Below, one piece after another: positions 1 through 64,000 of a stretch of 64,000 nt of DNA. Positions within the stretch are counted from its first letter, which is position 1, and every line of letters starts with the position of its first letter. The translations under genes were made by a program, and so were the position numbers. Origin of the DNA: Halarcobacter sp. (lineage in GTDB: Bacteria > Campylobacterota > Campylobacteria > Campylobacterales > Arcobacteraceae). The notes below the pieces were generated by a model that was not told the origin of the DNA, made no database searches, and was given only the letters and a program-made list of their open reading frames with translations. The stretch covers positions 124,001-188,000 of the forward strand of contig JAQYVX010000005.1 in the NCBI GenBank assembly GCA_030145305.1. Direction: 5' to 3'.

Positions 1-530
1 ATGATTTTAGAAACTTTTTTATGCTAAATAAGAAAAAAGATAAATTTGATTTAGAATCAAATATTCTTAAATCTTTGAACATTATAAAAACTTCATTGGA
101 AGCAAATAATATTAAACTAACAATAAATTTTAATGAAAAAATTTCTTTATATACATATTCAAATGAATTACAACAAGTAGTATTAAATATTCTTAAAAAC
201 TCTGAAGATATTTTATTAGAGAAAAATCAAGAAAATAAAATTATATCACTTACAACTTATACAGAAGGAAAAGATACTGCTATAATTAAAATTCACGATA
301 ATGGTGGAGGAATAAAAGAAACAATACTGGAGAAAATATTTGATCCATATTTCTCTACAAAAAATAAAAAAAATGGAACTGGACTTGGACTTTATATGAG
401 TAAAATTATTATAAATGACCATTGTGATGGGAATTTAAGAGTTATAAATGAAGACCAAGGTGTTAGTTTCTTAATTGAATTACCTATGATTAATAAAAAT
501 AAGGAAGAAGAAAATGGAAGAAAAGTTTAA
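1..530 (+). CDS. Sensor histidine kinase, C-terminal part (cut by window start)
   Basis: This is the end of a histidine kinase. The reading frame is open to the left edge, where it reads DFRNFF, the usual sequence after the dimerisation helix in this kinase type, so the ATG at 21 is internal and the gene begins before the window. The visible part is the ATPase domain: an N-box near QVVLNILKNSED, a G1 box DNGGGIKE, an F box IFDPYFSTK and a G2 box GTGLGLYMSK, so ATP binding looks intact. The sensor domain cannot be seen. It overlaps the start of the following response regulator by 17 bases, so the two are very probably translationally coupled partners. Confidence 0.93.
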   Translation, partial: DFRNFFMLNKKKDKFDLESNILKSLNIIKTSLEANNIKLTINFNEKISLYTYSNELQQVVLNILKNSEDILLEKNQENKIISLTTYTEGKDTAIIKIHDNGGGIKETILEKIFDPYFSTKNKKNGTGLGLYMSKIIINDHCDGNLRVINEDQGVSFLIELPMINKNKEEENGRKV

Positions 531-942
531 AGAATTAATAAAATATACTAGTACTTTAAAAGTTCTTTTCGTAGAAGATAATGAAGAAGTTAGAATTCAA
601 CTTTTAAAATTACTTGAAAATTTTTTCACAGATATACAAATTGAAAAGGATGGAATTACAGCATATGAAAATTACATCAAAAACCCAAATAATTACGATT
701 TAGTTATTACTGATTTAAGTATGCCAAAACTAGATGGTATTGAATTATCAAAAAGAATAATGGAATTAAATTCAAAACAAATAATTATTATAATTTCCGC
801 TCATACTGAATCAGAAAAGTTATTAAAACTTATAGACATTGGGGTGTATAAATTTTTGACAAAACCAGTTGACTATAAAAATTTACTTGAAACTTTTTTT
901 TCTGTTGTTGAAAAAATTAAAAAGAAAGAGAGAGTATCTTAA
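514..942 (+). CDS. Single-domain response regulator (CheY-like receiver)
   Basis: A 142-residue stand-alone receiver domain. It has the acidic pair E21-D22, phosphoacceptor D67 in the VITDLSMPKLDG stretch, the switch serine S95 and the conserved K117 in FLTKPVD. There is no output domain, so it probably acts by protein contact or in a phosphorelay. Its start lies inside the 3' end of the kinase gene, which supports pairing with that kinase. The short N-terminal extension before the first strand (about 15 residues) is of no known function. The gene ends 10 bases before the convergent kinase gene on the other strand. Confidence 0.92.
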   Translation: MEEKFKELIKYTSTLKVLFVEDNEEVRIQLLKLLENFFTDIQIEKDGITAYENYIKNPNNYDLVITDLSMPKLDGIELSKRIMELNSKQIIIIISAHTESEKLLKLIDIGVYKFLTKPVDYKNLLETFFSVVEKIKKKERVS

Positions 943-952
943 AAAATATTCT

Positions 953-2749
953 TTATGTAGATTCTAAATATATAGTAAAAACAGCACCATTATCTTTGTT
1001 CTCTACACTCAATTTACCTTTCATTTTATCTTCAATTATTGCTTTAGATAAATAAAGCCCTATTCCTGTTCCTTTTGAGTCTTTTGTTGTAAAATATGGA
1101 TCAAAAATATTTAATATTATGTTTTTTTCAATTCCACCTGCATTATCAATTATCTCAATTTTAATTCTTTTTTCTATTTTTTGTATATTTATTTCTATTT
1201 TTGGGGAAGCAATATTTTTATCTTCAAAAGCATCTTTTGCGTTTACAATTAAATTCATAAGAACTTGTGAGAACTCATTTTTATTACCAAATATAGATAA
1301 ATTATTTTCATCTGTAATTATAATTTCTATATTATTATGTTCCAAAGTAGGCCCAATAATTTTTAATATTGATTCAATTGCTTCAATAATAAGAAAATCT
1401 TTTTTATTGGTATCTTTTTTATAAAAATCTTTAAAATTATCAATAGTATTTGACATAAATTCAATTTGATGTAAAGAGTTATCCAAAGACTCATTTAATA
1501 ACTTATCTCCTAGTTTTCCTTTAGCTTGAAAGGCTTTTAAGTTCTGTAAGGTTAAAGATAGTCTTGTTAATGGATGTCTCCATTGATGAGCTATATTTCC
1601 TATCATATCTCCAAGCTCTGCTAATTTACTTTGATTTTGTAAAAGTCTATCTTTTTTTGCATTTTTTAATGTTTCTATTCTTACTTTTTTATCCAAATTT
1701 ATAGCTAAATCATGGAGTTTCTCTGCTTGTGAAACAACAATTGCATACATACGTTTTAAAGGATTTGAGAAAATTATACTAAAAATAATTGCCATGAAAA
1801 ATGAGAAAATCAAAATGGCTATAATCATTTTATTATTATTATCAGCAATCTCTTTTATGGACTTATCTGTTTCAACTAAAATCATATTAAATCTTTGATT
1901 TTCTAAACTTAAAGGCTGTACAAAAATATTATTTGTTAGTACCCTAGCATTTAAATTATCTTTTTGTATTTCATATACAATTTCATCCTCAAAATCGTGA
2001 TCAAGTCTATGTTTTGAATTATATAAAGACCAATTATATGCCTTATTTTTATGTCTCATATAATATCCTGCATTATCAGTAATATATATATCATAAATTG
2101 TCGATTTTGTAATACTCTCAAAAAGATCTTTTGTAAAAATATTGATAATTAAAATACCTTGAAAGTTGTTATTTGTATAAATAGGTGTTGCAACTCTAAC
2201 AACAGATTTATTAGGCTTTTCGATTTTTTCATGTTCAATATTTAAGTCAATTGGAGAAAACCAAACCTCTCCATTTTTTGTTAATTTTGCATTTTGAAAA
2301 TAATATCTATTTGATTTATCTTGTAACTTTAGTCTTTTATAAGGCTCTTGGGAGTTTTTTTCTCTTTCAAATCGTAACTTTTCAAAACCATTTTTATCAA
2401 TAAATCGCATTTGCATATACTCTTTATTTGCTTCCATAATAGTCAAAAAAAGTAAATCAATATAGTAATTATATGTGCCCTCGTTAGTGTATTGCAAAAA
2501 ATATTCATTTCTAGCAATTGCCAAGATTCCATCTCTTCTTTTTTTAAAGAAACTATCAAACTCTTTTTTCTTTTCACTACTTTGTAAAGTCACTTCTCTT
2601 TCAAATTTATGTAGAGCTAAATCATCTGATAAATATATATGTATTATAGTTATGGAGCTTACTAATAAAAGTGCAAAAGTAATATAAGAAAAGAATAGTT
2701 TAATTCCAAATTTTTTATGCTCTTTTGATAATTTTTTTACTTCAATCAT
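953..2749 (-). CDS. Membrane sensor histidine kinase with Cache-like periplasmic domain
   Basis: 598 residues. There is a transmembrane segment at about 16-38, a periplasmic region (about 40-305) with Cache/PDC-like features such as the RVATPIY...QGILIINI stretch, and a second membrane segment at about 307-329. A coiled linker leads to the dimerisation helix with phospho-accepting H388 in NIAHQWRHPL. The ATPase domain follows, with G1 DNAGGIEK and G2 GTGIGLYLSK. It overlaps the upstream OmpR-type regulator by 4 bases (ATGA type), so the two form a cognate pair. They end an operon that starts with a thioredoxin-like protein and a cytochrome c, so the signal may be a redox or sulfur compound; that is inference only. 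Confidence 0.93.
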   Translation of the reverse strand: MIEVKKLSKEHKKFGIKLFFSYITFALLLVSSITIIHIYLSDDLALHKFEREVTLQSSEKKKEFDSFFKKRRDGILAIARNEYFLQYTNEGTYNYYIDLLFLTIMEANKEYMQMRFIDKNGFEKLRFEREKNSQEPYKRLKLQDKSNRYYFQNAKLTKNGEVWFSPIDLNIEHEKIEKPNKSVVRVATPIYTNNNFQGILIINIFTKDLFESITKSTIYDIYITDNAGYYMRHKNKAYNWSLYNSKHRLDHDFEDEIVYEIQKDNLNARVLTNNIFVQPLSLENQRFNMILVETDKSIKEIADNNNKMIIAILIFSFFMAIIFSIIFSNPLKRMYAIVVSQAEKLHDLAINLDKKVRIETLKNAKKDRLLQNQSKLAELGDMIGNIAHQWRHPLTRLSLTLQNLKAFQAKGKLGDKLLNESLDNSLHQIEFMSNTIDNFKDFYKKDTNKKDFLIIEAIESILKIIGPTLEHNNIEIIITDENNLSIFGNKNEFSQVLMNLIVNAKDAFEDKNIASPKIEINIQKIEKRIKIEIIDNAGGIEKNIILNIFDPYFTTKDSKGTGIGLYLSKAIIEDKMKGKLSVENKDNGAVFTIYLEST

Positions 2750-3393
2750 AATTTTTCTATTTTATAACCAATATTTCTAATATTTACAATAAAATTATTT
2801 TCTAGTTTTGCTCTTAATTTTTTAATTTTTGTTCTTAAGGTATTGTCACAAACATCTTTTTCTTCCCAAACATAATTTTTAATTATTTCTGGATCAACCG
2901 CTACTCCAATATTTTTTACAAGTAAATAAAGTAACTCTTTTTCTTGAATATTTAAAAGAACAGGTTCTTTTTTATAAAACAGTTCCATATTACATAAATC
3001 AAAACAATAATTTTCATTTATTTTTATAGTATCAAAGCAATCTTTATGAATAAGTTGATTAATTCTAAGCTCTAATTCTTCAAATAAAAATGGTTTTCTA
3101 ACATAATCATTACACCCTGCTGCATATCCATTTTTAACATTTTCTAAATCATTCATAGCTGTTAAATAAATAGCTGGGGTATCACTTGTTTTTCTAATCT
3201 CGGTTAATGTTTCTATTCCATTTTTAAGAGGCGTATTAATATCTAATAAAAAAATATCATAAAGAGTTAAATCTGCATTATTTAATAATGTTTGTCCATC
3301 ATTATAAAAGTCAACTTTGTGGTCATTTAATTCAAAATAACTTTTCACCTGTTCACAAATAAAATCATCATCTTCTAGCAAAAGTATTTTCAT
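2746..3393 (-). CDS. OmpR-family response regulator
   Basis: 215 residues with an N-terminal receiver domain (acidic residues E7-D9, phosphoacceptor D51 in LLDINTPLKNG, switch threonine in YLTAMND, K in VRKPFLFEE) and a C-terminal winged helix at about 125-215 ending RNIGYKIEKL, typical of OmpR/PhoB DNA-binding domains. A GAGGT ribosome site lies just before the ATG. It starts 8 bases after the cytochrome c stop and overlaps the kinase start by 4 bases, so it is co-transcribed with both. The target promoters are unknown; the divergent multihaem cytochrome promoter region at 4256-4456 is an obvious candidate. Confidence 0.94.
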   Translation of the reverse strand: MKILLLEDDDFICEQVKSYFELNDHKVDFYNDGQTLLNNADLTLYDIFLLDINTPLKNGIETLTEIRKTSDTPAIYLTAMNDLENVKNGYAAGCNDYVRKPFLFEELELRINQLIHKDCFDTIKINENYCFDLCNMELFYKKEPVLLNIQEKELLYLLVKNIGVAVDPEIIKNYVWEEKDVCDNTLRTKIKKLRAKLENNFIVNIRNIGYKIEKL

Positions 3394-3401
3394 ATTACCT
3401 C

Positions 3402-3770
3402 TTAATTACAAGTTGGTATGTGTTCTGAGTCATAAGCAAACTCTTGCAAAAATTCTAGCATTATTTTACTTTGTTTATTAAAACTCTCTCCTTTTAAGTA
3501 TTTTATTAAAGCTATATTGTTTTCATCTTCTTCATGTAAATAAATCAATTCTTCTGCATTATTGTCAAACATCATTTTCCATTCTCGAATAGAAGACATA
3601 TTCCCTCCTCTATTTCCATCCCCATGACAAGATGAACAATTTTTTAAATAATACTCTTGTCCTAAAAAGTTCTTTGTAGCATATTCACCTCTTATTTTTT
3701 TTGCATCTAAGTTAATACTTAAACTAAATATAAAAAATATGCATATGATTATTTTATTAAATATTTTCAT
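3402..3770 (-). CDS. Small monohaem c-type cytochrome
   Basis: 122 residues with an N-terminal hydrophobic export signal (about 5-22) and one haem attachment motif CSSCH at 45-49, followed by a GDGNRGGN loop as in class I cytochromes. A methionine in GGNMSS or KMMFDN could be the axial ligand; which one cannot be decided from sequence. It is periplasmic and probably an electron carrier. It overlaps the preceding thioredoxin-like gene by 4 bases and precedes the OmpR-type regulator by 8, which places an electron-transfer protein inside the signalling operon. A specific partner is not known. Confidence 0.88.
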   Translation of the reverse strand: MKIFNKIIICIFFIFSLSINLDAKKIRGEYATKNFLGQEYYLKNCSSCHGDGNRGGNMSSIREWKMMFDNNAEELIYLHEEDENNIALIKYLKGESFNKQSKIMLEFLQEFAYDSEHIPTCN

Positions 3771-4255
3771 TTTATTAAGCTTCTTTCTTTTAATTTTTTG
3801 TCTTTTAAAACAGCATCATTCATCCATTCTAACATTTGTTCTAAATTCCACATTCCATAAATAATCATATGCTTTTTTCCATTACGTAAAAACTTTTCTT
3901 CATTTGCTCCCATAAAATAAATAGCAGGGGTCATGGAAACTGTTAGCCTTGGCGGACACTGTCCTGTATTTTCAACATCAGAATCAGCATCTAAGGAATT
4001 ATCCAAAATCACAGGAATAAAGTGTTGCTTAATCTTTTGCTGAAACTTTTCTTGATTAAAAATTTCTTCCTTTAACTTAGGGCAATAAAAACATGTTCTA
4101 GATTCAATAAAAAGAAAAATTATCTTATCATGATATTTTGCTAATTGCTTTGCTTCATTTAAATCACTTTGCCAACTTAAACCTTTTTGCCAAGAAAAAT
4201 CCTCAGAATATAGAAAACTAGCTAATAAAAAATAAATACATAAATACTTTTTCAT
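3767..4255 (-). CDS. Exported thioredoxin-fold protein (SoxW/DsbD-gamma-like)
   Basis: 162 residues with a signal peptide (about 1-17) and a thioredoxin fold. The redox motif is CFYC at 55-58 (ESRTCFYCPKLK) and a cis-proline lies in SMTPAIYF. It resembles the thioredoxin-like proteins labelled SoxW near sulfur-oxidation genes, and is similar in type to the protein at 7650-8123. An extra cysteine lies in GQCPPR. Expected role: thiol-disulfide chemistry in the periplasm, for example reducing haem-motif cysteines or handling persulfides. It is first in the minus-strand operon and divergent from the 12-haem cytochrome gene, with 186-201 bases between them depending on the cytochrome start used. 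Confidence 0.85.
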   Translation of the reverse strand: MKKYLCIYFLLASFLYSEDFSWQKGLSWQSDLNEAKQLAKYHDKIIFLFIESRTCFYCPKLKEEIFNQEKFQQKIKQHFIPVILDNSLDADSDVENTGQCPPRLTVSMTPAIYFMGANEEKFLRNGKKHMIIYGMWNLEQMLEWMNDAVLKDKKLKERSLIK

Positions 4256-4378
4256 AAATAAAGCCTTTCGTCCCTTTTTTCTATTCTAACGAATTGAAAA
4301 TAAATAAAAATTGATTAGAATCAAGCATTAAACTTAAATTTTTATTAATTTAATAGAATAGATATATTTTATTATCTT

Positions 4379-4394
4379 TGGCACTTTAGAAGCA
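4379..4394 (+). promoter_or_regulatory. Possible sigma-54 (-24/-12) promoter
   Basis: The 16-base element TGGCACTTTAGAAGCA keeps the invariant GG and GC at the spacing of the sigma-54 consensus (TGGCAC, then a spacer, then TTGCA); only the two T's before GC are changed to A. It lies 63 bases upstream of the preferred start of the 12-haem cytochrome gene, a reasonable distance. No enhancer-binding regulator is encoded in the window, so this is a motif call only. Confidence 0.45.
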
Positions 4395-4456
4395 CTTTCT
4401 TTTGTTAAACTTCATAAATAGTTGGGTGTATCCTAACAAAAATGAAGGAGAAGAAG

Positions 4457-6829
4457 ATGAAAAGCTCGATGTTTAGAATTGCTAAAATCGCTTTTGTTAC
4501 TGCAATGCTTTCAACTCTTGCTTTTGGTGCTGTTGAGCATTCAAAAGGAAAAGTTGAAATGGCTGCGGTTGAAGGTGGTGATTCGTGTATCAAGTGTCAC
4601 AAAGGTATTGAGTCTATCAGAGATGAAAAATCTGATATGATGCAACAAATTGTTGCTATGGGTCAAGCACTAGGAGATACCGCAGGCTGTGTTGTTTGTC
4701 ATGGTGGTAATCCAGAAGACGGTACAGTTTCAGGAGCACACAAAGGTGCACCTAAAGCTCATGCTGGTGGATTAGCTGATTTTGTTAGAGATCCAGGATC
4801 TATTTGGATTGCAGATAAAACATGTGGTATCTGTCATGCAGATACAGTTGCAAATACTAAAAAATCTTTAATGGCTACAGAAGCTGGTAAGATTCAAGGT
4901 AACTTGCATTCATGGGGAAGTGAGCCAACTAAAAAAACTAAGTTTGCTAACTATGATATAAAAGATGAAGATGGTAAAGAACCAGCTTGGGGAACAAAAG
5001 TTTATAAAGATTATATGGTAAAAATGATCGATAAATATCCTGACCAATTCCCAACTGAACTTAAACAACTTCCATTACCTCCAACAGGTCCTGAAGATTT
5101 CAAAAATAAATCTGAAGAAGAGATTGGTTACATGGCTTCTATTACTTACCAAAGAGCTGACTGTCAAAGATGTCATATTGGTGTAAGAGGTAGAAAAGGT
5201 AGAGGTGACTGGAGAGGTATGGGATGTTCCGCATGTCATATGCCATATGGAAACGAAGGTATTTATGAAGGTACTGACCCTACAATTGACAAATCAGAAC
5301 ATGGACATATGTTAGTTCATATGATTCAAGGAACTAGAGAAGCTAAAGTTAAAACACCATCTGGTATGGAATTTTCTGGTATTCACCCTGAAACTTGTAA
5401 CTCTTGTCACAATAGAGGGAAAAGAATCGGTGTTTCTTATGTTGGTTTAATGGAGCAACCTTATGGTTCACCATTACAAGAAGGTGGAAAATCACAATCT
5501 AAACATCATGGTAAAAGATATAAACACATTAAAGAAGACTTACACTTTGAAGCTGGTATGACTTGTCAAGATTGTCACACATCGGTAGATATGCATGGTG
5601 ATGGTACACTATTTGGTACTACTTTAGGTCAAGTTGAAATTGAGTGTTCAGATTGTCATGGTACAAATGACAAATATCCATGGGAATTAAATATAGGTTT
5701 TGGTGAAAACTTTGGTATTGAAACTCCTGAAGGTCCAAGAGGAATGGCTCAAGATTTACCATACTTTATGACTCAAGGTACTGTTTATCCTAAACAAGAT
5801 GGATACTTATTATCAACTAGAGGGAATCCTTTAGGAAATGTTGTAAAAGTTAAAGGTTCAAATAAAGCAATCGCTCACTTAGCTTCTGGGAAAGATTTAG
5901 AAGTTCCTTTACTAAGATATAAAGCTGATACTGATTCTTGGAAATCACAAGATGCAGATGTTGCAATGGGTAAAATTCAAGCACATATGGATAACCTAGA
6001 GTGTTATGCATGTCACTCTGATTGGGCTCCACAATGTTATGGTTGTCATATTAAAGTTGATTATACTCCAGGTAAATCAAAAACTGACTGGATTGCATCT
6101 GGGTCTACAAACTTTAAAAATGGTGAAACTTCAGAGTCAATTCTTGGAACAAAAGGTAAAAAACTATTTGGAAAACCAAGTGAAACTAGATCATACTTAA
6201 GATGGGAAGACCCAATCTTAGGAATTAATGGAGAAGGTCTTGTAACTCCAATCATGCCTGGTTGTCAAGTTACATTTACAGTAATTGGACCTGATGGTAA
6301 AACATTAGTTCTTAATAAACAAGCTCAAGTTCCTGATGGACCAAATGGCTCATTAGTTGCAGGAACTGATATGTCTCCTGTTCAACCTCATACATCAGGT
6401 AGAAAAGCTAGATCTTGTGAATCTTGTCACTCTAATCCTAAAACTTTAGGATACGGAATCCAAGATGGACAATTTATGAAACATCAAGGTAAAGATAAAT
6501 ACATGGACTTACAAAACCTTGCAACTGGGGAATTTATTCCTGCAAATAAAACAGTTCAAATGAAAGGTATTCCAGGTATGGATTATGATTGGTCGCAAGT
6601 AGTAACTAGAGAAGGAAAACAACTTCAAACAGTAGGAACTCACTGGCCAGCTTCACGTCCACTTGATCAAGACATGAGAGAAAGAATGGAAAAAACAGGT
6701 TTATGTATGGGATGTCATCAAAATATGAAAAATGATGAACTATGGAATAAACTAAATACAGACAAAAAGTTAAATGCAAAAGAGCATATTAACAAAATGC
6801 ATGAAATAATGAATAAGGCTGCTAAATAG
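4457..6829 (+). CDS. Periplasmic 12-haem c-type cytochrome
   Basis: An ATG at 4442 is possible, but an AAGGAG ribosome site at 4445-4450 sits ideally for the ATG at 4457, which gives 790 residues and a clean signal peptide (cleavage near AFGA). I count twelve CXXCH motifs, with first cysteines at 44, 78, 123, 236, 257, 314, 370, 397, 516, 527, 654 and 750 of this product. There are no CX15CH or CXXCK motifs, so it is neither MccA-like nor NrfA-like. Haems 9 and 10 are packed close together (CYACH, then CYGCH six residues after). One extra cysteine lies in MPGCQV, near a region without haem sites. Neighbouring thioredoxin-fold proteins and a sulfide-dehydrogenase-type flavoprotein suggest sulfur-compound electron transfer. 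The substrate is not known and I do not recognise a named enzyme. Confidence 0.92.
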   Translation: MKSSMFRIAKIAFVTAMLSTLAFGAVEHSKGKVEMAAVEGGDSCIKCHKGIESIRDEKSDMMQQIVAMGQALGDTAGCVVCHGGNPEDGTVSGAHKGAPKAHAGGLADFVRDPGSIWIADKTCGICHADTVANTKKSLMATEAGKIQGNLHSWGSEPTKKTKFANYDIKDEDGKEPAWGTKVYKDYMVKMIDKYPDQFPTELKQLPLPPTGPEDFKNKSEEEIGYMASITYQRADCQRCHIGVRGRKGRGDWRGMGCSACHMPYGNEGIYEGTDPTIDKSEHGHMLVHMIQGTREAKVKTPSGMEFSGIHPETCNSCHNRGKRIGVSYVGLMEQPYGSPLQEGGKSQSKHHGKRYKHIKEDLHFEAGMTCQDCHTSVDMHGDGTLFGTTLGQVEIECSDCHGTNDKYPWELNIGFGENFGIETPEGPRGMAQDLPYFMTQGTVYPKQDGYLLSTRGNPLGNVVKVKGSNKAIAHLASGKDLEVPLLRYKADTDSWKSQDADVAMGKIQAHMDNLECYACHSDWAPQCYGCHIKVDYTPGKSKTDWIASGSTNFKNGETSESILGTKGKKLFGKPSETRSYLRWEDPILGINGEGLVTPIMPGCQVTFTVIGPDGKTLVLNKQAQVPDGPNGSLVAGTDMSPVQPHTSGRKARSCESCHSNPKTLGYGIQDGQFMKHQGKDKYMDLQNLATGEFIPANKTVQMKGIPGMDYDWSQVVTREGKQLQTVGTHWPASRPLDQDMRERMEKTGLCMGCHQNMKNDELWNKLNTDKKLNAKEHINKMHEIMNKAAK

Positions 6830-6848
6830 CTTTTGAATATTTCATAAA

Positions 6849-6877
6849 GAAGAGGGATTTTATTATCCCTCTTTTTG
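6849..6877 (+). terminator. Intrinsic terminator after the 12-haem cytochrome
   Basis: A perfect 8-base stem AGAGGGAT/ATCCCTCT (6851-6858 and 6865-6872) with a 6-base loop is followed by a run of T's. It lies 21 bases after the cytochrome stop, so the highly expressed cytochrome may be transcribed partly apart from the downstream genes. Confidence 0.85.
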
Positions 6878-6960
6878 ATTTTAAATTATCTTAAATTATT
6901 TTTAATTATGTTAATATCATATCTATTAATCTAATTAAGCATAAATTCAAAAGGAAAAAA

Positions 6961-7650
6961 ATGAATACTAAAATTTTATCAAAAACAGCTCTGGCTTCTA
7001 TTATTACAGCATCAATTTTATTTACAGCTTGTGGGGACAAAGCTACATCTGAAGCAAAAGTCATTGAAGAAAAAGCTACAGAAAAAATTGCAATGCCAAA
7101 AAAAGAAGATATTGAAAAAGAAATAGCTAAACAAAAAGAAACAGAAAAAACTGTATATACAAAACATGCCTCTATTGTGAGTAAAGTATTTAAAGATGTT
7201 GCAAAAGTCTCACCTGATGGGAAACAAATGATATTAGTTTTTGGAACAAATACAGATCCATATTCAGATAGATTAAAAGCTGATATTGAAGCAAGTGCTG
7301 ATTTACAAAAAAGACTACAAGAGGATTTTTCTTCTTATTACTTTAGAGCTCATGAAAATTTAAGACATAAACAATTTCATGAAGGTGAATTAATGGATGT
7401 TGATACTAAAACTATGATTGCAGTTTATGGAATTGAAGCAACGCCTACTATAATTTTCACTGATGCAAATGGAAAAGCTGTTGTAGTAGTGCCTGGATAT
7501 ATTCCTACAAAACAATTTTTAGTTACTATGGATTTCATGGCAGAAGGAAAATGGAAAGGTAAAGATAGAAAAAATGGTGAAGTTTACGAAGCTTTAAGAG
7601 ATTTTTATATAGCTAATAAAATTGAAGTAATTAAAAAAAAGGCTGAATAA
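6961..7650 (+). CDS. Lipoprotein with thioredoxin fold lacking the CXXC cysteines
   Basis: 229 residues. A lipoprotein signal peptide ends in the lipobox LFTAC with lipidated C24, then comes a charged linker (about 30-65) rich in K and E. The thioredoxin-like domain (about 70-225) aligns by eye with the next gene: the stretch FGTNTDPYSDRLK corresponds to FESDTCPYCELLK, so the redox motif CPYC is replaced by DPYS (99-102). The cis-proline is kept (EATPTIIF, P162), as is a PGY motif in VVPGYIP. The only cysteine is the lipid anchor. It cannot do dithiol chemistry and may be a scaffold, chaperone or binding subunit. It overlaps the next gene by one base, so the two are coupled. Confidence 0.86.
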   Translation: MNTKILSKTALASIITASILFTACGDKATSEAKVIEEKATEKIAMPKKEDIEKEIAKQKETEKTVYTKHASIVSKVFKDVAKVSPDGKQMILVFGTNTDPYSDRLKADIEASADLQKRLQEDFSSYYFRAHENLRHKQFHEGELMDVDTKTMIAVYGIEATPTIIFTDANGKAVVVVPGYIPTKQFLVTMDFMAEGKWKGKDRKNGEVYEALRDFYIANKIEVIKKKAE

Positions 7651-8123
7651 TGAAAAAGCTATTATTATGTTTTCTACTATTAACTAGCTCAATCCTTGCA
7701 AGTGATTTATTTAAAACTGGAAGTGAATTAGTAGCAAAAGGAAAAGGTGTTATGTTTATCTTTGAAAGTGACACTTGTCCATATTGTGAACTTTTAAAAA
7801 AAGATTTCAAAGAAAATAAAGAGATGAATACTTTAGCAAAAGAGTTTAATATTTATCTAATAAATAGAGAAAGAGAACAAGATTATTTAGTTGGTGAAAA
7901 AAAGAAACAAGAGACAACTACAACCCTTAGAATGGCTTTTGCTGCTAAATCAACTCCAAATATAGTGATTTTTGATAAACATTGGAATAGAATTTTCCAA
8001 GTTCCTGGATATGCACATCCTGCTCAAATGATTACTTTTATGAAGTTTGTAAAAGGTTTACATGAAGGTAAATATAATACAAAAGATTGGCAAAAATTTT
8101 TAGAAGAAAATGGAGTTTCTTAA
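7650..8123 (+). CDS. Exported SoxW-like thioredoxin
   Basis: 157 residues with a signal peptide ending near SILA and a thioredoxin fold carrying an intact CPYC at 43-46, plus a cis-proline in KSTPNIVIF (P103). It is a paralogue of the preceding lipoprotein, which has lost these cysteines. Proteins of this kind are often annotated as SoxW in sulfur-oxidising bacteria. Expected to act in the periplasm on cysteines of haem proteins or on sulfur intermediates. Its 3' end overlaps the following flavoprotein gene by 14 bases, which fixes it in the same operon. Confidence 0.87.
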   Translation: MKKLLLCFLLLTSSILASDLFKTGSELVAKGKGVMFIFESDTCPYCELLKKDFKENKEMNTLAKEFNIYLINREREQDYLVGEKKKQETTTTLRMAFAAKSTPNIVIFDKHWNRIFQVPGYAHPAQMITFMKFVKGLHEGKYNTKDWQKFLEENGVS

Positions 8124-9432
8124 ATTGAAACGTCGTTCTTTTATAAAACTTTCTATCATAACAGCTTCAATTTTATTAACAAATTCAATTGAAGCGTCTA
8201 GCTTAAAAGAAACGAAAATTAAAAGAACTAATATTTTAATCTTAGGCGGTGGTTTTGCTGGATTAAGCACTGCTAAATATTTAAAACAATTAAATCCAAA
8301 TCTAAATGTTACTCTTGTTGAAAAAAACAATATGTTTATATCTTGTCCCTTTTCAAATGCTTGGTTAGGCGAAATAGATGGAATAAGCTATAAATCTTTA
8401 TGTTTTGATTATAATTCGGCAGTTTTAAAATATAACTACAATTTTATAAATGAAACTATTTTAGATATAAATAAAGATAAAAAAATAGTACAAACTTCAA
8501 ATCAAATACTTAAATATGATTATTTAGTAATGACTTTAGGAATTGATTATAACTATAAAAAGATATTTAGAAAAAATAAAGAAAAGATAAAAGAAGTTAT
8601 TTTAAAAGCCCCAGCAGGTTTAAAACCAGGAAGCGAACTTTTAAAACTTAAAAAAATGATTGAAAACTTTAAAAGTGGAAATTTTGTAATTACACTTCCT
8701 AAATCTTCTTATAAATGTCCTCCTGCTCCATATGAAAGAGCTTGTATGATTGCAAACTACTTTAAAAAGCATCATATAGATGGGAAAGTTATATTAATAG
8801 ATCCAAGAGTAAAACCAGCTTCAAAGGCAAAAGTCTATTTAGAAGCCTTTAACAAAGATTACAAAGATTTTATAGAATATAAACCTCTGACAAATTTTAA
8901 AGATATAGATTTTAATACAAAAATAATATATACAAAAAACTTTGATGAAAAAAGCAATAAATATATTACCTCAGAAATAGCTTTTGAAGAAGCTTCAATT
9001 ATACCTCCAAACAAAGCTAATAAGCTTTATAAAAAAGCAAAAATAGAAACTTATACTCAAGGATGGGTAAAACTTAGAAAACCAACATATCAGACTCTTA
9101 CTGATGAAAATATTTATGTAATTGGTGATGCCCAAGGAGAATATCCTTTTCCAAAATCAGCTCAAATGGCAAGTTCTTGTGCTTATATACTTGCTTCTGA
9201 TATAAATGCAAGAATAAATAATGAAGTATTTGATTATAAGAAAAACTTACCAGGAAATGTTTGTTATTCAATTCTTACACAAACAAAGGGAGCCTGGGTT
9301 AGTCATAAGTATGAATATAAAAATAAAATGATTGCAATTAGTGAAACTTCTTCTTTAAGCAAAGAAAATTTTACAACTGCAAAAGATTGGTATAAGGGTT
9401 TTACCAATGAATTATTTGATATAAAAGGTTAA
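8110..9432 (+). CDS. fccB: Flavocytochrome c sulfide dehydrogenase-type flavoprotein (FccB/SoxF-like), Tat-exported
   Basis: 440 residues. The N-terminus carries a twin-arginine signal (KRRSFIKL), so it is exported folded with FAD. The FAD-binding motif GGGFAGLS follows at 46-53. Cysteines typical of FccB are present: C79 in SCPFSNAW, C203 in KCPPAPYERA and C385 in GNVCYSIL; the last two correspond to the redox-active disulfide of the family. The second FAD motif is IGDAQ near 338-342. The expected reaction is oxidation of sulfide to sulfur with electrons passed to a cytochrome. The usual diheme partner FccA is not adjacent; the 12-haem cytochrome upstream is the nearest c-type cytochrome on this strand. 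A TTG at 8125 is an alternative start that still keeps the Tat motif. Confidence 0.87.
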   Translation: MEFLKLKRRSFIKLSIITASILLTNSIEASSLKETKIKRTNILILGGGFAGLSTAKYLKQLNPNLNVTLVEKNNMFISCPFSNAWLGEIDGISYKSLCFDYNSAVLKYNYNFINETILDINKDKKIVQTSNQILKYDYLVMTLGIDYNYKKIFRKNKEKIKEVILKAPAGLKPGSELLKLKKMIENFKSGNFVITLPKSSYKCPPAPYERACMIANYFKKHHIDGKVILIDPRVKPASKAKVYLEAFNKDYKDFIEYKPLTNFKDIDFNTKIIYTKNFDEKSNKYITSEIAFEEASIIPPNKANKLYKKAKIETYTQGWVKLRKPTYQTLTDENIYVIGDAQGEYPFPKSAQMASSCAYILASDINARINNEVFDYKKNLPGNVCYSILTQTKGAWVSHKYEYKNKMIAISETSSLSKENFTTAKDWYKGFTNELFDIKG

Positions 9433-9434
9433 AA

Positions 9435-9779
9435 ATGAAAAAAACAGTATTAATTAGTACAATTTTACTAAGCTCTCTTTTTGCAGAAGTAATATGGTTA
9501 GAAGAAGCCCCTATTAGAATGAAATGGGAAGAAGCAATAAAATATTGTGAAGATAGGAATGCAATATTACCTTCAAAAAAAGTTTTCCAAAAACTTTGGT
9601 ATGCAAATAATAGAGCTGCTGATTTAGATGGTTTTAATATCTCAGTATCATATTGGACTAGTGATGAAGTAAAAGATAATAAACAGGCAGCTTATCCTTT
9701 TTATTTTGTTCAAGGAAGAGACACATGGTATTACAAAGCTGATAGATACGGCGTAAGATGTATCAAAAAAGAGAAATAA
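9435..9779 (+). CDS. Small exported protein, DUF1566/Lcl-like
   Basis: 114 residues with a signal peptide (about 1-17). The mature part has the pattern of DUF1566/C-type-lectin-like domains: W-EA-KYCEDRNAILPS near the middle, SYWTSDE, and a final YGVRCIKK. Two cysteines (in KYCED and VRCIK) could form the conserved disulfide. It begins 2 bases after the flavoprotein stop, so it is the last gene of that operon. The function is unknown; a binding or accessory role is possible but not shown. Confidence 0.72.
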   Translation: MKKTVLISTILLSSLFAEVIWLEEAPIRMKWEEAIKYCEDRNAILPSKKVFQKLWYANNRAADLDGFNISVSYWTSDEVKDNKQAAYPFYFVQGRDTWYYKADRYGVRCIKKEK

Positions 9780-9813
9780 TTATCAAAAAGTGAAAACTAA
9801 AAAAGATTTTTGA

Positions 9814-9824
9814 TATGATATAAT
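9814..9824 (+). promoter_or_regulatory. Sigma-70 -10 element for the cardiolipin synthase gene
   Basis: TATGATATAAT contains a perfect TATAAT at 9819-9824, 28 bases before the cls start. A clear -35 box is not seen, as is common in this group. Confidence 0.45.
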
Positions 9825-9852
9825 ATTCTAAACAAGAAGATTTAAGGCTATT

Positions 9853-11253
9853 ATGACATTCACTCTTTTATTTTTTACCTATATTTTTATTATTGTTAGT
9901 GGCTTATTAGTATTTACAGCTATTAGACATATACTCTATCAAAAACGCTCACCTACAAGTATGACTTCGTGGGTAATGGCTATTATTTTTTTACCCTTTA
10001 TTACGGTACCTCTGTACTTTCTTATAGGTTTTCGTAAGCGTAATCCTCGTTATAAAAAAGAACAGGTTCGCTTATCTAAAATTAGTCATCATGAACCTTA
10101 TAATATAGACCCTTCTAAAAATAGTATACTTTCTCTTTTGGAAAAAAATGGTATACCTCCTGCTAGTAAGGGAAACACTATTAGTTTAATAACTTCAGAT
10201 GTAGAAGCTTATGAAATAATGTTAAAACAAATAGCTGAAGCAAAATATACTATTGATATTTGTACTTATGTATTTAAATTTGATAAAACAACTAAGGTTT
10301 TACTAGATGCTCTTACAAAAAGAGCAAAAGAAGGCATAAAAGTAAGATTATTATTAGATATTGTAGGTTCTTTTAGTATGTACTTTAATCAAAATAAGTT
10401 TGAAGAACTAAAAAAAGCAGGAGCAAAAGTTGCATTTTTTACGCCTATTCTAAAAAGACCATTTCAAAATTATATTAATCTTCGTAATCATCGTAAAATC
10501 TACCTCTTTGATCAAAGTATATTACTTAGTGGCGGTATGAATCTTAGTAATGAGTATATGGGAACGGAAGATGGAACAATGCGTTGGGAAGATTTAATGT
10601 ATAAACTTGAAGGCCCTGGCGTTTATCATTTTTATTCTATCTTTCATAATGACTGGACTTATGCAACTGAAGATACAAAAAAAGAAGAGATAAATCAAAA
10701 TATTGAATATGATGGAAATGATATTGTACAAGTTGTTCCTTCAGGACCTGATATAGTTGCTGATGCACTTTATGAAACACTACTTAATGCTATTTATAAC
10801 GCTAAACATCGTATTTGGATAGTAACTCCTTATTTTGTCCCTGATGAAAATATCATACAAGCTTTAATTATTGCACATCATAAAAGCGTAGATATAAAAC
10901 TTATCACTCCTAGACATTCTAACAATTTACTAGCAGATATAGGAAGAAGTTCATATATGAGAGAATTAGATGAAATAGGTGTAGATGTGATGCTTTATGA
11001 GGGTGAAATGCTTCATGCAAAAGCAATATTATTTGATAATATCTGTGGAATGGTTGGTTCTGTAAATATAGATAATAGAAGCCTTTTTCTTAACTATGAA
11101 GTAGTGACTTTTGTTTATTCAGAAAAAATTGTACAACAATTAGAATCATGGATGGAAACACTTATGGCCAATTCTACAAATGGCATGAAAAAACCAAATA
11201 AATTAAGAGAAGCTTTTGAGAATATAATGAAAGTCTTCGCACCCTTACTATAA
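9853..11253 (+). CDS. cls: Cardiolipin synthase (phospholipase D family)
   Basis: 466 residues. Two N-terminal membrane segments (about 3-25 and 40-60) match the ClsA layout, followed by two phospholipase-D HKD motifs: HRKIYLFD at 213-220 with the GGMN stretch after it, and HAKAILFD at 388-395 followed by GSVNIDNRS. Both active-site halves are complete. The enzyme joins phosphatidylglycerol molecules into cardiolipin in the inner membrane. Its stop codon overlaps the start of the next gene by one base (TAATG), so the two are coupled. Confidence 0.94.
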   Translation: MTFTLLFFTYIFIIVSGLLVFTAIRHILYQKRSPTSMTSWVMAIIFLPFITVPLYFLIGFRKRNPRYKKEQVRLSKISHHEPYNIDPSKNSILSLLEKNGIPPASKGNTISLITSDVEAYEIMLKQIAEAKYTIDICTYVFKFDKTTKVLLDALTKRAKEGIKVRLLLDIVGSFSMYFNQNKFEELKKAGAKVAFFTPILKRPFQNYINLRNHRKIYLFDQSILLSGGMNLSNEYMGTEDGTMRWEDLMYKLEGPGVYHFYSIFHNDWTYATEDTKKEEINQNIEYDGNDIVQVVPSGPDIVADALYETLLNAIYNAKHRIWIVTPYFVPDENIIQALIIAHHKSVDIKLITPRHSNNLLADIGRSSYMRELDEIGVDVMLYEGEMLHAKAILFDNICGMVGSVNIDNRSLFLNYEVVTFVYSEKIVQQLESWMETLMANSTNGMKKPNKLREAFENIMKVFAPLL

Positions 11254-11993
11254 TGTTTGTTCCATCAAAACTTTATCATAGTTCTTGTAATCTTAAATGC
11301 AATAGTACACTAGCAAATACCTTTGGTATACTTTGTTGGAATGTCCATAAAAATAATACCAAGCAAGGTAGTTTTAAATCTTATTTAAAAGATATAAAAC
11401 TCCCTTTCGATTTTATCTTATTTCAAGAAGCAAATTTTAAAGATGATAAAAACTTTGCCTTAGAAAACTTTGCCTTTGACGCGGCAGCTAACTTAGAAGT
11501 TAGAAAAACATTTTATGGAGTATTAACAGCTAGTAAGGTTGAATCAAAAACAGCAAAAGCATACCTTTCGGAAGAAAAAGAGACTATTATAGGTCCACAT
11601 AAGAGTTTGTTAATCACAAGTTATAATTTTGAAGATGAAGAAACCCTAGTCATTTTGAATGTACATGCTATAAATTTTCGTGAGAATAAGGGCTTCAACA
11701 AAGAACTAGAGCGATTTTCAACACTTCTAGAAACAAAAAAAGGGCCTATGATAGTAGCAGGAGACTTTAATACTTGGAATAAAAAACGACTGCAAAAACT
11801 TCATGAACTAAGAGAAAAGCTAGGGCTTAAAATGGTATCGTTTAAAAGAAATGAAGATGTAAAATCTTTTATGGGAAATAATTTAGATTTTATATTTTAT
11901 AGAGATTTAGAGTTAATTGAAGCTTCCATAGACAAAGATCACGGACTTTCTGACCATAATCCACTTTTTGCACAATTTAGAAGAAAGAGCTAA
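11253..11993 (+). CDS. Endonuclease/exonuclease/phosphatase-family hydrolase
   Basis: 246 residues, cytoplasmic by sequence. EEP-fold motifs are in order: CWNVHKNN near 28-34, FQEANF (metal-binding Glu), LNVHAINF, GDFNTWN (Asp and Asn of the active site) and GLSDHNPLFAQF (catalytic Asp-His) near the end. The family hydrolyses phosphodiesters or phosphate esters in nucleic acids, lipids or small molecules; the substrate is not decided by sequence. Coupling to cardiolipin synthase suggests a phospholipid-related role, though this is weak inference. Confidence 0.85.
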   Translation: MFVPSKLYHSSCNLKCNSTLANTFGILCWNVHKNNTKQGSFKSYLKDIKLPFDFILFQEANFKDDKNFALENFAFDAAANLEVRKTFYGVLTASKVESKTAKAYLSEEKETIIGPHKSLLITSYNFEDEETLVILNVHAINFRENKGFNKELERFSTLLETKKGPMIVAGDFNTWNKKRLQKLHELREKLGLKMVSFKRNEDVKSFMGNNLDFIFYRDLELIEASIDKDHGLSDHNPLFAQFRRKS

Positions 11994-12016
11994 ACTATGC
12001 TTATTTTTATCTACTT

Positions 12017-13339
12017 TTATAGTTTATTATAATGATTTTTTAAATCTTTATACTGATTTATTTTATTTTCATAATACTCTTTACTCTCTTTAAATTTAGG
12101 ATTATTACAATTTTCATAAAATTCTTCAATTAAAGTATCTAAGACTTTATTTATATCTTGTTCTACAGAATTTATTTGATTTATAGTATCAAAGTTAGTA
12201 AACTTATCAGCAATTATATTTATAATAGGAGATAAGAAATTATTAATTTCATCTATTTCAGAAAAAGATTTTACAGTTTTAAATAATAGCTCATTAAAAT
12301 TATCATCATCACTTATTTCAGTAGTAGATAAAATTGCTTTAATTCTATTATTAGAAGTAATGATAGTATCATTTATAATTTTGGCATTTTCATCTTCTCT
12401 AAAAATCAATTGATTGATTTTTTTCATTTGAGAAAAAGAAAGTTTATCCATTTCAATATTTGATAAATTTTTATCTTCTAAAATATTTCTAAATAGTTTT
12501 TTATCCTCAATTGATATATTATTTATATTTAAAATATCTAATAATTTATCAAACTCTTTTTCTTCTTTATTTTCTTGCTCTTTTAATACTCTATTATAAA
12601 GTTCTATTACTTCTGAATTATTCAAAGGATTAGGTTTATTATTTCTAGTATATTGTTCAACTTGGGTTTCATTTTTAAACTTTATTTTATCCAGTTCAAA
12701 TTGTATTTGACTATAAATATTCATAATCATTTTATAATCTTTTTTAACTTCCTTATCTGAAGTTTCCAAAAAATCTTTTTCTAGTTGAGTTAAACGACTT
12801 AGAACTAACTCTTCCATATCTAAGCCCATATAAGTTTTATATCGTATTCCTGAGTCATATTGATTAGCACTTAATCTATTTTCAAAATTGATTTTTTCTT
12901 CTTCATTAATTAGTCCACCAATTTCACTTAAAATAGATAAACTAGATTGTTGTGAAAGATTTAATTTCTTAATAGTATTAAATACCGCTTCATTGTATAT
13001 ATCGTCATCACTAATATTATGTACTGAGATTAATGGTGCCATTGATAATTTTTCAAAAAAAACAAAAGTATCTGGTATAAAATTACCTGATAAATCACTT
13101 CTTGAAATAATCTGATTTAATTTTTTAGATTGAGAGTAGCTTAAATTATTATACTCTTCTTCTGTAATTTTTCTATCTTTAATAATTGATTGAAATAAGT
13201 TTTTATCTTCTTCTGAGAAATCTTTTATTTGTAATTTTTCTAATAAACTATCAAATTTACTTTCTGTAATAGGACTTGTTGTTGTATCTATTTTTAATTT
13301 ACCAAACTCTTCTAAAGTAGCTGCTCTTGAGACTTGCAT
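12017..13339 (-). CDS. Unrecognised 440-residue protein with an internal duplication
   Basis: No family recognised. There is no signal peptide or membrane segment; the protein is acidic and rich in E, K, N, I and helix formers. Two copies of a unit of about 100 residues are visible, at about 29-127 and 262-358. Both contain FD-LL (unit starts), EDKNLF or EDKKLF, LSYSQSKKLNQ or LSFSQMKKINQ, and ISDDDIYNE or ISDDDNFNE followed by a phenylalanine and a KxxK/KS stretch. The stretch between them and the C-terminus look helical. Start: an AGGATT ribosome site precedes the ATG. It is convergent with the EEP gene and divergent from the DUF1853 gene. Possibly a structural or secreted effector-like protein, but there is no evidence for either. 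Confidence 0.75.
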   Translation of the reverse strand: MQVSRAATLEEFGKLKIDTTTSPITESKFDSLLEKLQIKDFSEEDKNLFQSIIKDRKITEEEYNNLSYSQSKKLNQIISRSDLSGNFIPDTFVFFEKLSMAPLISVHNISDDDIYNEAVFNTIKKLNLSQQSSLSILSEIGGLINEEEKINFENRLSANQYDSGIRYKTYMGLDMEELVLSRLTQLEKDFLETSDKEVKKDYKMIMNIYSQIQFELDKIKFKNETQVEQYTRNNKPNPLNNSEVIELYNRVLKEQENKEEKEFDKLLDILNINNISIEDKKLFRNILEDKNLSNIEMDKLSFSQMKKINQLIFREDENAKIINDTIITSNNRIKAILSTTEISDDDNFNELLFKTVKSFSEIDEINNFLSPIINIIADKFTNFDTINQINSVEQDINKVLDTLIEEFYENCNNPKFKESKEYYENKINQYKDLKNHYNKL

Positions 13340-13423
13340 AATAATCCTAATTTTTTAATTATTAATTATACACTTTTTATATTATATAAAACGTTATATA
13401 TCACTTTAAAATATAAAATCTAG

Positions 13424-13429
13424 TATAAT
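13424..13429 (+). promoter_or_regulatory. Sigma-70 -10 element for the DUF1853 gene
   Basis: A perfect TATAAT lies 22 bases before the TTG start at 13452. Confidence 0.4.
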
Positions 13430-13451
13430 TAAAATAAAAATAGGTGCTAAT

Positions 13452-14270
13452 TTGTACAATCAATTTAAAGGGTTTTATAAGACACCATCTTTATTCAAGA
13501 ACTCTTTTTATGGCCTTGATATATTTGACTTAGAAGATATTGATATTAATAATTTTGATATATCTAATATTAAAATATTAAAAAAACTTCCCTTAGGGAA
13601 AAGAGTCGAATTTTTTCTTGAATCAATACTAAAACACTCAACTACTTATGAAATAATATTTAAAAATAAACAGATATTTCATAAAAAAAACACCCTAGGT
13701 GAATTAGATTTCATCATCTTTGATAAAAAAAGAAAAAAGTATATTCATATAGAATTACAGTACAAATTTTATATTTATGATGAACGTTTTGAAAATGAAA
13801 TAAATAGATATATAGGTCCAAATAGAAGTGATACATTAGTATTAAAATTAGAAAAACTCAAGAATAAACAATTTCCTTTACTTTTTAAAGAAGAAACAAA
13901 ACCTTATTTAGAAAATATAGATTTAAATAATATAGAGCAAAAAATACTTTTTAAAGGTAATATTTTTCTTCCAAGACATCTAAAAAATAAAAAAATGTCC
14001 CTAATAAACAATGCTTGTATTATTGGATATTTTATAAGTTTTGAAGAGTTTCTAACAGACAAATCTTTTAGAAAAATGGATTTATTTCTCCCACATAGAT
14101 TTGATTGGTTAAGTAACCCCAAATCAAATAAAACTTGGAATAGTTATGAAGAAGCAAAAAATGAAATAGAGTTTTTTATAAATATTAATGCCTCACCACT
14201 TGTTTGGTCTAAATATATAAAAAATGGTGAAACAATTATTGAGAGATTTTTTATTACTTGGTGGCAATAA
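13452..14270 (+). CDS. DUF1853 family protein (PD-(D/E)XK nuclease-like)
   Basis: 272 residues, starting with TTG; an AGGTG ribosome site at 13442-13446 with a 5-base spacer supports this start, and no ATG fits better. The central region GELDFIIFD, followed by HIELQYKFYI, matches the DUF1853 core, which resembles a PD-(D/E)XK nuclease active site (D, E, K). A glycine/asparagine loop IGPNRSDTL is also typical of the family. The biological role is unknown. It is monocistronic, and its end forms part of a terminator hairpin. Confidence 0.78.
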   Translation: MYNQFKGFYKTPSLFKNSFYGLDIFDLEDIDINNFDISNIKILKKLPLGKRVEFFLESILKHSTTYEIIFKNKQIFHKKNTLGELDFIIFDKKRKKYIHIELQYKFYIYDERFENEINRYIGPNRSDTLVLKLEKLKNKQFPLLFKEETKPYLENIDLNNIEQKILFKGNIFLPRHLKNKKMSLINNACIIGYFISFEEFLTDKSFRKMDLFLPHRFDWLSNPKSNKTWNSYEEAKNEIEFFININASPLVWSKYIKNGETIIERFFITWWQ

Positions 14271-14284
14271 AAATCTCTTTTTTA
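14242..14284 (+). terminator. Terminator overlapping the end of the DUF1853 gene
   Basis: AGAGATTTTTTATT (14242-14255) pairs with AATAAAAATCTCT (14266-14278) with one bulge, followed by a run of T's. It lies between convergent genes and could serve both directions. Confidence 0.65.
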
Positions 14285-14289
14285 TAGGT

Positions 14290-16119
14290 CTAAATCTCCG
14301 CTAATTTTTTTTCATACTTCTCTAAAATCTCATCAAGTATTAATTGTTTAGATTCTAATTCTTCAAATTTTTCTTCTGCCTCTTTTTCGTGAGTAGCAAT
14401 TATTTTGGATAGTTCTATTACTTTTGCATTATCAGTTGCATTTGAAGCTTGTACTAATTCAGCTTGTTCTTTTTCTACTAAATCTTCTATTTTTATTATT
14501 TGATTTTCTATTTTTTCGATTTCTTTTTTTAGAGGACTTGTTGTCTTATTTCGTTCTGTTATTAAAGCTGTTCTAATTTTTTTATTTTCTTTTTTATTTA
14601 CTTTTGGTTTAGTTTTTACTTTTTCTTCAACTTCTTCTTCATCCCAACCAATTTTTTCTAAAAATTCATTATATCTTCCATCAAAATAAGTAGCTCCTTG
14701 TTTTCCAAAAACAATAAGTCTATCACAAACTTGACGTAATAATTCTTCTGAGTGAGTTACAATTATACATGAACCTTTGAACTTTTTAATTGCTTTTGTT
14801 AAAGCATCAATAGATTGCATATCAAGGTGGTTTGTGGGCTCATCTAGAAAAAGTAAATTTACATCTTTTGCTAAAATTTGACCTAACATTACCCTACTTT
14901 TCTCTCCTCCTGAAAGAAGAGATATTTTCTTTTTAGCATCATCTCCACTAAACATCATTCCACCACAAATTCTTCTAACCGTTGCTTCACCAAGTTTTGG
15001 ATTTCCTAAATAAACTTCATCCATAATGGTACTATCTGGATTTAAGTGAGAGATATTAGTTTGACCAAAATGTGCGAAAGTAGTTGTTCCATGATAATCA
15101 ATATTTCCAGTTAGTTCTTTTAACTCACCTGCAATTGTATTAAGTAAAGTTGATTTTCCTTTACCATTTTTCCCTATAATTCCTAAGGTTTCACCTTGTT
15201 TTAAAGCAAAAGTAATGTCTTCAAAAAGTACATTATCCACACTATATCCAAAGCTTACATCTTTTACTTCTAATAAAACTTTAGCAGGAGTTTCCTTGAA
15301 ATTAAAATCAAATTCCAAAGTAGCTTCTTCTACAATTGAATCCATTTGATCCATTTTTTCTAAAAGTTTTACTTTTGATTGTGCTTGAGCTGCTGTTGAA
15401 GCTCTTGCTTTATTTTTAGCAATAAACTCTTCAAGCTCTTTTCTTTTTTTGTCTTGTGTAACTTTTTGCTTTTGATGATGTTCATCATTAGAGGCTAATT
15501 GCTCATAAAACTTATGGGTACTTCCTTCAATTAAAAATAGACTTTTTCTTATAATCCCCATCGTGTGTGTAGTGATACTATCCATAAAATTTCTATCATG
15601 AGTAATAAGTATAACTTCCCCATCAAAAGTTTTTAAAAAAACTCTTAACCATCTTAAAGACAAAATATCAAGGTAGTTTGTAGGCTCATCTAGAAGTAAA
15701 AGATTTGGCTCAGTTATAAGTAGTTTTGCAAGATTAATTCTAATTTGGTATCCTCCTGAGAAAGATAAAGGATCTTTGTCTAAATCTTCTTCTGAAAAAC
15801 CAAGACCAAAAAGTATTTTTTCAACTTTATAAATTGAAAATTTATCATCTTCACTAAGTGCAAGTGCAGTTTCATCTCTTAATGTTTTTTCTGAAAATTC
15901 AAGATGCTGTTTTAAAGCACCAATTTTATAGTTTTTTGGAATTGAAATTTCACCTTCATCAGGAGTATCTTCTCCAAGAATCATTTTAAATAGTGTAGAT
16001 TTACCACTTCCATTTCTTCCTACAAGCCCTATTTTATCGCCTGAATTCATTCTAAAGTCTAGATTAGAGAAAAGCTCTTTCTCGCCAAAATGTTTTGATA
16101 TATTTGATAGTTGAATCAT
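14290..16119 (-). CDS. ABC-F family ATPase (Uup/YheS type)
   Basis: 609 residues with two ABC ATPase domains on one chain and no membrane segments. Walker A motifs are GRNGSGKST (near 35) and GKNGKGKST (near 318); signatures are FSGGYQIRINLAK and LSGGEKSRVMLGQ; Walker B/D-loop stretches are LLLLDEPTNYLD and LLFLDEPTNHLD. Between the domains lies the ABC-F linker rich in charged residues, and the C-terminus (about 515-609) is a K/E-rich coiled coil as in Uup. Proteins of this family act on the ribosome or on DNA structure rather than in transport; which one applies here is not settled by sequence. Confidence 0.92.
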   Translation of the reverse strand: MIQLSNISKHFGEKELFSNLDFRMNSGDKIGLVGRNGSGKSTLFKMILGEDTPDEGEISIPKNYKIGALKQHLEFSEKTLRDETALALSEDDKFSIYKVEKILFGLGFSEEDLDKDPLSFSGGYQIRINLAKLLITEPNLLLLDEPTNYLDILSLRWLRVFLKTFDGEVILITHDRNFMDSITTHTMGIIRKSLFLIEGSTHKFYEQLASNDEHHQKQKVTQDKKRKELEEFIAKNKARASTAAQAQSKVKLLEKMDQMDSIVEEATLEFDFNFKETPAKVLLEVKDVSFGYSVDNVLFEDITFALKQGETLGIIGKNGKGKSTLLNTIAGELKELTGNIDYHGTTTFAHFGQTNISHLNPDSTIMDEVYLGNPKLGEATVRRICGGMMFSGDDAKKKISLLSGGEKSRVMLGQILAKDVNLLFLDEPTNHLDMQSIDALTKAIKKFKGSCIIVTHSEELLRQVCDRLIVFGKQGATYFDGRYNEFLEKIGWDEEEVEEKVKTKPKVNKKENKKIRTALITERNKTTSPLKKEIEKIENQIIKIEDLVEKEQAELVQASNATDNAKVIELSKIIATHEKEAEEKFEELESKQLILDEILEKYEKKLAEI

Positions 16120-16259
16120 ATTACTCTTTTATATTTATTAAATTATGTGCAAGTTTTGATTATATGATATTATGGGTTATAAGCTGATTATATGTAAGAT
16201 TTAAGTTCTCTTAGGATTTATTTTAAGTAATAACTTTGAATATTTGATTTTATATAATT

Positions 16260-16679
16260 TTATTTTCTTCCTTTAGAGCTAAGATATAATTTTAGAGAAA
16301 AACAATGATTTTTTACAATTTTTCTAAAAAAATACAACCAAGGAATTCCCAAAAAAATCAAAGAAAAAATAAAAACATTAACATGTATTTCAAAAGGTAA
16401 TAAAAAATATATAAAAATCATTATTAGTATATTAAAAGGAGCTAATAAAAATTTTATTGCAAAATTAGGAGTTTTGTTTTTTGCAGATAAGATAATTTTG
16501 TAGTTTATTGTAGTAATAAAAGTTGTTGAAAATGCAATAAATATAATTAAGTTAATTATATTATTAGGGATAAACTTATTTACCTCTAATACACCTAATA
16601 ACAAAGGCAAATATATAAAAGATATTGCTAAAGCAAAAGTGAAGCCAGTTTTTTGATACCTACGTGTAAACACAGACAT
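16260..16679 (-). CDS. Small membrane protein of unknown function
   Basis: 139 residues with four likely transmembrane segments (about 14-33, 40-58, 73-95 and 101-120) and basic cytoplasmic-looking ends (FTRRYQK at the start, KGRK at the end). No family recognised. It lies 48 bases upstream of lpdA's end in the opposite sense of transcription order (both on the minus strand, this gene being downstream of the PDH operon), so read-through from lpdA is possible. Confidence 0.65.
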   Translation of the reverse strand: MSVFTRRYQKTGFTFALAISFIYLPLLLGVLEVNKFIPNNIINLIIFIAFSTTFITTINYKIILSAKNKTPNFAIKFLLAPFNILIMIFIYFLLPFEIHVNVFIFSLIFLGIPWLYFFRKIVKNHCFSLKLYLSSKGRK

Positions 16680-16726
16680 AGTGACCTCTTTTTATTTATT
16701 TTATTATTGTTTACTGTAAAAAGAAA

Positions 16727-18172
16727 TTACTTTCTTTTTACAGCTTTTGCGTTTGGTAAATCAGTAATACTACCGTGGAAAATTTCAGCGGCCATACCAA
16801 CAGATTCATGTAAAGTTGGGTGAGCATGGATAGTTAATCCAATATCTTCAGCATCACAATCCATTTCTAAGGCTAATGAAATTTCTCCAAGAAGTTCTCC
16901 TGAATTATCTCCAACTATAGCCCCACCAATTAATTGATGAGTATCTTTATCAAAAATAAGTTTCGTAAGTCCAGCTCCTGCAACATCAGATGCAATAGCA
17001 CGTCCTGAAGCTGACCAAGGGAAAGATGCAACTTCATAGTTAATACCAGCTTCTTTTGCTTCAATTTCACTCATACCAGCAGTTGAAATTTCAGGGAAAG
17101 TATATGCAATACCTGGAATTTGTTTTGGCTCAAAGAATACTTTATGTCCAGCAATTACTTCAGCAGCAACATGACCTTCATGCACAGCCTTATGAGCTAA
17201 CATTGGACCTGCTATTATATCACCAATAGCAAAAATATGAGGTACATTAGTTCTTAATTGATTATCTGTAGCAATCATACCCTTATCATTTACTTTTACA
17301 CCTGTATTTTCAAGTCCAATTTTTAGACCATTTGGAGTTCTTCCCATAGCAACAAGAACAGCATCATACATTTGAGGTTCGCTAGGTGCATTATCACCTT
17401 TAAACTCAACATAAATACCCTCTTCTTTAGGAATGATTGCTTGAGTTTGAGTTTTAAACATAAAGTTAAATCTCTTCTCATTTGCTTTTGTATATACTTT
17501 TACAATATCTTTATCAGTTCCTGTCATTAATTGAGGACCACGTACTACAACATCAACTTTTGAACCAAGTTTTTCATAAACAGTACCCATTTCAAGTCCA
17601 ATAATTCCACCACCCATTACAAGTAATCTTTTTGGAACTTCTTTAACTTCTAAGGCATTTGTTGAATCCCAAATTCTTGGATCTTCATGAGGAATAAATC
17701 CCATTTTAGAACTTTGGCTTCCTGCTGCTATGATACAATTATCAAAAGTAACTTTTGTTTGCTCACCTTCTTTATCTGTATGTTCAACCATTACAGAATG
17801 ATCATCAATAAAGTTAGCTACACCTTGAATTACTTTAATTTTTCTCATCTTAGCCATTGCGCCTAAACCATCAGTAAGTTTTTTAACAACTCCTGATTTA
17901 TAAGCTGCAACACCTGGTAAATCAATCTCAGGTTTAGCAAATTTTACACCTGCATGTTCAACATGTTCAGCTTCTTCAATAACTTTTGCAACATGAAGTA
18001 ATGCTTTTGAAGGAATACATCCTACATTTAAACAAACTCCACCTAAAGTTGGATGTCTTTCAACTAAAACTGTATCTAAACCTAAATCTGCACATCTAAA
18101 AGCAGCAGAATACCCACCAGGTCCTGCTCCTATTACTAATACTTGTCCTTTTACTTCATTCATCATAGACAC
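16727..18172 (-). CDS. lpdA: Dihydrolipoamide dehydrogenase (PDH E3)
   Basis: 481 residues. FAD-binding GAGPGGYSAAF near 15, redox disulfide C47/C52 in GGVCLNVGCIPSK, NAD-binding GGGIIGLEMG near the middle, FAD contact FAIGDI, and the C-terminal catalytic HPTLHE. There is no N-terminal lipoyl domain. It re-oxidises the dihydrolipoyl arms of AceF with reduction of NAD+. The start is one base after the aceF stop, so it is the last PDH gene in the operon aceE-aceF-lpdA. Confidence 0.96.
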   Translation of the reverse strand: MSMMNEVKGQVLVIGAGPGGYSAAFRCADLGLDTVLVERHPTLGGVCLNVGCIPSKALLHVAKVIEEAEHVEHAGVKFAKPEIDLPGVAAYKSGVVKKLTDGLGAMAKMRKIKVIQGVANFIDDHSVMVEHTDKEGEQTKVTFDNCIIAAGSQSSKMGFIPHEDPRIWDSTNALEVKEVPKRLLVMGGGIIGLEMGTVYEKLGSKVDVVVRGPQLMTGTDKDIVKVYTKANEKRFNFMFKTQTQAIIPKEEGIYVEFKGDNAPSEPQMYDAVLVAMGRTPNGLKIGLENTGVKVNDKGMIATDNQLRTNVPHIFAIGDIIAGPMLAHKAVHEGHVAAEVIAGHKVFFEPKQIPGIAYTFPEISTAGMSEIEAKEAGINYEVASFPWSASGRAIASDVAGAGLTKLIFDKDTHQLIGGAIVGDNSGELLGEISLALEMDCDAEDIGLTIHAHPTLHESVGMAAEIFHGSITDLPNAKAVKRK

Positions 18173-18173
18173 C

Positions 18174-19916
18174 TTATAAACTCAACAATCTAATGTCGCT
18201 TAAAAGCTTAGACAATGTTGTTGTAAATCTTGCACCATCAGCGCCATCTATTACTTTATGATCATAAGATAATGATAAAGGTAAAGTAAGTCTTGGAACA
18301 AAGTTCTCACCATCCCAAACAGGCTTCATAGTAGATTTTGATAAACCTAAAATAGCAACTTCAGGAGCATTGATAATTGGAGTGAAATAAGTTCCACCAA
18401 TTCCACCTAAAGAAGAAATAGTAAATGAAGCACCTTGCATATCAGTTGCTTTTAATTTCCCATCTCTTGCTTTTTGTGAAATCTCAGCCATTTCAATAGC
18501 AATTTGTTTGAAACCTTTTTTATCAACATCTTTTATAACTGGAACTACTAATCCATTTGGCGTATCAACAGCAATTGCAATATGGAAGTATTTCTTCATC
18601 ACAAGGCTTTGACCATCAGGAGTTAAAGATGCATTAAACTTAGGATGTAAAGCTAAGGCCTTTGCAACAGCTTTTACTACAAATACTAAAGGAGATAATT
18701 TAAAGCCATCTGCTATAGCATTTTGTTCTTTTCTAAAGTTTTCCATCTCCGTAATATCACACTCATCAAATTGAGTTACGTGTGGCATTGATACCCAGTT
18801 TCTATGTAATGTTGGTCCTGAGATTTTTTGGATTCTTGATAATTCAATCGTTTCAATTTCACCAAATTTTGAGAAATCAACCTCTTTTAACTCAGGGAAA
18901 TTAAATCCTAAGCCTGTACCACCAGCTTTTACTGCTGGTTTATTTAGTTGCTCTTTAACATAATCTCTAACATCTTGTTTAACAATTCTATTTTTTCTAC
19001 CTGTTCCTTTTACAAAACTTAAATCAACGCCAATCTCACGTGCAAGTCTTCTAATTGATGGAGAAGCATATACTTTTGTAGATTTTTCTGTTAAAACTGC
19101 TGTTGATTCAGTAGAACTAGTAGCTGCAACTGCTTGAATAGTTGTAGGTGCTTTTTCTTCTACTTTTTCTTCTTTTTTTGCAGAGTTTACACTTGCTGTT
19201 GGAACTTTACTTTCCATTACAACTGTTCTAATCATTTTTGCAATTAAATCACCGGAATTAACTTTAGCTCCAGCTTCTACAAGTATTTCTAAAATTTCTC
19301 CTGCAAATGGTGCAGGAACGTCCATAGAAGCTTTTTCTGTTTCTAAAGTAATTAAACCTTCATCAAACTCAACAGTATCACCAACGCTTACCATGACATC
19401 AATTAAATCAACATCTTTATCCCCACCTAAATCTGGAATAAATACTTCTTCAACTACAGAACAAATTGTTTGTTCATTTACAAATTGACAAGAAACTTGT
19501 GCTCCTGAAGCTGAAATTGCTTGAAGTTCTTTTTCTGCTGATTTTAAATCCATTGGAGCAGATGAAGCTGAAGAATCATTTGTTTCTTCTACTTCATTTG
19601 TTTCTTTTTCTGAAGGACTTGTTGTTTTTTCTTCTGTTTGTTTAGTATCTTCTACTTCCGTAGAAGAGTCTTCACCTTGAAGTTCAATTCTTGCAATTAA
19701 ATCGCCAGAATTAACTTTTGCTCCAACTTCAAGTAAAATCTCTTTTACTACTCCTGCATGAGTTGTTGGAACATCCATTGATGCTTTTTCAGTTTCTAAA
19801 GTAATTAAACCATCTTCAACTTCAACAACATCACCAACACTAACCATAACTTCAATTAAATCAACGTCAGTATCTCCTCCTAAATCTGGAATAAAAATAT
19901 CTTGAATAGTACTCAT
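18174..19916 (-). CDS. aceF: Pyruvate dehydrogenase E2, dihydrolipoyl acetyltransferase
   Basis: 580 residues. Two lipoyl domains carry the modified lysines K44 and K195, each in ETEKASMDVP; a long flexible linker follows each. The peripheral-subunit-binding domain is near 284-320 (ASPSIRRLAREIG), and the catalytic domain ends with the active-site YDHKVIDGADG near 545. The segment between the lipoyl domains (about 125-155) is not a plain Ala/Pro linker but a predicted folded stretch with two cysteines (VSCQF and TICSV), which is unusual. It transfers acetyl groups from E1 to CoA. It lies 10 bases downstream of aceE. Confidence 0.96.
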   Translation of the reverse strand: MSTIQDIFIPDLGGDTDVDLIEVMVSVGDVVEVEDGLITLETEKASMDVPTTHAGVVKEILLEVGAKVNSGDLIARIELQGEDSSTEVEDTKQTEEKTTSPSEKETNEVEETNDSSASSAPMDLKSAEKELQAISASGAQVSCQFVNEQTICSVVEEVFIPDLGGDKDVDLIDVMVSVGDTVEFDEGLITLETEKASMDVPAPFAGEILEILVEAGAKVNSGDLIAKMIRTVVMESKVPTASVNSAKKEEKVEEKAPTTIQAVAATSSTESTAVLTEKSTKVYASPSIRRLAREIGVDLSFVKGTGRKNRIVKQDVRDYVKEQLNKPAVKAGGTGLGFNFPELKEVDFSKFGEIETIELSRIQKISGPTLHRNWVSMPHVTQFDECDITEMENFRKEQNAIADGFKLSPLVFVVKAVAKALALHPKFNASLTPDGQSLVMKKYFHIAIAVDTPNGLVVPVIKDVDKKGFKQIAIEMAEISQKARDGKLKATDMQGASFTISSLGGIGGTYFTPIINAPEVAILGLSKSTMKPVWDGENFVPRLTLPLSLSYDHKVIDGADGARFTTTLSKLLSDIRLLSL

Positions 19917-19926
19917 CCTTTACTCC

Positions 19927-22599
19927 TTAGGCTTTTAATGGATTGATTTTTTCTGGATCAATATTATATTTTTTCATTGCATCAAGTAAAACAGCTTTTT
20001 CAATTTTACCTTTTTTAGCTAATTGAGCTAAAGTAGTAAATACAACGAAATCAGTATCAACTTCAAAGAATGATCTTAAGTTTGCTCTAGAATCAGATCG
20101 TCCAAAACCATCAGTTCCTAGTGCTTTAAATGAACCACTTACAAAAGGAGCTAATTGCTCAGAATATGATTTCATATAATCAGTTGTTGAGATAATAATA
20201 TTTTCATTATCTTCCCCTAGAGCTTGATCAATATATGGAACTTTATCTTCTTCATTTACATGTAATAAGTTATATCTTTCTACATCTTGTGCTTCTCTTG
20301 TTAATTCATTATATGAAGTAACAGAATAAAGCTCAGAAGCGATTCCATATTCACTTGCTAGTACTTCAGAAGCTACTCTTACTTGTTCTAAAATTGAACC
20401 AGAACCTAATAGTTTTACTTTAAAGTCATTTTTAGCTTCTACATCTTTTAATTTATAAATACCTTTTAAGATACCCTCTTCTACATTTTCAGGCATTGCA
20501 GGTTGTTTATAATTTTCATTTAATGTTGTAAGATAGAAATATACATCTTCTTGTTTCTCACCATACATTCTATCAATTCCATTTTGAACAATAACAGCAA
20601 CTTCATAACCATATGTAGGGTCATAAGTAACACAATTTGGAATTGTATTTGCAATTATATGAGAATGTCCATCTTCATGTTGTAAACCTTCTCCATTTAA
20701 TGTAGTTCTACCTGAAGTTCCTCCAACTAAGAAACCTCTAGCCATTTGGTCTCCCGCAGCCCAACAAATATCACCTGTTCTTTGGAATCCAAACATTGAA
20801 TAGAAAATATAAAATGGAATCATAGGACAATCATTAACTGAATAAGAAGTTGCAGCTGCAACCCAAGAACCCATAGCTCCTAATTCATTAATACCTTCTT
20901 GAAGTACTTGACCTTTTTTATCTTCTTTATAATAAGCTACTTGATCTTTATCTTGTGGAATATATTTTTGACCTTCAGAAGAATAAATACCTAATTGTCT
21001 AAACATACCTTCCATTCCGAAAGTTCTTGCTTCATCAGGAACAATTGGAACAATTTTTTTACCGATTTCTTTATCTTTTACTAAGATATTTAATACTCTA
21101 ACAAACGCCATAGTAGTAGAAATTTCTCTATCACCACTTCCTTTTAAAACTGCATCAAATTTATCTAAAGTTGGAATATTTAAAGCTGTTGAAAATTTTG
21201 CTCTTCTTTGAGGAACAAAACCACCAAGTTCAGCTCTTCTTTCTTTCATATATTTCATTTCAGCAGAATCTTCATCTGGGATATAGTATTTTAAGTTATC
21301 AACATCTTCATCTGAAATAGGAATTTCAAATCTATCTCTAAATTGTCTTAATACTGATGTATCAACTTTTTTAACACCATGAGCAATATTTTTACCTTCA
21401 GCAGCTGCTCCCATTCCATAACCTTTAACAGTTTTTGCTAAAATAACAGATGGTTTACCTTTAGTATCTTGTGCTTTTTTGTATGCTGTATATACTTTAA
21501 TTGGATCATGACCACCTCTGTTTAATCTCCAGATTTCATCATCGCTCATATTTTCAACTAGTTTTGCAGTTTCAGGATGTTTATTAAAGAAATTCTCTCT
21601 TGTGTAAGCTCCACCTTTTTGTTTAAAGTTTTGGTACTCACCATCAACAGTCTCTTCCATTAATTGTTTTAACTTACCTGTTTTATCTTTATCTAATAAA
21701 GCATCCCAATGTCTACCCCAAACAACTTTAATAACTTCCCAACCATTTCCTCTGAAGTTACTTTCTAGTTCTTGAATTATTTTACCATTTCCACGAACAG
21801 GTCCGTCTAATCTTTGTAAGTTACAGTTTATAACAAATACTAAGTTATCTAAACCTTCACGTCCAGCAAGTCCAATTGCACCTAAAGACTCAGGCTCATC
21901 ACACTCACCATCACCCATGTAACAATATACTTTTTGATTACTACAGTCTTTTATTCCTCTATCTGTAAGATATTTTAAAAATCTTGCTTGATAAATTGCT
22001 TGAATTGGTCCAAGTCCCATTGATACAGTCGGAAACTGCCAATAGTTTGGCATAAGTTTAGGATGAGGATAAGAAGAAAGACCATCTTTAAATGCTTCTT
22101 GTCTAAAGTTATCCATTTGCTCTTCGCTTAATCGCCCTTCAATAAAAGATCTTGCATAAATACCTGGAGAAATATGACCTTGGAAAAATACTAAGTCTCC
22201 CCCATCTTTTTCATTTGGTGCTTTAAAGAAGTGATTAAAACCAACATCATATAATGTAGCTGAAGATTGAAATGAAGCAATATGACCACCAAGTTCTAAG
22301 TTTTTCTTAGAAGCTCTTAAAACCATTGCTTGGGCATTCCATCTAACAATAGATTTGATTTTTCTTTCTAAATCTCTGTTTCCTGGCATTTTTGGTTCTT
22401 GATTAACAGGAATTGTATTTAAATATGCAGTATTAGCACTATGCGGAATATCAGCACCATTTCTTCTAGCATTATCTATTAACTTTTCCAATAAGTAATG
22501 CGCACGCTCTGAACCTTCTTCTTTAATTACAACTTCTAAAGCGTCCATCCATTCTTGGGTTTCAACTGGATCGACATCATTTAAGTTTAAATCTGACAT
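19927..22599 (-). CDS. aceE: Pyruvate dehydrogenase E1, homodimeric type
   Basis: 890 residues, the usual length of the single-chain AceE found in proteobacteria. Visible family marks include the thiamine-diphosphate motif starting GDGECDEPES, FQGHISPGIYARSF near the N-terminus, NGEGLQHEDGHSH in the second half and GFGRSDSR near the C-terminus. It decarboxylates pyruvate and acetylates the lipoyl arm of AceF. The start is supported by an AAGGAAG ribosome site. It is the first gene of the PDH operon, and the 303-base upstream region holds operator-like palindromes. It is divergent from lipoylation genes. Confidence 0.96.
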   Translation of the reverse strand: MSDLNLNDVDPVETQEWMDALEVVIKEEGSERAHYLLEKLIDNARRNGADIPHSANTAYLNTIPVNQEPKMPGNRDLERKIKSIVRWNAQAMVLRASKKNLELGGHIASFQSSATLYDVGFNHFFKAPNEKDGGDLVFFQGHISPGIYARSFIEGRLSEEQMDNFRQEAFKDGLSSYPHPKLMPNYWQFPTVSMGLGPIQAIYQARFLKYLTDRGIKDCSNQKVYCYMGDGECDEPESLGAIGLAGREGLDNLVFVINCNLQRLDGPVRGNGKIIQELESNFRGNGWEVIKVVWGRHWDALLDKDKTGKLKQLMEETVDGEYQNFKQKGGAYTRENFFNKHPETAKLVENMSDDEIWRLNRGGHDPIKVYTAYKKAQDTKGKPSVILAKTVKGYGMGAAAEGKNIAHGVKKVDTSVLRQFRDRFEIPISDEDVDNLKYYIPDEDSAEMKYMKERRAELGGFVPQRRAKFSTALNIPTLDKFDAVLKGSGDREISTTMAFVRVLNILVKDKEIGKKIVPIVPDEARTFGMEGMFRQLGIYSSEGQKYIPQDKDQVAYYKEDKKGQVLQEGINELGAMGSWVAAATSYSVNDCPMIPFYIFYSMFGFQRTGDICWAAGDQMARGFLVGGTSGRTTLNGEGLQHEDGHSHIIANTIPNCVTYDPTYGYEVAVIVQNGIDRMYGEKQEDVYFYLTTLNENYKQPAMPENVEEGILKGIYKLKDVEAKNDFKVKLLGSGSILEQVRVASEVLASEYGIASELYSVTSYNELTREAQDVERYNLLHVNEEDKVPYIDQALGEDNENIIISTTDYMKSYSEQLAPFVSGSFKALGTDGFGRSDSRANLRSFFEVDTDFVVFTTLAQLAKKGKIEKAVLLDAMKKYNIDPEKINPLKA

Positions 22600-22902
22600 T
22601 TATTCTTCCTTGTAAATTTTTTCATTCATTTTGCAAATTATTACATTCATTTCTAATGAACATATGTTCACTATGTAGAAATCGTATACCTATTCGCACG
22701 ACTTCGTCGAATTGTGAGCATATGATACTTTCTTATTCTTAATTTATTTTTAATTAGAATACGCTAACTTATTATTTTAAGTTTACTTGTATACAAATGA
22801 AATTATAATGAAAAAAAGCGTATTATTTTATACTTTTTTTCTTTATTTATTTCTAAAGAATTATAAGTAATTTTAATATTATTAAATGGAAAACATAAAA
22901 AA
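22600..22902. promoter_or_regulatory. Divergent aceE / lipM intergenic region with operator-like palindromes
   Basis: 303 bases without a gene between two divergent operons that belong to the same pathway. It holds a perfect 14-base palindrome TGAACATATGTTCA at 22657-22670, a partial copy TGAGCATATGATAC at 22715-22728, and between them a hairpin with arms ATTCG (22692-22696) and CGAAT (22708-22712). The part nearest lipM is nearly pure AT and holds no further element I can support. These sites could bind one regulator controlling both operons. Confidence 0.5.
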
Positions 22903-23661
22903 ATGATAGAAGAAAAATCTATATTTAGAGTTATAAAAAACGATAAGAATAATGCAAAAAATAACATGGCAATTGATGAAGCACTTTTCTCATGTTTCAA
23001 AGAAAATGACAAGCCTATTTTAAGAGTTTATAATTGGACACAATCCTTTACTGTTGGTGTTTCTCAAGACTTTAAGGATTATTCTTCAAATGAAGAGACT
23101 AAAGACTTCAAAGATGATTATGCAAAAAGAATAACAGGTGGTGGAGTTTTATTTCATGGACATGACTTGTCGTATTCTTTAGTTATTCCAAGTCATTTAT
23201 TAGGAGAGTCAAATATAAAAAAATCTTATGAAAAAATATGTTCTTTTATATTGACTTTTTATAAGAACCTAGGATTAGATGCAAAATTTGCAAAAGATGA
23301 TGAAAATGTAATATTATCTAAAAATGAATATTGTCAAGTTGGTTTTGAAGCCTATGATATTTTAGTAAATAGTAAAAAAATAGGTGGAAATGCACAAAAG
23401 AGAACAAGAAAACTCATTTTTCAACATGGTTCTATACCATTAAAAAGTAAAAAAAGTGTAGATAATAGTCTAATTTATGATAAAAAAATTGGTTATACCT
23501 TAGAAGATTTTAATATAAATATTGATTTTGAAGAAGCAAAAATAAAATTAATTGAATCGTTTTATGAGACATTTAATGTTGATTTAATTTACTCTTCATT
23601 AACAACAGAAGAAAATGAAAAAAAGAATAAATTATTAAAGGATAAATATGACTACAAATGA
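22903..23661 (+). CDS. lipM: LipM-like octanoyltransferase / lipoate-protein ligase family
   Basis: 252 residues of the biotin/lipoate A/B ligase fold. RITGGGVLFHGHDLSYS at 76-92 matches the substrate-binding loop, and KKIGGNAQKR at 158-167 carries the conserved lysine. C144 in EYCQVGFEAYDI lies where LipM-type octanoyltransferases hold their acyl-cysteine; LplA ligases do not require this residue. I therefore favour octanoyl transfer from acyl carrier protein, the first step of lipoate synthesis, over salvage. The gene overlaps lipA by 14 bases, which fits. A salvage ligase role cannot be excluded. Confidence 0.75.
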   Translation: MIEEKSIFRVIKNDKNNAKNNMAIDEALFSCFKENDKPILRVYNWTQSFTVGVSQDFKDYSSNEETKDFKDDYAKRITGGGVLFHGHDLSYSLVIPSHLLGESNIKKSYEKICSFILTFYKNLGLDAKFAKDDENVILSKNEYCQVGFEAYDILVNSKKIGGNAQKRTRKLIFQHGSIPLKSKKSVDNSLIYDKKIGYTLEDFNINIDFEEAKIKLIESFYETFNVDLIYSSLTTEENEKKNKLLKDKYDYK

Positions 23662-24541
23662 AACAAAGGTTTCAACTAAAGTGCAATTTAAAAAGCCAGT
23701 TTGGTTAAGAAAAAAGTTAATCCCAAATGCTCAAAAAGAGATGGAAGATTTATTGGGAGAACATGGCTTACATACAATTTGTCAAGAAGCAAAATGTCCG
23801 AATATCTCAGAGTGTTATGCAAAGAAAAATGCTACATTTTTAATTTTAGGAAATATTTGTACAAGAAGATGTTCTTACTGTAACGTGCTTACAGGTCTTC
23901 CAACGGAAGTTGATTTAACAGAAGTTGAAAAAGTAACTGATTCAGTAAAAAGATTAGGTTTAAAATTTGTTGTAATTACAAGCCCGGCTAGAGATGATTT
24001 AAAAGATGGTGGAGCTGATCAGTTTTATAGAGTTACTCAAAATATTTTAAAAGAGTCTCCAGGAACTCAAGTTGAGATTTTAATTCCAGATTTCAAAGCA
24101 AAAGAAGAATCTTTACAAAAAGTAATTGATAGTGGCGCTGTTATAATTGGGCACAATGTAGAAACTGTTCCCTCACTATACAAAGTTAGAAAAAATGCAA
24201 CTTATCAAAGATCTATTGATGTTTTAAAAAGACTAAAAGAGCTTGGTGGCGATAAAATTAAAACAAAATCAGCTTTAATGGTAGGACTTGGAGAAACAGA
24301 AGAAGAAATGGTTCAAGTATTTAAAGACTTGATAGAAGTTGGATGTAAATTTTTGAGTATTGGTCAATATTTAGCTCCATCAGGAGATTATGCTGAAGTA
24401 AAAGAGTTTGTTAAACCTGAACAATTTGATAGATATAAAAAAATTGCATTAGATTTAGGATTTGAATTTGTTCATTCAACGCCATATGCAAGAAGTTCAT
24501 ATATGGCTCATGAATATTTAGCTAATCAAAAAACAGATTAA
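23648..24541 (+). CDS. lipA: Lipoyl synthase (radical SAM)
   Basis: 297 residues. The auxiliary iron-sulfur cluster cysteines are C45, C50 and C56 (CQEAKCPNISEC), and the radical-SAM cluster cysteines are C71, C75 and C78 (CTRRCSYC). The C-terminal RSSYMAHEYL carries the conserved serine that ligates the auxiliary cluster. It inserts two sulfur atoms into protein-bound octanoyl groups. Together with the coupled upstream gene it would lipoylate AceF encoded on the other strand. Confidence 0.96.
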   Translation: MTTNETKVSTKVQFKKPVWLRKKLIPNAQKEMEDLLGEHGLHTICQEAKCPNISECYAKKNATFLILGNICTRRCSYCNVLTGLPTEVDLTEVEKVTDSVKRLGLKFVVITSPARDDLKDGGADQFYRVTQNILKESPGTQVEILIPDFKAKEESLQKVIDSGAVIIGHNVETVPSLYKVRKNATYQRSIDVLKRLKELGGDKIKTKSALMVGLGETEEEMVQVFKDLIEVGCKFLSIGQYLAPSGDYAEVKEFVKPEQFDRYKKIALDLGFEFVHSTPYARSSYMAHEYLANQKTD

Positions 24542-24550
24542 TAGTTTAAA

Positions 24551-24587
24551 CTAAAAAGTCTAAGTAAAAAATTACTTAGACTTTTAG
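24551..24587. terminator. Bidirectional terminator between lipA and iclR
   Basis: A long inverted repeat with left arm 24551-24567 and right arm 24572-24587 (about 16 pairs with one bulge; core AAGTCTAAGTAA/TTACTTAGACTT), in the 57-base gap between convergent genes and flanked by A and T runs. Confidence 0.75.
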
Positions 24588-24598
24588 AAAATATCAAA

Positions 24599-25330
24599 TT
24601 ATAAATTACTACTATTAACTATTTGAAAAATCTTTTGTCCATAAAGATGCAAAGTTGTTTCATCTAATCTAATAGATAAACCTGAAATTCCTAAAGCTCC
24701 AACAAATTGATTTTTTTTATTAAAATAAGGAACAGCAACAGACTTTAAGCCAAATTCATGTTCTTCATTTCCAATAGCATAACCTCTTTCTTTTATTAAA
24801 GATATTTCTCTTAAAAGTTTGCCTTGACTCGTAATTGTATTATTTGTAAATTTTTTTAATTCTAAATTTTCAATATGAATATCACTATTAAAAGCTAAAA
24901 GTATTTTTCCAAAAGCATTTGAATGTAAAGGTGCCCTAGTTCCAATTGAATCCCTATTTTTTATTACTCTTGTCGAATTATCAACCTGATTTAAATTTAA
25001 AAAAGAGTTGTCATCAAGAATTCCAAAATATGAAGCTTCTTGTGTAAAATAAAAAATCTCATCTAAAAGAGTTTTTGTTTTTTCAATTAATTTTTCCCTA
25101 TCATCTTTTTTTACAATTTTTCTTGTTAAATCACTAAGTATTATATCTTTTGAATTTTCTTTATATTCTATAAATTCTGCTGTAATCAAAGTTTTTATGA
25201 GTCTTGACATTGTACTTTTATCTATATCAAGCTTTTGACATAATACATTAGCAGTTAAAGGTTTCTTAGAAATCATAATTTCTTTTAATATTTGTAAACC
25301 TTTTGTTAATGACTTATTTTGACTATACAC
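24599..25330 (-). CDS. IclR-family transcriptional regulator
   Basis: 243 residues. The N-terminal winged helix-turn-helix (about 5-62, DKSTMSRLIKTLITAEFIEY) is followed by the IclR effector domain with GTRAPLHSNAFGKILLAF, ERGYAIGNEEHEFGLKSVAVPYF and VGALGISG. IclR proteins usually control catabolism of carboxylic or aromatic acids and often act on divergent operons. Here it is divergent from the CoA-ester cluster at 25682-31447, with a 351-base gap containing an IclR-like palindrome, so regulation of that cluster is likely. The effector is unknown. Confidence 0.9.
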   Translation of the reverse strand: MYSQNKSLTKGLQILKEIMISKKPLTANVLCQKLDIDKSTMSRLIKTLITAEFIEYKENSKDIILSDLTRKIVKKDDREKLIEKTKTLLDEIFYFTQEASYFGILDDNSFLNLNQVDNSTRVIKNRDSIGTRAPLHSNAFGKILLAFNSDIHIENLELKKFTNNTITSQGKLLREISLIKERGYAIGNEEHEFGLKSVAVPYFNKKNQFVGALGISGLSIRLDETTLHLYGQKIFQIVNSSNL

Positions 25331-25681
25331 TAGTTATCTCTTTCTTTTTTTCTTAATTCTATCATTTTTTATTTAATAAAATGATTGCAAAATGTTACAC
25401 TTTAGCCTTTTTACAAAAGAATTAGAAAGAATTTAAAAAAAATTATTTTGATAATTAAGATTATAGAAAATTATTTTCTCAGTATGTGAAACTTGAAAAA
25501 ACAAACTCTCTTAAAGCCCTTTAATATAAGCTATACAGGCTTTATAAAAAATAACTTAATTTAAAAACTATATTTTTATCTTGTGTTTTAATTTATATTT
25601 TGTATGGATTAATTCTTTTATCAGAAACAAATCTGTGTAATTTTAAGAACAAAAATTCAATAAAATAAAGAGGAAAAGATA
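25331..25681. promoter_or_regulatory. Divergent iclR / CoA-ester operon control region
   Basis: 351 bases without a gene. It contains the IclR-like palindrome at 25465-25479 and a second inverted repeat TAAAGCC (25512-25518) / GGCTTTA (25538-25544). Beyond these it is AT-rich and I cannot place the -35/-10 boxes with confidence. The region ends in an AGAGGAAA ribosome site before the ATG at 25682. Confidence 0.5.
25465..25479. promoter_or_regulatory. Candidate IclR-type operator
   Basis: AGAAAATTATTTTCT is a perfect 7-1-7 palindrome. It resembles the E. coli IclR site TGGAAATNATTTCCA (10 of 14 defined positions match). It lies about 200 bases before the first gene of the operon and about 135 bases from the iclR start. 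Confidence 0.45.
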
Positions 25682-26815
25682 ATGAATTCATCTTTTGTAG
25701 ACTTATCAAAATTAACAGCTAATGATGATTTAACTCCAGTTCTTGGGGGAAAATGGCCAGGTATTCAAATATACTACCCACCAATTAAATTTAATCCATT
25801 AGATGGTACATATGAAAGTATGGAACAAGCAAAGCTAAGATTACAAAAACATGCTTATAAAACAAAAGCACATACTGTACTTTTTGATTTAGAAGATGGT
25901 TGTAGACAAAAAGCTATGAGTAGAGAGCTGTTAATTCAAGAGCTTCCAAAGTTTCCAGCAAGAGATTTTCAAATAGCAGTTAGAATTAATCCTTTTAGAA
26001 CTGATGAATACGAAGAAGACTTAAAAATGTTGAGACAAATTCATAAACATATCGATGCTATTGTTTTAGCAAAAGCTGGTGAAGTTTATGGTGACGCTGA
26101 AATTAGAGATTTATCTTCATGGTTAGTTTCTATTGGAAGTAATTTACAAATTCAACCAATTATTGAACATCCAAAGTCTCTTAAAATTGCAGATCAATTA
26201 ATGAGTCATTCAACAGTACAACACGTTGTATTTGGTATCCATGACTTTTCAAAAGCAATGTCTTATAAAATCACGCCAGAGGGTTGGATTGATGAATTAG
26301 AAACATTTTTCAATATCCTTACTATGGAAGCTAGAATCAAAGGTAAAGGTGTTATTGGAGGGGTTGAAGTATTATTAACTCCAAACTCATTACCAGATTC
26401 TTGTGTTGAGAAAAAAGATATTAGAAGATGGTTAGATTTACATGGTGATGATGCATCAAGACATGTTTATGCACATGCACAAAGAGAATATGCAATGGGA
26501 CTTACAGGAAAACAAGTAATTACTCCAAATCATATTAATATTTGTAAAGTTGCTTTTACTCCTTCTCCTAAAGAGATAAATAAAGATATAGCAATATTAA
26601 AAGAAGCTATTAAAACTGATGCATTATTAAGTGGCGCAATTAGATATGAAGGTGAGATGTTAGATCCACCAATGTTTGGTAAATCTTTACAAAACATTTT
26701 AAGAGCAGATGCTTTAAATAGCTTAAATCAAAATGATTATGAATTTGCATTAAAAGTATTAAATAGAATGCCATTACATACATTTAAAGAAAACTGGCCT
26801 TACGGTCAAATCTAA
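25682..26815 (+). CDS. HpcH/HpaI (CitE-like) CoA-ester lyase family enzyme
   Basis: 377 residues, a TIM-barrel C-C lyase of the CitE/malyl-CoA lyase family. Catalytic marks are intact: FDLEDG (D69, E71, D72), R101 in VRINPF, K131 in LAKAGE, metal-binding E162 in IEHPKS and D188 in FGIHDF. It is longer than typical CitE, with an N-terminal extension of about 60 residues and a C-terminal region ending FKENWPYGQI. Expected to cleave (or form) a 3-hydroxyacyl-CoA ester such as malyl-CoA or citramalyl-CoA, or to act as a malyl-CoA thioesterase; the exact substrate cannot be read. First gene of the operon, with a good AGAGGAAA ribosome site. Confidence 0.82.
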   Translation: MNSSFVDLSKLTANDDLTPVLGGKWPGIQIYYPPIKFNPLDGTYESMEQAKLRLQKHAYKTKAHTVLFDLEDGCRQKAMSRELLIQELPKFPARDFQIAVRINPFRTDEYEEDLKMLRQIHKHIDAIVLAKAGEVYGDAEIRDLSSWLVSIGSNLQIQPIIEHPKSLKIADQLMSHSTVQHVVFGIHDFSKAMSYKITPEGWIDELETFFNILTMEARIKGKGVIGGVEVLLTPNSLPDSCVEKKDIRRWLDLHGDDASRHVYAHAQREYAMGLTGKQVITPNHINICKVAFTPSPKEINKDIAILKEAIKTDALLSGAIRYEGEMLDPPMFGKSLQNILRADALNSLNQNDYEFALKVLNRMPLHTFKENWPYGQI

Positions 26816-26831
26816 TTAGGGAGTTGAAATT

Positions 26832-29351
26832 ATGAGTTCAAACATAAAAATTGAAGTACCTGAGTTTTTGAATATTGGTGTAGATTGTACATCAAAGCAT
26901 TTAGGAACATCAAAAGAAAATAGTACAGCAATGATAATTGAAGATGACAAACTTGGTACTGATGAAATTACATACAAAGAATTATCAGAGAGATCTGATC
27001 AAATATGTAACTTCCTAACAGGAATTGGAATTATGCCAAGAGATAGAGTATTAGTTTGTTTAAAAAACTCTTTAGCTTACCCTATCTCTTTCTTTGGAGC
27101 TATAAAAGCTGGAATTATTGCAGTTCCAACTTCTACACTTTTAAGTGGTTCAGAAGTTAAATATCTTGCAGAAGATTCACAAGCAAGTGCTATTGTATTA
27201 TCTGCATCTATGTATGAGAACCTAGTTCCTTATTTAGAAAATGTTGATAACTTAAAAACAATCATTATTGCTGGGATTGATTCAGTAGAAGAATTAAAAA
27301 GACCAAAAGGGATAAACCTTTATGCGTTAAGTGAGATTTTAAAAAATACTGATAAAACTCCAAATCATTATAAATCTAAATCAGGAGAACCTGCATATTT
27401 AGTATATACTTCAGGAACAACAGGTTATCCAAAGGGAGTTTTACATTCACATAGATCACTTGTAGGAAGAACTCCTGCTACTGAGTATTGGTTTAACTTT
27501 AAAGAGAATGATAGAATTATGCATTCTGGTAAATTTAATTGGACTTATGTCTTAGGTTCTGCTCTTATGGATCCATTATATAATGGTCATACTGTAATTG
27601 CTTATGAAGGTGTAAATGATGCAGGAACGTGGATTGAATTAATTAAAAAACACAAATGTACTATGTTTATTGGTGTTCCAACTATCTATAGACAGATTAT
27701 TCAAAAAACAGAATTTTCTGCAAAAGATTGCCCAAGTTTGAGATATTGTATGAGTGCGGGTGAGCATTTATCAGATGAAATGATTGGCTTATGGAGAGAT
27801 AGATTTAAGCAAGATATTTATGAAGCAATTGGAATGAGTGAGTGTTCTTACTATATTTCACATTCTATAAATAACCCAATTAGACCTGGTTCTGCTGGCT
27901 TTGTTCAACCAGGACACACTGTAAAATTAATTGATCCTGATACTTTAGAAGAAGTTGGAACTGAAGAAGAAGGCATGATTTGTATTGGAGAAGATGATCC
28001 AGGATTATTCTTAGAATATTGGCAATTAGAGGATGAAACGACTAAAGCTAAACATGATGGATATTTCTTTACAGGGGATTATGCTAAAAAAGATAAAGAT
28101 GGTTATATCTGGTTTATTGGTAGAAAAGACGATATTATCAACACTTTTGGCTTTAGAGTATCTCCACATGAAATTGAAAGAGTTGTAAAAACTCATAACG
28201 CTGTTGCAGATTGTGTTGCTTTTGGATTAGAAATTGGAAAAGATAAAGTAATTGTTGCAATTGCTGTAATTGGACATGAAAAATTAAGTGAAGAAAAAGA
28301 ACAAGAAATTTTAAAATTTTCACAAGATAATTTAGCAAAATATAAAGCACCTAAAACAATATTTGGTCTAAATGATTATCCAAGAACTAAAAATGGAAAA
28401 GTTCTAAGAAAACAACTTGTAAAACAATTACATGAAAAATATCATGCAATTGAAACTGGTGAAGAGATTATTAAATACAAAGCAAGAAGATCAATGTTAT
28501 TTGTACCTGCATATAATAAAAAGTTTGTACAAAAAGCAAAATCAGTATTAGCTGATTCTATTGTATTTGATTTAGAAGCTATTTTACAAGAACAAAGAGA
28601 AATAGCTAGAAATGTTATAAAAGAAGTATATGCTGAAGAAGGTTCTAAATTTGGAGATTCTGAAAGAATTTTAAAAGTTAATTTCTTAGGAAGTGAAGAC
28701 TTTAAAAAAGATATGGAATTAGCAGCTGATATTGAAATTGATGCAATCTTATTTTCAAGAATTGAAACAAAAGAGCAAGTTTTAGAAGCAGAAAAAGCAT
28801 TAATAGAACTTAATCCAAATCTTACAATGATGCTAATGATTGAAACACCACTTTCAATTTTAAATTCACCTGATATTTGTGCGGCAAGTTCAAAACTTGA
28901 AGTTATAGTTGTAGGTTCTAATACTCTTGCTAATAGACTTCAAATTGATATTAGAAGAGGTTCTAAAGCTATGTTTAATTACCTAGCTAGAATTGCTTTA
29001 TCTGCTAAAGCATATGGAAAAACAGTTATTGATGGACCTCATAATGATGTTCATGATGAGTTTGCTTGTGAAGATTCAACTAAAGATGCCTTTAACTTAG
29101 GTTTTGATGGTAAATCATTAATTCATCCGGTACAAGTTGAATATATTAATGATATCTTTACTCCAAAACAAAAAGAAGTAGAAGACTATGAAGAAATGAT
29201 TAGCCTATACGAAAAAGCTGCAAAAGAAGGTAAAGAGGTTATTCAATATAAAGATAAACTTGTTGACAAATGTAGAATTGTTTGGGCTAAAAAAATGATT
29301 ACATTATATGAAACATATAAATCTTTAGGTCAAAACCTATTTAATAAGTAA
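26832..29351 (+). CDS. Acyl-CoA synthetase fused to a degenerate CitE-like domain
   Basis: 839 residues. Residues 1 to about 535 are an AMP-forming acyl-CoA synthetase most like the benzoate/cinnamate-CoA ligase group: P-loop YTSGTTGYPKG at 192-202, A5 motif YEAIGMSE, A7 TGDY, A8 GRKDDIINTFGFR, and catalytic K523 in RTKNGKVLRK. Residues 551-839 are a CitE/HpcH-type barrel, but its key residues are changed: DLED is DLEA (580-583), the VRIN arginine is K615, the PK lysine is R643, and the metal-binding GxED is GSNT (695-698). Only E671 in the IET motif remains. The barrel is probably not a lyase. The natural acid substrate is unknown; the operon suggests a C5 dicarboxylate. Confidence 0.85.
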   Translation: MSSNIKIEVPEFLNIGVDCTSKHLGTSKENSTAMIIEDDKLGTDEITYKELSERSDQICNFLTGIGIMPRDRVLVCLKNSLAYPISFFGAIKAGIIAVPTSTLLSGSEVKYLAEDSQASAIVLSASMYENLVPYLENVDNLKTIIIAGIDSVEELKRPKGINLYALSEILKNTDKTPNHYKSKSGEPAYLVYTSGTTGYPKGVLHSHRSLVGRTPATEYWFNFKENDRIMHSGKFNWTYVLGSALMDPLYNGHTVIAYEGVNDAGTWIELIKKHKCTMFIGVPTIYRQIIQKTEFSAKDCPSLRYCMSAGEHLSDEMIGLWRDRFKQDIYEAIGMSECSYYISHSINNPIRPGSAGFVQPGHTVKLIDPDTLEEVGTEEEGMICIGEDDPGLFLEYWQLEDETTKAKHDGYFFTGDYAKKDKDGYIWFIGRKDDIINTFGFRVSPHEIERVVKTHNAVADCVAFGLEIGKDKVIVAIAVIGHEKLSEEKEQEILKFSQDNLAKYKAPKTIFGLNDYPRTKNGKVLRKQLVKQLHEKYHAIETGEEIIKYKARRSMLFVPAYNKKFVQKAKSVLADSIVFDLEAILQEQREIARNVIKEVYAEEGSKFGDSERILKVNFLGSEDFKKDMELAADIEIDAILFSRIETKEQVLEAEKALIELNPNLTMMLMIETPLSILNSPDICAASSKLEVIVVGSNTLANRLQIDIRRGSKAMFNYLARIALSAKAYGKTVIDGPHNDVHDEFACEDSTKDAFNLGFDGKSLIHPVQVEYINDIFTPKQKEVEDYEEMISLYEKAAKEGKEVIQYKDKLVDKCRIVWAKKMITLYETYKSLGQNLFNK

Positions 29352-29360
29352 GGATTAGTA

Positions 29361-30443
29361 ATGTCTAAAATAAGTACTAAGATTAGCTCAAAAATAAATA
29401 TTGGAAACTTTTTTGAAGACTTTTCTATTGGTCAAAAAATTGTTCACCCACTTCCTAGAACAATTAGTGAAGGCGATGTATCTTTATATATTGCTTTTAC
29501 TGGTTCTAGATTTGCCCTTCATTCATCGGATATAGTTGCCAATGAAATGGGATATGAGAAAAGACCTATTGATGATACTTTAATGTTTCATTTAACATTT
29601 GGAAAATCTGTACAAGATGTATCTTTAAATGCAATTGCAAATTTAGGTTATGCTGAGATTGCTTTTCCTAATCCAGTATATGTGGGAGATACAGTTTCAA
29701 TGACATCAACAGTTATTGGACTAAAAGAAAACTCAAGTGGAAAAAGTGGAGTTGTATATGTTCACTCTATTGGATATAACCAAAATCATGATGAAGTTCT
29801 AAATTTCAAAAGATGGGTTATGGTTCATAAGAAAGATAAAGAAACTAAATCAGGAATCAATGAAGTTCCTACTTTTGCAAAAACTACTCCGATTTTAGAT
29901 GAGATTAATCTTCCTAAAATCAAGTGTGTAGATACTAATGCAAGTGGTGGAAAATTCTTTTTTGAAGATTATGAAGCTGGGGAGAGATTAAATCATCCAG
30001 ATGGTATTACAGTTGATAATAGTGATCATACACTAGCAACTAAGTTATACCAAAACAATGCAAAAGTACATTTTAATGATCACATGATGAAAAGCTCACC
30101 AATGGGTCAAAGGTTAATGTATGGGGGAATTGTTATTTCAATGGCAAGAGCATTATCATTTAATGGTTTTCAAAATGCTCAGAATATATATGCAATAAAT
30201 AGTGGCGCCCATGCAAACCCTACATATGCAGGGGATACAATTTATGCCTATACGGAAGTTTTAGAAACTATTGATCATAAAAGAGACGATATTGGATTAT
30301 TAAGATTAAGAACGATTGCTATTACAAATCAAAAATCTTCTGAAATTGAAAATCCAAAAGATGAAAATGGTAAGTATTTAAAAAATGTAGTACTTGACTT
30401 GGATTATACAGTTGTTATTCCAAAGAAAAAAACAAAAAAATAA
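29361..30443 (+). CDS. mch: MaoC-type double hotdog hydratase, mesaconyl-CoA hydratase-like
   Basis: 360 residues forming two hotdog domains. It closely resembles mesaconyl-CoA hydratase (beta-methylmalyl-CoA dehydratase) of the ethylmalonyl-CoA pathway: GNFFEDFSIGQ, the HALYSS-like FALHSSD, VQDVSLNAIANLGYAE, NSSGKSGVVYVHS and the second-half HFNDHMM. That family interconverts mesaconyl-CoA and erythro-beta-methylmalyl-CoA. It lies between the ligase fusion (9 bases) and the malyl-CoA lyase-like gene (20 bases), which are the steps expected before and after it. Assigned from remembered family sequence, so substrate specificity is inferred. Confidence 0.82.
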   Translation: MSKISTKISSKINIGNFFEDFSIGQKIVHPLPRTISEGDVSLYIAFTGSRFALHSSDIVANEMGYEKRPIDDTLMFHLTFGKSVQDVSLNAIANLGYAEIAFPNPVYVGDTVSMTSTVIGLKENSSGKSGVVYVHSIGYNQNHDEVLNFKRWVMVHKKDKETKSGINEVPTFAKTTPILDEINLPKIKCVDTNASGGKFFFEDYEAGERLNHPDGITVDNSDHTLATKLYQNNAKVHFNDHMMKSSPMGQRLMYGGIVISMARALSFNGFQNAQNIYAINSGAHANPTYAGDTIYAYTEVLETIDHKRDDIGLLRLRTIAITNQKSSEIENPKDENGKYLKNVVLDLDYTVVIPKKKTKK

Positions 30444-30463
30444 ATAAAAAAAAGGAAAATATT

Positions 30464-31447
30464 ATGACACACCCTAACGAAGCACTATTTGGTTCAGGAA
30501 ACAATTTACCAATTATCCCATCTTGTGAGCATTTTGCAGGTAGCGAAAAGCTAATCTTAAAAGGTTTCCAAATGCAAGAAAAATTAGGACCTGTTTTTGA
30601 TATAACTTGTGATTGTGAAGATGGAGCTGAAACTGGTAAAGAAGTGGAACATGCAAATATGATTGTAAGAGTTGTTAACTCTGAAGCAAACAAATATGCA
30701 ATGGCAGGAACGAGAATTCATGATTTTGATCATCCAGATTGGAGACAAGATATTGATATTTTAGTACCAGGAGCTGGTGAAAAACTTGCATATATTACTA
30801 TTCCAAAATCAACTTCATATGAAGATGCTAAAACTCAAGTTGAATATATTCAAGCTAAATGTAAAGAAGCTGGAATTTCAAGAGAAATTCCTATTCACGT
30901 TTTAATTGAAACTCATGGAGCATTAAGAGATGTAGAAAAAACTGCAACTTTGCCTTGGGTACAAGTTCTTGACTTTGGATTAATGGACTTTGTTTCAGGT
31001 TACCAAGGTGCAATTCCTGCATCAAATATGAGATCACCTGGTCAATTTGATCATAGATTAATTGGTGCTGCTAAAGCAAAAGTTGTTCAAGCTGCTTTAG
31101 AAAACCATATTATTCCTTGTCACAATGTTACTTTAGATTTAAAAAATCCATACCAAACATATAAAGACGCTGAAAGAGCTAAAAATGAATTTGGATTCTT
31201 AAGAATGTGGTCAATTTACCCAACACAAGTAACAGCAATTGTTGATGCAATGAAACCTGACTTTACAGAACTTGAAGCTGCACAAAATATTTTATTAGCT
31301 GCACAAGATGCTGAATGGGGACCTATTCAATATGATGGTGAATTACATGATAGAGCAACATATAGATATTTTTGGGAATTAGTTCAAAGAGCAAATTTCT
31401 CTGGAACAAAATTACAAGAAGAAGTTTCAAAAAGATTCTTTTCTTAA
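30464..31447 (+). CDS. Malyl-CoA/beta-methylmalyl-CoA lyase-like enzyme (HpcH/HpaI family)
   Basis: 327 residues. Intact family residues: D50, E52 and D53 in CDCEDG, R84 in TRIHD, K115 in IPKST, E149 in IETHG and D175 in GLMDF. Cleaves 3-hydroxyacyl-CoA esters; with a mesaconyl-CoA hydratase just upstream, cleavage of beta-methylmalyl-CoA to glyoxylate and propionyl-CoA is the simplest reading. The conserved segments SCEHFAGSEKL and MRSPGQFDHRL are characteristic of a subgroup I recall from betaproteobacteria beside Mch-like genes. It differs clearly in sequence from the two other CitE-type domains in the operon. Last operon gene before a perfect hairpin. Confidence 0.84.
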   Translation: MTHPNEALFGSGNNLPIIPSCEHFAGSEKLILKGFQMQEKLGPVFDITCDCEDGAETGKEVEHANMIVRVVNSEANKYAMAGTRIHDFDHPDWRQDIDILVPGAGEKLAYITIPKSTSYEDAKTQVEYIQAKCKEAGISREIPIHVLIETHGALRDVEKTATLPWVQVLDFGLMDFVSGYQGAIPASNMRSPGQFDHRLIGAAKAKVVQAALENHIIPCHNVTLDLKNPYQTYKDAERAKNEFGFLRMWSIYPTQVTAIVDAMKPDFTELEAAQNILLAAQDAEWGPIQYDGELHDRATYRYFWELVQRANFSGTKLQEEVSKRFFS

Positions 31448-31480
31448 TCATTAAGATTAAGACAAAAAGTTTTATATATA

Positions 31481-31513
31481 TTTTAGATAAGAAGAATATC
31501 TTCTTATCTAAAA
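31481..31513 (+). terminator. Hairpin after the CoA-ester operon
   Basis: A perfect 15-base stem (31481-31495 and 31499-31513, core AGATAAGAAGA/TCTTCTTATCT) with a 3-base loop, 33 bases after the lyase stop. The following sequence is AT-rich but lacks a long T run, so termination strength is uncertain. Confidence 0.65.
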
Positions 31514-31532
31514 ATTAATTTAAGGATAAAAA

Positions 31533-31598
31533 ATGAATAATAAAAAATTACCTGTCAAGGTCGCCTACTACAGTGAGAAGAGTTTATATCCCAGGTAG
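31533..31598 (+). CDS. Possible 21-residue mini-ORF in a GC-richer segment
   Basis: An AAGGAT ribosome-like site precedes an ATG encoding a peptide of 21 residues ending EKSLYPR. The stretch 31551-31598 is about 48% GC, well above its surroundings, and the +1 frame is also open (VRRVYIPGRF...). Outer bases ACCTG (31550-31554) and CAGGT (31592-31596) can pair, so it could instead be a structured RNA or a gene remnant. There is no recognised homologue. The rest of the gap between the CoA-ester operon and the DUF5718 gene holds nothing I can support. Confidence 0.2.
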   Translation: MNNKKLPVKVAYYSEKSLYPR

Positions 31599-31719
31599 AT
31601 TTAAAGACAATAAAATCAACTACCCTATAAACTTCAATTAAAAATTCTCACTCTAATAAATAATCATCAAAAACAAAAAAATTATTGTCAAATATTTTAA
31701 AAAATAAAAAGGCATAAAA

Positions 31720-32562
31720 ATGAATAAATATAATATAAATGTAGAAGAATTAAGAGATTATTTAGGATTTGGTGTTGCAGGAAATTTTGCAAACCACTTA
31801 GGAGAAGCTGGAGAAGCTGATGAGTTTTCAGTAATAAAAACAGAAGATAAAGATGCACCAAAAGGACTTTTCCCTTTTTATATCCCAAATCACGATACTT
31901 TTTTAGGCGAATTCCCTATTTGTACAGATAAAATCAATCACAATGATATGGAACATTTACAAGTTGAAGCAGAAGTTGGATTAATTTGTGATTTTGTTTA
32001 TGAAAATGAAAAACTAGTAGATTTAAAACCAAGGTTTTTTGGCGCATTTAATGACTGTTCTAACAGAATTCAAGATGGAAATAAACTAAGCACAAAAAAA
32101 AATTGGGGCTCTAATTCTAAAGGAATAGCAACAGAATTTATAGAAATTGATAATTTTGAAGAAAATGGAATTCTATCAAGATTTCATATTGCTTCATTTG
32201 TAAGAAGAAATGGTGTTCTAAAAGATTATGGGACAATAAGTGCTGTAAAATCGTACTCATACTTCTTTAATCAATTAAAAGATTGGATGATTGATAAATT
32301 TAATACTCAAGAAGATTCTGGTCCTTTAGAAGAATTACCTCCTTTTTTAAAAGATATAAAGAAACATAAAGGTCTATTAATAGCAGCAGGAGCAACGGCA
32401 TATACAGATTTTGGGAAACACAATTTTTTAGAAAAAGGAGATGAAATTTATATATATGTATATAATGCCCATTTTCACTCTTTTGAAGATATTATGCAAG
32501 ATATGTCAGGAATGGATTTGCACTTGTCACAATGTAGTAAATTACACCAAATTGTGGAATAA
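31720..32562 (+). CDS. DUF5718 family protein
   Basis: 280 residues. Matches my recollection of the DUF5718 family known from Campylobacterota: GFGVAGNFANHLGEAGEA, APKGLFPFYIPNHDTFLG, FGAFNDCSNR, KKNWGSNSKGI and AAGATAYTDFGKHNFLEKGDE. The layout of acidic residues (EAEVGLICDF) resembles fumarylacetoacetate-hydrolase folds, which handle 2-keto acids, but I cannot confirm a metal site. There is no signal peptide. It is separated from the upstream operon by a hairpin and 270 bases. The reaction is unknown. Confidence 0.8.
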   Translation: MNKYNINVEELRDYLGFGVAGNFANHLGEAGEADEFSVIKTEDKDAPKGLFPFYIPNHDTFLGEFPICTDKINHNDMEHLQVEAEVGLICDFVYENEKLVDLKPRFFGAFNDCSNRIQDGNKLSTKKNWGSNSKGIATEFIEIDNFEENGILSRFHIASFVRRNGVLKDYGTISAVKSYSYFFNQLKDWMIDKFNTQEDSGPLEELPPFLKDIKKHKGLLIAAGATAYTDFGKHNFLEKGDEIYIYVYNAHFHSFEDIMQDMSGMDLHLSQCSKLHQIVE

Positions 32563-32628
32563 TTTAACTATATTTAAATTTAGCAAGCTCTTAATATCTA
32601 ATTATTAGTAACTATTTATTTTTTTCTG

Positions 32629-32634
32629 TATAAT
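32629..32634 (+). promoter_or_regulatory. Sigma-70 -10 element for the chemoreceptor gene
   Basis: A perfect TATAAT lies 31 bases before the ATG at 32666, which is preceded by an AGGGGA ribosome site. Confidence 0.45.
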
Positions 32635-32665
32635 TTAAGTAGAAATTTTAATAGGGGAATAAAAA

Positions 32666-35092
32666 ATGAAAAAAGAATCAAGTTTTGGAAATAAACTATT
32701 GTTTCAAGTTTTAGGTGTAACAATATTTGTATTTGGATTAACAATGTTTTTTGTTACAAAATATTCTTATGACACAGCAGAAGATGATGCAAAAAACTAT
32801 GTTAATGAAATGTCTGGAAAATATGCAGCACAAATTCAAAATAATATGAGCCAAGCTGTAGTTTTATCTAAAGCTATGTCTTCAAAATTTGAAGAAGCTT
32901 TAAATAGTAATGTTGCCTTAAATGAAGAAGAAGTAGTTAACTATTTTAAAGCTATTTTAAAAGATAATAAAGATGTTGTAGGAATTTGGTTTAAAAATAA
33001 ACCTAAAGAATTATTCTTTAAGCTAAATGAAGATAACAAAGAAACAAATGGTTATGACAAAATAGGTCAATTTAATCCTTATGTAGTAAGATCAAATGGA
33101 AATTTTGTAGTTCAATCTGGTTCAGTTTACAGTGATGAATTAGAGTGGATAAAAGGCCCAAAAGAAGCTGGAAAAACATATATAACTAAACCATATTTAT
33201 ATTCAATTGATGGCGTAAAAGTTCTTATGACTACAATAGCAGTTCCTATGTATAATAAAGGTAATTTTATTGGTTCTATTGGTGTAGATATTACTCTAAA
33301 TACTTTTTCAAAAATGGCATCTTCAATTAAAATTTATGAGCATGGGTATTCATTTATTGTTGATAGTTTTGGAACAATTTTAGGACATCCTGATAAAAAA
33401 TTATTAGGCAAAGACCTATTAACTATGGCAAAAAATGATAGTGATTATGTGCAAATTTTAGAAAATACGAAAAAAAGTAAAGATTATATGTTTTTCAAAG
33501 AATCACATACAGATAACCTTGAATCACTTTATTATTCAAAATCATTTGAAATTTTAGATACTGGGAAAAACTGGACTTTTGTAATTTCTGCACCAACAGC
33601 TGAATATATGTCTCATGCTATTTTTATTAGAAATTTCTCTATTATTGCAACACTTTTAGGTATTCTTATTATTGCTTTAGTAATCTATTTTTCAGTTAGA
33701 AAATTAAATAGTAATCTTTCTTCAATATCTGTAGGAGTAGAAGACTTCTTTAAATACTTAAATAAAGAGACAACAGATACTAAGCAAATTACAATTAATT
33801 CAAAAGATGAATTTGGAGTAATGGCACATAGTATAAATGAAAATGTAACTAAAATCAGTCAAGCTATAAATGAAGACAATAGATTAATTGATGAGGTAAA
33901 AATAATTGTAAATACTGTAGGAGAAGGTTATTTAGATAAAAGAATTAATAAATCAAGTACTTCTGAATCTCTTAATGAATTAAAAAATCTTTTAAATGAT
34001 ATGTTAAATAATCTTGAAGCTTTAGTAGGGAAAAATTTAAATAATATAAGTGATGTATTATCTCAATACTCACAAAGAAACTTTACGCCAAATCTTGATG
34101 CCCAAACTTCAGGTAAAATTGGAAATGAAATTATTAGAATGAACAATATGATTTCAAGTATGTTAAAAGACAACCAACAAGATGGGCTATCGTTACAACA
34201 AAGTTCAGATGAATTAACATCTAATGTAAATACATTAAGTAATAATGCAACTTCTCAAGCGGCCTCTCTTGAAGAAACAGCTGCTTCTATTGATGAAATC
34301 ACAAGTAATATTGAACAAACTAGTCAAAAAGCACAAGAGATGTTAATCATTTCAAATCAAACAAAAGATTCTGCAACTGAAGGAAAAGCTTTAGCTAATG
34401 ACACAGTTATTGCTATGGAAGAAATTAATGAAACTGTTATAAATATTAATGAAGCTATCTCGGTTATTGACCAAATAGCCTTCCAAACAAATATTCTATC
34501 TTTAAATGCAGCTGTTGAAGCAGCAACTGCTGGTGAAGCAGGAAAAGGCTTTGCTGTTGTTGCACAAGAAGTAAGAAATCTTGCTTCAAGATCAGCTGAA
34601 GCTGCAAAAGAGATTAAAGATTTAGTTGAAAGCGCAACATCAAAAGCAAACAGTGGTAAAAATATTAGTAGTAAAATGATAGAAGGATTTAATCAATTAG
34701 AAGAAAAAATTGTTCATACTAGTACTTTAATTGATGATGTTAGTAATGCTGCTAAAGAACAAACAATTGGTATGTCACAAATTGCAGATGCAGTTGGACA
34801 ATTAGACCAATTTACACAAGAAAATGCTTCTGTTGCAGATAAAACAAACGAAATTGCACAAGAGACTAATAATATTGCAATTCAAATTGTTAAAAATGTT
34901 GATAAAAATAATTTTGAAGGAAAAGATACAAAAAAAGTTCTTCAAAAAAGAAGTGATGTGGCTTCTACTAATAGTAACAAAACTATTAATTCAGAGCCAA
35001 AAACATCTATTTCAGCAACAAAAATCAAAACAGAAGCTAAAATAATAACAGCAGAAAAATCAAACGATAATAATGAATGGGAAAGCTTCTAA
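32666..35092 (+). CDS. Methyl-accepting chemotaxis protein with double Cache sensor
   Basis: 808 residues. A transmembrane segment at about 9-30, a periplasmic dCache domain (about 35-315, with [13 protein letters not shown] and [15 protein letters not shown] typical of its two lobes), and a second membrane segment at about 320-343. A HAMP-like region leads to the signalling hairpin, whose tip reads [17 protein letters not shown]. The C-terminus ends EWESF, a short aromatic-containing tail of the kind used to dock adaptation enzymes. Cache domains of this type bind amino acids or small carboxylates, but the ligand cannot be stated. Confidence 0.93.
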
Positions 35093-35104
35093 ATAAACAA
35101 ATAG

Positions 35105-35136
35105 AAATTAAGAGGTACTCAAACCTCTTAATTTTT
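35105..35136 (+). terminator. Intrinsic terminator after the chemoreceptor gene
   Basis: A perfect 12-base stem AAATTAAGAGGT (35105-35116) / ACCTCTTAATTT (35123-35134) with a 6-base loop, followed by T's. Confidence 0.85.
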
Positions 35137-35248
35137 AGATAAATTCAATTGCTTAAAAAAATGATAAAACTCTCTTTTATTAAAACCTAAGATACTTTCG
35201 TTAGGATTTCATTTATTAATATTTCATTAAAAATAAAAAGGTTAGATC

Positions 35249-36505
35249 ATGAGTCTAAAAAAAATTGTTTTTCCAATATCATCTTTATTTTTTGCAATAG
35301 GTTTTTTAGCTATTGGATACGGTATGATTTTAACATTTGTAGGCGTATATTTAAAGGAATTAGAAGTTAGTAATACTGTAATTGGTATTATAAATGCCTC
35401 ATTTTTTTTAGGAGCAGTTTTATCTTCAATATTTAGCCAAAAATTTATATCCACAGTTGGACATATCAGAAGTTTTGCAGCCTTTGCAGCTCTTATGGTA
35501 ATAACATTTCTAATGCACTCTCTTTTCTTTAATGAAGTATTATGGGCTATTTTGAGATTACTTTCTGGTTTTTCTTTTTATGCTCTTTTGATTATATTAG
35601 AAAGCTGGTTAAATGAAAAAAGTTCTGAGGAAAGTAGAGGACGAATATTAGCTATTTATACAATAGTTTTCTATCTAGCAACTGCACTAGGACAACTTTT
35701 TTTAAATATAGATGATCACTTTAAAGAATATATTTTTACAATAGGTTCTACTCTTGTTTTATTTTCTGTAATTTTTATTTCTCTAACTAAAATAAAAGAA
35801 CCTATTTTAGAACCTTTTGAAAAACTTAGTTTTCCAAAAATTTTTTCTATAGTTCCACTTGCAACTGTTACAAGTTTTATTAGTGGTTTTTTAGTAGGTG
35901 GTTTTTTCTCAATGGCCCCTGTTTATATTCTTATGCAAGGTAGCTCTGTTGAACTTGTTTCAAAGTTTATGATAGTTTCAATTATAGGTGGACTAATTTC
36001 ACAATGGCCAGTAGGAATACTTTCAGATAGATTTGGAAGAAGAAAACTTATTTCTATAACTTCATTTCTTAGTGCCGTAACTTCCTTTTTATTTATATTA
36101 TATGCCAACGAAGAGATTTATTTATACACACTAGGATTTTGTTTAGGATTGTCAGTATTTACCCTATATCCTTTAGCCGTAGCAAGAGCAAATGATGTTG
36201 TAGATGAAAATAAAGATATTGTAGAGATAAGTAGATCTTTACTATTTACTTATGGAATTGGCTCATTTCTTGCTCCACTTATAATAGGTGTGGGATTAAG
36301 TCTAACTCCTAACTTCTTATTTATAAGTTTCTTCATTTTATGCCTTATTTTAAGTATCTATGCCTTAACACAAGAAAGAGTAAAAGACAAAGACTTAAGT
36401 GTCTTTGTAAACATTCCTGTTACTTCAGGAGCAGAATTACCACAACTAGATCCAAGACAAGATGAAGAGTATGCTCACGACTCAAATAATTCTTATTTTC
36501 AGTAA
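35249..36505 (+). CDS. MFS transporter, YcaD-like
   Basis: 418 residues with about 12 membrane segments. The motif between helices 8 and 9, GILSDRFGRRKLIS, and the first-half equivalent around KFISTVGHIRSFA fit the major facilitator family. The C-terminal tail FVNIPVTSGAELPQLDPR is characteristic of the YcaD-type group. The substrate is unknown. It is monocistronic, with an AAGGT ribosome site, and is followed by a strong terminator. Confidence 0.85.
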   Translation: MSLKKIVFPISSLFFAIGFLAIGYGMILTFVGVYLKELEVSNTVIGIINASFFLGAVLSSIFSQKFISTVGHIRSFAAFAALMVITFLMHSLFFNEVLWAILRLLSGFSFYALLIILESWLNEKSSEESRGRILAIYTIVFYLATALGQLFLNIDDHFKEYIFTIGSTLVLFSVIFISLTKIKEPILEPFEKLSFPKIFSIVPLATVTSFISGFLVGGFFSMAPVYILMQGSSVELVSKFMIVSIIGGLISQWPVGILSDRFGRRKLISITSFLSAVTSFLFILYANEEIYLYTLGFCLGLSVFTLYPLAVARANDVVDENKDIVEISRSLLFTYGIGSFLAPLIIGVGLSLTPNFLFISFFILCLILSIYALTQERVKDKDLSVFVNIPVTSGAELPQLDPRQDEEYAHDSNNSYFQ

Positions 36506-36515
36506 ATATTATTGA

Positions 36516-36552
36516 TAAAAAAAGGGGATAGTTTTGCTATCCCCTTTTTTTT
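36516..36552. terminator. Bidirectional intrinsic terminator
   Basis: A perfect stem GGGGATAG (36524-36531) / CTATCCCC (36537-36544) with a TTTTG loop, flanked by a run of A's on the left and T's on the right, between convergent genes. Confidence 0.95.
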
Positions 36553-36574
36553 ACTTCAAAATTATACTTTTGGC

Positions 36575-37138
36575 TTATACATCAACCATAGCTTTAAAAT
36601 AAGCTCCACATCTACCTATATTTTCAATATTAACATGAGAACGCTCATCTAATCTTCCATCTTCCAAATATTGTTTTTTTATTTCTAAAATAATCGGAGT
36701 AGTTTTTCCTGGAAGCTCAACTTTTTGATAGAAGTCACAAAAAAGTGCAGTTTGACTTGAACTTATCATAGGAGGATACTCTTCTAAAGGTCTTTGAACA
36801 TCAATCTCATATTCTTTGATTTCACTTTCTTCTTTTCCAAGCATAGTTGCACATAGTTTTACATCTTCCATATTGTCTTTATTTACAAAACAAATTGTGG
36901 CTTTTTTATGTTTCAAAATATTATATAAAGAGTCTTTTGGTACTCCTTTTTCTTTTTCACCAATTGATACTATTACAACTGCTGGATCTGAAGAAAGAGG
37001 TATAAAATATGAAAAAGGAGCAGCATTTATAATACCCTCATCTTCCGTTACAATCCAAGCTATTGGTCTTGGCACAACAGTGTCTGACATAATTTTATAT
37101 CTATTCAAATCATTTACATCTTTATAATCAATAATCAT
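36575..37138 (-). CDS. Flavin reductase family protein
   Basis: 187 residues, a split-barrel FMN-binding protein. TVVPRPIAWIVTEDEGIINAAPFSYFIPLSSDPAVVIVSIG-type N-terminal sequence (about 19-58) is the family hallmark, with residues PRPIAW and NAAPFS contacting flavin. The C-terminal RCGAYFKA is also typical. Expected to bind FMN and reduce it or use it in a redox role; the partner is unknown. It is monocistronic and convergent with the MFS gene. Confidence 0.85.
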   Translation of the reverse strand: MIIDYKDVNDLNRYKIMSDTVVPRPIAWIVTEDEGIINAAPFSYFIPLSSDPAVVIVSIGEKEKGVPKDSLYNILKHKKATICFVNKDNMEDVKLCATMLGKEESEIKEYEIDVQRPLEEYPPMISSSQTALFCDFYQKVELPGKTTPIILEIKKQYLEDGRLDERSHVNIENIGRCGAYFKAMVDV

Positions 37139-37306
37139 TAAAATCCCCTATTTTTTGTAGCTTAATAATATTCAAATCTCATTATAAAAAGCTTAAAGCT
37201 TGTGCAATATTCTCATTATCCAAGCTTTCTCCTCTCATCAAATTTAAATGTATTTGCGTTATAATAATATTAAATTAGTATTTAGTGTTAATAAAAAAGG
37301 GTTTAA

Positions 37307-38611
37307 GTGAATAATGTTTTAGAAATATTTAAAGAAATAACTTCTGTTCCAAGATGTAGTGGAACATATCAGCCTTTTATTGATTATGTAAAAAGCTTTG
37401 CCTTAAAATATAATTATGAATGTTTAACTGATAATTACAATAATATTTTGTGTAGAAAAAAAGATTCAAAAGCAAATTTATGTTTACAAAATCATTATGA
37501 TATTGTTTGTTTAGTTGATAATTGTGTTCCAAAAATAGTAGAAGAAGATGGCTTCTTAAAATCTGAAAATTCAACTTTGGGTGCAGATAATGGAATTGGA
37601 TGTTCTTATATGTTAAGCCTAATGAGTCAAAACTATGACTGTGAATTTCTATTTACAAGTGATGAAGAGATAGGATTAATAGGAGCGAATAATTTAGAGC
37701 TTGAATTAAATGCACAATTTATGCTTAATATTGATAGTGAAGAAGAAGGTGAAATTTGTATAGGATGTGCAGGTGGAATTGATATTTTTGCAAAAAATAA
37801 TAAAAAAAGCATCCTAAAAAATGATGAAAATTACGAGCTTTATGAAATAGAAATCTCTAAACTTCCAGGAGGACATAGTGGGATTAATATCCATCTAAAT
37901 ACTCCAAATGCAATTAAACTTATTGCTCAAATGATAAAAGAAAATGATGGTTTATTATTAGACATAAATGGAGGAGAAAGAATAAATTCAATTCCTGTTA
38001 ATGTAAAAGCAATAGTAGCCTTTAAGTCTTATCCAAAGAATATTTCACATGAAAATTTGTGTATAACTAGAATAGATACTAAAACTGAACATATGAATAT
38101 TTGGACAAGTGATATAGTGGATTTTATTTATACATTTTCAAATGGAGTAAGAGGATATGACAAAGATTTAGGTGTAGTATTAAGTTCAATTAATCTAGCT
38201 AAAATATCAACAGATCTAGACTCAATTAGTATAGAATTAAGTGCAAGGTCTATGTCCAATGAAGGACTCGATTCAATAAAGAAAGAGAGTATAGCTTTAC
38301 TTGAACATTTTAATTTTATAGTTGAAACAAATGGTAAATATCCAGCCTGGAAGCCTGATGTAAATGAATTCACAAATAATATTTTAGAAATTTATAAAAA
38401 GTATAATAAAAGTGCAAGTTTGGAAGCTATTCATGCAGGACTTGAATGTGCTATCTTTAAACAAAAATTTCCAAAAATGAAAATAGCTTCAATAGGTCCA
38501 AATATTTTTGATCCCCATTCTAATAGAGAAAAAGTTGAAATCAAATCTGTTGAAAGATTATCTGAAATTGTAAAAGAAATTGTAGATAGTTTAAAAAAAG
38601 AGAATAAATAA
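37307..38611 (+). CDS. pepD: Aminoacyl-histidine dipeptidase (PepD-type, M20 family)
   Basis: 434 residues starting at GTG, supported by an AAGGG ribosome site 5 bases upstream. Metal-site residues of the M20/PepD family are present: H63-x-D65 (HYDIVC), D94 in TLGADNG, E120-E121 in TSDEEIGL and a distal H near FDPHSNREK. A lid domain sits at about 185-300 (GGHSGINIH). It splits dipeptides such as aminoacyl-histidine in the cytoplasm. It is shorter than E. coli PepD (485). The next gene begins 5 bases after the stop, but the products are unrelated. Confidence 0.88.
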   Translation: MNNVLEIFKEITSVPRCSGTYQPFIDYVKSFALKYNYECLTDNYNNILCRKKDSKANLCLQNHYDIVCLVDNCVPKIVEEDGFLKSENSTLGADNGIGCSYMLSLMSQNYDCEFLFTSDEEIGLIGANNLELELNAQFMLNIDSEEEGEICIGCAGGIDIFAKNNKKSILKNDENYELYEIEISKLPGGHSGINIHLNTPNAIKLIAQMIKENDGLLLDINGGERINSIPVNVKAIVAFKSYPKNISHENLCITRIDTKTEHMNIWTSDIVDFIYTFSNGVRGYDKDLGVVLSSINLAKISTDLDSISIELSARSMSNEGLDSIKKESIALLEHFNFIVETNGKYPAWKPDVNEFTNNILEIYKKYNKSASLEAIHAGLECAIFKQKFPKMKIASIGPNIFDPHSNREKVEIKSVERLSEIVKEIVDSLKKENK

Positions 38612-38616
38612 AACAA

Positions 38617-39699
38617 ATGAGTAAATTTGAAATTTCTGATAATTGGGAATATTTTTGCTTAGTAGACAAAATTAAATTTATAGATAGTTTTTTTGTAAAG
38701 AATTCACATTCAAAAGAAATTATCTTTGATTTTTTAAACTTAAAAAAAGTTGATTCTTCTGGTATTATTCTTATTATAAAATACCTTGTACTTTTTGAAA
38801 ATAATAAAATCAATGTAAAAATTGAAAATATAAGTGAAAAGCATCAAAAAATGCTTAATTTATATAAAGAAAATTATACACAAAAAGAACCTGTAGTTGA
38901 ATATAAATCCTCTTCTTTAGAAAAAATAGGTAAAAAATCAATTAAAACAATAGAAAGATTTGGAAGTTTTTTATCTTTTCAGGGTAAGATTTTTACTTAT
39001 TTATTTTATCTTTTATTACATCCTTCAAAAATACGATTTAAAGCTATTGTTAATCAAATTGAAGTTGCATCTATTCCGATTTTGCCTATTATTGCTCTTG
39101 CTTTATTTCTTGTTGGTTTTGTAACAGCCTATCAAGGTGCTGATCAGCTTGGAAAATTTGGTGCTTCAATAATTATTGTTGAAATGTCTACAATGTCTAT
39201 GTTTAGAGAAATAGCACCCTTTTTAGCAGCAGTTATTGTTGCAGGAAGAAGTGCTTCTTCTTTTACAGCCCAAATAGGAACAATGAAAATAACAGAAGAG
39301 TTAAGTGCCATGAGAACGATGGGCTTAGATATTGATATATTTATAATTATACCTAGAATTATTGCATTAATTATTATTATGCCTCTTTTAGTCTTCTTTG
39401 CTGATATGGCTGCATTAGCAGGAGAAATGGTAATTGTTAAGTATCATTTAGGAATTTCTTATACAGAGTTTATTAATAGAATTTATGAATATGTTGAAAT
39501 TAGACATATTTTATTAGGACTTGCAAAAGCTCCACTTTTTGGAATTTTAATTGCGGTAATTGGATGTTATAGAGGATTACAAGTTAAAAGTGGAACAGAT
39601 ATAGGGAAATATACAACAAAAGCCGTTGTAGATTCAATTTTTTGGCTTATTATTGTAAATGCAATAATTTCTCTTTTATCTATAAAATTAGGATTTTAG
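38617..39699 (+). CDS. mlaE: Mla-type ABC permease with N-terminal STAS domain (MlaE-like)
   Basis: 360 residues. Residues 1 to about 90 form a STAS domain (FDFLNLKKVDSSGIILIIKYLV, the DSSG loop matching anti-sigma-antagonist folds), fused to a permease with about five membrane segments. Permease marks include the EVASIPIL and GADQLGKFGA stretches and REIAPFLAAVIVAGRSASSFTA-type sequence in the core. The STAS part equals stand-alone MlaB of E. coli, here joined to MlaE. The complex moves phospholipid across the envelope. One base separates it from mlaF. Confidence 0.92.
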   Translation: MSKFEISDNWEYFCLVDKIKFIDSFFVKNSHSKEIIFDFLNLKKVDSSGIILIIKYLVLFENNKINVKIENISEKHQKMLNLYKENYTQKEPVVEYKSSSLEKIGKKSIKTIERFGSFLSFQGKIFTYLFYLLLHPSKIRFKAIVNQIEVASIPILPIIALALFLVGFVTAYQGADQLGKFGASIIIVEMSTMSMFREIAPFLAAVIVAGRSASSFTAQIGTMKITEELSAMRTMGLDIDIFIIIPRIIALIIIMPLLVFFADMAALAGEMVIVKYHLGISYTEFINRIYEYVEIRHILLGLAKAPLFGILIAVIGCYRGLQVKSGTDIGKYTTKAVVDSIFWLIIVNAIISLLSIKLGF

Positions 39700-39700
39700 A

Positions 39701-40444
39701 ATGATTGAAGTAAAACATATTTCAACTTCCTTTGGGGAAAAAATAGTACATGATGATATTTCACTAAAAGTGAACAAAGGTGAAATATTTGGAATTTTGG
39801 GAGGAAGTGGAAGTGGTAAAACTGTACTTTTAAAACAAATAATTATGTTAAATGAAATCCAAAAAGGACAAATAAGTATATTTGGAGAAGATATAAAAAA
39901 ACTTACTATGAAAAGAAGAGATTACATAAAAAGAAATTGGGGAGTATTGTTTCAATTTGGTGCCCTATTCTCTTCTTTAAATGTAATTGAAAATATTGGA
40001 ATTATGTTAAAAGAAAATACAAAACTTCCAAAAGATTTGATAGATGATATAGCCTACACAAAATTAAGAATGGTTGGACTTGATACAAGAGTTGGGACTT
40101 TATATCCAGAAGAATTAAGTGGAGGGATGAAAAAAAGAGTTGCACTAGCTAGAAGTTTAGCATTAGACCCTAGCATTCTTTTTTTAGATGAACCAACTTC
40201 AGGATTGGACCCTTCTAGTATAAAAGCCTTTAATAGTTTAATTTTAGACTTAAGAGATATGCTAGGACTAACTGTTGTTATGATAACCCATGAATTAATT
40301 ACAATAAAAGAAGTGCTTGATAGATTTTGTATTATTTCAAATGGGAAACTGGCTATTACGGGCACCTATGAGGATGCATTAAAAGTAAATGATGTTACAA
40401 TAAATAAGTTCTTAAAATTACAAAAGGATGATTTTGGAAAATAA
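39701..40444 (+). CDS. mlaF: Mla-type ABC ATPase (MlaF-like)
   Basis: 247 residues. Walker A GGSGSGKT near 37, signature LSGGMKKRVALARSL, Walker B ILFLDEPTSGLDP and H-loop MITHEL. The Q-loop lies in FQFGALFSS, the form typical of MlaF. It powers the permease encoded just upstream. Its 3' end overlaps the next gene by 17 bases, which shows tight coupling of the operon. Confidence 0.95.
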   Translation: MIEVKHISTSFGEKIVHDDISLKVNKGEIFGILGGSGSGKTVLLKQIIMLNEIQKGQISIFGEDIKKLTMKRRDYIKRNWGVLFQFGALFSSLNVIENIGIMLKENTKLPKDLIDDIAYTKLRMVGLDTRVGTLYPEELSGGMKKRVALARSLALDPSILFLDEPTSGLDPSSIKAFNSLILDLRDMLGLTVVMITHELITIKEVLDRFCIISNGKLAITGTYEDALKVNDVTINKFLKLQKDDFGK

Positions 40445-41378
40445 AGCTAGATATACACTTGTAGGTCTATTTGTTTTAAGTTTTGTTATTGCTGCTGTTG
40501 TTTTTATACTCTGGCTGGGAAGATACGATTTAGAAAAAATAGATGCAAAAGAGTTTAGAATATACAGTACTACTTCAATTGGAGGATTAAGTAAAAATTC
40601 AATTGTTGAATACAAAGGTTTAAATATTGGAATAATTAAAGATATCCAAATAAATCCAAAAAATCTTGAGCAAATTGAGATTATTCTAAAAATTACAAAA
40701 CCAAGTATTATAAAATCTGATAGTTATGCAATTATTCAATCAGAAGGTGTCACAGGAAATAAACGTATTGAAATTAGTGGAGGAACAAATGACTCTGAGA
40801 TATTAGAAGTTAAAAAAGATTCCTATGCTATTATTCCTTTGAAAAAGTCATTTATTGATAAAATTACTTCAAGTGCTGGAAATATAAGTTCACAAATAGA
40901 AAATATTCTTGAAAAATTTGAAATTCTTTTAGATGAAAAAAATATTAAAAATATTAATAAAATATTAGAAAATACAAATAATTCCTCAAAAAACTTTGAT
41001 GAGATGATGCAAAAAGTTAATAATTTATTAGAAAACAACTTATTAAAAACCCTTAATAATTTTGACAATATGACAAATAGTATAGATTCAGTTGTAAAAA
41101 CAGATATTAAAAATAGTGTTAATAAAATTGAATTAATGACAAAAAATCTTGATTTACTTGGAAATGACGTAAGAACACTTATTAATAATGATATAAAAAA
41201 ATTAATAAAAGACTTAAGACAAACAGCAAACTCCTCAAAAGATATTGATATTGTTTTAGACCAATTAGAAGATACTTTAAAACAAATAGATTCAACTGTC
41301 AATGAATTCAATCAAAACGGTGGAGATATGTTATTTAATACAAGAGAGATAAATTATGGGCCTGGAGAAAAAGAATAA
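40428..41378 (+). CDS. mlaD: MCE-domain substrate-binding protein (MlaD-like)
   Basis: 316 residues. A signal-anchor helix at about 10-30 is followed by one MCE domain (about 38-115, with the IGGLSKNSIVEYKGLNIGII hallmark). The remaining 200 residues form a long, N/K/I-rich coiled coil ending near MLFNTREI. E. coli MlaD is about 180 residues, so the periplasmic helix region here is much longer, like the lipid tunnels of longer MCE proteins. It begins inside the mlaF end. Confidence 0.9.
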   Translation: MILENKARYTLVGLFVLSFVIAAVVFILWLGRYDLEKIDAKEFRIYSTTSIGGLSKNSIVEYKGLNIGIIKDIQINPKNLEQIEIILKITKPSIIKSDSYAIIQSEGVTGNKRIEISGGTNDSEILEVKKDSYAIIPLKKSFIDKITSSAGNISSQIENILEKFEILLDEKNIKNINKILENTNNSSKNFDEMMQKVNNLLENNLLKTLNNFDNMTNSIDSVVKTDIKNSVNKIELMTKNLDLLGNDVRTLINNDIKKLIKDLRQTANSSKDIDIVLDQLEDTLKQIDSTVNEFNQNGGDMLFNTREINYGPGEKE

Positions 41379-41995
41379 TGAAAAAAACAAAAATTGTAAT
41401 ATTTAAAATATCCTTCATCTTGGTATTTTCAAGTTTATTTTTTGGAGGATGTATTTCCTTAACAAAAGAACTTCCTGCTTATAAAACATACTCCTTAGAA
41501 TATAAAAAAGATAATACTTCTTCAAAATATTTTGATAAAACTATTCAAGTTCTTGAACCTAAAGCTTTAGAAAGTATAAATTCAGAAGCAATTACTTACT
41601 CAAAAGACGATTTTTCAAAAGAAAAATATGCATTAAATCGTTGGAGTGATAAACCCTCAAAAATGTTACAAAGAACAATTGCTTCATATCTTACAAGCAA
41701 AAATTCTTACAAATATATTACAAGCTCAAATATCAAAGTAAAAAGTGATTTTAAAATCGTATCTCAATTAGTAGATTTTAATCATACTTTTACTAAAAAT
41801 AGCTCTTATGCAGACTTTTCAATAAGAGTTTATTTAATAAATAATCATAATGAAAAAGTTTTCTTTAAAAGTTTTACCTATACTAAAAGAACATCAACAA
41901 ATGACGCTAAAGGCTTAGTAGAAACTATGAATGAAGTTAATAATATTTTCTTATCTGATTTAAATACTTTTATACAAAGTGTATTAAATAAGTAG
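41378..41995 (+). CDS. ABC-type transport auxiliary lipoprotein (PqiC-like)
   Basis: 205 residues. A lipoprotein signal ends in FFGGC (lipidated C25), and the mature part has the LSY-type pattern of the ABC transport auxiliary family (YSLEYKKD, then a VLEPKAL strand, then KYALNRWSDKPSKMLQRTI). It probably sits on the outer membrane side of the lipid pathway. Its start overlaps the mlaD stop by one base. No MlaC-like carrier follows, which suggests that MlaD and this lipoprotein bridge the periplasm. Confidence 0.85.
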   Translation: MKKTKIVIFKISFILVFSSLFFGGCISLTKELPAYKTYSLEYKKDNTSSKYFDKTIQVLEPKALESINSEAITYSKDDFSKEKYALNRWSDKPSKMLQRTIASYLTSKNSYKYITSSNIKVKSDFKIVSQLVDFNHTFTKNSSYADFSIRVYLINNHNEKVFFKSFTYTKRTSTNDAKGLVETMNEVNNIFLSDLNTFIQSVLNK

Positions 41996-42030
41996 TTTTT
42001 GAATATGCTTCTAAAAGAAAAGGTCCCAAA

Positions 42031-43950
42031 ATGAATAGTAAAAATGAAGATACAATACTACAAATTATAAAATACACTCCCCCTGTTTTTATAATTACTC
42101 TTTCATTAATAATTTCCGTAGCTTTATATTTTAATAATCAAAAGATGTTTAATGAAGAAAAAAAACAGATTGAACAAGAGTATATTAAAGATAAAAAAGA
42201 ACTCATACAAAATCAAGTTAACAATATTTATGAATATATTATCAATGAACAAAAAGATACAGAAAAAAAATTAAAACAAAGCATTAAAATGCGTGTTTAT
42301 GAAGCTTATAATATTGCTATGAATATTTACCAAGAAAATAAGAATTTAGATAAAGTAGCTATTAAAAAGCTAATTACTGATGCTTTAAGAACAATAAGGT
42401 TCAATAATAATAGAGGATATTTCTTTATATTTTCTTTTGATGGCATAAATATATTAAATTCAGCATTTCCAAATCTTGAAGGTAAAAATCTTTGGAATTA
42501 TAAAGATGCCAAAGGTACATTTATAACTCATGAAATGAATAAAATATTAAATAATAAAAGTGAAACTTTTTATACTTGGTATTGGAATAAACCAAATGAC
42601 AAAAGTCTTACAGAATATAAAAAAATTGGATTTTTCAAAAAGATTGAGCCTTTAAATTGGTATATAGGAACAGGAGAATATTTAGAAGATTTTGAAAACG
42701 ATATAAAAAAAGATTTATTAAAATATATTAAAAGATTGAAATATGAGAATAATGGGTACATCTTTATAATAGATTATAAAGGAAAGTATTTAGCCCATAA
42801 AAATGAAGAAATAATAGGATTGAATGCCTTAGAAGCAAAAGATATTCAAAACAAACAAACTATTTTAGATATATTTGATATTTCAAAAAAACAAGGAAGT
42901 GGTTTTATAGATTATTTTCAAATAAAAAAATCAGGAATAAATAATTTAGCAAAGAAAACAAGTTATATAAAAAGTATTGAAAATTGGGAATGGATAATAG
43001 GGAAAGGCTTTTATCAAGATGAAAGAAATTTAATTTTTAAAAAGAAGAAACAATTTTTAGATGAGAAGTTAAATGAGCATTTGTGTGATTTAGTTTTTTA
43101 TTCTAGTCTATTAACAATAATTTTACTTTTTATTTCTATTTCTATTTCAAAAATTCTTGAAAAAAGATTTGTAGGCTACCAAAATGAAATAAATACTTAT
43201 CTAAAAGAGATAACAACCCAACACACGATATTAGCTCAACAATCAAAATTAGCAGCAGTAGGAGAAATGATCGCAAATATTGCACATCAATGGAGACAAC
43301 CTCTTAGTATGATTTCTAGTGCGGCAACAGGCTTAAGACTAAAAAAAGAAGTGGGAATATTAAAAGATGAAGAATTTAACACAAGTTTAGACTATATAAA
43401 TGATTCTACTCAATATCTTTCTAAAACAATTGATGATTTTAGAAATTTCTTTTCCAATAATAAAGATAAAACTTTATTTAGTATTAAAACGGCAATCCAA
43501 GAAAGTTTAAATCTTTTAAGTATTCAGACAAAAGAGAATGATATAACTATAATCCAAGATATTAATGAAAGTAAAGTTTTTGGAGTTAAAAGTGAAATAA
43601 GTCAAGTTATAATTAATATAATTAATAATTCTAAAGATCAATTAATAAAATCAAGAAAGAAAAACCGATTAATTACTGTTAATACTTATGAAAAAGATAA
43701 TTTTCTTATTATTGATTTAAAAGATAATGCCGGTGGAATAAAAGAAAAAGTATTACCACACATTTTTGAACCATATTTTACTACAAAACATAAAAGTCAA
43801 GGTACAGGAATTGGACTTTATATGTCAAGACAAATAATTTTAAAACAGTATCAAGGGGCAATTGATATTACAAATTGTGAATTTAGTTACAAAAAGAAAT
43901 CATATAAAGGTGCAAACACAATTATTAAATTAAATATTTCTAAAAATTAA
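42031..43950 (+). CDS. Membrane histidine kinase with two tandem Cache domains
   Basis: 639 residues. A membrane segment at about 17-35, then a helical stretch and two successive Cache_2-like units: NRGYFFIFSFDGINILN...NWYIGTGEYLED (about 128-220) and NNGYIFIIDYKGKYLAHKN...NWEWIIGKGFYQDE (about 240-332). A second membrane segment lies at about 354-375. The kinase core has H419 in IANIAHQWRQPL, an N-box (IINIINNSKDQL), G1 DNAGGIKE and G2 GTGIGLYMS. No response regulator is adjacent, so it is an orphan kinase. It lies 35 bases after the lipid-transport operon. Confidence 0.92.
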   Translation: MNSKNEDTILQIIKYTPPVFIITLSLIISVALYFNNQKMFNEEKKQIEQEYIKDKKELIQNQVNNIYEYIINEQKDTEKKLKQSIKMRVYEAYNIAMNIYQENKNLDKVAIKKLITDALRTIRFNNNRGYFFIFSFDGINILNSAFPNLEGKNLWNYKDAKGTFITHEMNKILNNKSETFYTWYWNKPNDKSLTEYKKIGFFKKIEPLNWYIGTGEYLEDFENDIKKDLLKYIKRLKYENNGYIFIIDYKGKYLAHKNEEIIGLNALEAKDIQNKQTILDIFDISKKQGSGFIDYFQIKKSGINNLAKKTSYIKSIENWEWIIGKGFYQDERNLIFKKKKQFLDEKLNEHLCDLVFYSSLLTIILLFISISISKILEKRFVGYQNEINTYLKEITTQHTILAQQSKLAAVGEMIANIAHQWRQPLSMISSAATGLRLKKEVGILKDEEFNTSLDYINDSTQYLSKTIDDFRNFFSNNKDKTLFSIKTAIQESLNLLSIQTKENDITIIQDINESKVFGVKSEISQVIINIINNSKDQLIKSRKKNRLITVNTYEKDNFLIIDLKDNAGGIKEKVLPHIFEPYFTTKHKSQGTGIGLYMSRQIILKQYQGAIDITNCEFSYKKKSYKGANTIIKLNISKN

Positions 43951-44070
43951 TTTGATGATTAAAAAATAAAGGATAATTACAGTTTTTTAAAAAAAATCTA
44001 TTTTTATTCCTTTTAGTAATTTCTTTTTAGCTATAATAATCAAGTTTAAATTTACAAAAGGACCATAAGA

Positions 44071-45561
44071 ATGGGAAAAATAACAGAACAAGATATCATT
44101 GATAGTGTTGCTGACGCATGTCAGTATATTTCTTTTTATCATCCAGAAGATTTTATCAAAGGAATGGTAGAGGCATATGAAACAGAAAAAGGTGAAGCTG
44201 CTAAGAATGCTATAGGACAAATTTTGATTAATTCAAAAATGTGTGCTATGGGTCATAGACCTTTATGTCAAGATACAGGAAGTGTAAATGTTTTTATAAA
44301 AGTTGGTACAAAAGCAAACCTTGATATTACAAATGAACTAGAAGATATTATAAATGCTGGTGTTGCAAAAGGTTATACAGATCCTGATAATACTTTAAGA
44401 TACTCAGTAGTTACAGACCCAGCAGGTGAGAGAAAAAATACAAAAAATAATACTCCCGCAGTTATTCACTTTACAGTTGATAATTCAGATACTATAGATA
44501 TAACTGTTGCAGCAAAAGGTGGAGGAAGTGAAAACAAATCTAAATTTGCTGTTTTAAATCCAAGTGATAGTGTTTATGATTGGGTTATGGAAAATGTAAG
44601 ACAAATGGGTGCTGGTTGGTGTCCTCCAGGAATCTTAGGTATTGGTATTGGTGGAAATCCAGAAAAATCAATGTTACTTGCAAAAGAATCATTAATGGGT
44701 AGCGTTGATATTCATGAATTAAAACAAAGAGGTCCTAAAAATGCCTTAGAAGAATTAAGATTAAAACTATATGAAGATGTTAATAAAATAGGTATTGGAG
44801 CACAAGGACTTGGTGGATTAACAACTGTTTTAGATGTTAAAATCTTAGATTATCCATGTCATGCAGCATCTCTTCCTGTTGCTATGATTCCAAACTGTGC
44901 AGCAACTAGACATATTCACTTTGAATTAAAAGGTGATGGACCAGCTAGATTTAATAAGCCAGATTTAGATCTTTGGCCAGATATTGAATTACCTATGGAT
45001 ACTATTAAAAGAGTAAATATTGAAGATTTAACAAAAGAGAATTTATCTCAATTTAAATCAGGAGATACATTACTTTTATCAGGGAAAATTTTAACAGCAC
45101 GTGATGCGGCGCATAAGAAAATTGTAGAGTACAAAAATGCAGGAAAAGCACTTCCAAATGGTGTTGATTTAAAAGATAGATTTATTTACTACGTGGGTCC
45201 TGTAGATCCTGTTAGAGATGAAAAAGTAGGACCAGCGGGACCAACTACATCAACAAGAATGGATAAATTTACAAAAGATATGATGGAAATTGGAATTATG
45301 GGAATGATTGGTAAAGCTGAAAGAAAGCAACCAACAATTGATTTAATTAAAGAATATAAATCAATGTACCTAATTGCAACAGGTGGAGCTGCTTATTTAA
45401 TTTCTCAATCTATTAAAGATGCAAAAGTTATTGCTTTTGAAGAAATGGGAATGGAAGCTATTTATGAGTTTGAAGTAAAAGATATGCCAGTTACTGTAGC
45501 TGTTGATACTGAAGGTGTTTCAATACATACAACAGGACCAGCTCAATGGAGAACTATCTAA
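44071..45561 (+). CDS. fumA: Class I fumarate hydratase (iron-sulfur)
   Basis: 496 residues, a single-chain class I fumarase. Cluster cysteines are visible in HRPLCQDTGS, GAGWCPPGIL and PNCAATRHIHF; other family marks are AKGGGSENKS and GPVDPVRDEKVGPAGPTTSTRMD. It hydrates fumarate to malate; class I enzymes of this family can also hydrate mesaconate, which is of interest given the CoA-ester cluster in this window. It uses an oxygen-sensitive 4Fe-4S cluster. A class II fumarase follows 139 bases later. Confidence 0.94.
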   Translation: MGKITEQDIIDSVADACQYISFYHPEDFIKGMVEAYETEKGEAAKNAIGQILINSKMCAMGHRPLCQDTGSVNVFIKVGTKANLDITNELEDIINAGVAKGYTDPDNTLRYSVVTDPAGERKNTKNNTPAVIHFTVDNSDTIDITVAAKGGGSENKSKFAVLNPSDSVYDWVMENVRQMGAGWCPPGILGIGIGGNPEKSMLLAKESLMGSVDIHELKQRGPKNALEELRLKLYEDVNKIGIGAQGLGGLTTVLDVKILDYPCHAASLPVAMIPNCAATRHIHFELKGDGPARFNKPDLDLWPDIELPMDTIKRVNIEDLTKENLSQFKSGDTLLLSGKILTARDAAHKKIVEYKNAGKALPNGVDLKDRFIYYVGPVDPVRDEKVGPAGPTTSTRMDKFTKDMMEIGIMGMIGKAERKQPTIDLIKEYKSMYLIATGGAAYLISQSIKDAKVIAFEEMGMEAIYEFEVKDMPVTVAVDTEGVSIHTTGPAQWRTI

Positions 45562-45571
45562 AAGTTCTTTC

Positions 45572-45597
45572 GTAAAGTGAAGTTTACTTCACTTTAC
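45572..45597 (+). terminator. Hairpin after class I fumarase
   Basis: A perfect 11-base stem GTAAAGTGAAG/CTTCACTTTAC (45572-45582 and 45587-45597) with a TTTA loop, 10 bases after the stop. A short T-rich stretch follows at a distance, so termination may be partial. Confidence 0.6.
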
Positions 45598-45670
45598 AAC
45601 ACTTCCTTTTTAATTATATTCTTCTTTACTTTTTCTTCTTATTCTGATAACAATTATTAAAATAATATGA

Positions 45671-45676
45671 TATAAT
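45671..45676 (+). promoter_or_regulatory. Sigma-70 -10 element for fumC
   Basis: A perfect TATAAT lies 24 bases before the fumC start, so fumC has its own promoter. Confidence 0.45.
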
Positions 45677-45700
45677 TTTTTATATACTAAAGGATTATAA

Positions 45701-47101
45701 ATGAATAATTATAGAATTGAAAAAGATACAATGGGAGAAATACAAGTCCCAAATGATAAATACTGGGGTGCACAAACTCAAAGAAGTATAGAAAATTTTC
45801 CTATTGGAAATGAAACTATGCCAAAAGAAATTATTGAAGGCTTTGCATATTTAAAAAAAGCTTGTTCTGCTGTAAACAATAACTTAAAAAGATTAGATGA
45901 TACAAAATATACTGCTATTAGTAGTGCTTGCCAGGAAGTAATAGAAGGCAAACTCAAAGATAACTTTCCTCTTGTAGTTTGGCAAACAGGTTCAGGAACA
46001 CAATCTAATATGAATATAAATGAAGTAGTTGCAGCAAGAGCTACAGAAATTTTAGGAAGTAATTTTAGAAAAGAAAAATTAATTCATCCAAATGATGATG
46101 TTAATAAAGGACAAAGTTCAAATGACACATACCCAACTGCAATGAGAATAGCTTTTGTTTTAGAAATACAAAAACAATTAATCCCAGCAATTAAAAAACT
46201 AAAAAAGACATTTGAAGAAAAAAGCAATGAGTTTAAAGATATAGTAAAAATTGGAAGAACACATCTCCAAGATGCAACACCTCTTACTCTTGGACAAGAA
46301 TTAAGTGCTTATGTTGATATGTTAAATAAAGCCTTAAGCCAGATTGATGATAGCATGAAATACATCACTGAACTTGCTATTGGAGGAACAGCTGTTGGAA
46401 CAGGACTTAATTCTCATCCTGATTTTTCGCCTATGGTTTGTGAAGTTTTAAATAAACAAACAAAAACGAAATATAAATTTAAATCTCATCCAAATAAATT
46501 TCACGCTTTAACATCACATGATGGGGAAGTAGTATTAAGTGGAGTTTTAAATGCTCTTGCTTCAAATCTTATGAAAATAGCAAATGATATAAGGTGGCTC
46601 TCTTCTGGACCTAGATGTGGAATTGGTGAACTTACTATTCCTGCAAATGAACCTGGAAGTTCTATAATGCCTGGGAAAGTAAATCCTACACAAAGTGAAG
46701 CTATGACTATGGTTGCTGTGCAAGTTATGGGAAATCATACAACAGTCTCAGTAAGTGCTAGTCAAGGAAATTTTGAATTAAATGTATTTAAGCCTGTCAT
46801 TGCTTATAATATTTTACAATCAATAAAATTACTTAGTGATACAATGATTGCATTTAATGACAATTGTGCCATAGGAATACAGCCAAATAAAAAAAATATA
46901 GATAAATACTTAAATGATTCATTAATGCTTGTAACGGCACTAAATCCATATATTGGTTATGAAAATGCTGCACTTATAGCTAAAACTGCACATAAAAATG
47001 GTACAACATTAAAAGAAGAAACACTTAAACTTGGGCTTTTAAGTGAAGAAGAGTTTGAGAAATATGTAAGACCAGAAGAAATGATATATCCAAAAATATA
47101 A
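45701..47101 (+). CDS. fumC: Class II fumarate hydratase
   Basis: 466 residues, full length for FumC. Marks are TGSGTQSNMNINEV, HPNDDVNKGQSSND, the catalytic-loop signature GSSIMPGKVNPTQ near 317-329 and an N-terminal YWGAQTQRS. It needs no iron-sulfur cluster, so it works under oxygen or iron limitation where the class I enzyme next door fails. An AAGGAT ribosome site precedes the ATG. Confidence 0.96.
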   Translation: MNNYRIEKDTMGEIQVPNDKYWGAQTQRSIENFPIGNETMPKEIIEGFAYLKKACSAVNNNLKRLDDTKYTAISSACQEVIEGKLKDNFPLVVWQTGSGTQSNMNINEVVAARATEILGSNFRKEKLIHPNDDVNKGQSSNDTYPTAMRIAFVLEIQKQLIPAIKKLKKTFEEKSNEFKDIVKIGRTHLQDATPLTLGQELSAYVDMLNKALSQIDDSMKYITELAIGGTAVGTGLNSHPDFSPMVCEVLNKQTKTKYKFKSHPNKFHALTSHDGEVVLSGVLNALASNLMKIANDIRWLSSGPRCGIGELTIPANEPGSSIMPGKVNPTQSEAMTMVAVQVMGNHTTVSVSASQGNFELNVFKPVIAYNILQSIKLLSDTMIAFNDNCAIGIQPNKKNIDKYLNDSLMLVTALNPYIGYENAALIAKTAHKNGTTLKEETLKLGLLSEEEFEKYVRPEEMIYPKI

Positions 47102-47119
47102 ATTTTTTACATACTATAT

Positions 47120-47148
47120 AAAATACAAAGCTTTAAGCTTTGTATTTT
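47120..47148. terminator. Bidirectional terminator between fumC and the NifX-like gene
   Basis: A perfect stem AAAATACAAAG/CTTTGTATTTT (47120-47130 and 47138-47148) with a 7-base loop. It overlaps the stop of the minus-strand gene. Confidence 0.8.
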
Positions 47149-47542
47149 AATGATGATGATCTTTATGATCATGATCTCCATGAGAATGACTACCTTCATG
47201 TTTTTTAATAATCTCTGACATTTTAGAAGCATCTAATATTTTAAGAGTTTTATTATTATAACTTTCAATTATTTCATTTGTTGTAATTTTTTCATCACCT
47301 GCATAATAAATATCAATATTAGTATTCTTCAATTTTTTATAAGGGTTTGTTCCCATCTCTTTTATGACAATATCGTCAACACCTTTTTCTTTAAACCAAT
47401 CAATTAATGAAGAACCATTATCAAAGGGATTAGCCTCAATTTGTAAGCTTTCTCCATCATAAAAAGCAAAATATTTTGCTTTTCCAAATAAGGGTGAAAC
47501 CGTCGCATTTTCTTTTTTTGTTTTTACTGGGAATGTAATCAT
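47147..47542 (-). CDS. NifX/NifB-type iron-molybdenum-cofactor-binding domain protein with His-rich tail
   Basis: 131 residues. The first 105 or so match the dinitrogenase iron-molybdenum-cofactor biosynthesis domain (SPLFGKAKYFAFYD, IVIKEMGTNPYKKL, IYYAGDEKITTNEIIESY). The C-terminus is a histidine-rich tail ending HGDHDHKDHHH, likely to bind metal. Stand-alone proteins of this type occur in non-nitrogen-fixers and are thought to handle iron-sulfur or metal groups. No nif genes are in the window. Confidence 0.85.
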   Translation of the reverse strand: MITFPVKTKKENATVSPLFGKAKYFAFYDGESLQIEANPFDNGSSLIDWFKEKGVDDIVIKEMGTNPYKKLKNTNIDIYYAGDEKITTNEIIESYNNKTLKILDASKMSEIIKKHEGSHSHGDHDHKDHHH

Positions 47543-47700
47543 TCTCTATCCTTTTAAACTTATTATAAATATATATTTTCATATATGATTTTTTATTTAA
47601 AAGGATTATACTCCGAATAAGTTAATTTTTTATTAACTTTATTATAAGGAAAAGATATAATTCTAAAAAAGTTATTTTATATCTACTAAGTAAAATTCTA

Positions 47701-48048
47701 TTATTTTAATCTATTCTTTGCCATTTCTATATCATTTTGATATTTGTAAACCATATAATCTACCATTGTAGTACCCTCATTTTTACTAAAAAATGAATTC
47801 ATCTCTATAAGTCTATACAACATTCTAAAAAATGCAGTAAAAGGTACAAAATATGTTACTAATGTTTCATACTTTCTATAAGGATAGTATTTATCAAACT
47901 CTTGTTTTAAATCGTTTAAAACCCTACTCTCTTTTTGTAATTGCTCTTTGTTTTTTGAGTTCATTGTTCTTAAGGCTAAAAAAAGATTTAGTAAAAACAT
48001 CACTAAATTTAAAGTCAATCCTAAAACAAATATTTCTTCGTAAGTCAT
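47701..48048 (-). CDS. Small membrane-anchored protein of unknown function
   Basis: 115 residues. One N-terminal membrane helix (about 5-27) is followed by a basic coiled stretch (NSKNKEQLQKESRVLNDLKQ) and an amphipathic, aromatic-rich region (about 60-90) that could lie on the membrane. No family recognised. It is monocistronic. Confidence 0.6.
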   Translation of the reverse strand: MTYEEIFVLGLTLNLVMFLLNLFLALRTMNSKNKEQLQKESRVLNDLKQEFDKYYPYRKYETLVTYFVPFTAFFRMLYRLIEMNSFFSKNEGTTMVDYMVYKYQNDIEMAKNRLK

Positions 48049-48117
48049 CGCTTCTCCATATAAAAATTAATTATAACTAATTGTTCTTCTATTTATCAAA
48101 AGTACAAATTATTTTTG

Positions 48118-48123
48118 TATAAT
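48118..48123 (+). promoter_or_regulatory. Sigma-70 -10 element for the methyltransferase gene
   Basis: TATAAT lies 25 bases before the ATG at 48149. Confidence 0.4.
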
Positions 48124-48148
48124 AAATTAAAAAAGATGAAAGATATAA

Positions 48149-48853
48149 ATGAAATTAATAGAAAAAAATATCACTAAAACAATTGAAGAAATGTATTTAT
48201 TAGAAACACTAAATTTAAATAATAAAACTATTTTAGAGTTAGGCTGTGGAGCAGCAGCAATAACTAAAAAAGTTGCACAAAATGGCTTTAATAGAAAAAT
48301 TATAGCTTGTGAAGTTGATGAAGTACAACATAAAAAGAATTTAGAATTAAATATAAAAAATATTGAGTTCAAACTTTCAGGTGCTGAAGATATAAAATTA
48401 AAAGATAATAGTGTTGATTTTATAATGATGTTTAAATCTTTTCATCATATACCTATAAATAAAATGCAAAAAGCATTAAATGAAATACAAAGAGTTCTAA
48501 AACCAAATGCCCTAGCATATATTAGTGAACCTCTTTTTTCTGGAGATTTAAGTGATTTAATTTCAATGTTTCATAATGAAGAATATGTAAGAGAAGAGAC
48601 ATTTAAAGCTATTGAAAAATCTGTAAAAAATGAACAATTTAAGCTTTTTCAAGAAATATTTTTTCAAACACCTACAAGTTATGAAAACTTTGAAGATTTT
48701 AAATCAAAACTTATTGACGTAAGCTACAATAAGCATAATTTTTCAAAAGAGTTTGAAAATAAAATAAAAGATAAATTTAATGAACTTTCAAATAATCAAA
48801 AGATCACTTTTCAAAAACCCTTTAGAGTTGATATTTTACAAAATATTAAATAA
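48149..48853 (+). CDS. SAM-dependent methyltransferase (class I)
   Basis: 234 residues. Motif I LELGCGAAAITKKVA near 32-46 binds S-adenosylmethionine, with an acidic residue at the end of the next strand (ACEVDE), motif II-like NSVDFIMMFKSFHHI and motif III-like LKPNALAYISEP. The layout fits UbiE/type-11 methyltransferases acting on small molecules. The substrate is unknown. It is convergent with the GGDEF gene. Confidence 0.83.
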   Translation: MKLIEKNITKTIEEMYLLETLNLNNKTILELGCGAAAITKKVAQNGFNRKIIACEVDEVQHKKNLELNIKNIEFKLSGAEDIKLKDNSVDFIMMFKSFHHIPINKMQKALNEIQRVLKPNALAYISEPLFSGDLSDLISMFHNEEYVREETFKAIEKSVKNEQFKLFQEIFFQTPTSYENFEDFKSKLIDVSYNKHNFSKEFENKIKDKFNELSNNQKITFQKPFRVDILQNIK

Positions 48854-48869
48854 GTAAATAAGTTTTCTT

Positions 48870-50783
48870 TTATATGGAAATACAATTTTTACCATTTTTC
48901 TTTGATTTATAAAGTAAATCATCAACTCTTTTAAATAAAGTATCGATATTATCATTTTTTTGTACTTGCACTAAACCAATACTAACAGTGATAATACTAT
49001 TTTCAATTACTTTCATATTTCTAATTTCATCTTTAATTTTTTCAGCAAGGGTAAATGTATTTTTAACATCTAATTCAGGAATTAAAATTATAAACTCTTC
49101 TCCACCAATTCTAAAAAATATATCACTAGTTCTAATATTTTTTTTAATTGTTTTTGTCATTTCTATTAAAACTTTATCTCCTATATCATGGCCATAAGTA
49201 TCATTAATATTTTTAAAATCATCGATATCAAGCATTAACAAAGAAAATACATTTTTATACCTTCTAAAAAGGTCTAAATGCTCTTTAACTTTCTCACTAT
49301 AGGCTTTTCTATTATAGATTGAAGTTAATTCATCAATATATGTTTGTTCTCTTAATTTTTCATTTATTTTATATAATGCAGTAATATCTCTACTAGTTCC
49401 AACTATTCCTTTTCCCTCTTTTTTTGAATAAGTAAAGGGTATTTTTTTTATTTGAAGAAGTACTTCTTCTCCTTGATAAGGTATCCATTCTTCATAAATT
49501 TGAGAACTTCCTTCTTTCAAAGTTCTTATATCATTTTCTTTAAATTTTTTTGCATTACTTTTATTAAATAAATCAACGTCTGTACAACCTATAATCTCTG
49601 ATTTACTTTTACCTACAAATTTAGCAAAAGCATCATTACAACCAATATATTTAAAATTACTGTTTTTATAAAATATATAATCATTTGTAGAATTAATAAC
49701 CGTATTTAATAAATCTCTTGATTTTCTAATCTCTTTTAATAAGATAAATATTAAAATAAATACTAAAACAGAAAAAAAGAAAACAACAATTAAGGCATTT
49801 TTTTCATTTGACGTTAATTCAAAAATAATTGTTCCATGGGGATTTAATTCATAAACAAAAGAATCAACATCCAAATCTTTATCTACTAAACCTAAAACTT
49901 TGAAAATACTTGCCATTTCAATTAATTTTTCTTTTTCAATACATCCTATTTGCTTATCATAATTATCATATGCTAATTTTTTAAGTATTTCACCCTCTTT
50001 TATTAGATGAATCATTGAATTGTTTAAAGTATTATATTTTTCAAATATGAGTTCCGCTGTTTCTGTCATATTTTCAAAAGCATAAGTCCAACCTTTTAAA
50101 GAAGCCTCTACAAAATTCATAGTCAAAGTTGGATTTTCTTTGATGAAGATTGAAGATGTAAATAGAATATCACTATAAAAATTAAAGCCATAATCCTTTG
50201 GATGAATTATATTGTATTCAACATTTCTATTTTTCATAAGTATAGGCTCATTTGATAAATATGATGCCATAGCATCAACTTTTTTATTAATCAAATTTTC
50301 TATATTAAAAGAATGTTCTAATAAGGTAAAATCTTTATTATAAAGTCCCTTTGAATACAACATAGCTAATATTGAAGCATTATTTTTAACATCAGGAGTA
50401 ATCATTATTTTTTTATTTTTTAGATCTTCTGGCTTATTTATATTTGAGTCTTTTCTTGTTAGTAACATCAAAGGAGATTGTTGAAAAATTGCTGCTAAGG
50501 CAACAACATCACGCCCTTTTATTTTATCAATAATCAAAGATGAACGAGCAATTGAAAAATCATACATTTCATTTTTTTCAATTTCTGAGAATTTTATATT
50601 TTTATCTAATTCTCTAATCTCAACATCTAAGCCTACTTCTTTATAAAAGCCTTTTTCTTTTGCCATATAATATCCTGCAAATTGAAATTGATTTAGCCAA
50701 TTCAATTGAAGAACAACCTTTTTTAAAGGTTTGGCAAATAAAAACATAGAAAATAAAAGCAACAAAATACAAATCTTTTTCAT
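48870..50783 (-). CDS. Diguanylate cyclase with periplasmic NMT1/THI5-like binding domain and PAS domain
   Basis: An ATG at 50798 is possible, but the second ATG (50783) has an AAGAG site at good spacing and directly starts the signal peptide; this choice gives 637 residues. Order: signal peptide, a periplasmic binding-protein domain of the SsuA/THI5 type (about 20-330, with LQLNWLNQFQFAGYYMAKEKG-like start), one membrane helix (about 332-353), a PAS domain (about 358-470) and a GGDEF domain whose catalytic motif is GGEEF. Expected to make cyclic di-GMP in response to a small ligand, perhaps a pyrimidine or sulfonate-like compound. No EAL domain is present. Confidence 0.88.
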   Translation of the reverse strand: MKKICILLLLFSMFLFAKPLKKVVLQLNWLNQFQFAGYYMAKEKGFYKEVGLDVEIRELDKNIKFSEIEKNEMYDFSIARSSLIIDKIKGRDVVALAAIFQQSPLMLLTRKDSNINKPEDLKNKKIMITPDVKNNASILAMLYSKGLYNKDFTLLEHSFNIENLINKKVDAMASYLSNEPILMKNRNVEYNIIHPKDYGFNFYSDILFTSSIFIKENPTLTMNFVEASLKGWTYAFENMTETAELIFEKYNTLNNSMIHLIKEGEILKKLAYDNYDKQIGCIEKEKLIEMASIFKVLGLVDKDLDVDSFVYELNPHGTIIFELTSNEKNALIVVFFFSVLVFILIFILLKEIRKSRDLLNTVINSTNDYIFYKNSNFKYIGCNDAFAKFVGKSKSEIIGCTDVDLFNKSNAKKFKENDIRTLKEGSSQIYEEWIPYQGEEVLLQIKKIPFTYSKKEGKGIVGTSRDITALYKINEKLREQTYIDELTSIYNRKAYSEKVKEHLDLFRRYKNVFSLLMLDIDDFKNINDTYGHDIGDKVLIEMTKTIKKNIRTSDIFFRIGGEEFIILIPELDVKNTFTLAEKIKDEIRNMKVIENSIITVSIGLVQVQKNDNIDTLFKRVDDLLYKSKKNGKNCISI

Positions 50784-50887
50784 GATAACTCTTTTCATCT
50801 ATATTAATAAATTATACTCTAAATTAAAAATAATGTATAGTTACTTTTGATACAATACAAAACAAAAATTAATAATAAAGTATTTAG

Positions 50888-52834
<1,947 letters not shown>

Positions 52835-52942
52835 AAAGATATTCTTCTTTCTTCTATCAATCATTATGTTACTTTTTTTATATCTTTTGAATAAATCATA
52901 AGAAAAATTAATAAATATACTTAAGTTTTTTGTTAAATACTT

Positions 52943-52948
52943 TATAAT
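52943..52948 (+). promoter_or_regulatory. Sigma-70 -10 element for the thioesterase gene
   Basis: TATAAT lies 28 bases before the ATG at 52977. Confidence 0.4.
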
Positions 52949-52976
52949 AAATCTAGTTAAACTAAAAGGCTGTGAA

Positions 52977-53453
52977 ATGACTGATAATAACTATAAAAGA
53001 GAAAAATCTTTAACTATTACAATGTTAATGACTCCTGATAAAGCAAATTTTACAGGGAAGAATGTACATGGTGGAGAGATTCTAAAAATGTTAGACCATG
53101 TAGCCTATGCTTGTGCCGCTAGATATTCAGGTACTTATGCTGTAACATTATCTGTAGACATGGTACTTTTTAAAAATCCTATTAAAATAGGCTCTTTAGT
53201 TACTTTTCATGCTTCAGTTAATTATACAGGAAGAACATCTATGGAAATAGGTATAAAAGTAATTTCTGAAGATATAAAAGATCATACTTTAAAAAATACA
53301 AATGTTTGCTATTTTACTATGATTGCAGTGGATGAAGAAGGAGATCCAACTCCTGTTCCTAAGCTTGAACCTGAAACAGAAGATGAAAAAAGAAGATACA
53401 ATGATGCCATTGCTAGAAGAGAAGCTAGAATGTCAACAAGGCATGCTCACTAA
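52977..53453 (+). CDS. Hotdog acyl-CoA thioesterase
   Basis: 158 residues of the YciA/BFIT-type hotdog fold. The active-site helix begins NVHGGEILKMLDHVAYACAA, with the catalytic D in MLDHVA and the GG-E residues conserved, and the second strand LSVDMVLFKNPIKIG is typical. It hydrolyses acyl-CoA to free acid and CoA in the cytoplasm; chain length is not predictable. The basic C-terminus RREARMSTRHAH is a tail of no known role. Confidence 0.88.
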   Translation: MTDNNYKREKSLTITMLMTPDKANFTGKNVHGGEILKMLDHVAYACAARYSGTYAVTLSVDMVLFKNPIKIGSLVTFHASVNYTGRTSMEIGIKVISEDIKDHTLKNTNVCYFTMIAVDEEGDPTPVPKLEPETEDEKRRYNDAIARREARMSTRHAH

Positions 53454-53461
53454 TAATATTA

Positions 53462-53487
53462 GAATCTAAAGCCTAGGCTTTAGATTC
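53462..53487. terminator. Terminator hairpin between thioesterase and YbiT-like gene
   Basis: A perfect 12-base stem GAATCTAAAGCC/GGCTTTAGATTC with a 2-base loop, overlapping the last codons of the convergent gene. A long T run is missing. Confidence 0.6.
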
Positions 53488-55059
53488 AATAAACTCTTCA
53501 TAAGAACCTTTAAAGTCAATAATTGACCCATCTTCTTGAATTTCAATAATTCTATTTGCATAGGCATCTAATAACTCTCTATCGTGTGATACACAAATAA
53601 CAGAACCAGGGAATTCTAATAATCCTTCACCAAGAGCAATAATAGCTTCAAGGTCAAGATGGTTAGTAGGCTCATCTAAAACCATAAAGTTTGGTTGTTC
53701 AAGCATGATTTTAGAAAGCATCATTCTATGTTTTTCTCCCCCTGAACAAGATTGAACTTGTTTTTCCTGCTCAGTTCCATTAAATAACATTCTTCCTAAA
53801 CAGTTTCTAATTTCTGCTATATCAGCATCTCTATCAAAGTTTCTCAACCAATCATAAAGAGTATTATCACCAGTAATTAAATCAGTGGCATTTTGTGGGA
53901 AATATGAATTTTGAATAGTAGCACCCCAGTGAATATCACCAGAATCTGCTTTAATATTTTCTACTAAAATCTCACATAAAGTTGTTTTACCAATACCATT
54001 TGGCCCTATTAAAGCAATTTTATCATCTTTTTCAACAGTAAAAGAGATATTGTTTAGTACTTGTTTTCCATCATATGATTTTGAAATATCTTTTACAAAT
54101 AATAACTCTTTACCAACTTCTCTTTTTTGTCTAAAAATAATTGAAGGATCACGTCTTGAAGATACTTGAATTGAACCAACATCAAGTTTATCAAGTTGTT
54201 TTTGTCTAGAAGTCGCTTGTCTTGCTTTTGAAGCATTAGCAGAGAATCTAGCAATAAACTTTTCTAATTCTTCTTTTTCTTTTAACTTTTTACTTGTGTC
54301 TTTTTCATTTTGCTTAGCAATTACTGTAGAAGCTATGTACCAATCATCATAATTACCTGAAAACTCTCTAATTTGTTTAAAGTCAACATCTAAGATATTT
54401 GTACAAACTGCATTTAAGAAGTGTCTATCATGTGAAATAACAACCATAGTACCGTCATGATGTTGTAGTTGATTTTCTAACCATCCAATAGTAACAATAT
54501 CAAGGTTATTCGTTGGCTCATCTAAAAATAGAACATCAGGTTTTGGATATAAAACTTGAGCTAATAAAACTTTAAATTTATCTCCACCTGTTAATGATGA
54601 CATTAAATCAGTTTGTTGAGAAGCTGGAAATCCCAAATCTTCTAATATTTTTGTAATTTTTATATCATATTCATATGTTGGATCTTCTTCACAACATACA
54701 ATTTCTAATTCTCCTAATTTTTCACCAATCTCATCAGTATATTCTTCTAAATATAATCTTTCTTTTTCTTTTATTGCATCATAAAGTTTTTTATTACCTA
54801 ATAAAACTGTATCAAAAATCGAATACTCTTCATATGCAAATTGATTTTGCTCTAATGTTCCAACTTTTTTACCATTTTGAACTTGAACTTCACCGTCTGT
54901 TGCGTCTTCTTTACCTGCTAGTATTCTTAAAAATGTAGTCTTACCTGCACCATTTGCACCAATAAGTCCATATCTTTTTCCGGTATCTAGCTTTATATTA
55001 ATCTCTTGAAAAAGCACTCTTGCACCGTATGCTTTTTTAAGGTTTACTGTTTGAACCAT
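53473..55059 (-). CDS. ybiT: ABC-F ATPase, YbiT-like
   Basis: 528 residues, two ABC domains on one chain and no membrane segment. Walker A motifs GANGAGKTT (near 36) and GPNGIGKTT; Walker B VLFLDEPTNNLD and FMVLDEPTNHLD. The second signature is SGGEKHRMML; the first is SLTGGDKFKVLL rather than the usual LSGG. The linker FSANASKARQATSRQKQLDKLD matches ABC-F. Overall length and sequence agree with E. coli YbiT. Likely to act on the ribosome or translation stress; the role is not established here. Confidence 0.92.
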   Translation of the reverse strand: MVQTVNLKKAYGARVLFQEINIKLDTGKRYGLIGANGAGKTTFLRILAGKEDATDGEVQVQNGKKVGTLEQNQFAYEEYSIFDTVLLGNKKLYDAIKEKERLYLEEYTDEIGEKLGELEIVCCEEDPTYEYDIKITKILEDLGFPASQQTDLMSSLTGGDKFKVLLAQVLYPKPDVLFLDEPTNNLDIVTIGWLENQLQHHDGTMVVISHDRHFLNAVCTNILDVDFKQIREFSGNYDDWYIASTVIAKQNEKDTSKKLKEKEELEKFIARFSANASKARQATSRQKQLDKLDVGSIQVSSRRDPSIIFRQKREVGKELLFVKDISKSYDGKQVLNNISFTVEKDDKIALIGPNGIGKTTLCEILVENIKADSGDIHWGATIQNSYFPQNATDLITGDNTLYDWLRNFDRDADIAEIRNCLGRMLFNGTEQEKQVQSCSGGEKHRMMLSKIMLEQPNFMVLDEPTNHLDLEAIIALGEGLLEFPGSVICVSHDRELLDAYANRIIEIQEDGSIIDFKGSYEEFIESKA

Positions 55060-55162
55060 ATTATTAAATTCTCCATTCTGTGTTATTTGGGCATTATATC
55101 CAAAAGTATCTATGATGAAAGTTAGAGAAAATATAGTTTTTTATTTAGTTTTCTTATTAAAA

Positions 55163-56365
55163 CTATTCTAGAATATTTGCAATCTCTTTTATAGCTTCTT
55201 CATTTTTTAGACTAAATTTAATTTCAATTCTTCTTGAAGCATCTGAATCTTCCTGCCCTGCTTTATTATAAATAGGATCTAAAAAAGATCTCCCACTTGC
55301 AACAATTAGTTTTTTAAGATTCTCTTTATTTTTAAACTCTAAAGATAATAAAAAATCCATAACAGAATAAGCTCTTTTTTGAGAGAGTTCTAAGTTATAT
55401 AAAAAAGCACCTTTTGAGTTTGTATGCCCTTCAATAGTGATTTTATCAATATGTTTATTTATTTCTTTATTTTCTAATATTGTTTTAAAGTAATCATAGA
55501 CAGCATTTTTTAAAGCTTCTTTTGAACTATCTTTTAATTTAAAATCTCCTTCATCAAAAAGAATTTTTGAAGATAATCTTAAGCTTCCATTTTTTGGATC
55601 TATTTGAATATTTTTTCCAAGCTTATTTTTTAAAAGACTAATAACTCTTACTTTTATTCCTGTAAAACTTTTGATTTTTTCTTTTGTAGATTCTAAATCT
55701 CTAGATAGAAGTTTATGCTTTTCTTTCGAGTCTTCTAATTTTTGTGCCATAAATTTTATCTCATCATCCAAAAATTTTCTTTTTTCTTCAAATGATTCTA
55801 TTAAAGCTTTCTTTTCTAAAACCTCTTCTAAAAGTTCATCTAATTTTTTATCTTTATTTTCTGATAAAATCTTCAACTTTTCAATATTATCTAGTAAAAT
55901 AGTTTTTTCTGCTAAAGATTTATTTATCTTTTCTTTATACTCTTCTTCTAATAAAGCTAATTCTTCAATCTTTTTCTCTTTTTCTATTAATTTATTAAGT
56001 GAAGATATATTTTTACTACGTTCATCTTTTAATAGAAGATTTAATTTTTCATTTTCTAAAAGAGATTCTTTTAATACAGTTTTTGTTTTTTGAAAATTAA
56101 TATTACTTTCTTCTAGAGCAATTTCTGTTTTTTCTAAATTACTCACTACATTTTTAATTCGTTCTTCTTTTTCTTTTAGTTCTTTTTTATTTTTTTCTAA
56201 AGCAATTTTTTCTTCTTTTAAAGTAGCTTCTAAAAGTTTTGATTCCCCTTGTAAAAGAGAATATTTAACTATAATTGCTCCAATAAGCAAAATAAATACA
56301 AAAAGCAAACCTGCCATTAAATCAGCATAAGAAATCCAAAAATTGGTAGCATTATCTTTTTTCAT
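55163..56365 (-). CDS. MotB/OmpA-type protein with long periplasmic coiled coil (ZorB-like)
   Basis: 400 residues. One membrane helix near the N-terminus contains the likely proton-carrying aspartate (ISYADLMAGLLFVFILL, D15). About 200 residues of K/E-rich coiled coil follow, then an OmpA-like peptidoglycan-binding domain (about 255-390: ILFDEGDFKL, IEGHTNSKGAFLYNLELSQKRA, SRRIEIKFSL). This is the stator B type of the MotAB/ZorAB family. The coiled coil makes it longer than most MotB or ZorB proteins I know. It begins one base after the A-type gene. Target and cargo are unknown. Confidence 0.88.
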   Translation of the reverse strand: MKKDNATNFWISYADLMAGLLFVFILLIGAIIVKYSLLQGESKLLEATLKEEKIALEKNKKELKEKEERIKNVVSNLEKTEIALEESNINFQKTKTVLKESLLENEKLNLLLKDERSKNISSLNKLIEKEKKIEELALLEEEYKEKINKSLAEKTILLDNIEKLKILSENKDKKLDELLEEVLEKKALIESFEEKRKFLDDEIKFMAQKLEDSKEKHKLLSRDLESTKEKIKSFTGIKVRVISLLKNKLGKNIQIDPKNGSLRLSSKILFDEGDFKLKDSSKEALKNAVYDYFKTILENKEINKHIDKITIEGHTNSKGAFLYNLELSQKRAYSVMDFLLSLEFKNKENLKKLIVASGRSFLDPIYNKAGQEDSDASRRIEIKFSLKNEEAIKEIANILE

Positions 56366-56366
56366 T

Positions 56367-57437
56367 TTATTTACTTTTTATATCATGTTCAATTAAATTT
56401 TTTCCTAAACTTTTTAAATCACTTGAAACAAGTTCAAGAGATGATAAAACAGAATAAGTTTCATTTCTTATGGCTTTTGAATTATTATCTTGTTCATTTA
56501 TAGACTTATCTAAAGCCTCATTTGTTTTTAAAATTGAAGCATGTAAGGAAACAAAATCATCCAAAATACTATTTTGCTTCATTGAAGTAGCTTCAAAAAG
56601 TTTTGCTAAAGTTAGGTAATTTTTACTTAATCTTTGTTCACTATTTTTAAACTCTTCATCAATTTTTTCAATAAGTTCAAGCTTTGCTTTTGCTATAGAA
56701 TCAAGCTTGTATATATATTCAGGAGTAATTACATTTTCAATTTTTTCTAAAAATTTTTCATTTCTTTCTTGATTATCTATAATTTTATATAACTCAACTT
56801 CTTCTTTATTCCATAAATATTGTTTGTATTGATTTTTAATTTCATTTAAGTCATTTTCAATTTTTGTCATACCTCTTTTTTCAAAAAATATCCACCAAAT
56901 TGATAAGAATATTCCATATATAGAAGCATAAAAAGCAGTTCCAACTCCACTTAATAAAATTGTGATTTCATTTTCTAAAGCTGCTTTTGATTCAACAGTA
57001 AAGTTTGGCATGGAAATAGCAATTGCAGTAAAAGTACCTAAAATACCTAGTGTGGGAAAGATAGAAGAGGCAATACTTGAAAAGTTGTCATTTCTTATAT
57101 TATTAATATGCTTTTCAAAAAAAGAGTCTATATTTCCATAGGATTTTTTCTTTCCTGAGATAAGCAATTCATTTTCTAAAAGATAATTATCTACTTCTTT
57201 AACAACATCACTTAAAGAGTTTCTAAAATTAGAAAAAGAATACCAAGCATTATGAGGAATAAAAAACATAAAAATCAATAATATTAAAAAAATAATTATA
57301 ATTGAATGTATTTCAACTTTTAATGGAATAATATTTGTAAAACCTAGAAGTAATAATAAGAATAGTGCCAAAGGAAGGGATAAGATCATTAAAAATCTAG
57401 GGGAATGACTAATCTTTTTTTCATTTAATTCAATCAT
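56367..57437 (-). CDS. MotA/TolQ/ExbB-family proton channel protein (ZorA-like)
   Basis: A TTG at 57449 is in frame, but the GGAG site overlaps it and sits correctly for the ATG at 57437, which I use (356 residues). Membrane helices lie at about 16-34, 42-61, 125-145 and 165-185. The family core includes FPTLGILGTFTAIAISM and LLSGVGTAFYASIYGI, the channel-forming segments of MotA/ExbB. A cytoplasmic helical tail of about 160 residues follows (about 195-356). It pairs with the MotB/OmpA-type gene just downstream. No chemotaxis, flagellar or ZorC/D/E genes are nearby. Confidence 0.88.
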   Translation of the reverse strand: MIELNEKKISHSPRFLMILSLPLALFLLLLLGFTNIIPLKVEIHSIIIIFLILLIFMFFIPHNAWYSFSNFRNSLSDVVKEVDNYLLENELLISGKKKSYGNIDSFFEKHINNIRNDNFSSIASSIFPTLGILGTFTAIAISMPNFTVESKAALENEITILLSGVGTAFYASIYGIFLSIWWIFFEKRGMTKIENDLNEIKNQYKQYLWNKEEVELYKIIDNQERNEKFLEKIENVITPEYIYKLDSIAKAKLELIEKIDEEFKNSEQRLSKNYLTLAKLFEATSMKQNSILDDFVSLHASILKTNEALDKSINEQDNNSKAIRNETYSVLSSLELVSSDLKSLGKNLIEHDIKSK

Positions 57438-57532
57438 GTAAATCTCCAATAAAGAATTTTTACAATTGTATCATAAAAGAGTTACTTAAGAATCCAAAAT
57501 AATTTAGAGATAAGTAACTCTTTTTGATATAT

Positions 57533-58996
57533 TTATTCTGGTCTATAAACTTTTATATTTTGATAATTTTCTGAATCTCTTAAATATTGCGCATGAAGTT
57601 GACTTAAAATACCTTTATCACAATAAAATAAATATTCTTTATCTTGTGGAAGTTTTTTAAATTCTCTTTTTAAAGTATAAAATGGAATTTTAAGTGTTTC
57701 ACAGCAAGTTTCAATACAAGTTTCATCTTGTCTTATATCAATAATTGTATATTTTTTACTTGAAATATCACTTACTGTTTCAATTAGACCAATACTTTGT
57801 ACATCCTGTGCAATTTCGTCCACATTTATTTTTATTGCATTTTCCACAGCTTTATCTAATACAGAATAATCAAACTTCTTTGACTCTTTTTCCATTCTTT
57901 CATATGAACCATGAGAAACAGGATTTTTAGATATAACCCCACAATATTCAGGCATATCCTCAGCAAAATGCTTTGTACCTATATTAGTTGCAATACTAAT
58001 TATTTCAGGTTTATTCATTGTAGCAAGTGGTCTTAAGACCAATTTTCTTGTTGATTGATCAATTAAAGCAAGATTTCTCAAAGTTTGACTTGACACTTGT
58101 GCAACACTTTCACCTGTAACAAGAGCATCAATTTTCATTTCATCGGCAATTCTTTCAGAAGCTTTAAGCATTAATCTTTTCAAAGTTACACCCATATACG
58201 TTTCATGTGTTGATTTAAAAATCTCAGTTACAACATCTTCAAAAGGGATTGAAGTAAAAGTAACTCTATGAGAAGCACCAAATTTATTCCATAAGTATAA
58301 AGCAACTTGTTTTACACCTATTTCATGTGCCATTCCACCTAGATTAAAGAAAATAAAATGTGTTTTCATTCCTCTTTTCATAGTTAGATATGAAGCAACA
58401 GAAGAATCAAATCCACCTGACATCAAAGATAGAATCTCACCTTGTGAACCAAGAGGAAAACCACCTAAGCCTCTATACTTTTTAGTTAAAATACTTAATT
58501 GATTGTGAATTAATTCAATACGAATTGTAACTTCAGCAGTACGCAAATCAACACCTTTTGTATCATTATGCGCTAGCATATATCCACCAATAGTTTGTTC
58601 CATATCAGTTGATTTAAAAGGATGTGTTCCAGAACGTTTTGCCCGTACTACAAAAGTTTTGCCAATAATTTCATTTGACATATGTTCATTAACTATTACT
58701 TTCATTTGTTCCAAAGTATCAATTTTTTCAAATTGTAAAGCTTCTAAAACAAGTTCTATACCAGGAGTGTCCAATAAACGTGTTCTTACTTCAGGAAGTA
58801 CACTCAAAGGACAAGTGACTTCAATCTTATCAAAGAATTTTCTTGTTTTTATATCTTTAGATATTCTACTTAAAAGCTTAAAGATGTTTCCATATAAGTT
58901 TCCTATCATCTGTCTTCTAGCAGCTGTACCTTTTACCATAATTTCTGGGAAAAATTTAACTATTAATTTTTGAGTTTTAACTTCTTCATTACTCAT
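57533..58996 (-). CDS. thiI: tRNA 4-thiouridine synthase with rhodanese domain
   Basis: 487 residues. THUMP domain (about 55-170), ATP-pyrophosphatase domain with the P-loop SGGFDSSVAS, catalytic cysteine in EYCGVIS, and a C-terminal rhodanese domain whose active cysteine lies in FYCDKGILSQ. The long form with the rhodanese domain is that of E. coli and is needed for sulfur transfer to tRNA and thiazole. A cysteine-rich turn DETCIETCCETLK lies just before the last domain. Confidence 0.95.
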   Translation of the reverse strand: MSNEEVKTQKLIVKFFPEIMVKGTAARRQMIGNLYGNIFKLLSRISKDIKTRKFFDKIEVTCPLSVLPEVRTRLLDTPGIELVLEALQFEKIDTLEQMKVIVNEHMSNEIIGKTFVVRAKRSGTHPFKSTDMEQTIGGYMLAHNDTKGVDLRTAEVTIRIELIHNQLSILTKKYRGLGGFPLGSQGEILSLMSGGFDSSVASYLTMKRGMKTHFIFFNLGGMAHEIGVKQVALYLWNKFGASHRVTFTSIPFEDVVTEIFKSTHETYMGVTLKRLMLKASERIADEMKIDALVTGESVAQVSSQTLRNLALIDQSTRKLVLRPLATMNKPEIISIATNIGTKHFAEDMPEYCGVISKNPVSHGSYERMEKESKKFDYSVLDKAVENAIKINVDEIAQDVQSIGLIETVSDISSKKYTIIDIRQDETCIETCCETLKIPFYTLKREFKKLPQDKEYLFYCDKGILSQLHAQYLRDSENYQNIKVYRPE

Positions 58997-59070
58997 TATT
59001 TGTATACCTTATTATTTTAATAAGCGCAATTATAACATACTTTTTTCTTCCAATAATTTTATTACTATAA

Positions 59071-59094
59071 TAAAGCTAGTAAAAACTAGCTTTT
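59071..59094. terminator. Hairpin between the nitroreductase and thiI genes
   Basis: TAAAGCTAGT (59071-59080) pairs with ACTAGCTTTTA (59085-59094, one mismatch at the end) with an AAAA loop, just after the stop of the minus-strand nitroreductase gene. In the minus direction it is followed by TTTATTAT. Confidence 0.55.
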
Positions 59095-59722
59095 ATTTTA
59101 TAAACTCAACTACATCTTCAAATTTTTCTCTTAATTGTGATGATTGTTCATTTACTCTATAACCAAAAGGAAGAACAACAGAAACTTGAAATTTACTAGT
59201 ATCAAGTTCTAATAAGTTTTCTAAGTTTTCTTTTTCAAAACCTTCAACAGGACAAGAATCAATTCCTTTTATAGCTGCTGCTGTCATCATATTTCCAGCT
59301 GCAATATAAGTTTGTCTTGCTGTCCAAGAAAAAATATTTTCATCGCTTGATAAAGTATTTTCTAAGTGTGAAGAATATATTCCTTCATAAAAGTCAAGTT
59401 TTTCTTGAGGCATTTCTCTTCTTGCAAATTTTCTTATAGGTTCACCTGATTGAGGTTTTACATCTTCAATTGCAGCTAATAATATTACTAAATGTGAACA
59501 AGTTGTAATTTGTGGCTGATTCCAACAAAAAGGTCTTACTTTTGCTTTTAATTCTTCATTTGTTATAACTAAAAATTTCCAAGGTTCCATACCAAAAGAC
59601 GAAGGAGATTTTCTTCCAGCTTCTAATATAAAGTTTAATTCTTCTTCATCAATTTTTTTTGTTTCATCAAAAATCTTACAAGCATGTCTAAATTCCATCG
59701 CTTCATTAAATGTTTTATCCAT
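59093..59722 (-). CDS. NfsB-like nitroreductase family oxidoreductase
   Basis: 209 residues, an FMN-dependent NAD(P)H oxidoreductase: RHACKIFDETKKI at the start, RKSPSSFGMEPWKFLV, and ALGxxxxPVEGF-like GIDSCPVEGFEKE near 155-165. It reduces nitro-, quinone or flavin substrates. The third gene of a minus-strand group led by mdaB, it lies 39 bases after the NfsA-like gene and is probably under the divergent HxlR regulator. Confidence 0.9.
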   Translation of the reverse strand: MDKTFNEAMEFRHACKIFDETKKIDEEELNFILEAGRKSPSSFGMEPWKFLVITNEELKAKVRPFCWNQPQITTCSHLVILLAAIEDVKPQSGEPIRKFARREMPQEKLDFYEGIYSSHLENTLSSDENIFSWTARQTYIAAGNMMTAAAIKGIDSCPVEGFEKENLENLLELDTSKFQVSVVLPFGYRVNEQSSQLREKFEDVVEFIK

Positions 59723-59761
59723 ATTATTTCCTTTAAATTAATTTTATATTATACACTTTAT

Positions 59762-60511
59762 TTAATCTTTAAAATCAAAACCTTGGTTCTTATAATTTTC
59801 AGCTATCTTTCTAAAATAGACTCTTTTATAGTAATTTGCAGTTTGTTCACAATAAGATTGTAGATAATTCATATTGTTATCTTCTCTATATTTTTTCATC
59901 TGTTTTTCATATTCTAGTACACCATCTTTTACTTTCTTATCATTATATTTATCTTCAAAAGCAAAACTATTTAGAGGAACTCTTGGTTTTAAAAGAGCAT
60001 CTTTTGCCTCTTTTGTAGCAACTCCAATTGTAGTACCAACTATTGGGAATGTTTTAGCTGGAAGATCTAATATTTCTATCATAGTCTCAGGAGCACTTCT
60101 AACAGCACCAATTGCAGTTGTACCATAACCTAAAGATTCTGCTGATATTTGAATTGCATTTAACATAATTCCAGCATCTACAGCACCTACTAAAACACCT
60201 TCTGCTGATTTATCAATTTGATGTTCTTCTCCTGCTTGTTCAACAGCAAAAATAGTTCTATTAAAATCCACAACAATTGTTATAAATACATCTGCTGTTG
60301 CAACTTGTTCTTGCCCACCACAAAGTTCTGCAATTTGTTTTATTTTTTCTTTATCTCTTGTATATACCAAAGATATTTGTTGTCCATTAATAGAAGTAGG
60401 ACATCTTTGCGCTGTTTTAATAATAAGTTCTAAATCTTCTTCTTTTACACTTTCACCTGTAAATTGTCTAATTGATTTTCTATTACTTAATTGTTCAATA
60501 ACTTGATTCAT
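59762..60511 (-). CDS. NfsA-like nitroreductase family oxidoreductase
   Basis: 249 residues of the NfsA/Frp type, longer than the previous enzyme. Marks are NRKSIRQFTGESV, QRCPTSINGQQISLV, and LGYGTTAIGAVRSAPETM, with a C-terminal arm of about 50 residues typical of the NADPH-specific group. It reduces nitro compounds or quinones by two electrons. It lies between mdaB and the NfsB-like gene, with 15- and 39-base gaps. Confidence 0.9.
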   Translation of the reverse strand: MNQVIEQLSNRKSIRQFTGESVKEEDLELIIKTAQRCPTSINGQQISLVYTRDKEKIKQIAELCGGQEQVATADVFITIVVDFNRTIFAVEQAGEEHQIDKSAEGVLVGAVDAGIMLNAIQISAESLGYGTTAIGAVRSAPETMIEILDLPAKTFPIVGTTIGVATKEAKDALLKPRVPLNSFAFEDKYNDKKVKDGVLEYEKQMKKYREDNNMNYLQSYCEQTANYYKRVYFRKIAENYKNQGFDFKD

Positions 60512-60526
60512 TTATTCTCCTATATT

Positions 60527-61120
60527 TTATAAAAAATTCTTATTTAATACTTTTTCAAATTTTGCTAACTCTGAATTTAAATCTAAATCACCTTTAAAAA
60601 TATCATGACTTGAAAAAGTTTCTAAAGGTTTTGCACCACAAAATTGGAAGGTTTTATGCACAGGGAAATTTGCTTGATCTAAAGTTAAGCCTTCAAAAAA
60701 ACCATCTTTATTATCAAATTCTGTATCTGGGCAATTATATGTAAGACTAATCATATATTTCTTATTAGTCATTAACCCACCACTTCCATATTTTTTAGAA
60801 GTATCTTCTCTACTTCTTCCATCATTTATATATGTAACTTTTCCTGAACCTGCTGAAAAAATCTCATCTATATATTTTTTTGTAATCCAAGGTACTCCCA
60901 TCCAATGAACTGGATATTGAATAAAAATATAATCAGCCCAGTCAAACTTTGCTACTTCATCTTCTATTTCATAGCCCTTTTCTATATGCGTATTTTTAAC
61001 TTCAAAACCATTATCAATAAAATATTTATTTGCAAAATCAATAAAACTATTTGTCAAATTACCCTCAGCAATATTCTCATAATATTGATGTCCATTTAGT
61101 ATAAGTACATTTTTTTTCAT
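60527..61120 (-). CDS. mdaB: MdaB-like NAD(P)H quinone oxidoreductase
   Basis: 197 residues with a flavodoxin-like fold: LILNGHQYYE at the start, FDWADYIFIQYPVHWMGVPWITKKYIDE near 75-100 (the FAD-binding helix turn) and SLTYNCPDTEF. It reduces quinones with NADPH, protecting against oxidative stress. It is first of the three reductase genes and divergent from an HxlR regulator, 124 bases away. Confidence 0.9.
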   Translation of the reverse strand: MKKNVLILNGHQYYENIAEGNLTNSFIDFANKYFIDNGFEVKNTHIEKGYEIEDEVAKFDWADYIFIQYPVHWMGVPWITKKYIDEIFSAGSGKVTYINDGRSREDTSKKYGSGGLMTNKKYMISLTYNCPDTEFDNKDGFFEGLTLDQANFPVHKTFQFCGAKPLETFSSHDIFKGDLDLNSELAKFEKVLNKNFL

Positions 61121-61173
61121 ATTTTATCCTCTTTATTTGCAAGAATTATAATCTTACTAAACTTAATTTATCC

Positions 61174-61195
61174 TTACTTTACTTTAGGTATGTAA
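61174..61195. promoter_or_regulatory. Weak candidate HxlR operator
   Basis: TTAC (61174-61177) and GTAA (61192-61195) bound an imperfect inverted repeat of 22 bases between the divergent mdaB and hxlR genes. Six of nine arm positions match. The -10 element TATAAT of the regulator gene lies downstream at 61218-61223. Confidence 0.25.
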
Positions 61196-61217
61196 TAGAG
61201 TTTTATTTACTTTATGA

Positions 61218-61223
61218 TATAAT
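61218..61223 (+). promoter_or_regulatory. Sigma-70 -10 element for the HxlR gene
   Basis: TATAAT (in TATGATATAAT) lies 21 bases before the ATG at 61245. Confidence 0.45.
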
Positions 61224-61244
61224 TTATTATTAAAGGATTTAATT

Positions 61245-61619
61245 ATGTATTATATAAATGATAAAAAGTATAAATGTACTGTTTCAGTGACCTTAGATAT
61301 TTTTAATGATAGATGGAAACTTGCTATTATTTGGCATTTACTTGATTCAGATAAGAGATTTAAAGAATTACATTCAATTATTAGTCAGATTACACAAAAA
61401 ACTTTGACTATAAAATTGAAAGAATTAGAAGAAAAGAAAATTATAAACAGAGAAATTTTTCCACAAGTTCCTCTTAAAGTAGTCTATTCCTTAACTAATT
61501 CAGGTAAAAAGTTAAGACCTGTCTTAGAAGAAATGTACAAATGGGGAATTACTTATGTAGAAGAGTTTGGCAAAATTACAGAAGAAAATCTTTGTTCAAA
61601 TAATATCTTTGAAAAATAA
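61245..61619 (+). CDS. HxlR-family transcriptional regulator
   Basis: 124 residues, a winged helix with the family core DIFNDRWKLAIIWHLL, RFKELHSIISQITQKTLTIKLKEL and VVYSLTNSGKKLRPVLE. C14 lies in KYKCTVSVTLDI at the position where redox- or electrophile-sensing HxlR proteins keep a reactive cysteine, and a second cysteine lies near the C-terminus (NLCSNN). It is divergent from three flavin reductases that handle quinones and nitro compounds, so it is probably their quinone- or oxidant-responsive regulator. Confidence 0.92.
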   Translation: MYYINDKKYKCTVSVTLDIFNDRWKLAIIWHLLDSDKRFKELHSIISQITQKTLTIKLKELEEKKIINREIFPQVPLKVVYSLTNSGKKLRPVLEEMYKWGITYVEEFGKITEENLCSNNIFEK

Positions 61620-61683
61620 TAAACTTCACGATTTCTAAACATTAAAATAGTATGATGTCACAAATTTATTATTAGGAAAAAAA

Positions 61684-62412
61684 ATGATTAAAATCATAAA
61701 GTCAATTTTTATTGCTTTAGCCTTTGTTAGTTTTGCAAATGCAGCTACAAAAATTTCACAAGATGAAATAAAAGAGATTGAGGCACTTACTTTATTTAAA
61801 GGTGCTCAAGTAACAATAAGTCAAGGTTATGATGCAGGTAGTGTTTATCTTTTAAATGTAAATGTTAGAGGAAAAGCAGATAAAGTTTTTTTAACAAAAG
61901 ATAAAAAATATTTAATTTCAGGGGACGTACTTAGTACAGATAACGGTCAACCTTTAGAAGTTCCTGTTGATTTATCAATTACAAAAGGAAAAGAAGCTTT
62001 AACTTTTGGAAAAGGGAAAGATGAATATATATTATTTACAGATCCTGAATGTCCATATTGTAAAAAGTTTGAATCTTATTTTCATCAAATTGAAGATAAA
62101 GTTAAAATCAAAGTATTTTTCTTCCCTTTAGATTTTCATAAAGATGCAAAAGATATTTCACTATTTATTATGAGTCAAAAATCTTATGAAGATAAAATTA
62201 AAGCAATGACAACTATTACAAAAGATAGTCCTGCTTTTATAAATAGAAAAATTGATGAAAAAGAATTAGCAAAATTAAAAACTAATCTTGAAACTCAAAT
62301 GACAGTTGCTAATGAATTAGGAATTAGAGGAACACCTTCTGTATATGATTCAAAAGGAAATAAAGTTTCATGGGCTGCAATGCTTCAAGGCTATGGTATA
62401 ACGGTTAAGTAA
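61684..62412 (+). CDS. Periplasmic DsbC/DsbG-like disulfide isomerase
   Basis: 242 residues. A signal peptide ends near ANA; an N-terminal dimerisation region (about 22-90) precedes a thioredoxin fold with redox motif CPYC in DPECPYCKKFESYF, near 121, and a cis-proline in RGTPSVYD. Expected to shuffle disulfides or reduce cysteines in the periplasm. It is the only intact DsbC-type protein in the window and sits apart from the cytochrome locus, yet cytochrome maturation may use it. Confidence 0.87.
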   Translation: MIKIIKSIFIALAFVSFANAATKISQDEIKEIEALTLFKGAQVTISQGYDAGSVYLLNVNVRGKADKVFLTKDKKYLISGDVLSTDNGQPLEVPVDLSITKGKEALTFGKGKDEYILFTDPECPYCKKFESYFHQIEDKVKIKVFFFPLDFHKDAKDISLFIMSQKSYEDKIKAMTTITKDSPAFINRKIDEKELAKLKTNLETQMTVANELGIRGTPSVYDSKGNKVSWAAMLQGYGITVK

Positions 62413-62429
62413 CCGTCTACCATAATAAA

Positions 62430-62465
62430 AGAAATCTATATTATTTAATAGAGATATAGATTTCT
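62430..62465. terminator. Convergent terminator hairpin
   Basis: AGAAATCTATA (62430-62440) pairs with TATAGATTTCT (62455-62465) over 11 bases with a 14-base loop. In the minus direction it is followed by TTTTATTATGG. A second small palindrome ACGGTTA-AG-TAACCGT covers 62401-62416 at the end of the DsbC-like gene. Confidence 0.55.
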
Positions 62466-62884
62466 ACAAAATTCTCTTTACTATATTTTTCAAAATCAAT
62501 TGCATAATCTCTCTCATATTTAGGTTCATTTTCAAAATAATCCCAAATTTCTTTCCAAGTTTCGGCAACTATTTCAGGTAATTCGCCCTCTTTTTTAAAT
62601 ACTAAATATCTTTGTTTTTTAATTATCATTGCATTTTTAGGTTTTGTAACTTCTACTGCTATAGTTACTTTATAATCACCATTTACATCAGATTCATAAT
62701 CTGAATAAACTCCATACATATCAAATTTTTTGCTTTTATTAAATGTAGCACCATAAATATTTTTTTCTTCGTAATCTTCCCATAACTTCACTATTTTTGC
62801 AGTTTCAGGATTACTTTCATTTTTATTATTTGTTACAGTACTAAGACCAAATAACATTAAGTTTTCGATTTCTCTTATTATCAT
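62441..62884 (-). CDS. GyrI-like small-molecule-binding domain protein
   Basis: 147 residues matching the effector-binding (GyrI/AraC_E_bind) fold: MYGVYSDYESDVNGDYKVTIAVEV, QRYLVFKKEGELPE, ETWKEIWDYFE and RDYAIDFEKY with an ending EIYISIK. There is no DNA-binding domain, so it is a stand-alone binding protein or toxin/drug sponge. It is 7 bases from the YjdM gene, so both may be co-transcribed. Confidence 0.75.
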   Translation of the reverse strand: MIIREIENLMLFGLSTVTNNKNESNPETAKIVKLWEDYEEKNIYGATFNKSKKFDMYGVYSDYESDVNGDYKVTIAVEVTKPKNAMIIKKQRYLVFKKEGELPEIVAETWKEIWDYFENEPKYERDYAIDFEKYSKENFVEIYISIK

Positions 62885-62891
62885 TTTAATC

Positions 62892-63236
62892 CTATGATTT
62901 TTTTACAAATTCTTGTTTTAGTTTAATAGCACCAACACCAGGAACTTTACAATCTATGTTATGTCCATCATTGCCATCAACTAATCTAATACCTTTAATT
63001 TTTGTACCAACTTTTATACCTGATGAACTTCCTTTTACTTTTAAATCTTTTATAACAGTAACATCATCTCCATCACTTAATAAAGTACCATTTGCGTCTT
63101 TTACAACTAAAGAATCATCTTCTTCCAAAGAAGCATCTTGTGACCATTCATGAGCACATTCTGGACATATATATAAATCTCCATCTTCGTATGTGTATTC
63201 TCCTGCACATTTTGGACAGTTTGGTAATTGCTCCAT
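62892..63236 (-). CDS. yjdM: YjdM/PhnA-type zinc-ribbon protein
   Basis: 114 residues. An N-terminal zinc ribbon (CPKC near 7-10 and CPEC near 24-27) is followed by the conserved [28 protein letters not shown]-type region that defines YjdM, named PhnA in older annotation. The role is unclear despite the old name; there are no phosphonate genes here. The family is often seen near stress or metal genes. Confidence 0.92.
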
Positions 63237-63299
63237 TTATTTCCTTTGCTTTTAATTTTGCGGATTATATTATAAATATACTTTTTATCAAATTTTATA

Positions 63300-64000
63300 C
63301 TAAAAATTTTTAATTAAATCTTTATAAATTGTTGTTAAACCTTCTACTTCTATTACGCTAGTTCTTTCACCTGTGCTATGAATAGTATCGTTTATAACAC
63401 CAAATTCAATTGCTTCTATTCCAAATGCACCAAAATATCTTGCATCTGAGGTTCCACCTGCTGTTGAGTGTTTTGTTTTTATTCCTAAGATTTTTTCAAT
63501 AGAGTTTTCCATAGCACATACTACTTTTGATTCTTTATTTGTTACAAAAGGGAAAGAGGCTTGAGTAGTTCTAAAATCATAGTCTAAGCCTTCTAAGTTT
63601 TTATGAATAAACTCTTCTACACTTTCTCTTGTAGTATTTGTAGAATTTCTTACATTAAACATTAGTTTTAATTCATTTGGAGTTACATTTGTAACTTGCA
63701 TTCCACCTCTTACATCTGTAATTACCATTTTTGAAGGTGCGAAATATTCATCACCATTATCTAAATTATGTCCTGCAATCTTTGGAAAAACAGAGCTGAA
63801 ATTATGTACTGGATTTATACATTTTTCAGGATAAGCGGCATGGCCTTGTTTACCTTTGATTGTAATATAACCATTTATACTTCCTCTTCTTCCTACTTTT
63901 ATAGCATCTCCAAAAATCTCTTCACAAGTAGGTTCTGCCACAACTGCATAATTTGGAATAAAATCTATTTCTTTTAAATGCTCAAGCATTTTAATTGTTC
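63300..64000 (-). CDS. dapE: Succinyl-diaminopimelate desuccinylase, C-terminal part (cut by window end)
   Basis: The frame stays open past the ATG at 63989 (reading TIKMLEHLKE), so the gene continues beyond the window and its N-terminal metal-binding residues are not visible. The visible part has the metal-binding AEPTCEE, the dimerisation region GRRGSINGYITIKGKQGHAAYPE and TAGGTSDARYFG, and a final histidine region TIHSTGERTS. DapE makes LL-diaminopimelate for lysine and peptidoglycan. Confidence 0.92.
   Translation of the reverse strand, partial: TIKMLEHLKEIDFIPNYAVVAEPTCEEIFGDAIKVGRRGSINGYITIKGKQGHAAYPEKCINPVHNFSSVFPKIAGHNLDNGDEYFAPSKMVITDVRGGMQVTNVTPNELKLMFNVRNSTNTTRESVEEFIHKNLEGLDYDFRTTQASFPFVTNKESKVVCAMENSIEKILGIKTKHSTAGGTSDARYFGAFGIEAIEFGVINDTIHSTGERTSVIEVEGLTTIYKDLIKNF

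Follow-up and report, generated by a model that had tools for sequence, protein, structure and literature searches.

The window analysed here is a 64,000-nucleotide stretch of a Halarcobacter sp. contig (JAQYVX010000005.1); among named organisms, this genome is closest to Arcobacter MAGs and Poseidonibacter. The window carries four genes, g1 to g4, arranged head to tail on the forward strand and separated by 16, 9, and 20 bases. The first, g1 (25682..26815), encodes a 377-aa CitE-like CoA-ester lyase that matches PF03328 (HpcH_HpaI) at 36.7 bits. The second, g2 (26832-29351), encodes a fusion of an AMP-forming acyl-CoA ligase (aa 1-540; 26832..28451) and a CitE domain with a degenerate metal site (aa 546-839; 28467..29351; PF03328, 99.4 bits). 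It is followed by g3 (29361..30443), a 360-aa member of the mesaconyl-CoA hydratase/beta-methylmalyl-CoA dehydratase family, and g4 (30464..31447), a 327-aa CitE-like lyase of the 3qqw/3r4i type (HpcH_HpaI, 33.6 bits). An earlier sequence-only reading had placed here a ligase, a mesaconyl-CoA-hydratase-like gene, CitE-type genes, and a divergent IclR gene with short gaps, and all of these are present. However, the ligase had been listed singly. Since g2 is a ligase-CitE fusion, the operon has three CitE-type domains rather than two. A class I fumarase gene at 44071..45561 had also been left unconnected to the cluster.

The IclR-family regulator gene (24599..25330, reverse strand, GTG start; PF01614 at 120.8 bits, and PF09339) diverges from g1 across a gap of 351 bases. 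Its best NCBIfam match is BhcR, but at 121.5 bits against a cut-off of 350 it is not BhcR itself. Just 5' of this gene, at 19927-24541, the window encodes an AceE-type pyruvate dehydrogenase, a lipoate ligase, and a lipoyl synthase, and these genes hold the same place in four related loci (L022, L024, L027, and L035).

Crystal structures of malyl-CoA lyases have defined the residues conserved in CitE-like enzymes: two Mg-binding acids, an N-terminal Glu-Asp pair, a catalytic Arg, and a C-terminal Asp, the last with the exception of one thioesterase group (PMC3832036). Both g1 and g4 have this set, namely the Mg-binding Glu and Asp, the DLED Glu-Asp pair, the Arg, and the C-terminal Asp. In g1, the active-site motifs DLED, RIN, IIEHP, FGIHDF, and EMLD are retained at residues aligned with 5ugr and 4l9y. 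In g4, the corresponding motifs are CED, TRIHD, IETH, GLMDF, and ELHD. g4 matches 3qqw over its full length (E 7.6e-135), its Arg, Glu, Asp, and Asp positions align with those of 4l9y, and it is 59-61% identical to Cupriavidus proteins. g1 is 73-94% identical to its full-length orthologues, and a plasmid search with g1 returned distant matches only (24-27% identity). Neither protein reaches the profile of the characterised malyl-CoA/beta-methylmalyl-CoA lyases (NF041626, cut-off 500 bits; g1 19.5 and g4 38.2 bits) or that of RipC/citramalyl-CoA lyase (NF038242, cut-off 375 bits; g1 53.9 and g4 36.9 bits), and both also fall far under the curated cut-off for characterised CitE. By sequence, g1 and g4 are members of uncharacterised branches of the CitE superfamily. 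The structure model of g1 was left out of this reasoning because of its pLDDT of 57.6.

The CitE domain of g2 is different. The Mg-binding Asp is replaced with Thr698 in the window and with Lys, Asn, or Thr across all 30 members compared, while the Asp of the DLED motif is replaced with Ala583 here and with Ala, Gly, or Met across the same 30. The domain thus lacks the Mg-binding Asp and the second DLED acid of the superfamily residue set in every member. The catalytic Arg is Lys615 in the window, and Lys also in loci L049 and L050, and remains Arg in the other members. The domain is also more variable than its partners, with 73 of 294 positions invariant among the 30 members, compared with 269 of 540 in the ligase part and 225 of 377 in g1. 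Because metal-site residues conserved in the superfamily are gone, the fused domain is probably not a working lyase. It may bind a CoA ester or have a structural role.

The N-terminal part of g2 passes the cut-offs of the AMP-ligase families (PF00501, 249.7 bits; PF13193, 39.6 bits). g3 passes the mesaconyl-CoA hydratase family PF19315 (90.2 bits, cut-off 26.5), is matched over its full length by 4e3e (E 3.6e-110) and by 8hgn, deposited as "Beta-methylmalyl-CoA dehydratase" (E 3.1e-101), and is about half identical to enzymes that bear this name. It is not an equivalog of the haloarchaeal 2-methylfumaryl-CoA hydratase (NF041625, 89.4 bits against a cut-off of 560).

All 29 named loci that g2 recovered (L022-L050), a few of them cut by contig ends, have the order g1-g2-g3-g4, and such a recurrence is not due to chance. 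These loci come from Poseidonibacter, Aliarcobacter, Malaciobacter, Sulfurospirillum, and one MAG labelled Thermodesulfovibrionales. Within Campylobacterota, where the distribution was sampled (other phyla being poorly covered), 39 of 397 genomes match the fused CitE domain strongly (E below 1e-100). The fusion is found in 35 of the 43 sampled Arcobacteraceae genomes and in four genomes of one other family. An IclR homologue diverges from g1 in 11 of the 29 named loci. The loci L025, L028-L034, and L039-L045, of the Aliarcobacter and Poseidonibacter lekithochrous type, mostly have no adjoining IclR gene, and their g1-g4 order is unchanged. In the MAG locus L022 (10521-11585), a single in-frame stop interrupts g3, and either the gene is broken or the sequence is in error there.

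Several genes accompany the cluster. The class I (Fe-S) fumarase of the window (44071..45561, forward strand; PF05681, PRK06246/TIGR00722), a putative mesaconase, lies 12.6 kb downstream of g4 and is the sole PF05681 match in the genome. In 15 named loci, the gene directly 3' of g4 encodes a class I fumarase that shares 77-90% identity with this copy. Mesaconate is hydrated by the class I fumarases of E. coli and Burkholderia that have been tested (PMC4682846). Next to the class I gene, the window also encodes the class II fumarase FumC (45701-47101), leaving the class I enzyme available for another role. In a Sulfurospirillum genome, the class I fumarase again lies 3' of g4, with one flavin-reductase-like gene between them, and prpE-prpB-prpC-prpD are located ~5 kb upstream of the IclR gene. 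In locus L048, g4 is followed by prpE, the alpha subunit of a class I fumarase, a prpB-prpC fusion, and prpD. This locus is possibly mis-binned, leaving its phylum uncertain, which does not affect the gene order.

In 20 of 29 loci, the cluster is accompanied by a gene for a DUF5718 protein (31720..32562, forward strand; PF18985, 321 bits in the window). Its structure model (pLDDT 78.7) has FAH-type proteins as its 27 best PDB fold matches and resembles Cg1458, YisK, and fumarylpyruvate hydrolase, and the protein retains E-x-E (83, 85) and Asp112 in a pattern that recalls the FAH metal ligands. Based on this model, DUF5718 is probably an FAH-fold metalloenzyme similar to oxaloacetate decarboxylases or acylpyruvate hydrolases. 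Any more specific role, for instance in the decarboxylation of oxaloacetate, is guesswork. The window also encodes a 187-aa flavin-reductase-like protein (36575-37138), and a similar gene lies near the cluster in L023, L024, L027, L028, L034, L037, L038, L047, L126, and L128. On a plasmid of Sphingobium sp. TomTYG74 (L103, 3735-6978), a g4-like lyase lies beside genes annotated as mch and alpha-methylacyl-CoA racemase, an arrangement suggesting that other phyla have a related module in which a CoA-transferase performs the activation.

The sequence-only reading had also called for a search for propionyl-CoA assimilation genes, and these have been found. The genome encodes a methylcitrate cycle of the AcnD/PrpF type, prpB-prpC-acnD-prpF, on a single contig (C65), each gene scoring above its curated cut-off. 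PrpD is absent from the genome, with AcnD and PrpF in its place. Among the Arcobacteraceae, PrpF is present in 23 of 23 fusion-bearing genomes and in one of eight fusion-free genomes (Fisher p = 3e-6, partly reflecting shared descent). In the Sulfurospirillaceae, PrpB is common in genomes that have no cluster (11 of 16). As PrpF occurs without the fusion in the former and PrpB without the cluster in the latter, the linkage to propionate is not exclusive.

Other routes that handle the same intermediates were looked for in the genome. The glyoxylate cycle has neither of its two enzymes here: isocitrate lyase is represented only by a partial match that is PrpB, as is also the case throughout 61 Arcobacteraceae genomes, and malate synthase, found over most of its profile in five of these 61 genomes (and partially in a sixth, G396), is not encoded. 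The methylaspartate cycle is ruled out, with no match to methylaspartate ammonia-lyase (PF07476) in the genome, and the methylmalonyl-CoA route has no methylmalonyl-CoA mutase. The only CoA_transf_3 protein of the genome is the L-carnitine CoA-transferase CaiB, so the Mct-dependent 3-hydroxypropionate bi-cycle is unavailable, and a route through free mesaconate with a ligase fits. CaiB, confirmed by family match, lies in a probable carnitine operon (L130, G000:C4:303000-315000), among genes that by eye resemble those for an acyl-CoA dehydrogenase, a CoA ligase, and a transporter.

The suggestion that such a pathway had not been described for this phylum does not hold. In Arcobacter butzleri RM4018, Miller et al. 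(2007) described ab1917-ab1921 with the same layout and order: a CitE-like gene, the ligase-CitE fusion, the hydratase, a second CitE-like gene, and a class I fumarase (PMC2147049). They predicted an interconversion of glyoxylate and propionyl-CoA with pyruvate and acetyl-CoA next to the methylcitrate pathway, drew methylcitrate and citramalate cycles for this organism, and noted that A. butzleri does not grow on acetate, propionate, or both (PMC2147049). The window differs in the 12.6 kb that separate the fumarase from g4 and in its divergent IclR gene. Later experimental work or an enzyme activity for the operon was not found in the literature searched, which largely excluded subscription journals. 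The operon is therefore real and conserved, and it has mostly been published already as a prediction that is extended here. The additions are the degenerate metal site of the fused domain, which Miller et al. do not mention, the linkage of the class I fumarase to g4, the linkage to prp genes in two lineages, the missing Mct and glyoxylate shunt enzymes, and the family-wide distribution.

Four known systems share parts of this chemistry. The citramalate cycle proposed for Rhodospirillum rubrum, itself unproven, passes through citramalate, mesaconate, mesaconyl-CoA, and methylmalyl-CoA to glyoxylate and propionyl-CoA (PMC8307300). There, propionyl-CoA continues via succinyl-CoA, whereas the present genome has the methylcitrate cycle and no methylmalonyl-CoA mutase. 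The second half of the Chloroflexus 3-hydroxypropionate bi-cycle (Mcl, Mch, Mct, and Meh) also uses an Mch-type hydratase and CitE-type lyases and joins propionyl-CoA and glyoxylate with acetyl-CoA and pyruvate. On the other hand, Mct is absent from the genome studied here and the C4-CoA hydratase Meh from the operon, which would work with a ligase and free acids. Itaconate degradation (Ict/Ich/Ccl, RipABC) has the same succession of activation, MaoC-type hydration, and CitE-type cleavage, but the operon has an AMP ligase instead of a CoA-transferase, and g3 and the lyases are under the RipB and RipC cut-offs. In the use of mesaconate by Burkholderia xenovorans, a class I fumarase acts as a mesaconase that feeds citramalyl-CoA cleavage (PMC4682846). 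Activation in that case is by a CoA-transferase, and the beta-methylmalyl-CoA branch is lacking.

Based on these observations, we propose that the operon provides the C5 branch of a pathway of the citramalate type, with free mesaconate as an intermediate, and we give this proposal an about even chance of being right. The ligase half of g2 would use ATP to convert mesaconate to mesaconyl-C1-CoA, g3 would hydrate this to beta-methylmalyl-CoA, and g4 would split the latter into propionyl-CoA and glyoxylate. The class I fumarase would interconvert mesaconate and (S)-citramalate, and g1 would connect citramalyl-CoA (or malyl-CoA) with acetyl-CoA and pyruvate (or glyoxylate). Propionyl-CoA would then enter the methylcitrate cycle (PrpB, PrpC, AcnD, and PrpF). 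The CitE half of g2 would be a leftover or structural CoA-binding domain rather than a lyase, and the IclR regulator would sense one of the pathway acids.

This proposal is supported by the family of g3, the fixed gene order, the linkage to the class I fumarase and prp genes, and the similar assignment by Miller et al. It is weakened by the scores of g1 and g4, which are far below curated cut-offs, and by the lack of a malate synthase or isocitrate lyase that would handle glyoxylate. The conversion of mesaconate or a related acid to glyoxylate and propionyl-CoA, as suggested by the sequence-only reading, agrees with the set of reactions, but the usual sink for glyoxylate, malate synthase, is missing. 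The least secure points are which of the two cleavages belongs to g1 and which to g4, and in which direction the pathway runs overall. We infer both substrate and direction from sequence, which alone cannot settle either. A further reason for caution about firm pathway claims from genes alone is Desulfurella, in which a methylcitrate operon is present yet unused during growth on propionate (PMC11861179).

A ligase that spends ATP on mesaconate would favour the direction of propionyl-CoA and glyoxylate. Miller et al. (2007) argued from growth data for the reverse, in which glyoxylate and propionyl-CoA are both consumed to give acetyl-CoA and pyruvate by way of beta-methylmalyl-CoA, mesaconyl-CoA, mesaconate, citramalate, and citramalyl-CoA. 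The genes would be the same, every step save that of the ligase is reversible, and prpE and methylcitrate genes lie near the cluster in two lineages. However, the ATP-dependent ligase would then have to use citramalate, a mesaconyl-CoA thioesterase that the operon does not supply would be needed, and the outcome would be redundant with the methylcitrate cycle of the same genome. We consider this direction possible but rather unlikely. The operon could instead serve to break down a C5 acid acquired from the environment, whether mesaconate, citramalate, or beta-methylmalate, and stand apart from central carbon cycling. IclR control would suit this, and so would the neighbourhoods of the g4 relatives in Variovorax (a CoA-transferase, TctC-type binding proteins, and IclR) and of the Sphingobium relative beside mch and the racemase-annotated gene. 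Growth on such an acid, as implied by the original idea of C5-acid degradation, is nevertheless one option only, since the genes next to the cluster in the window include no evident uptake system for C5 dicarboxylates. None was seen by eye in the flanks inspected, and the MFS gene at 35249 matched at the general MFS level only. The near-universal conservation in a family of differing habitats suggests a housekeeping role, and purely external catabolism is in our view improbable. Still more improbable is that the enzymes perform related chemistry on another 2-enoyl or 3-hydroxy dicarboxyl-CoA, giving glyoxylate or pyruvate and an acyl-CoA. The placement of g1 and g4 in uncharacterised CitE branches leaves room for this, as does a ligase specificity that is unreadable from sequence, but the resemblance of g3 to named beta-methylmalyl-CoA dehydratases speaks against it, and the linkage to the class I fumarase and prp genes indicates C5 and C3 acids.

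The citramalate-type pathway could be extended to a bypass that operates without isocitrate lyase and would represent a distinct anaplerotic cycle across the Arcobacteraceae. In its first part, the operon and the class I fumarase would convert acetyl-CoA and pyruvate to propionyl-CoA and glyoxylate. In the second, PrpC, AcnD, PrpF, and PrpB would convert propionyl-CoA and oxaloacetate to pyruvate and succinate. With pyruvate cancelling, acetyl-CoA and oxaloacetate would yield succinate and glyoxylate, which is the net reaction of the glyoxylate shunt, and one of the CitE-type lyases could additionally form malyl-CoA from glyoxylate. The genes fit this extension, but a NifJ-type pyruvate:ferredoxin oxidoreductase is also present in the genome and in many relatives (13 of 23 fusion-bearing family members checked), which makes it less likely that the operon exists for anaplerosis alone. 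We regard the bypass with considerable doubt.

With a ligase joined to a lyase domain whose metal site is broken, g2 offers a neat opportunity to ask why a dead enzyme domain should be retained. If the proposed pathway works, the operon would provide a concrete genetic system for the citramalate cycle, which has remained unproven since the 1990s, and the whole family, from Aliarcobacter to the free-living relatives of the sulfur cycle, would join acetyl-CoA, pyruvate, glyoxylate, and propionyl-CoA via free mesaconate.
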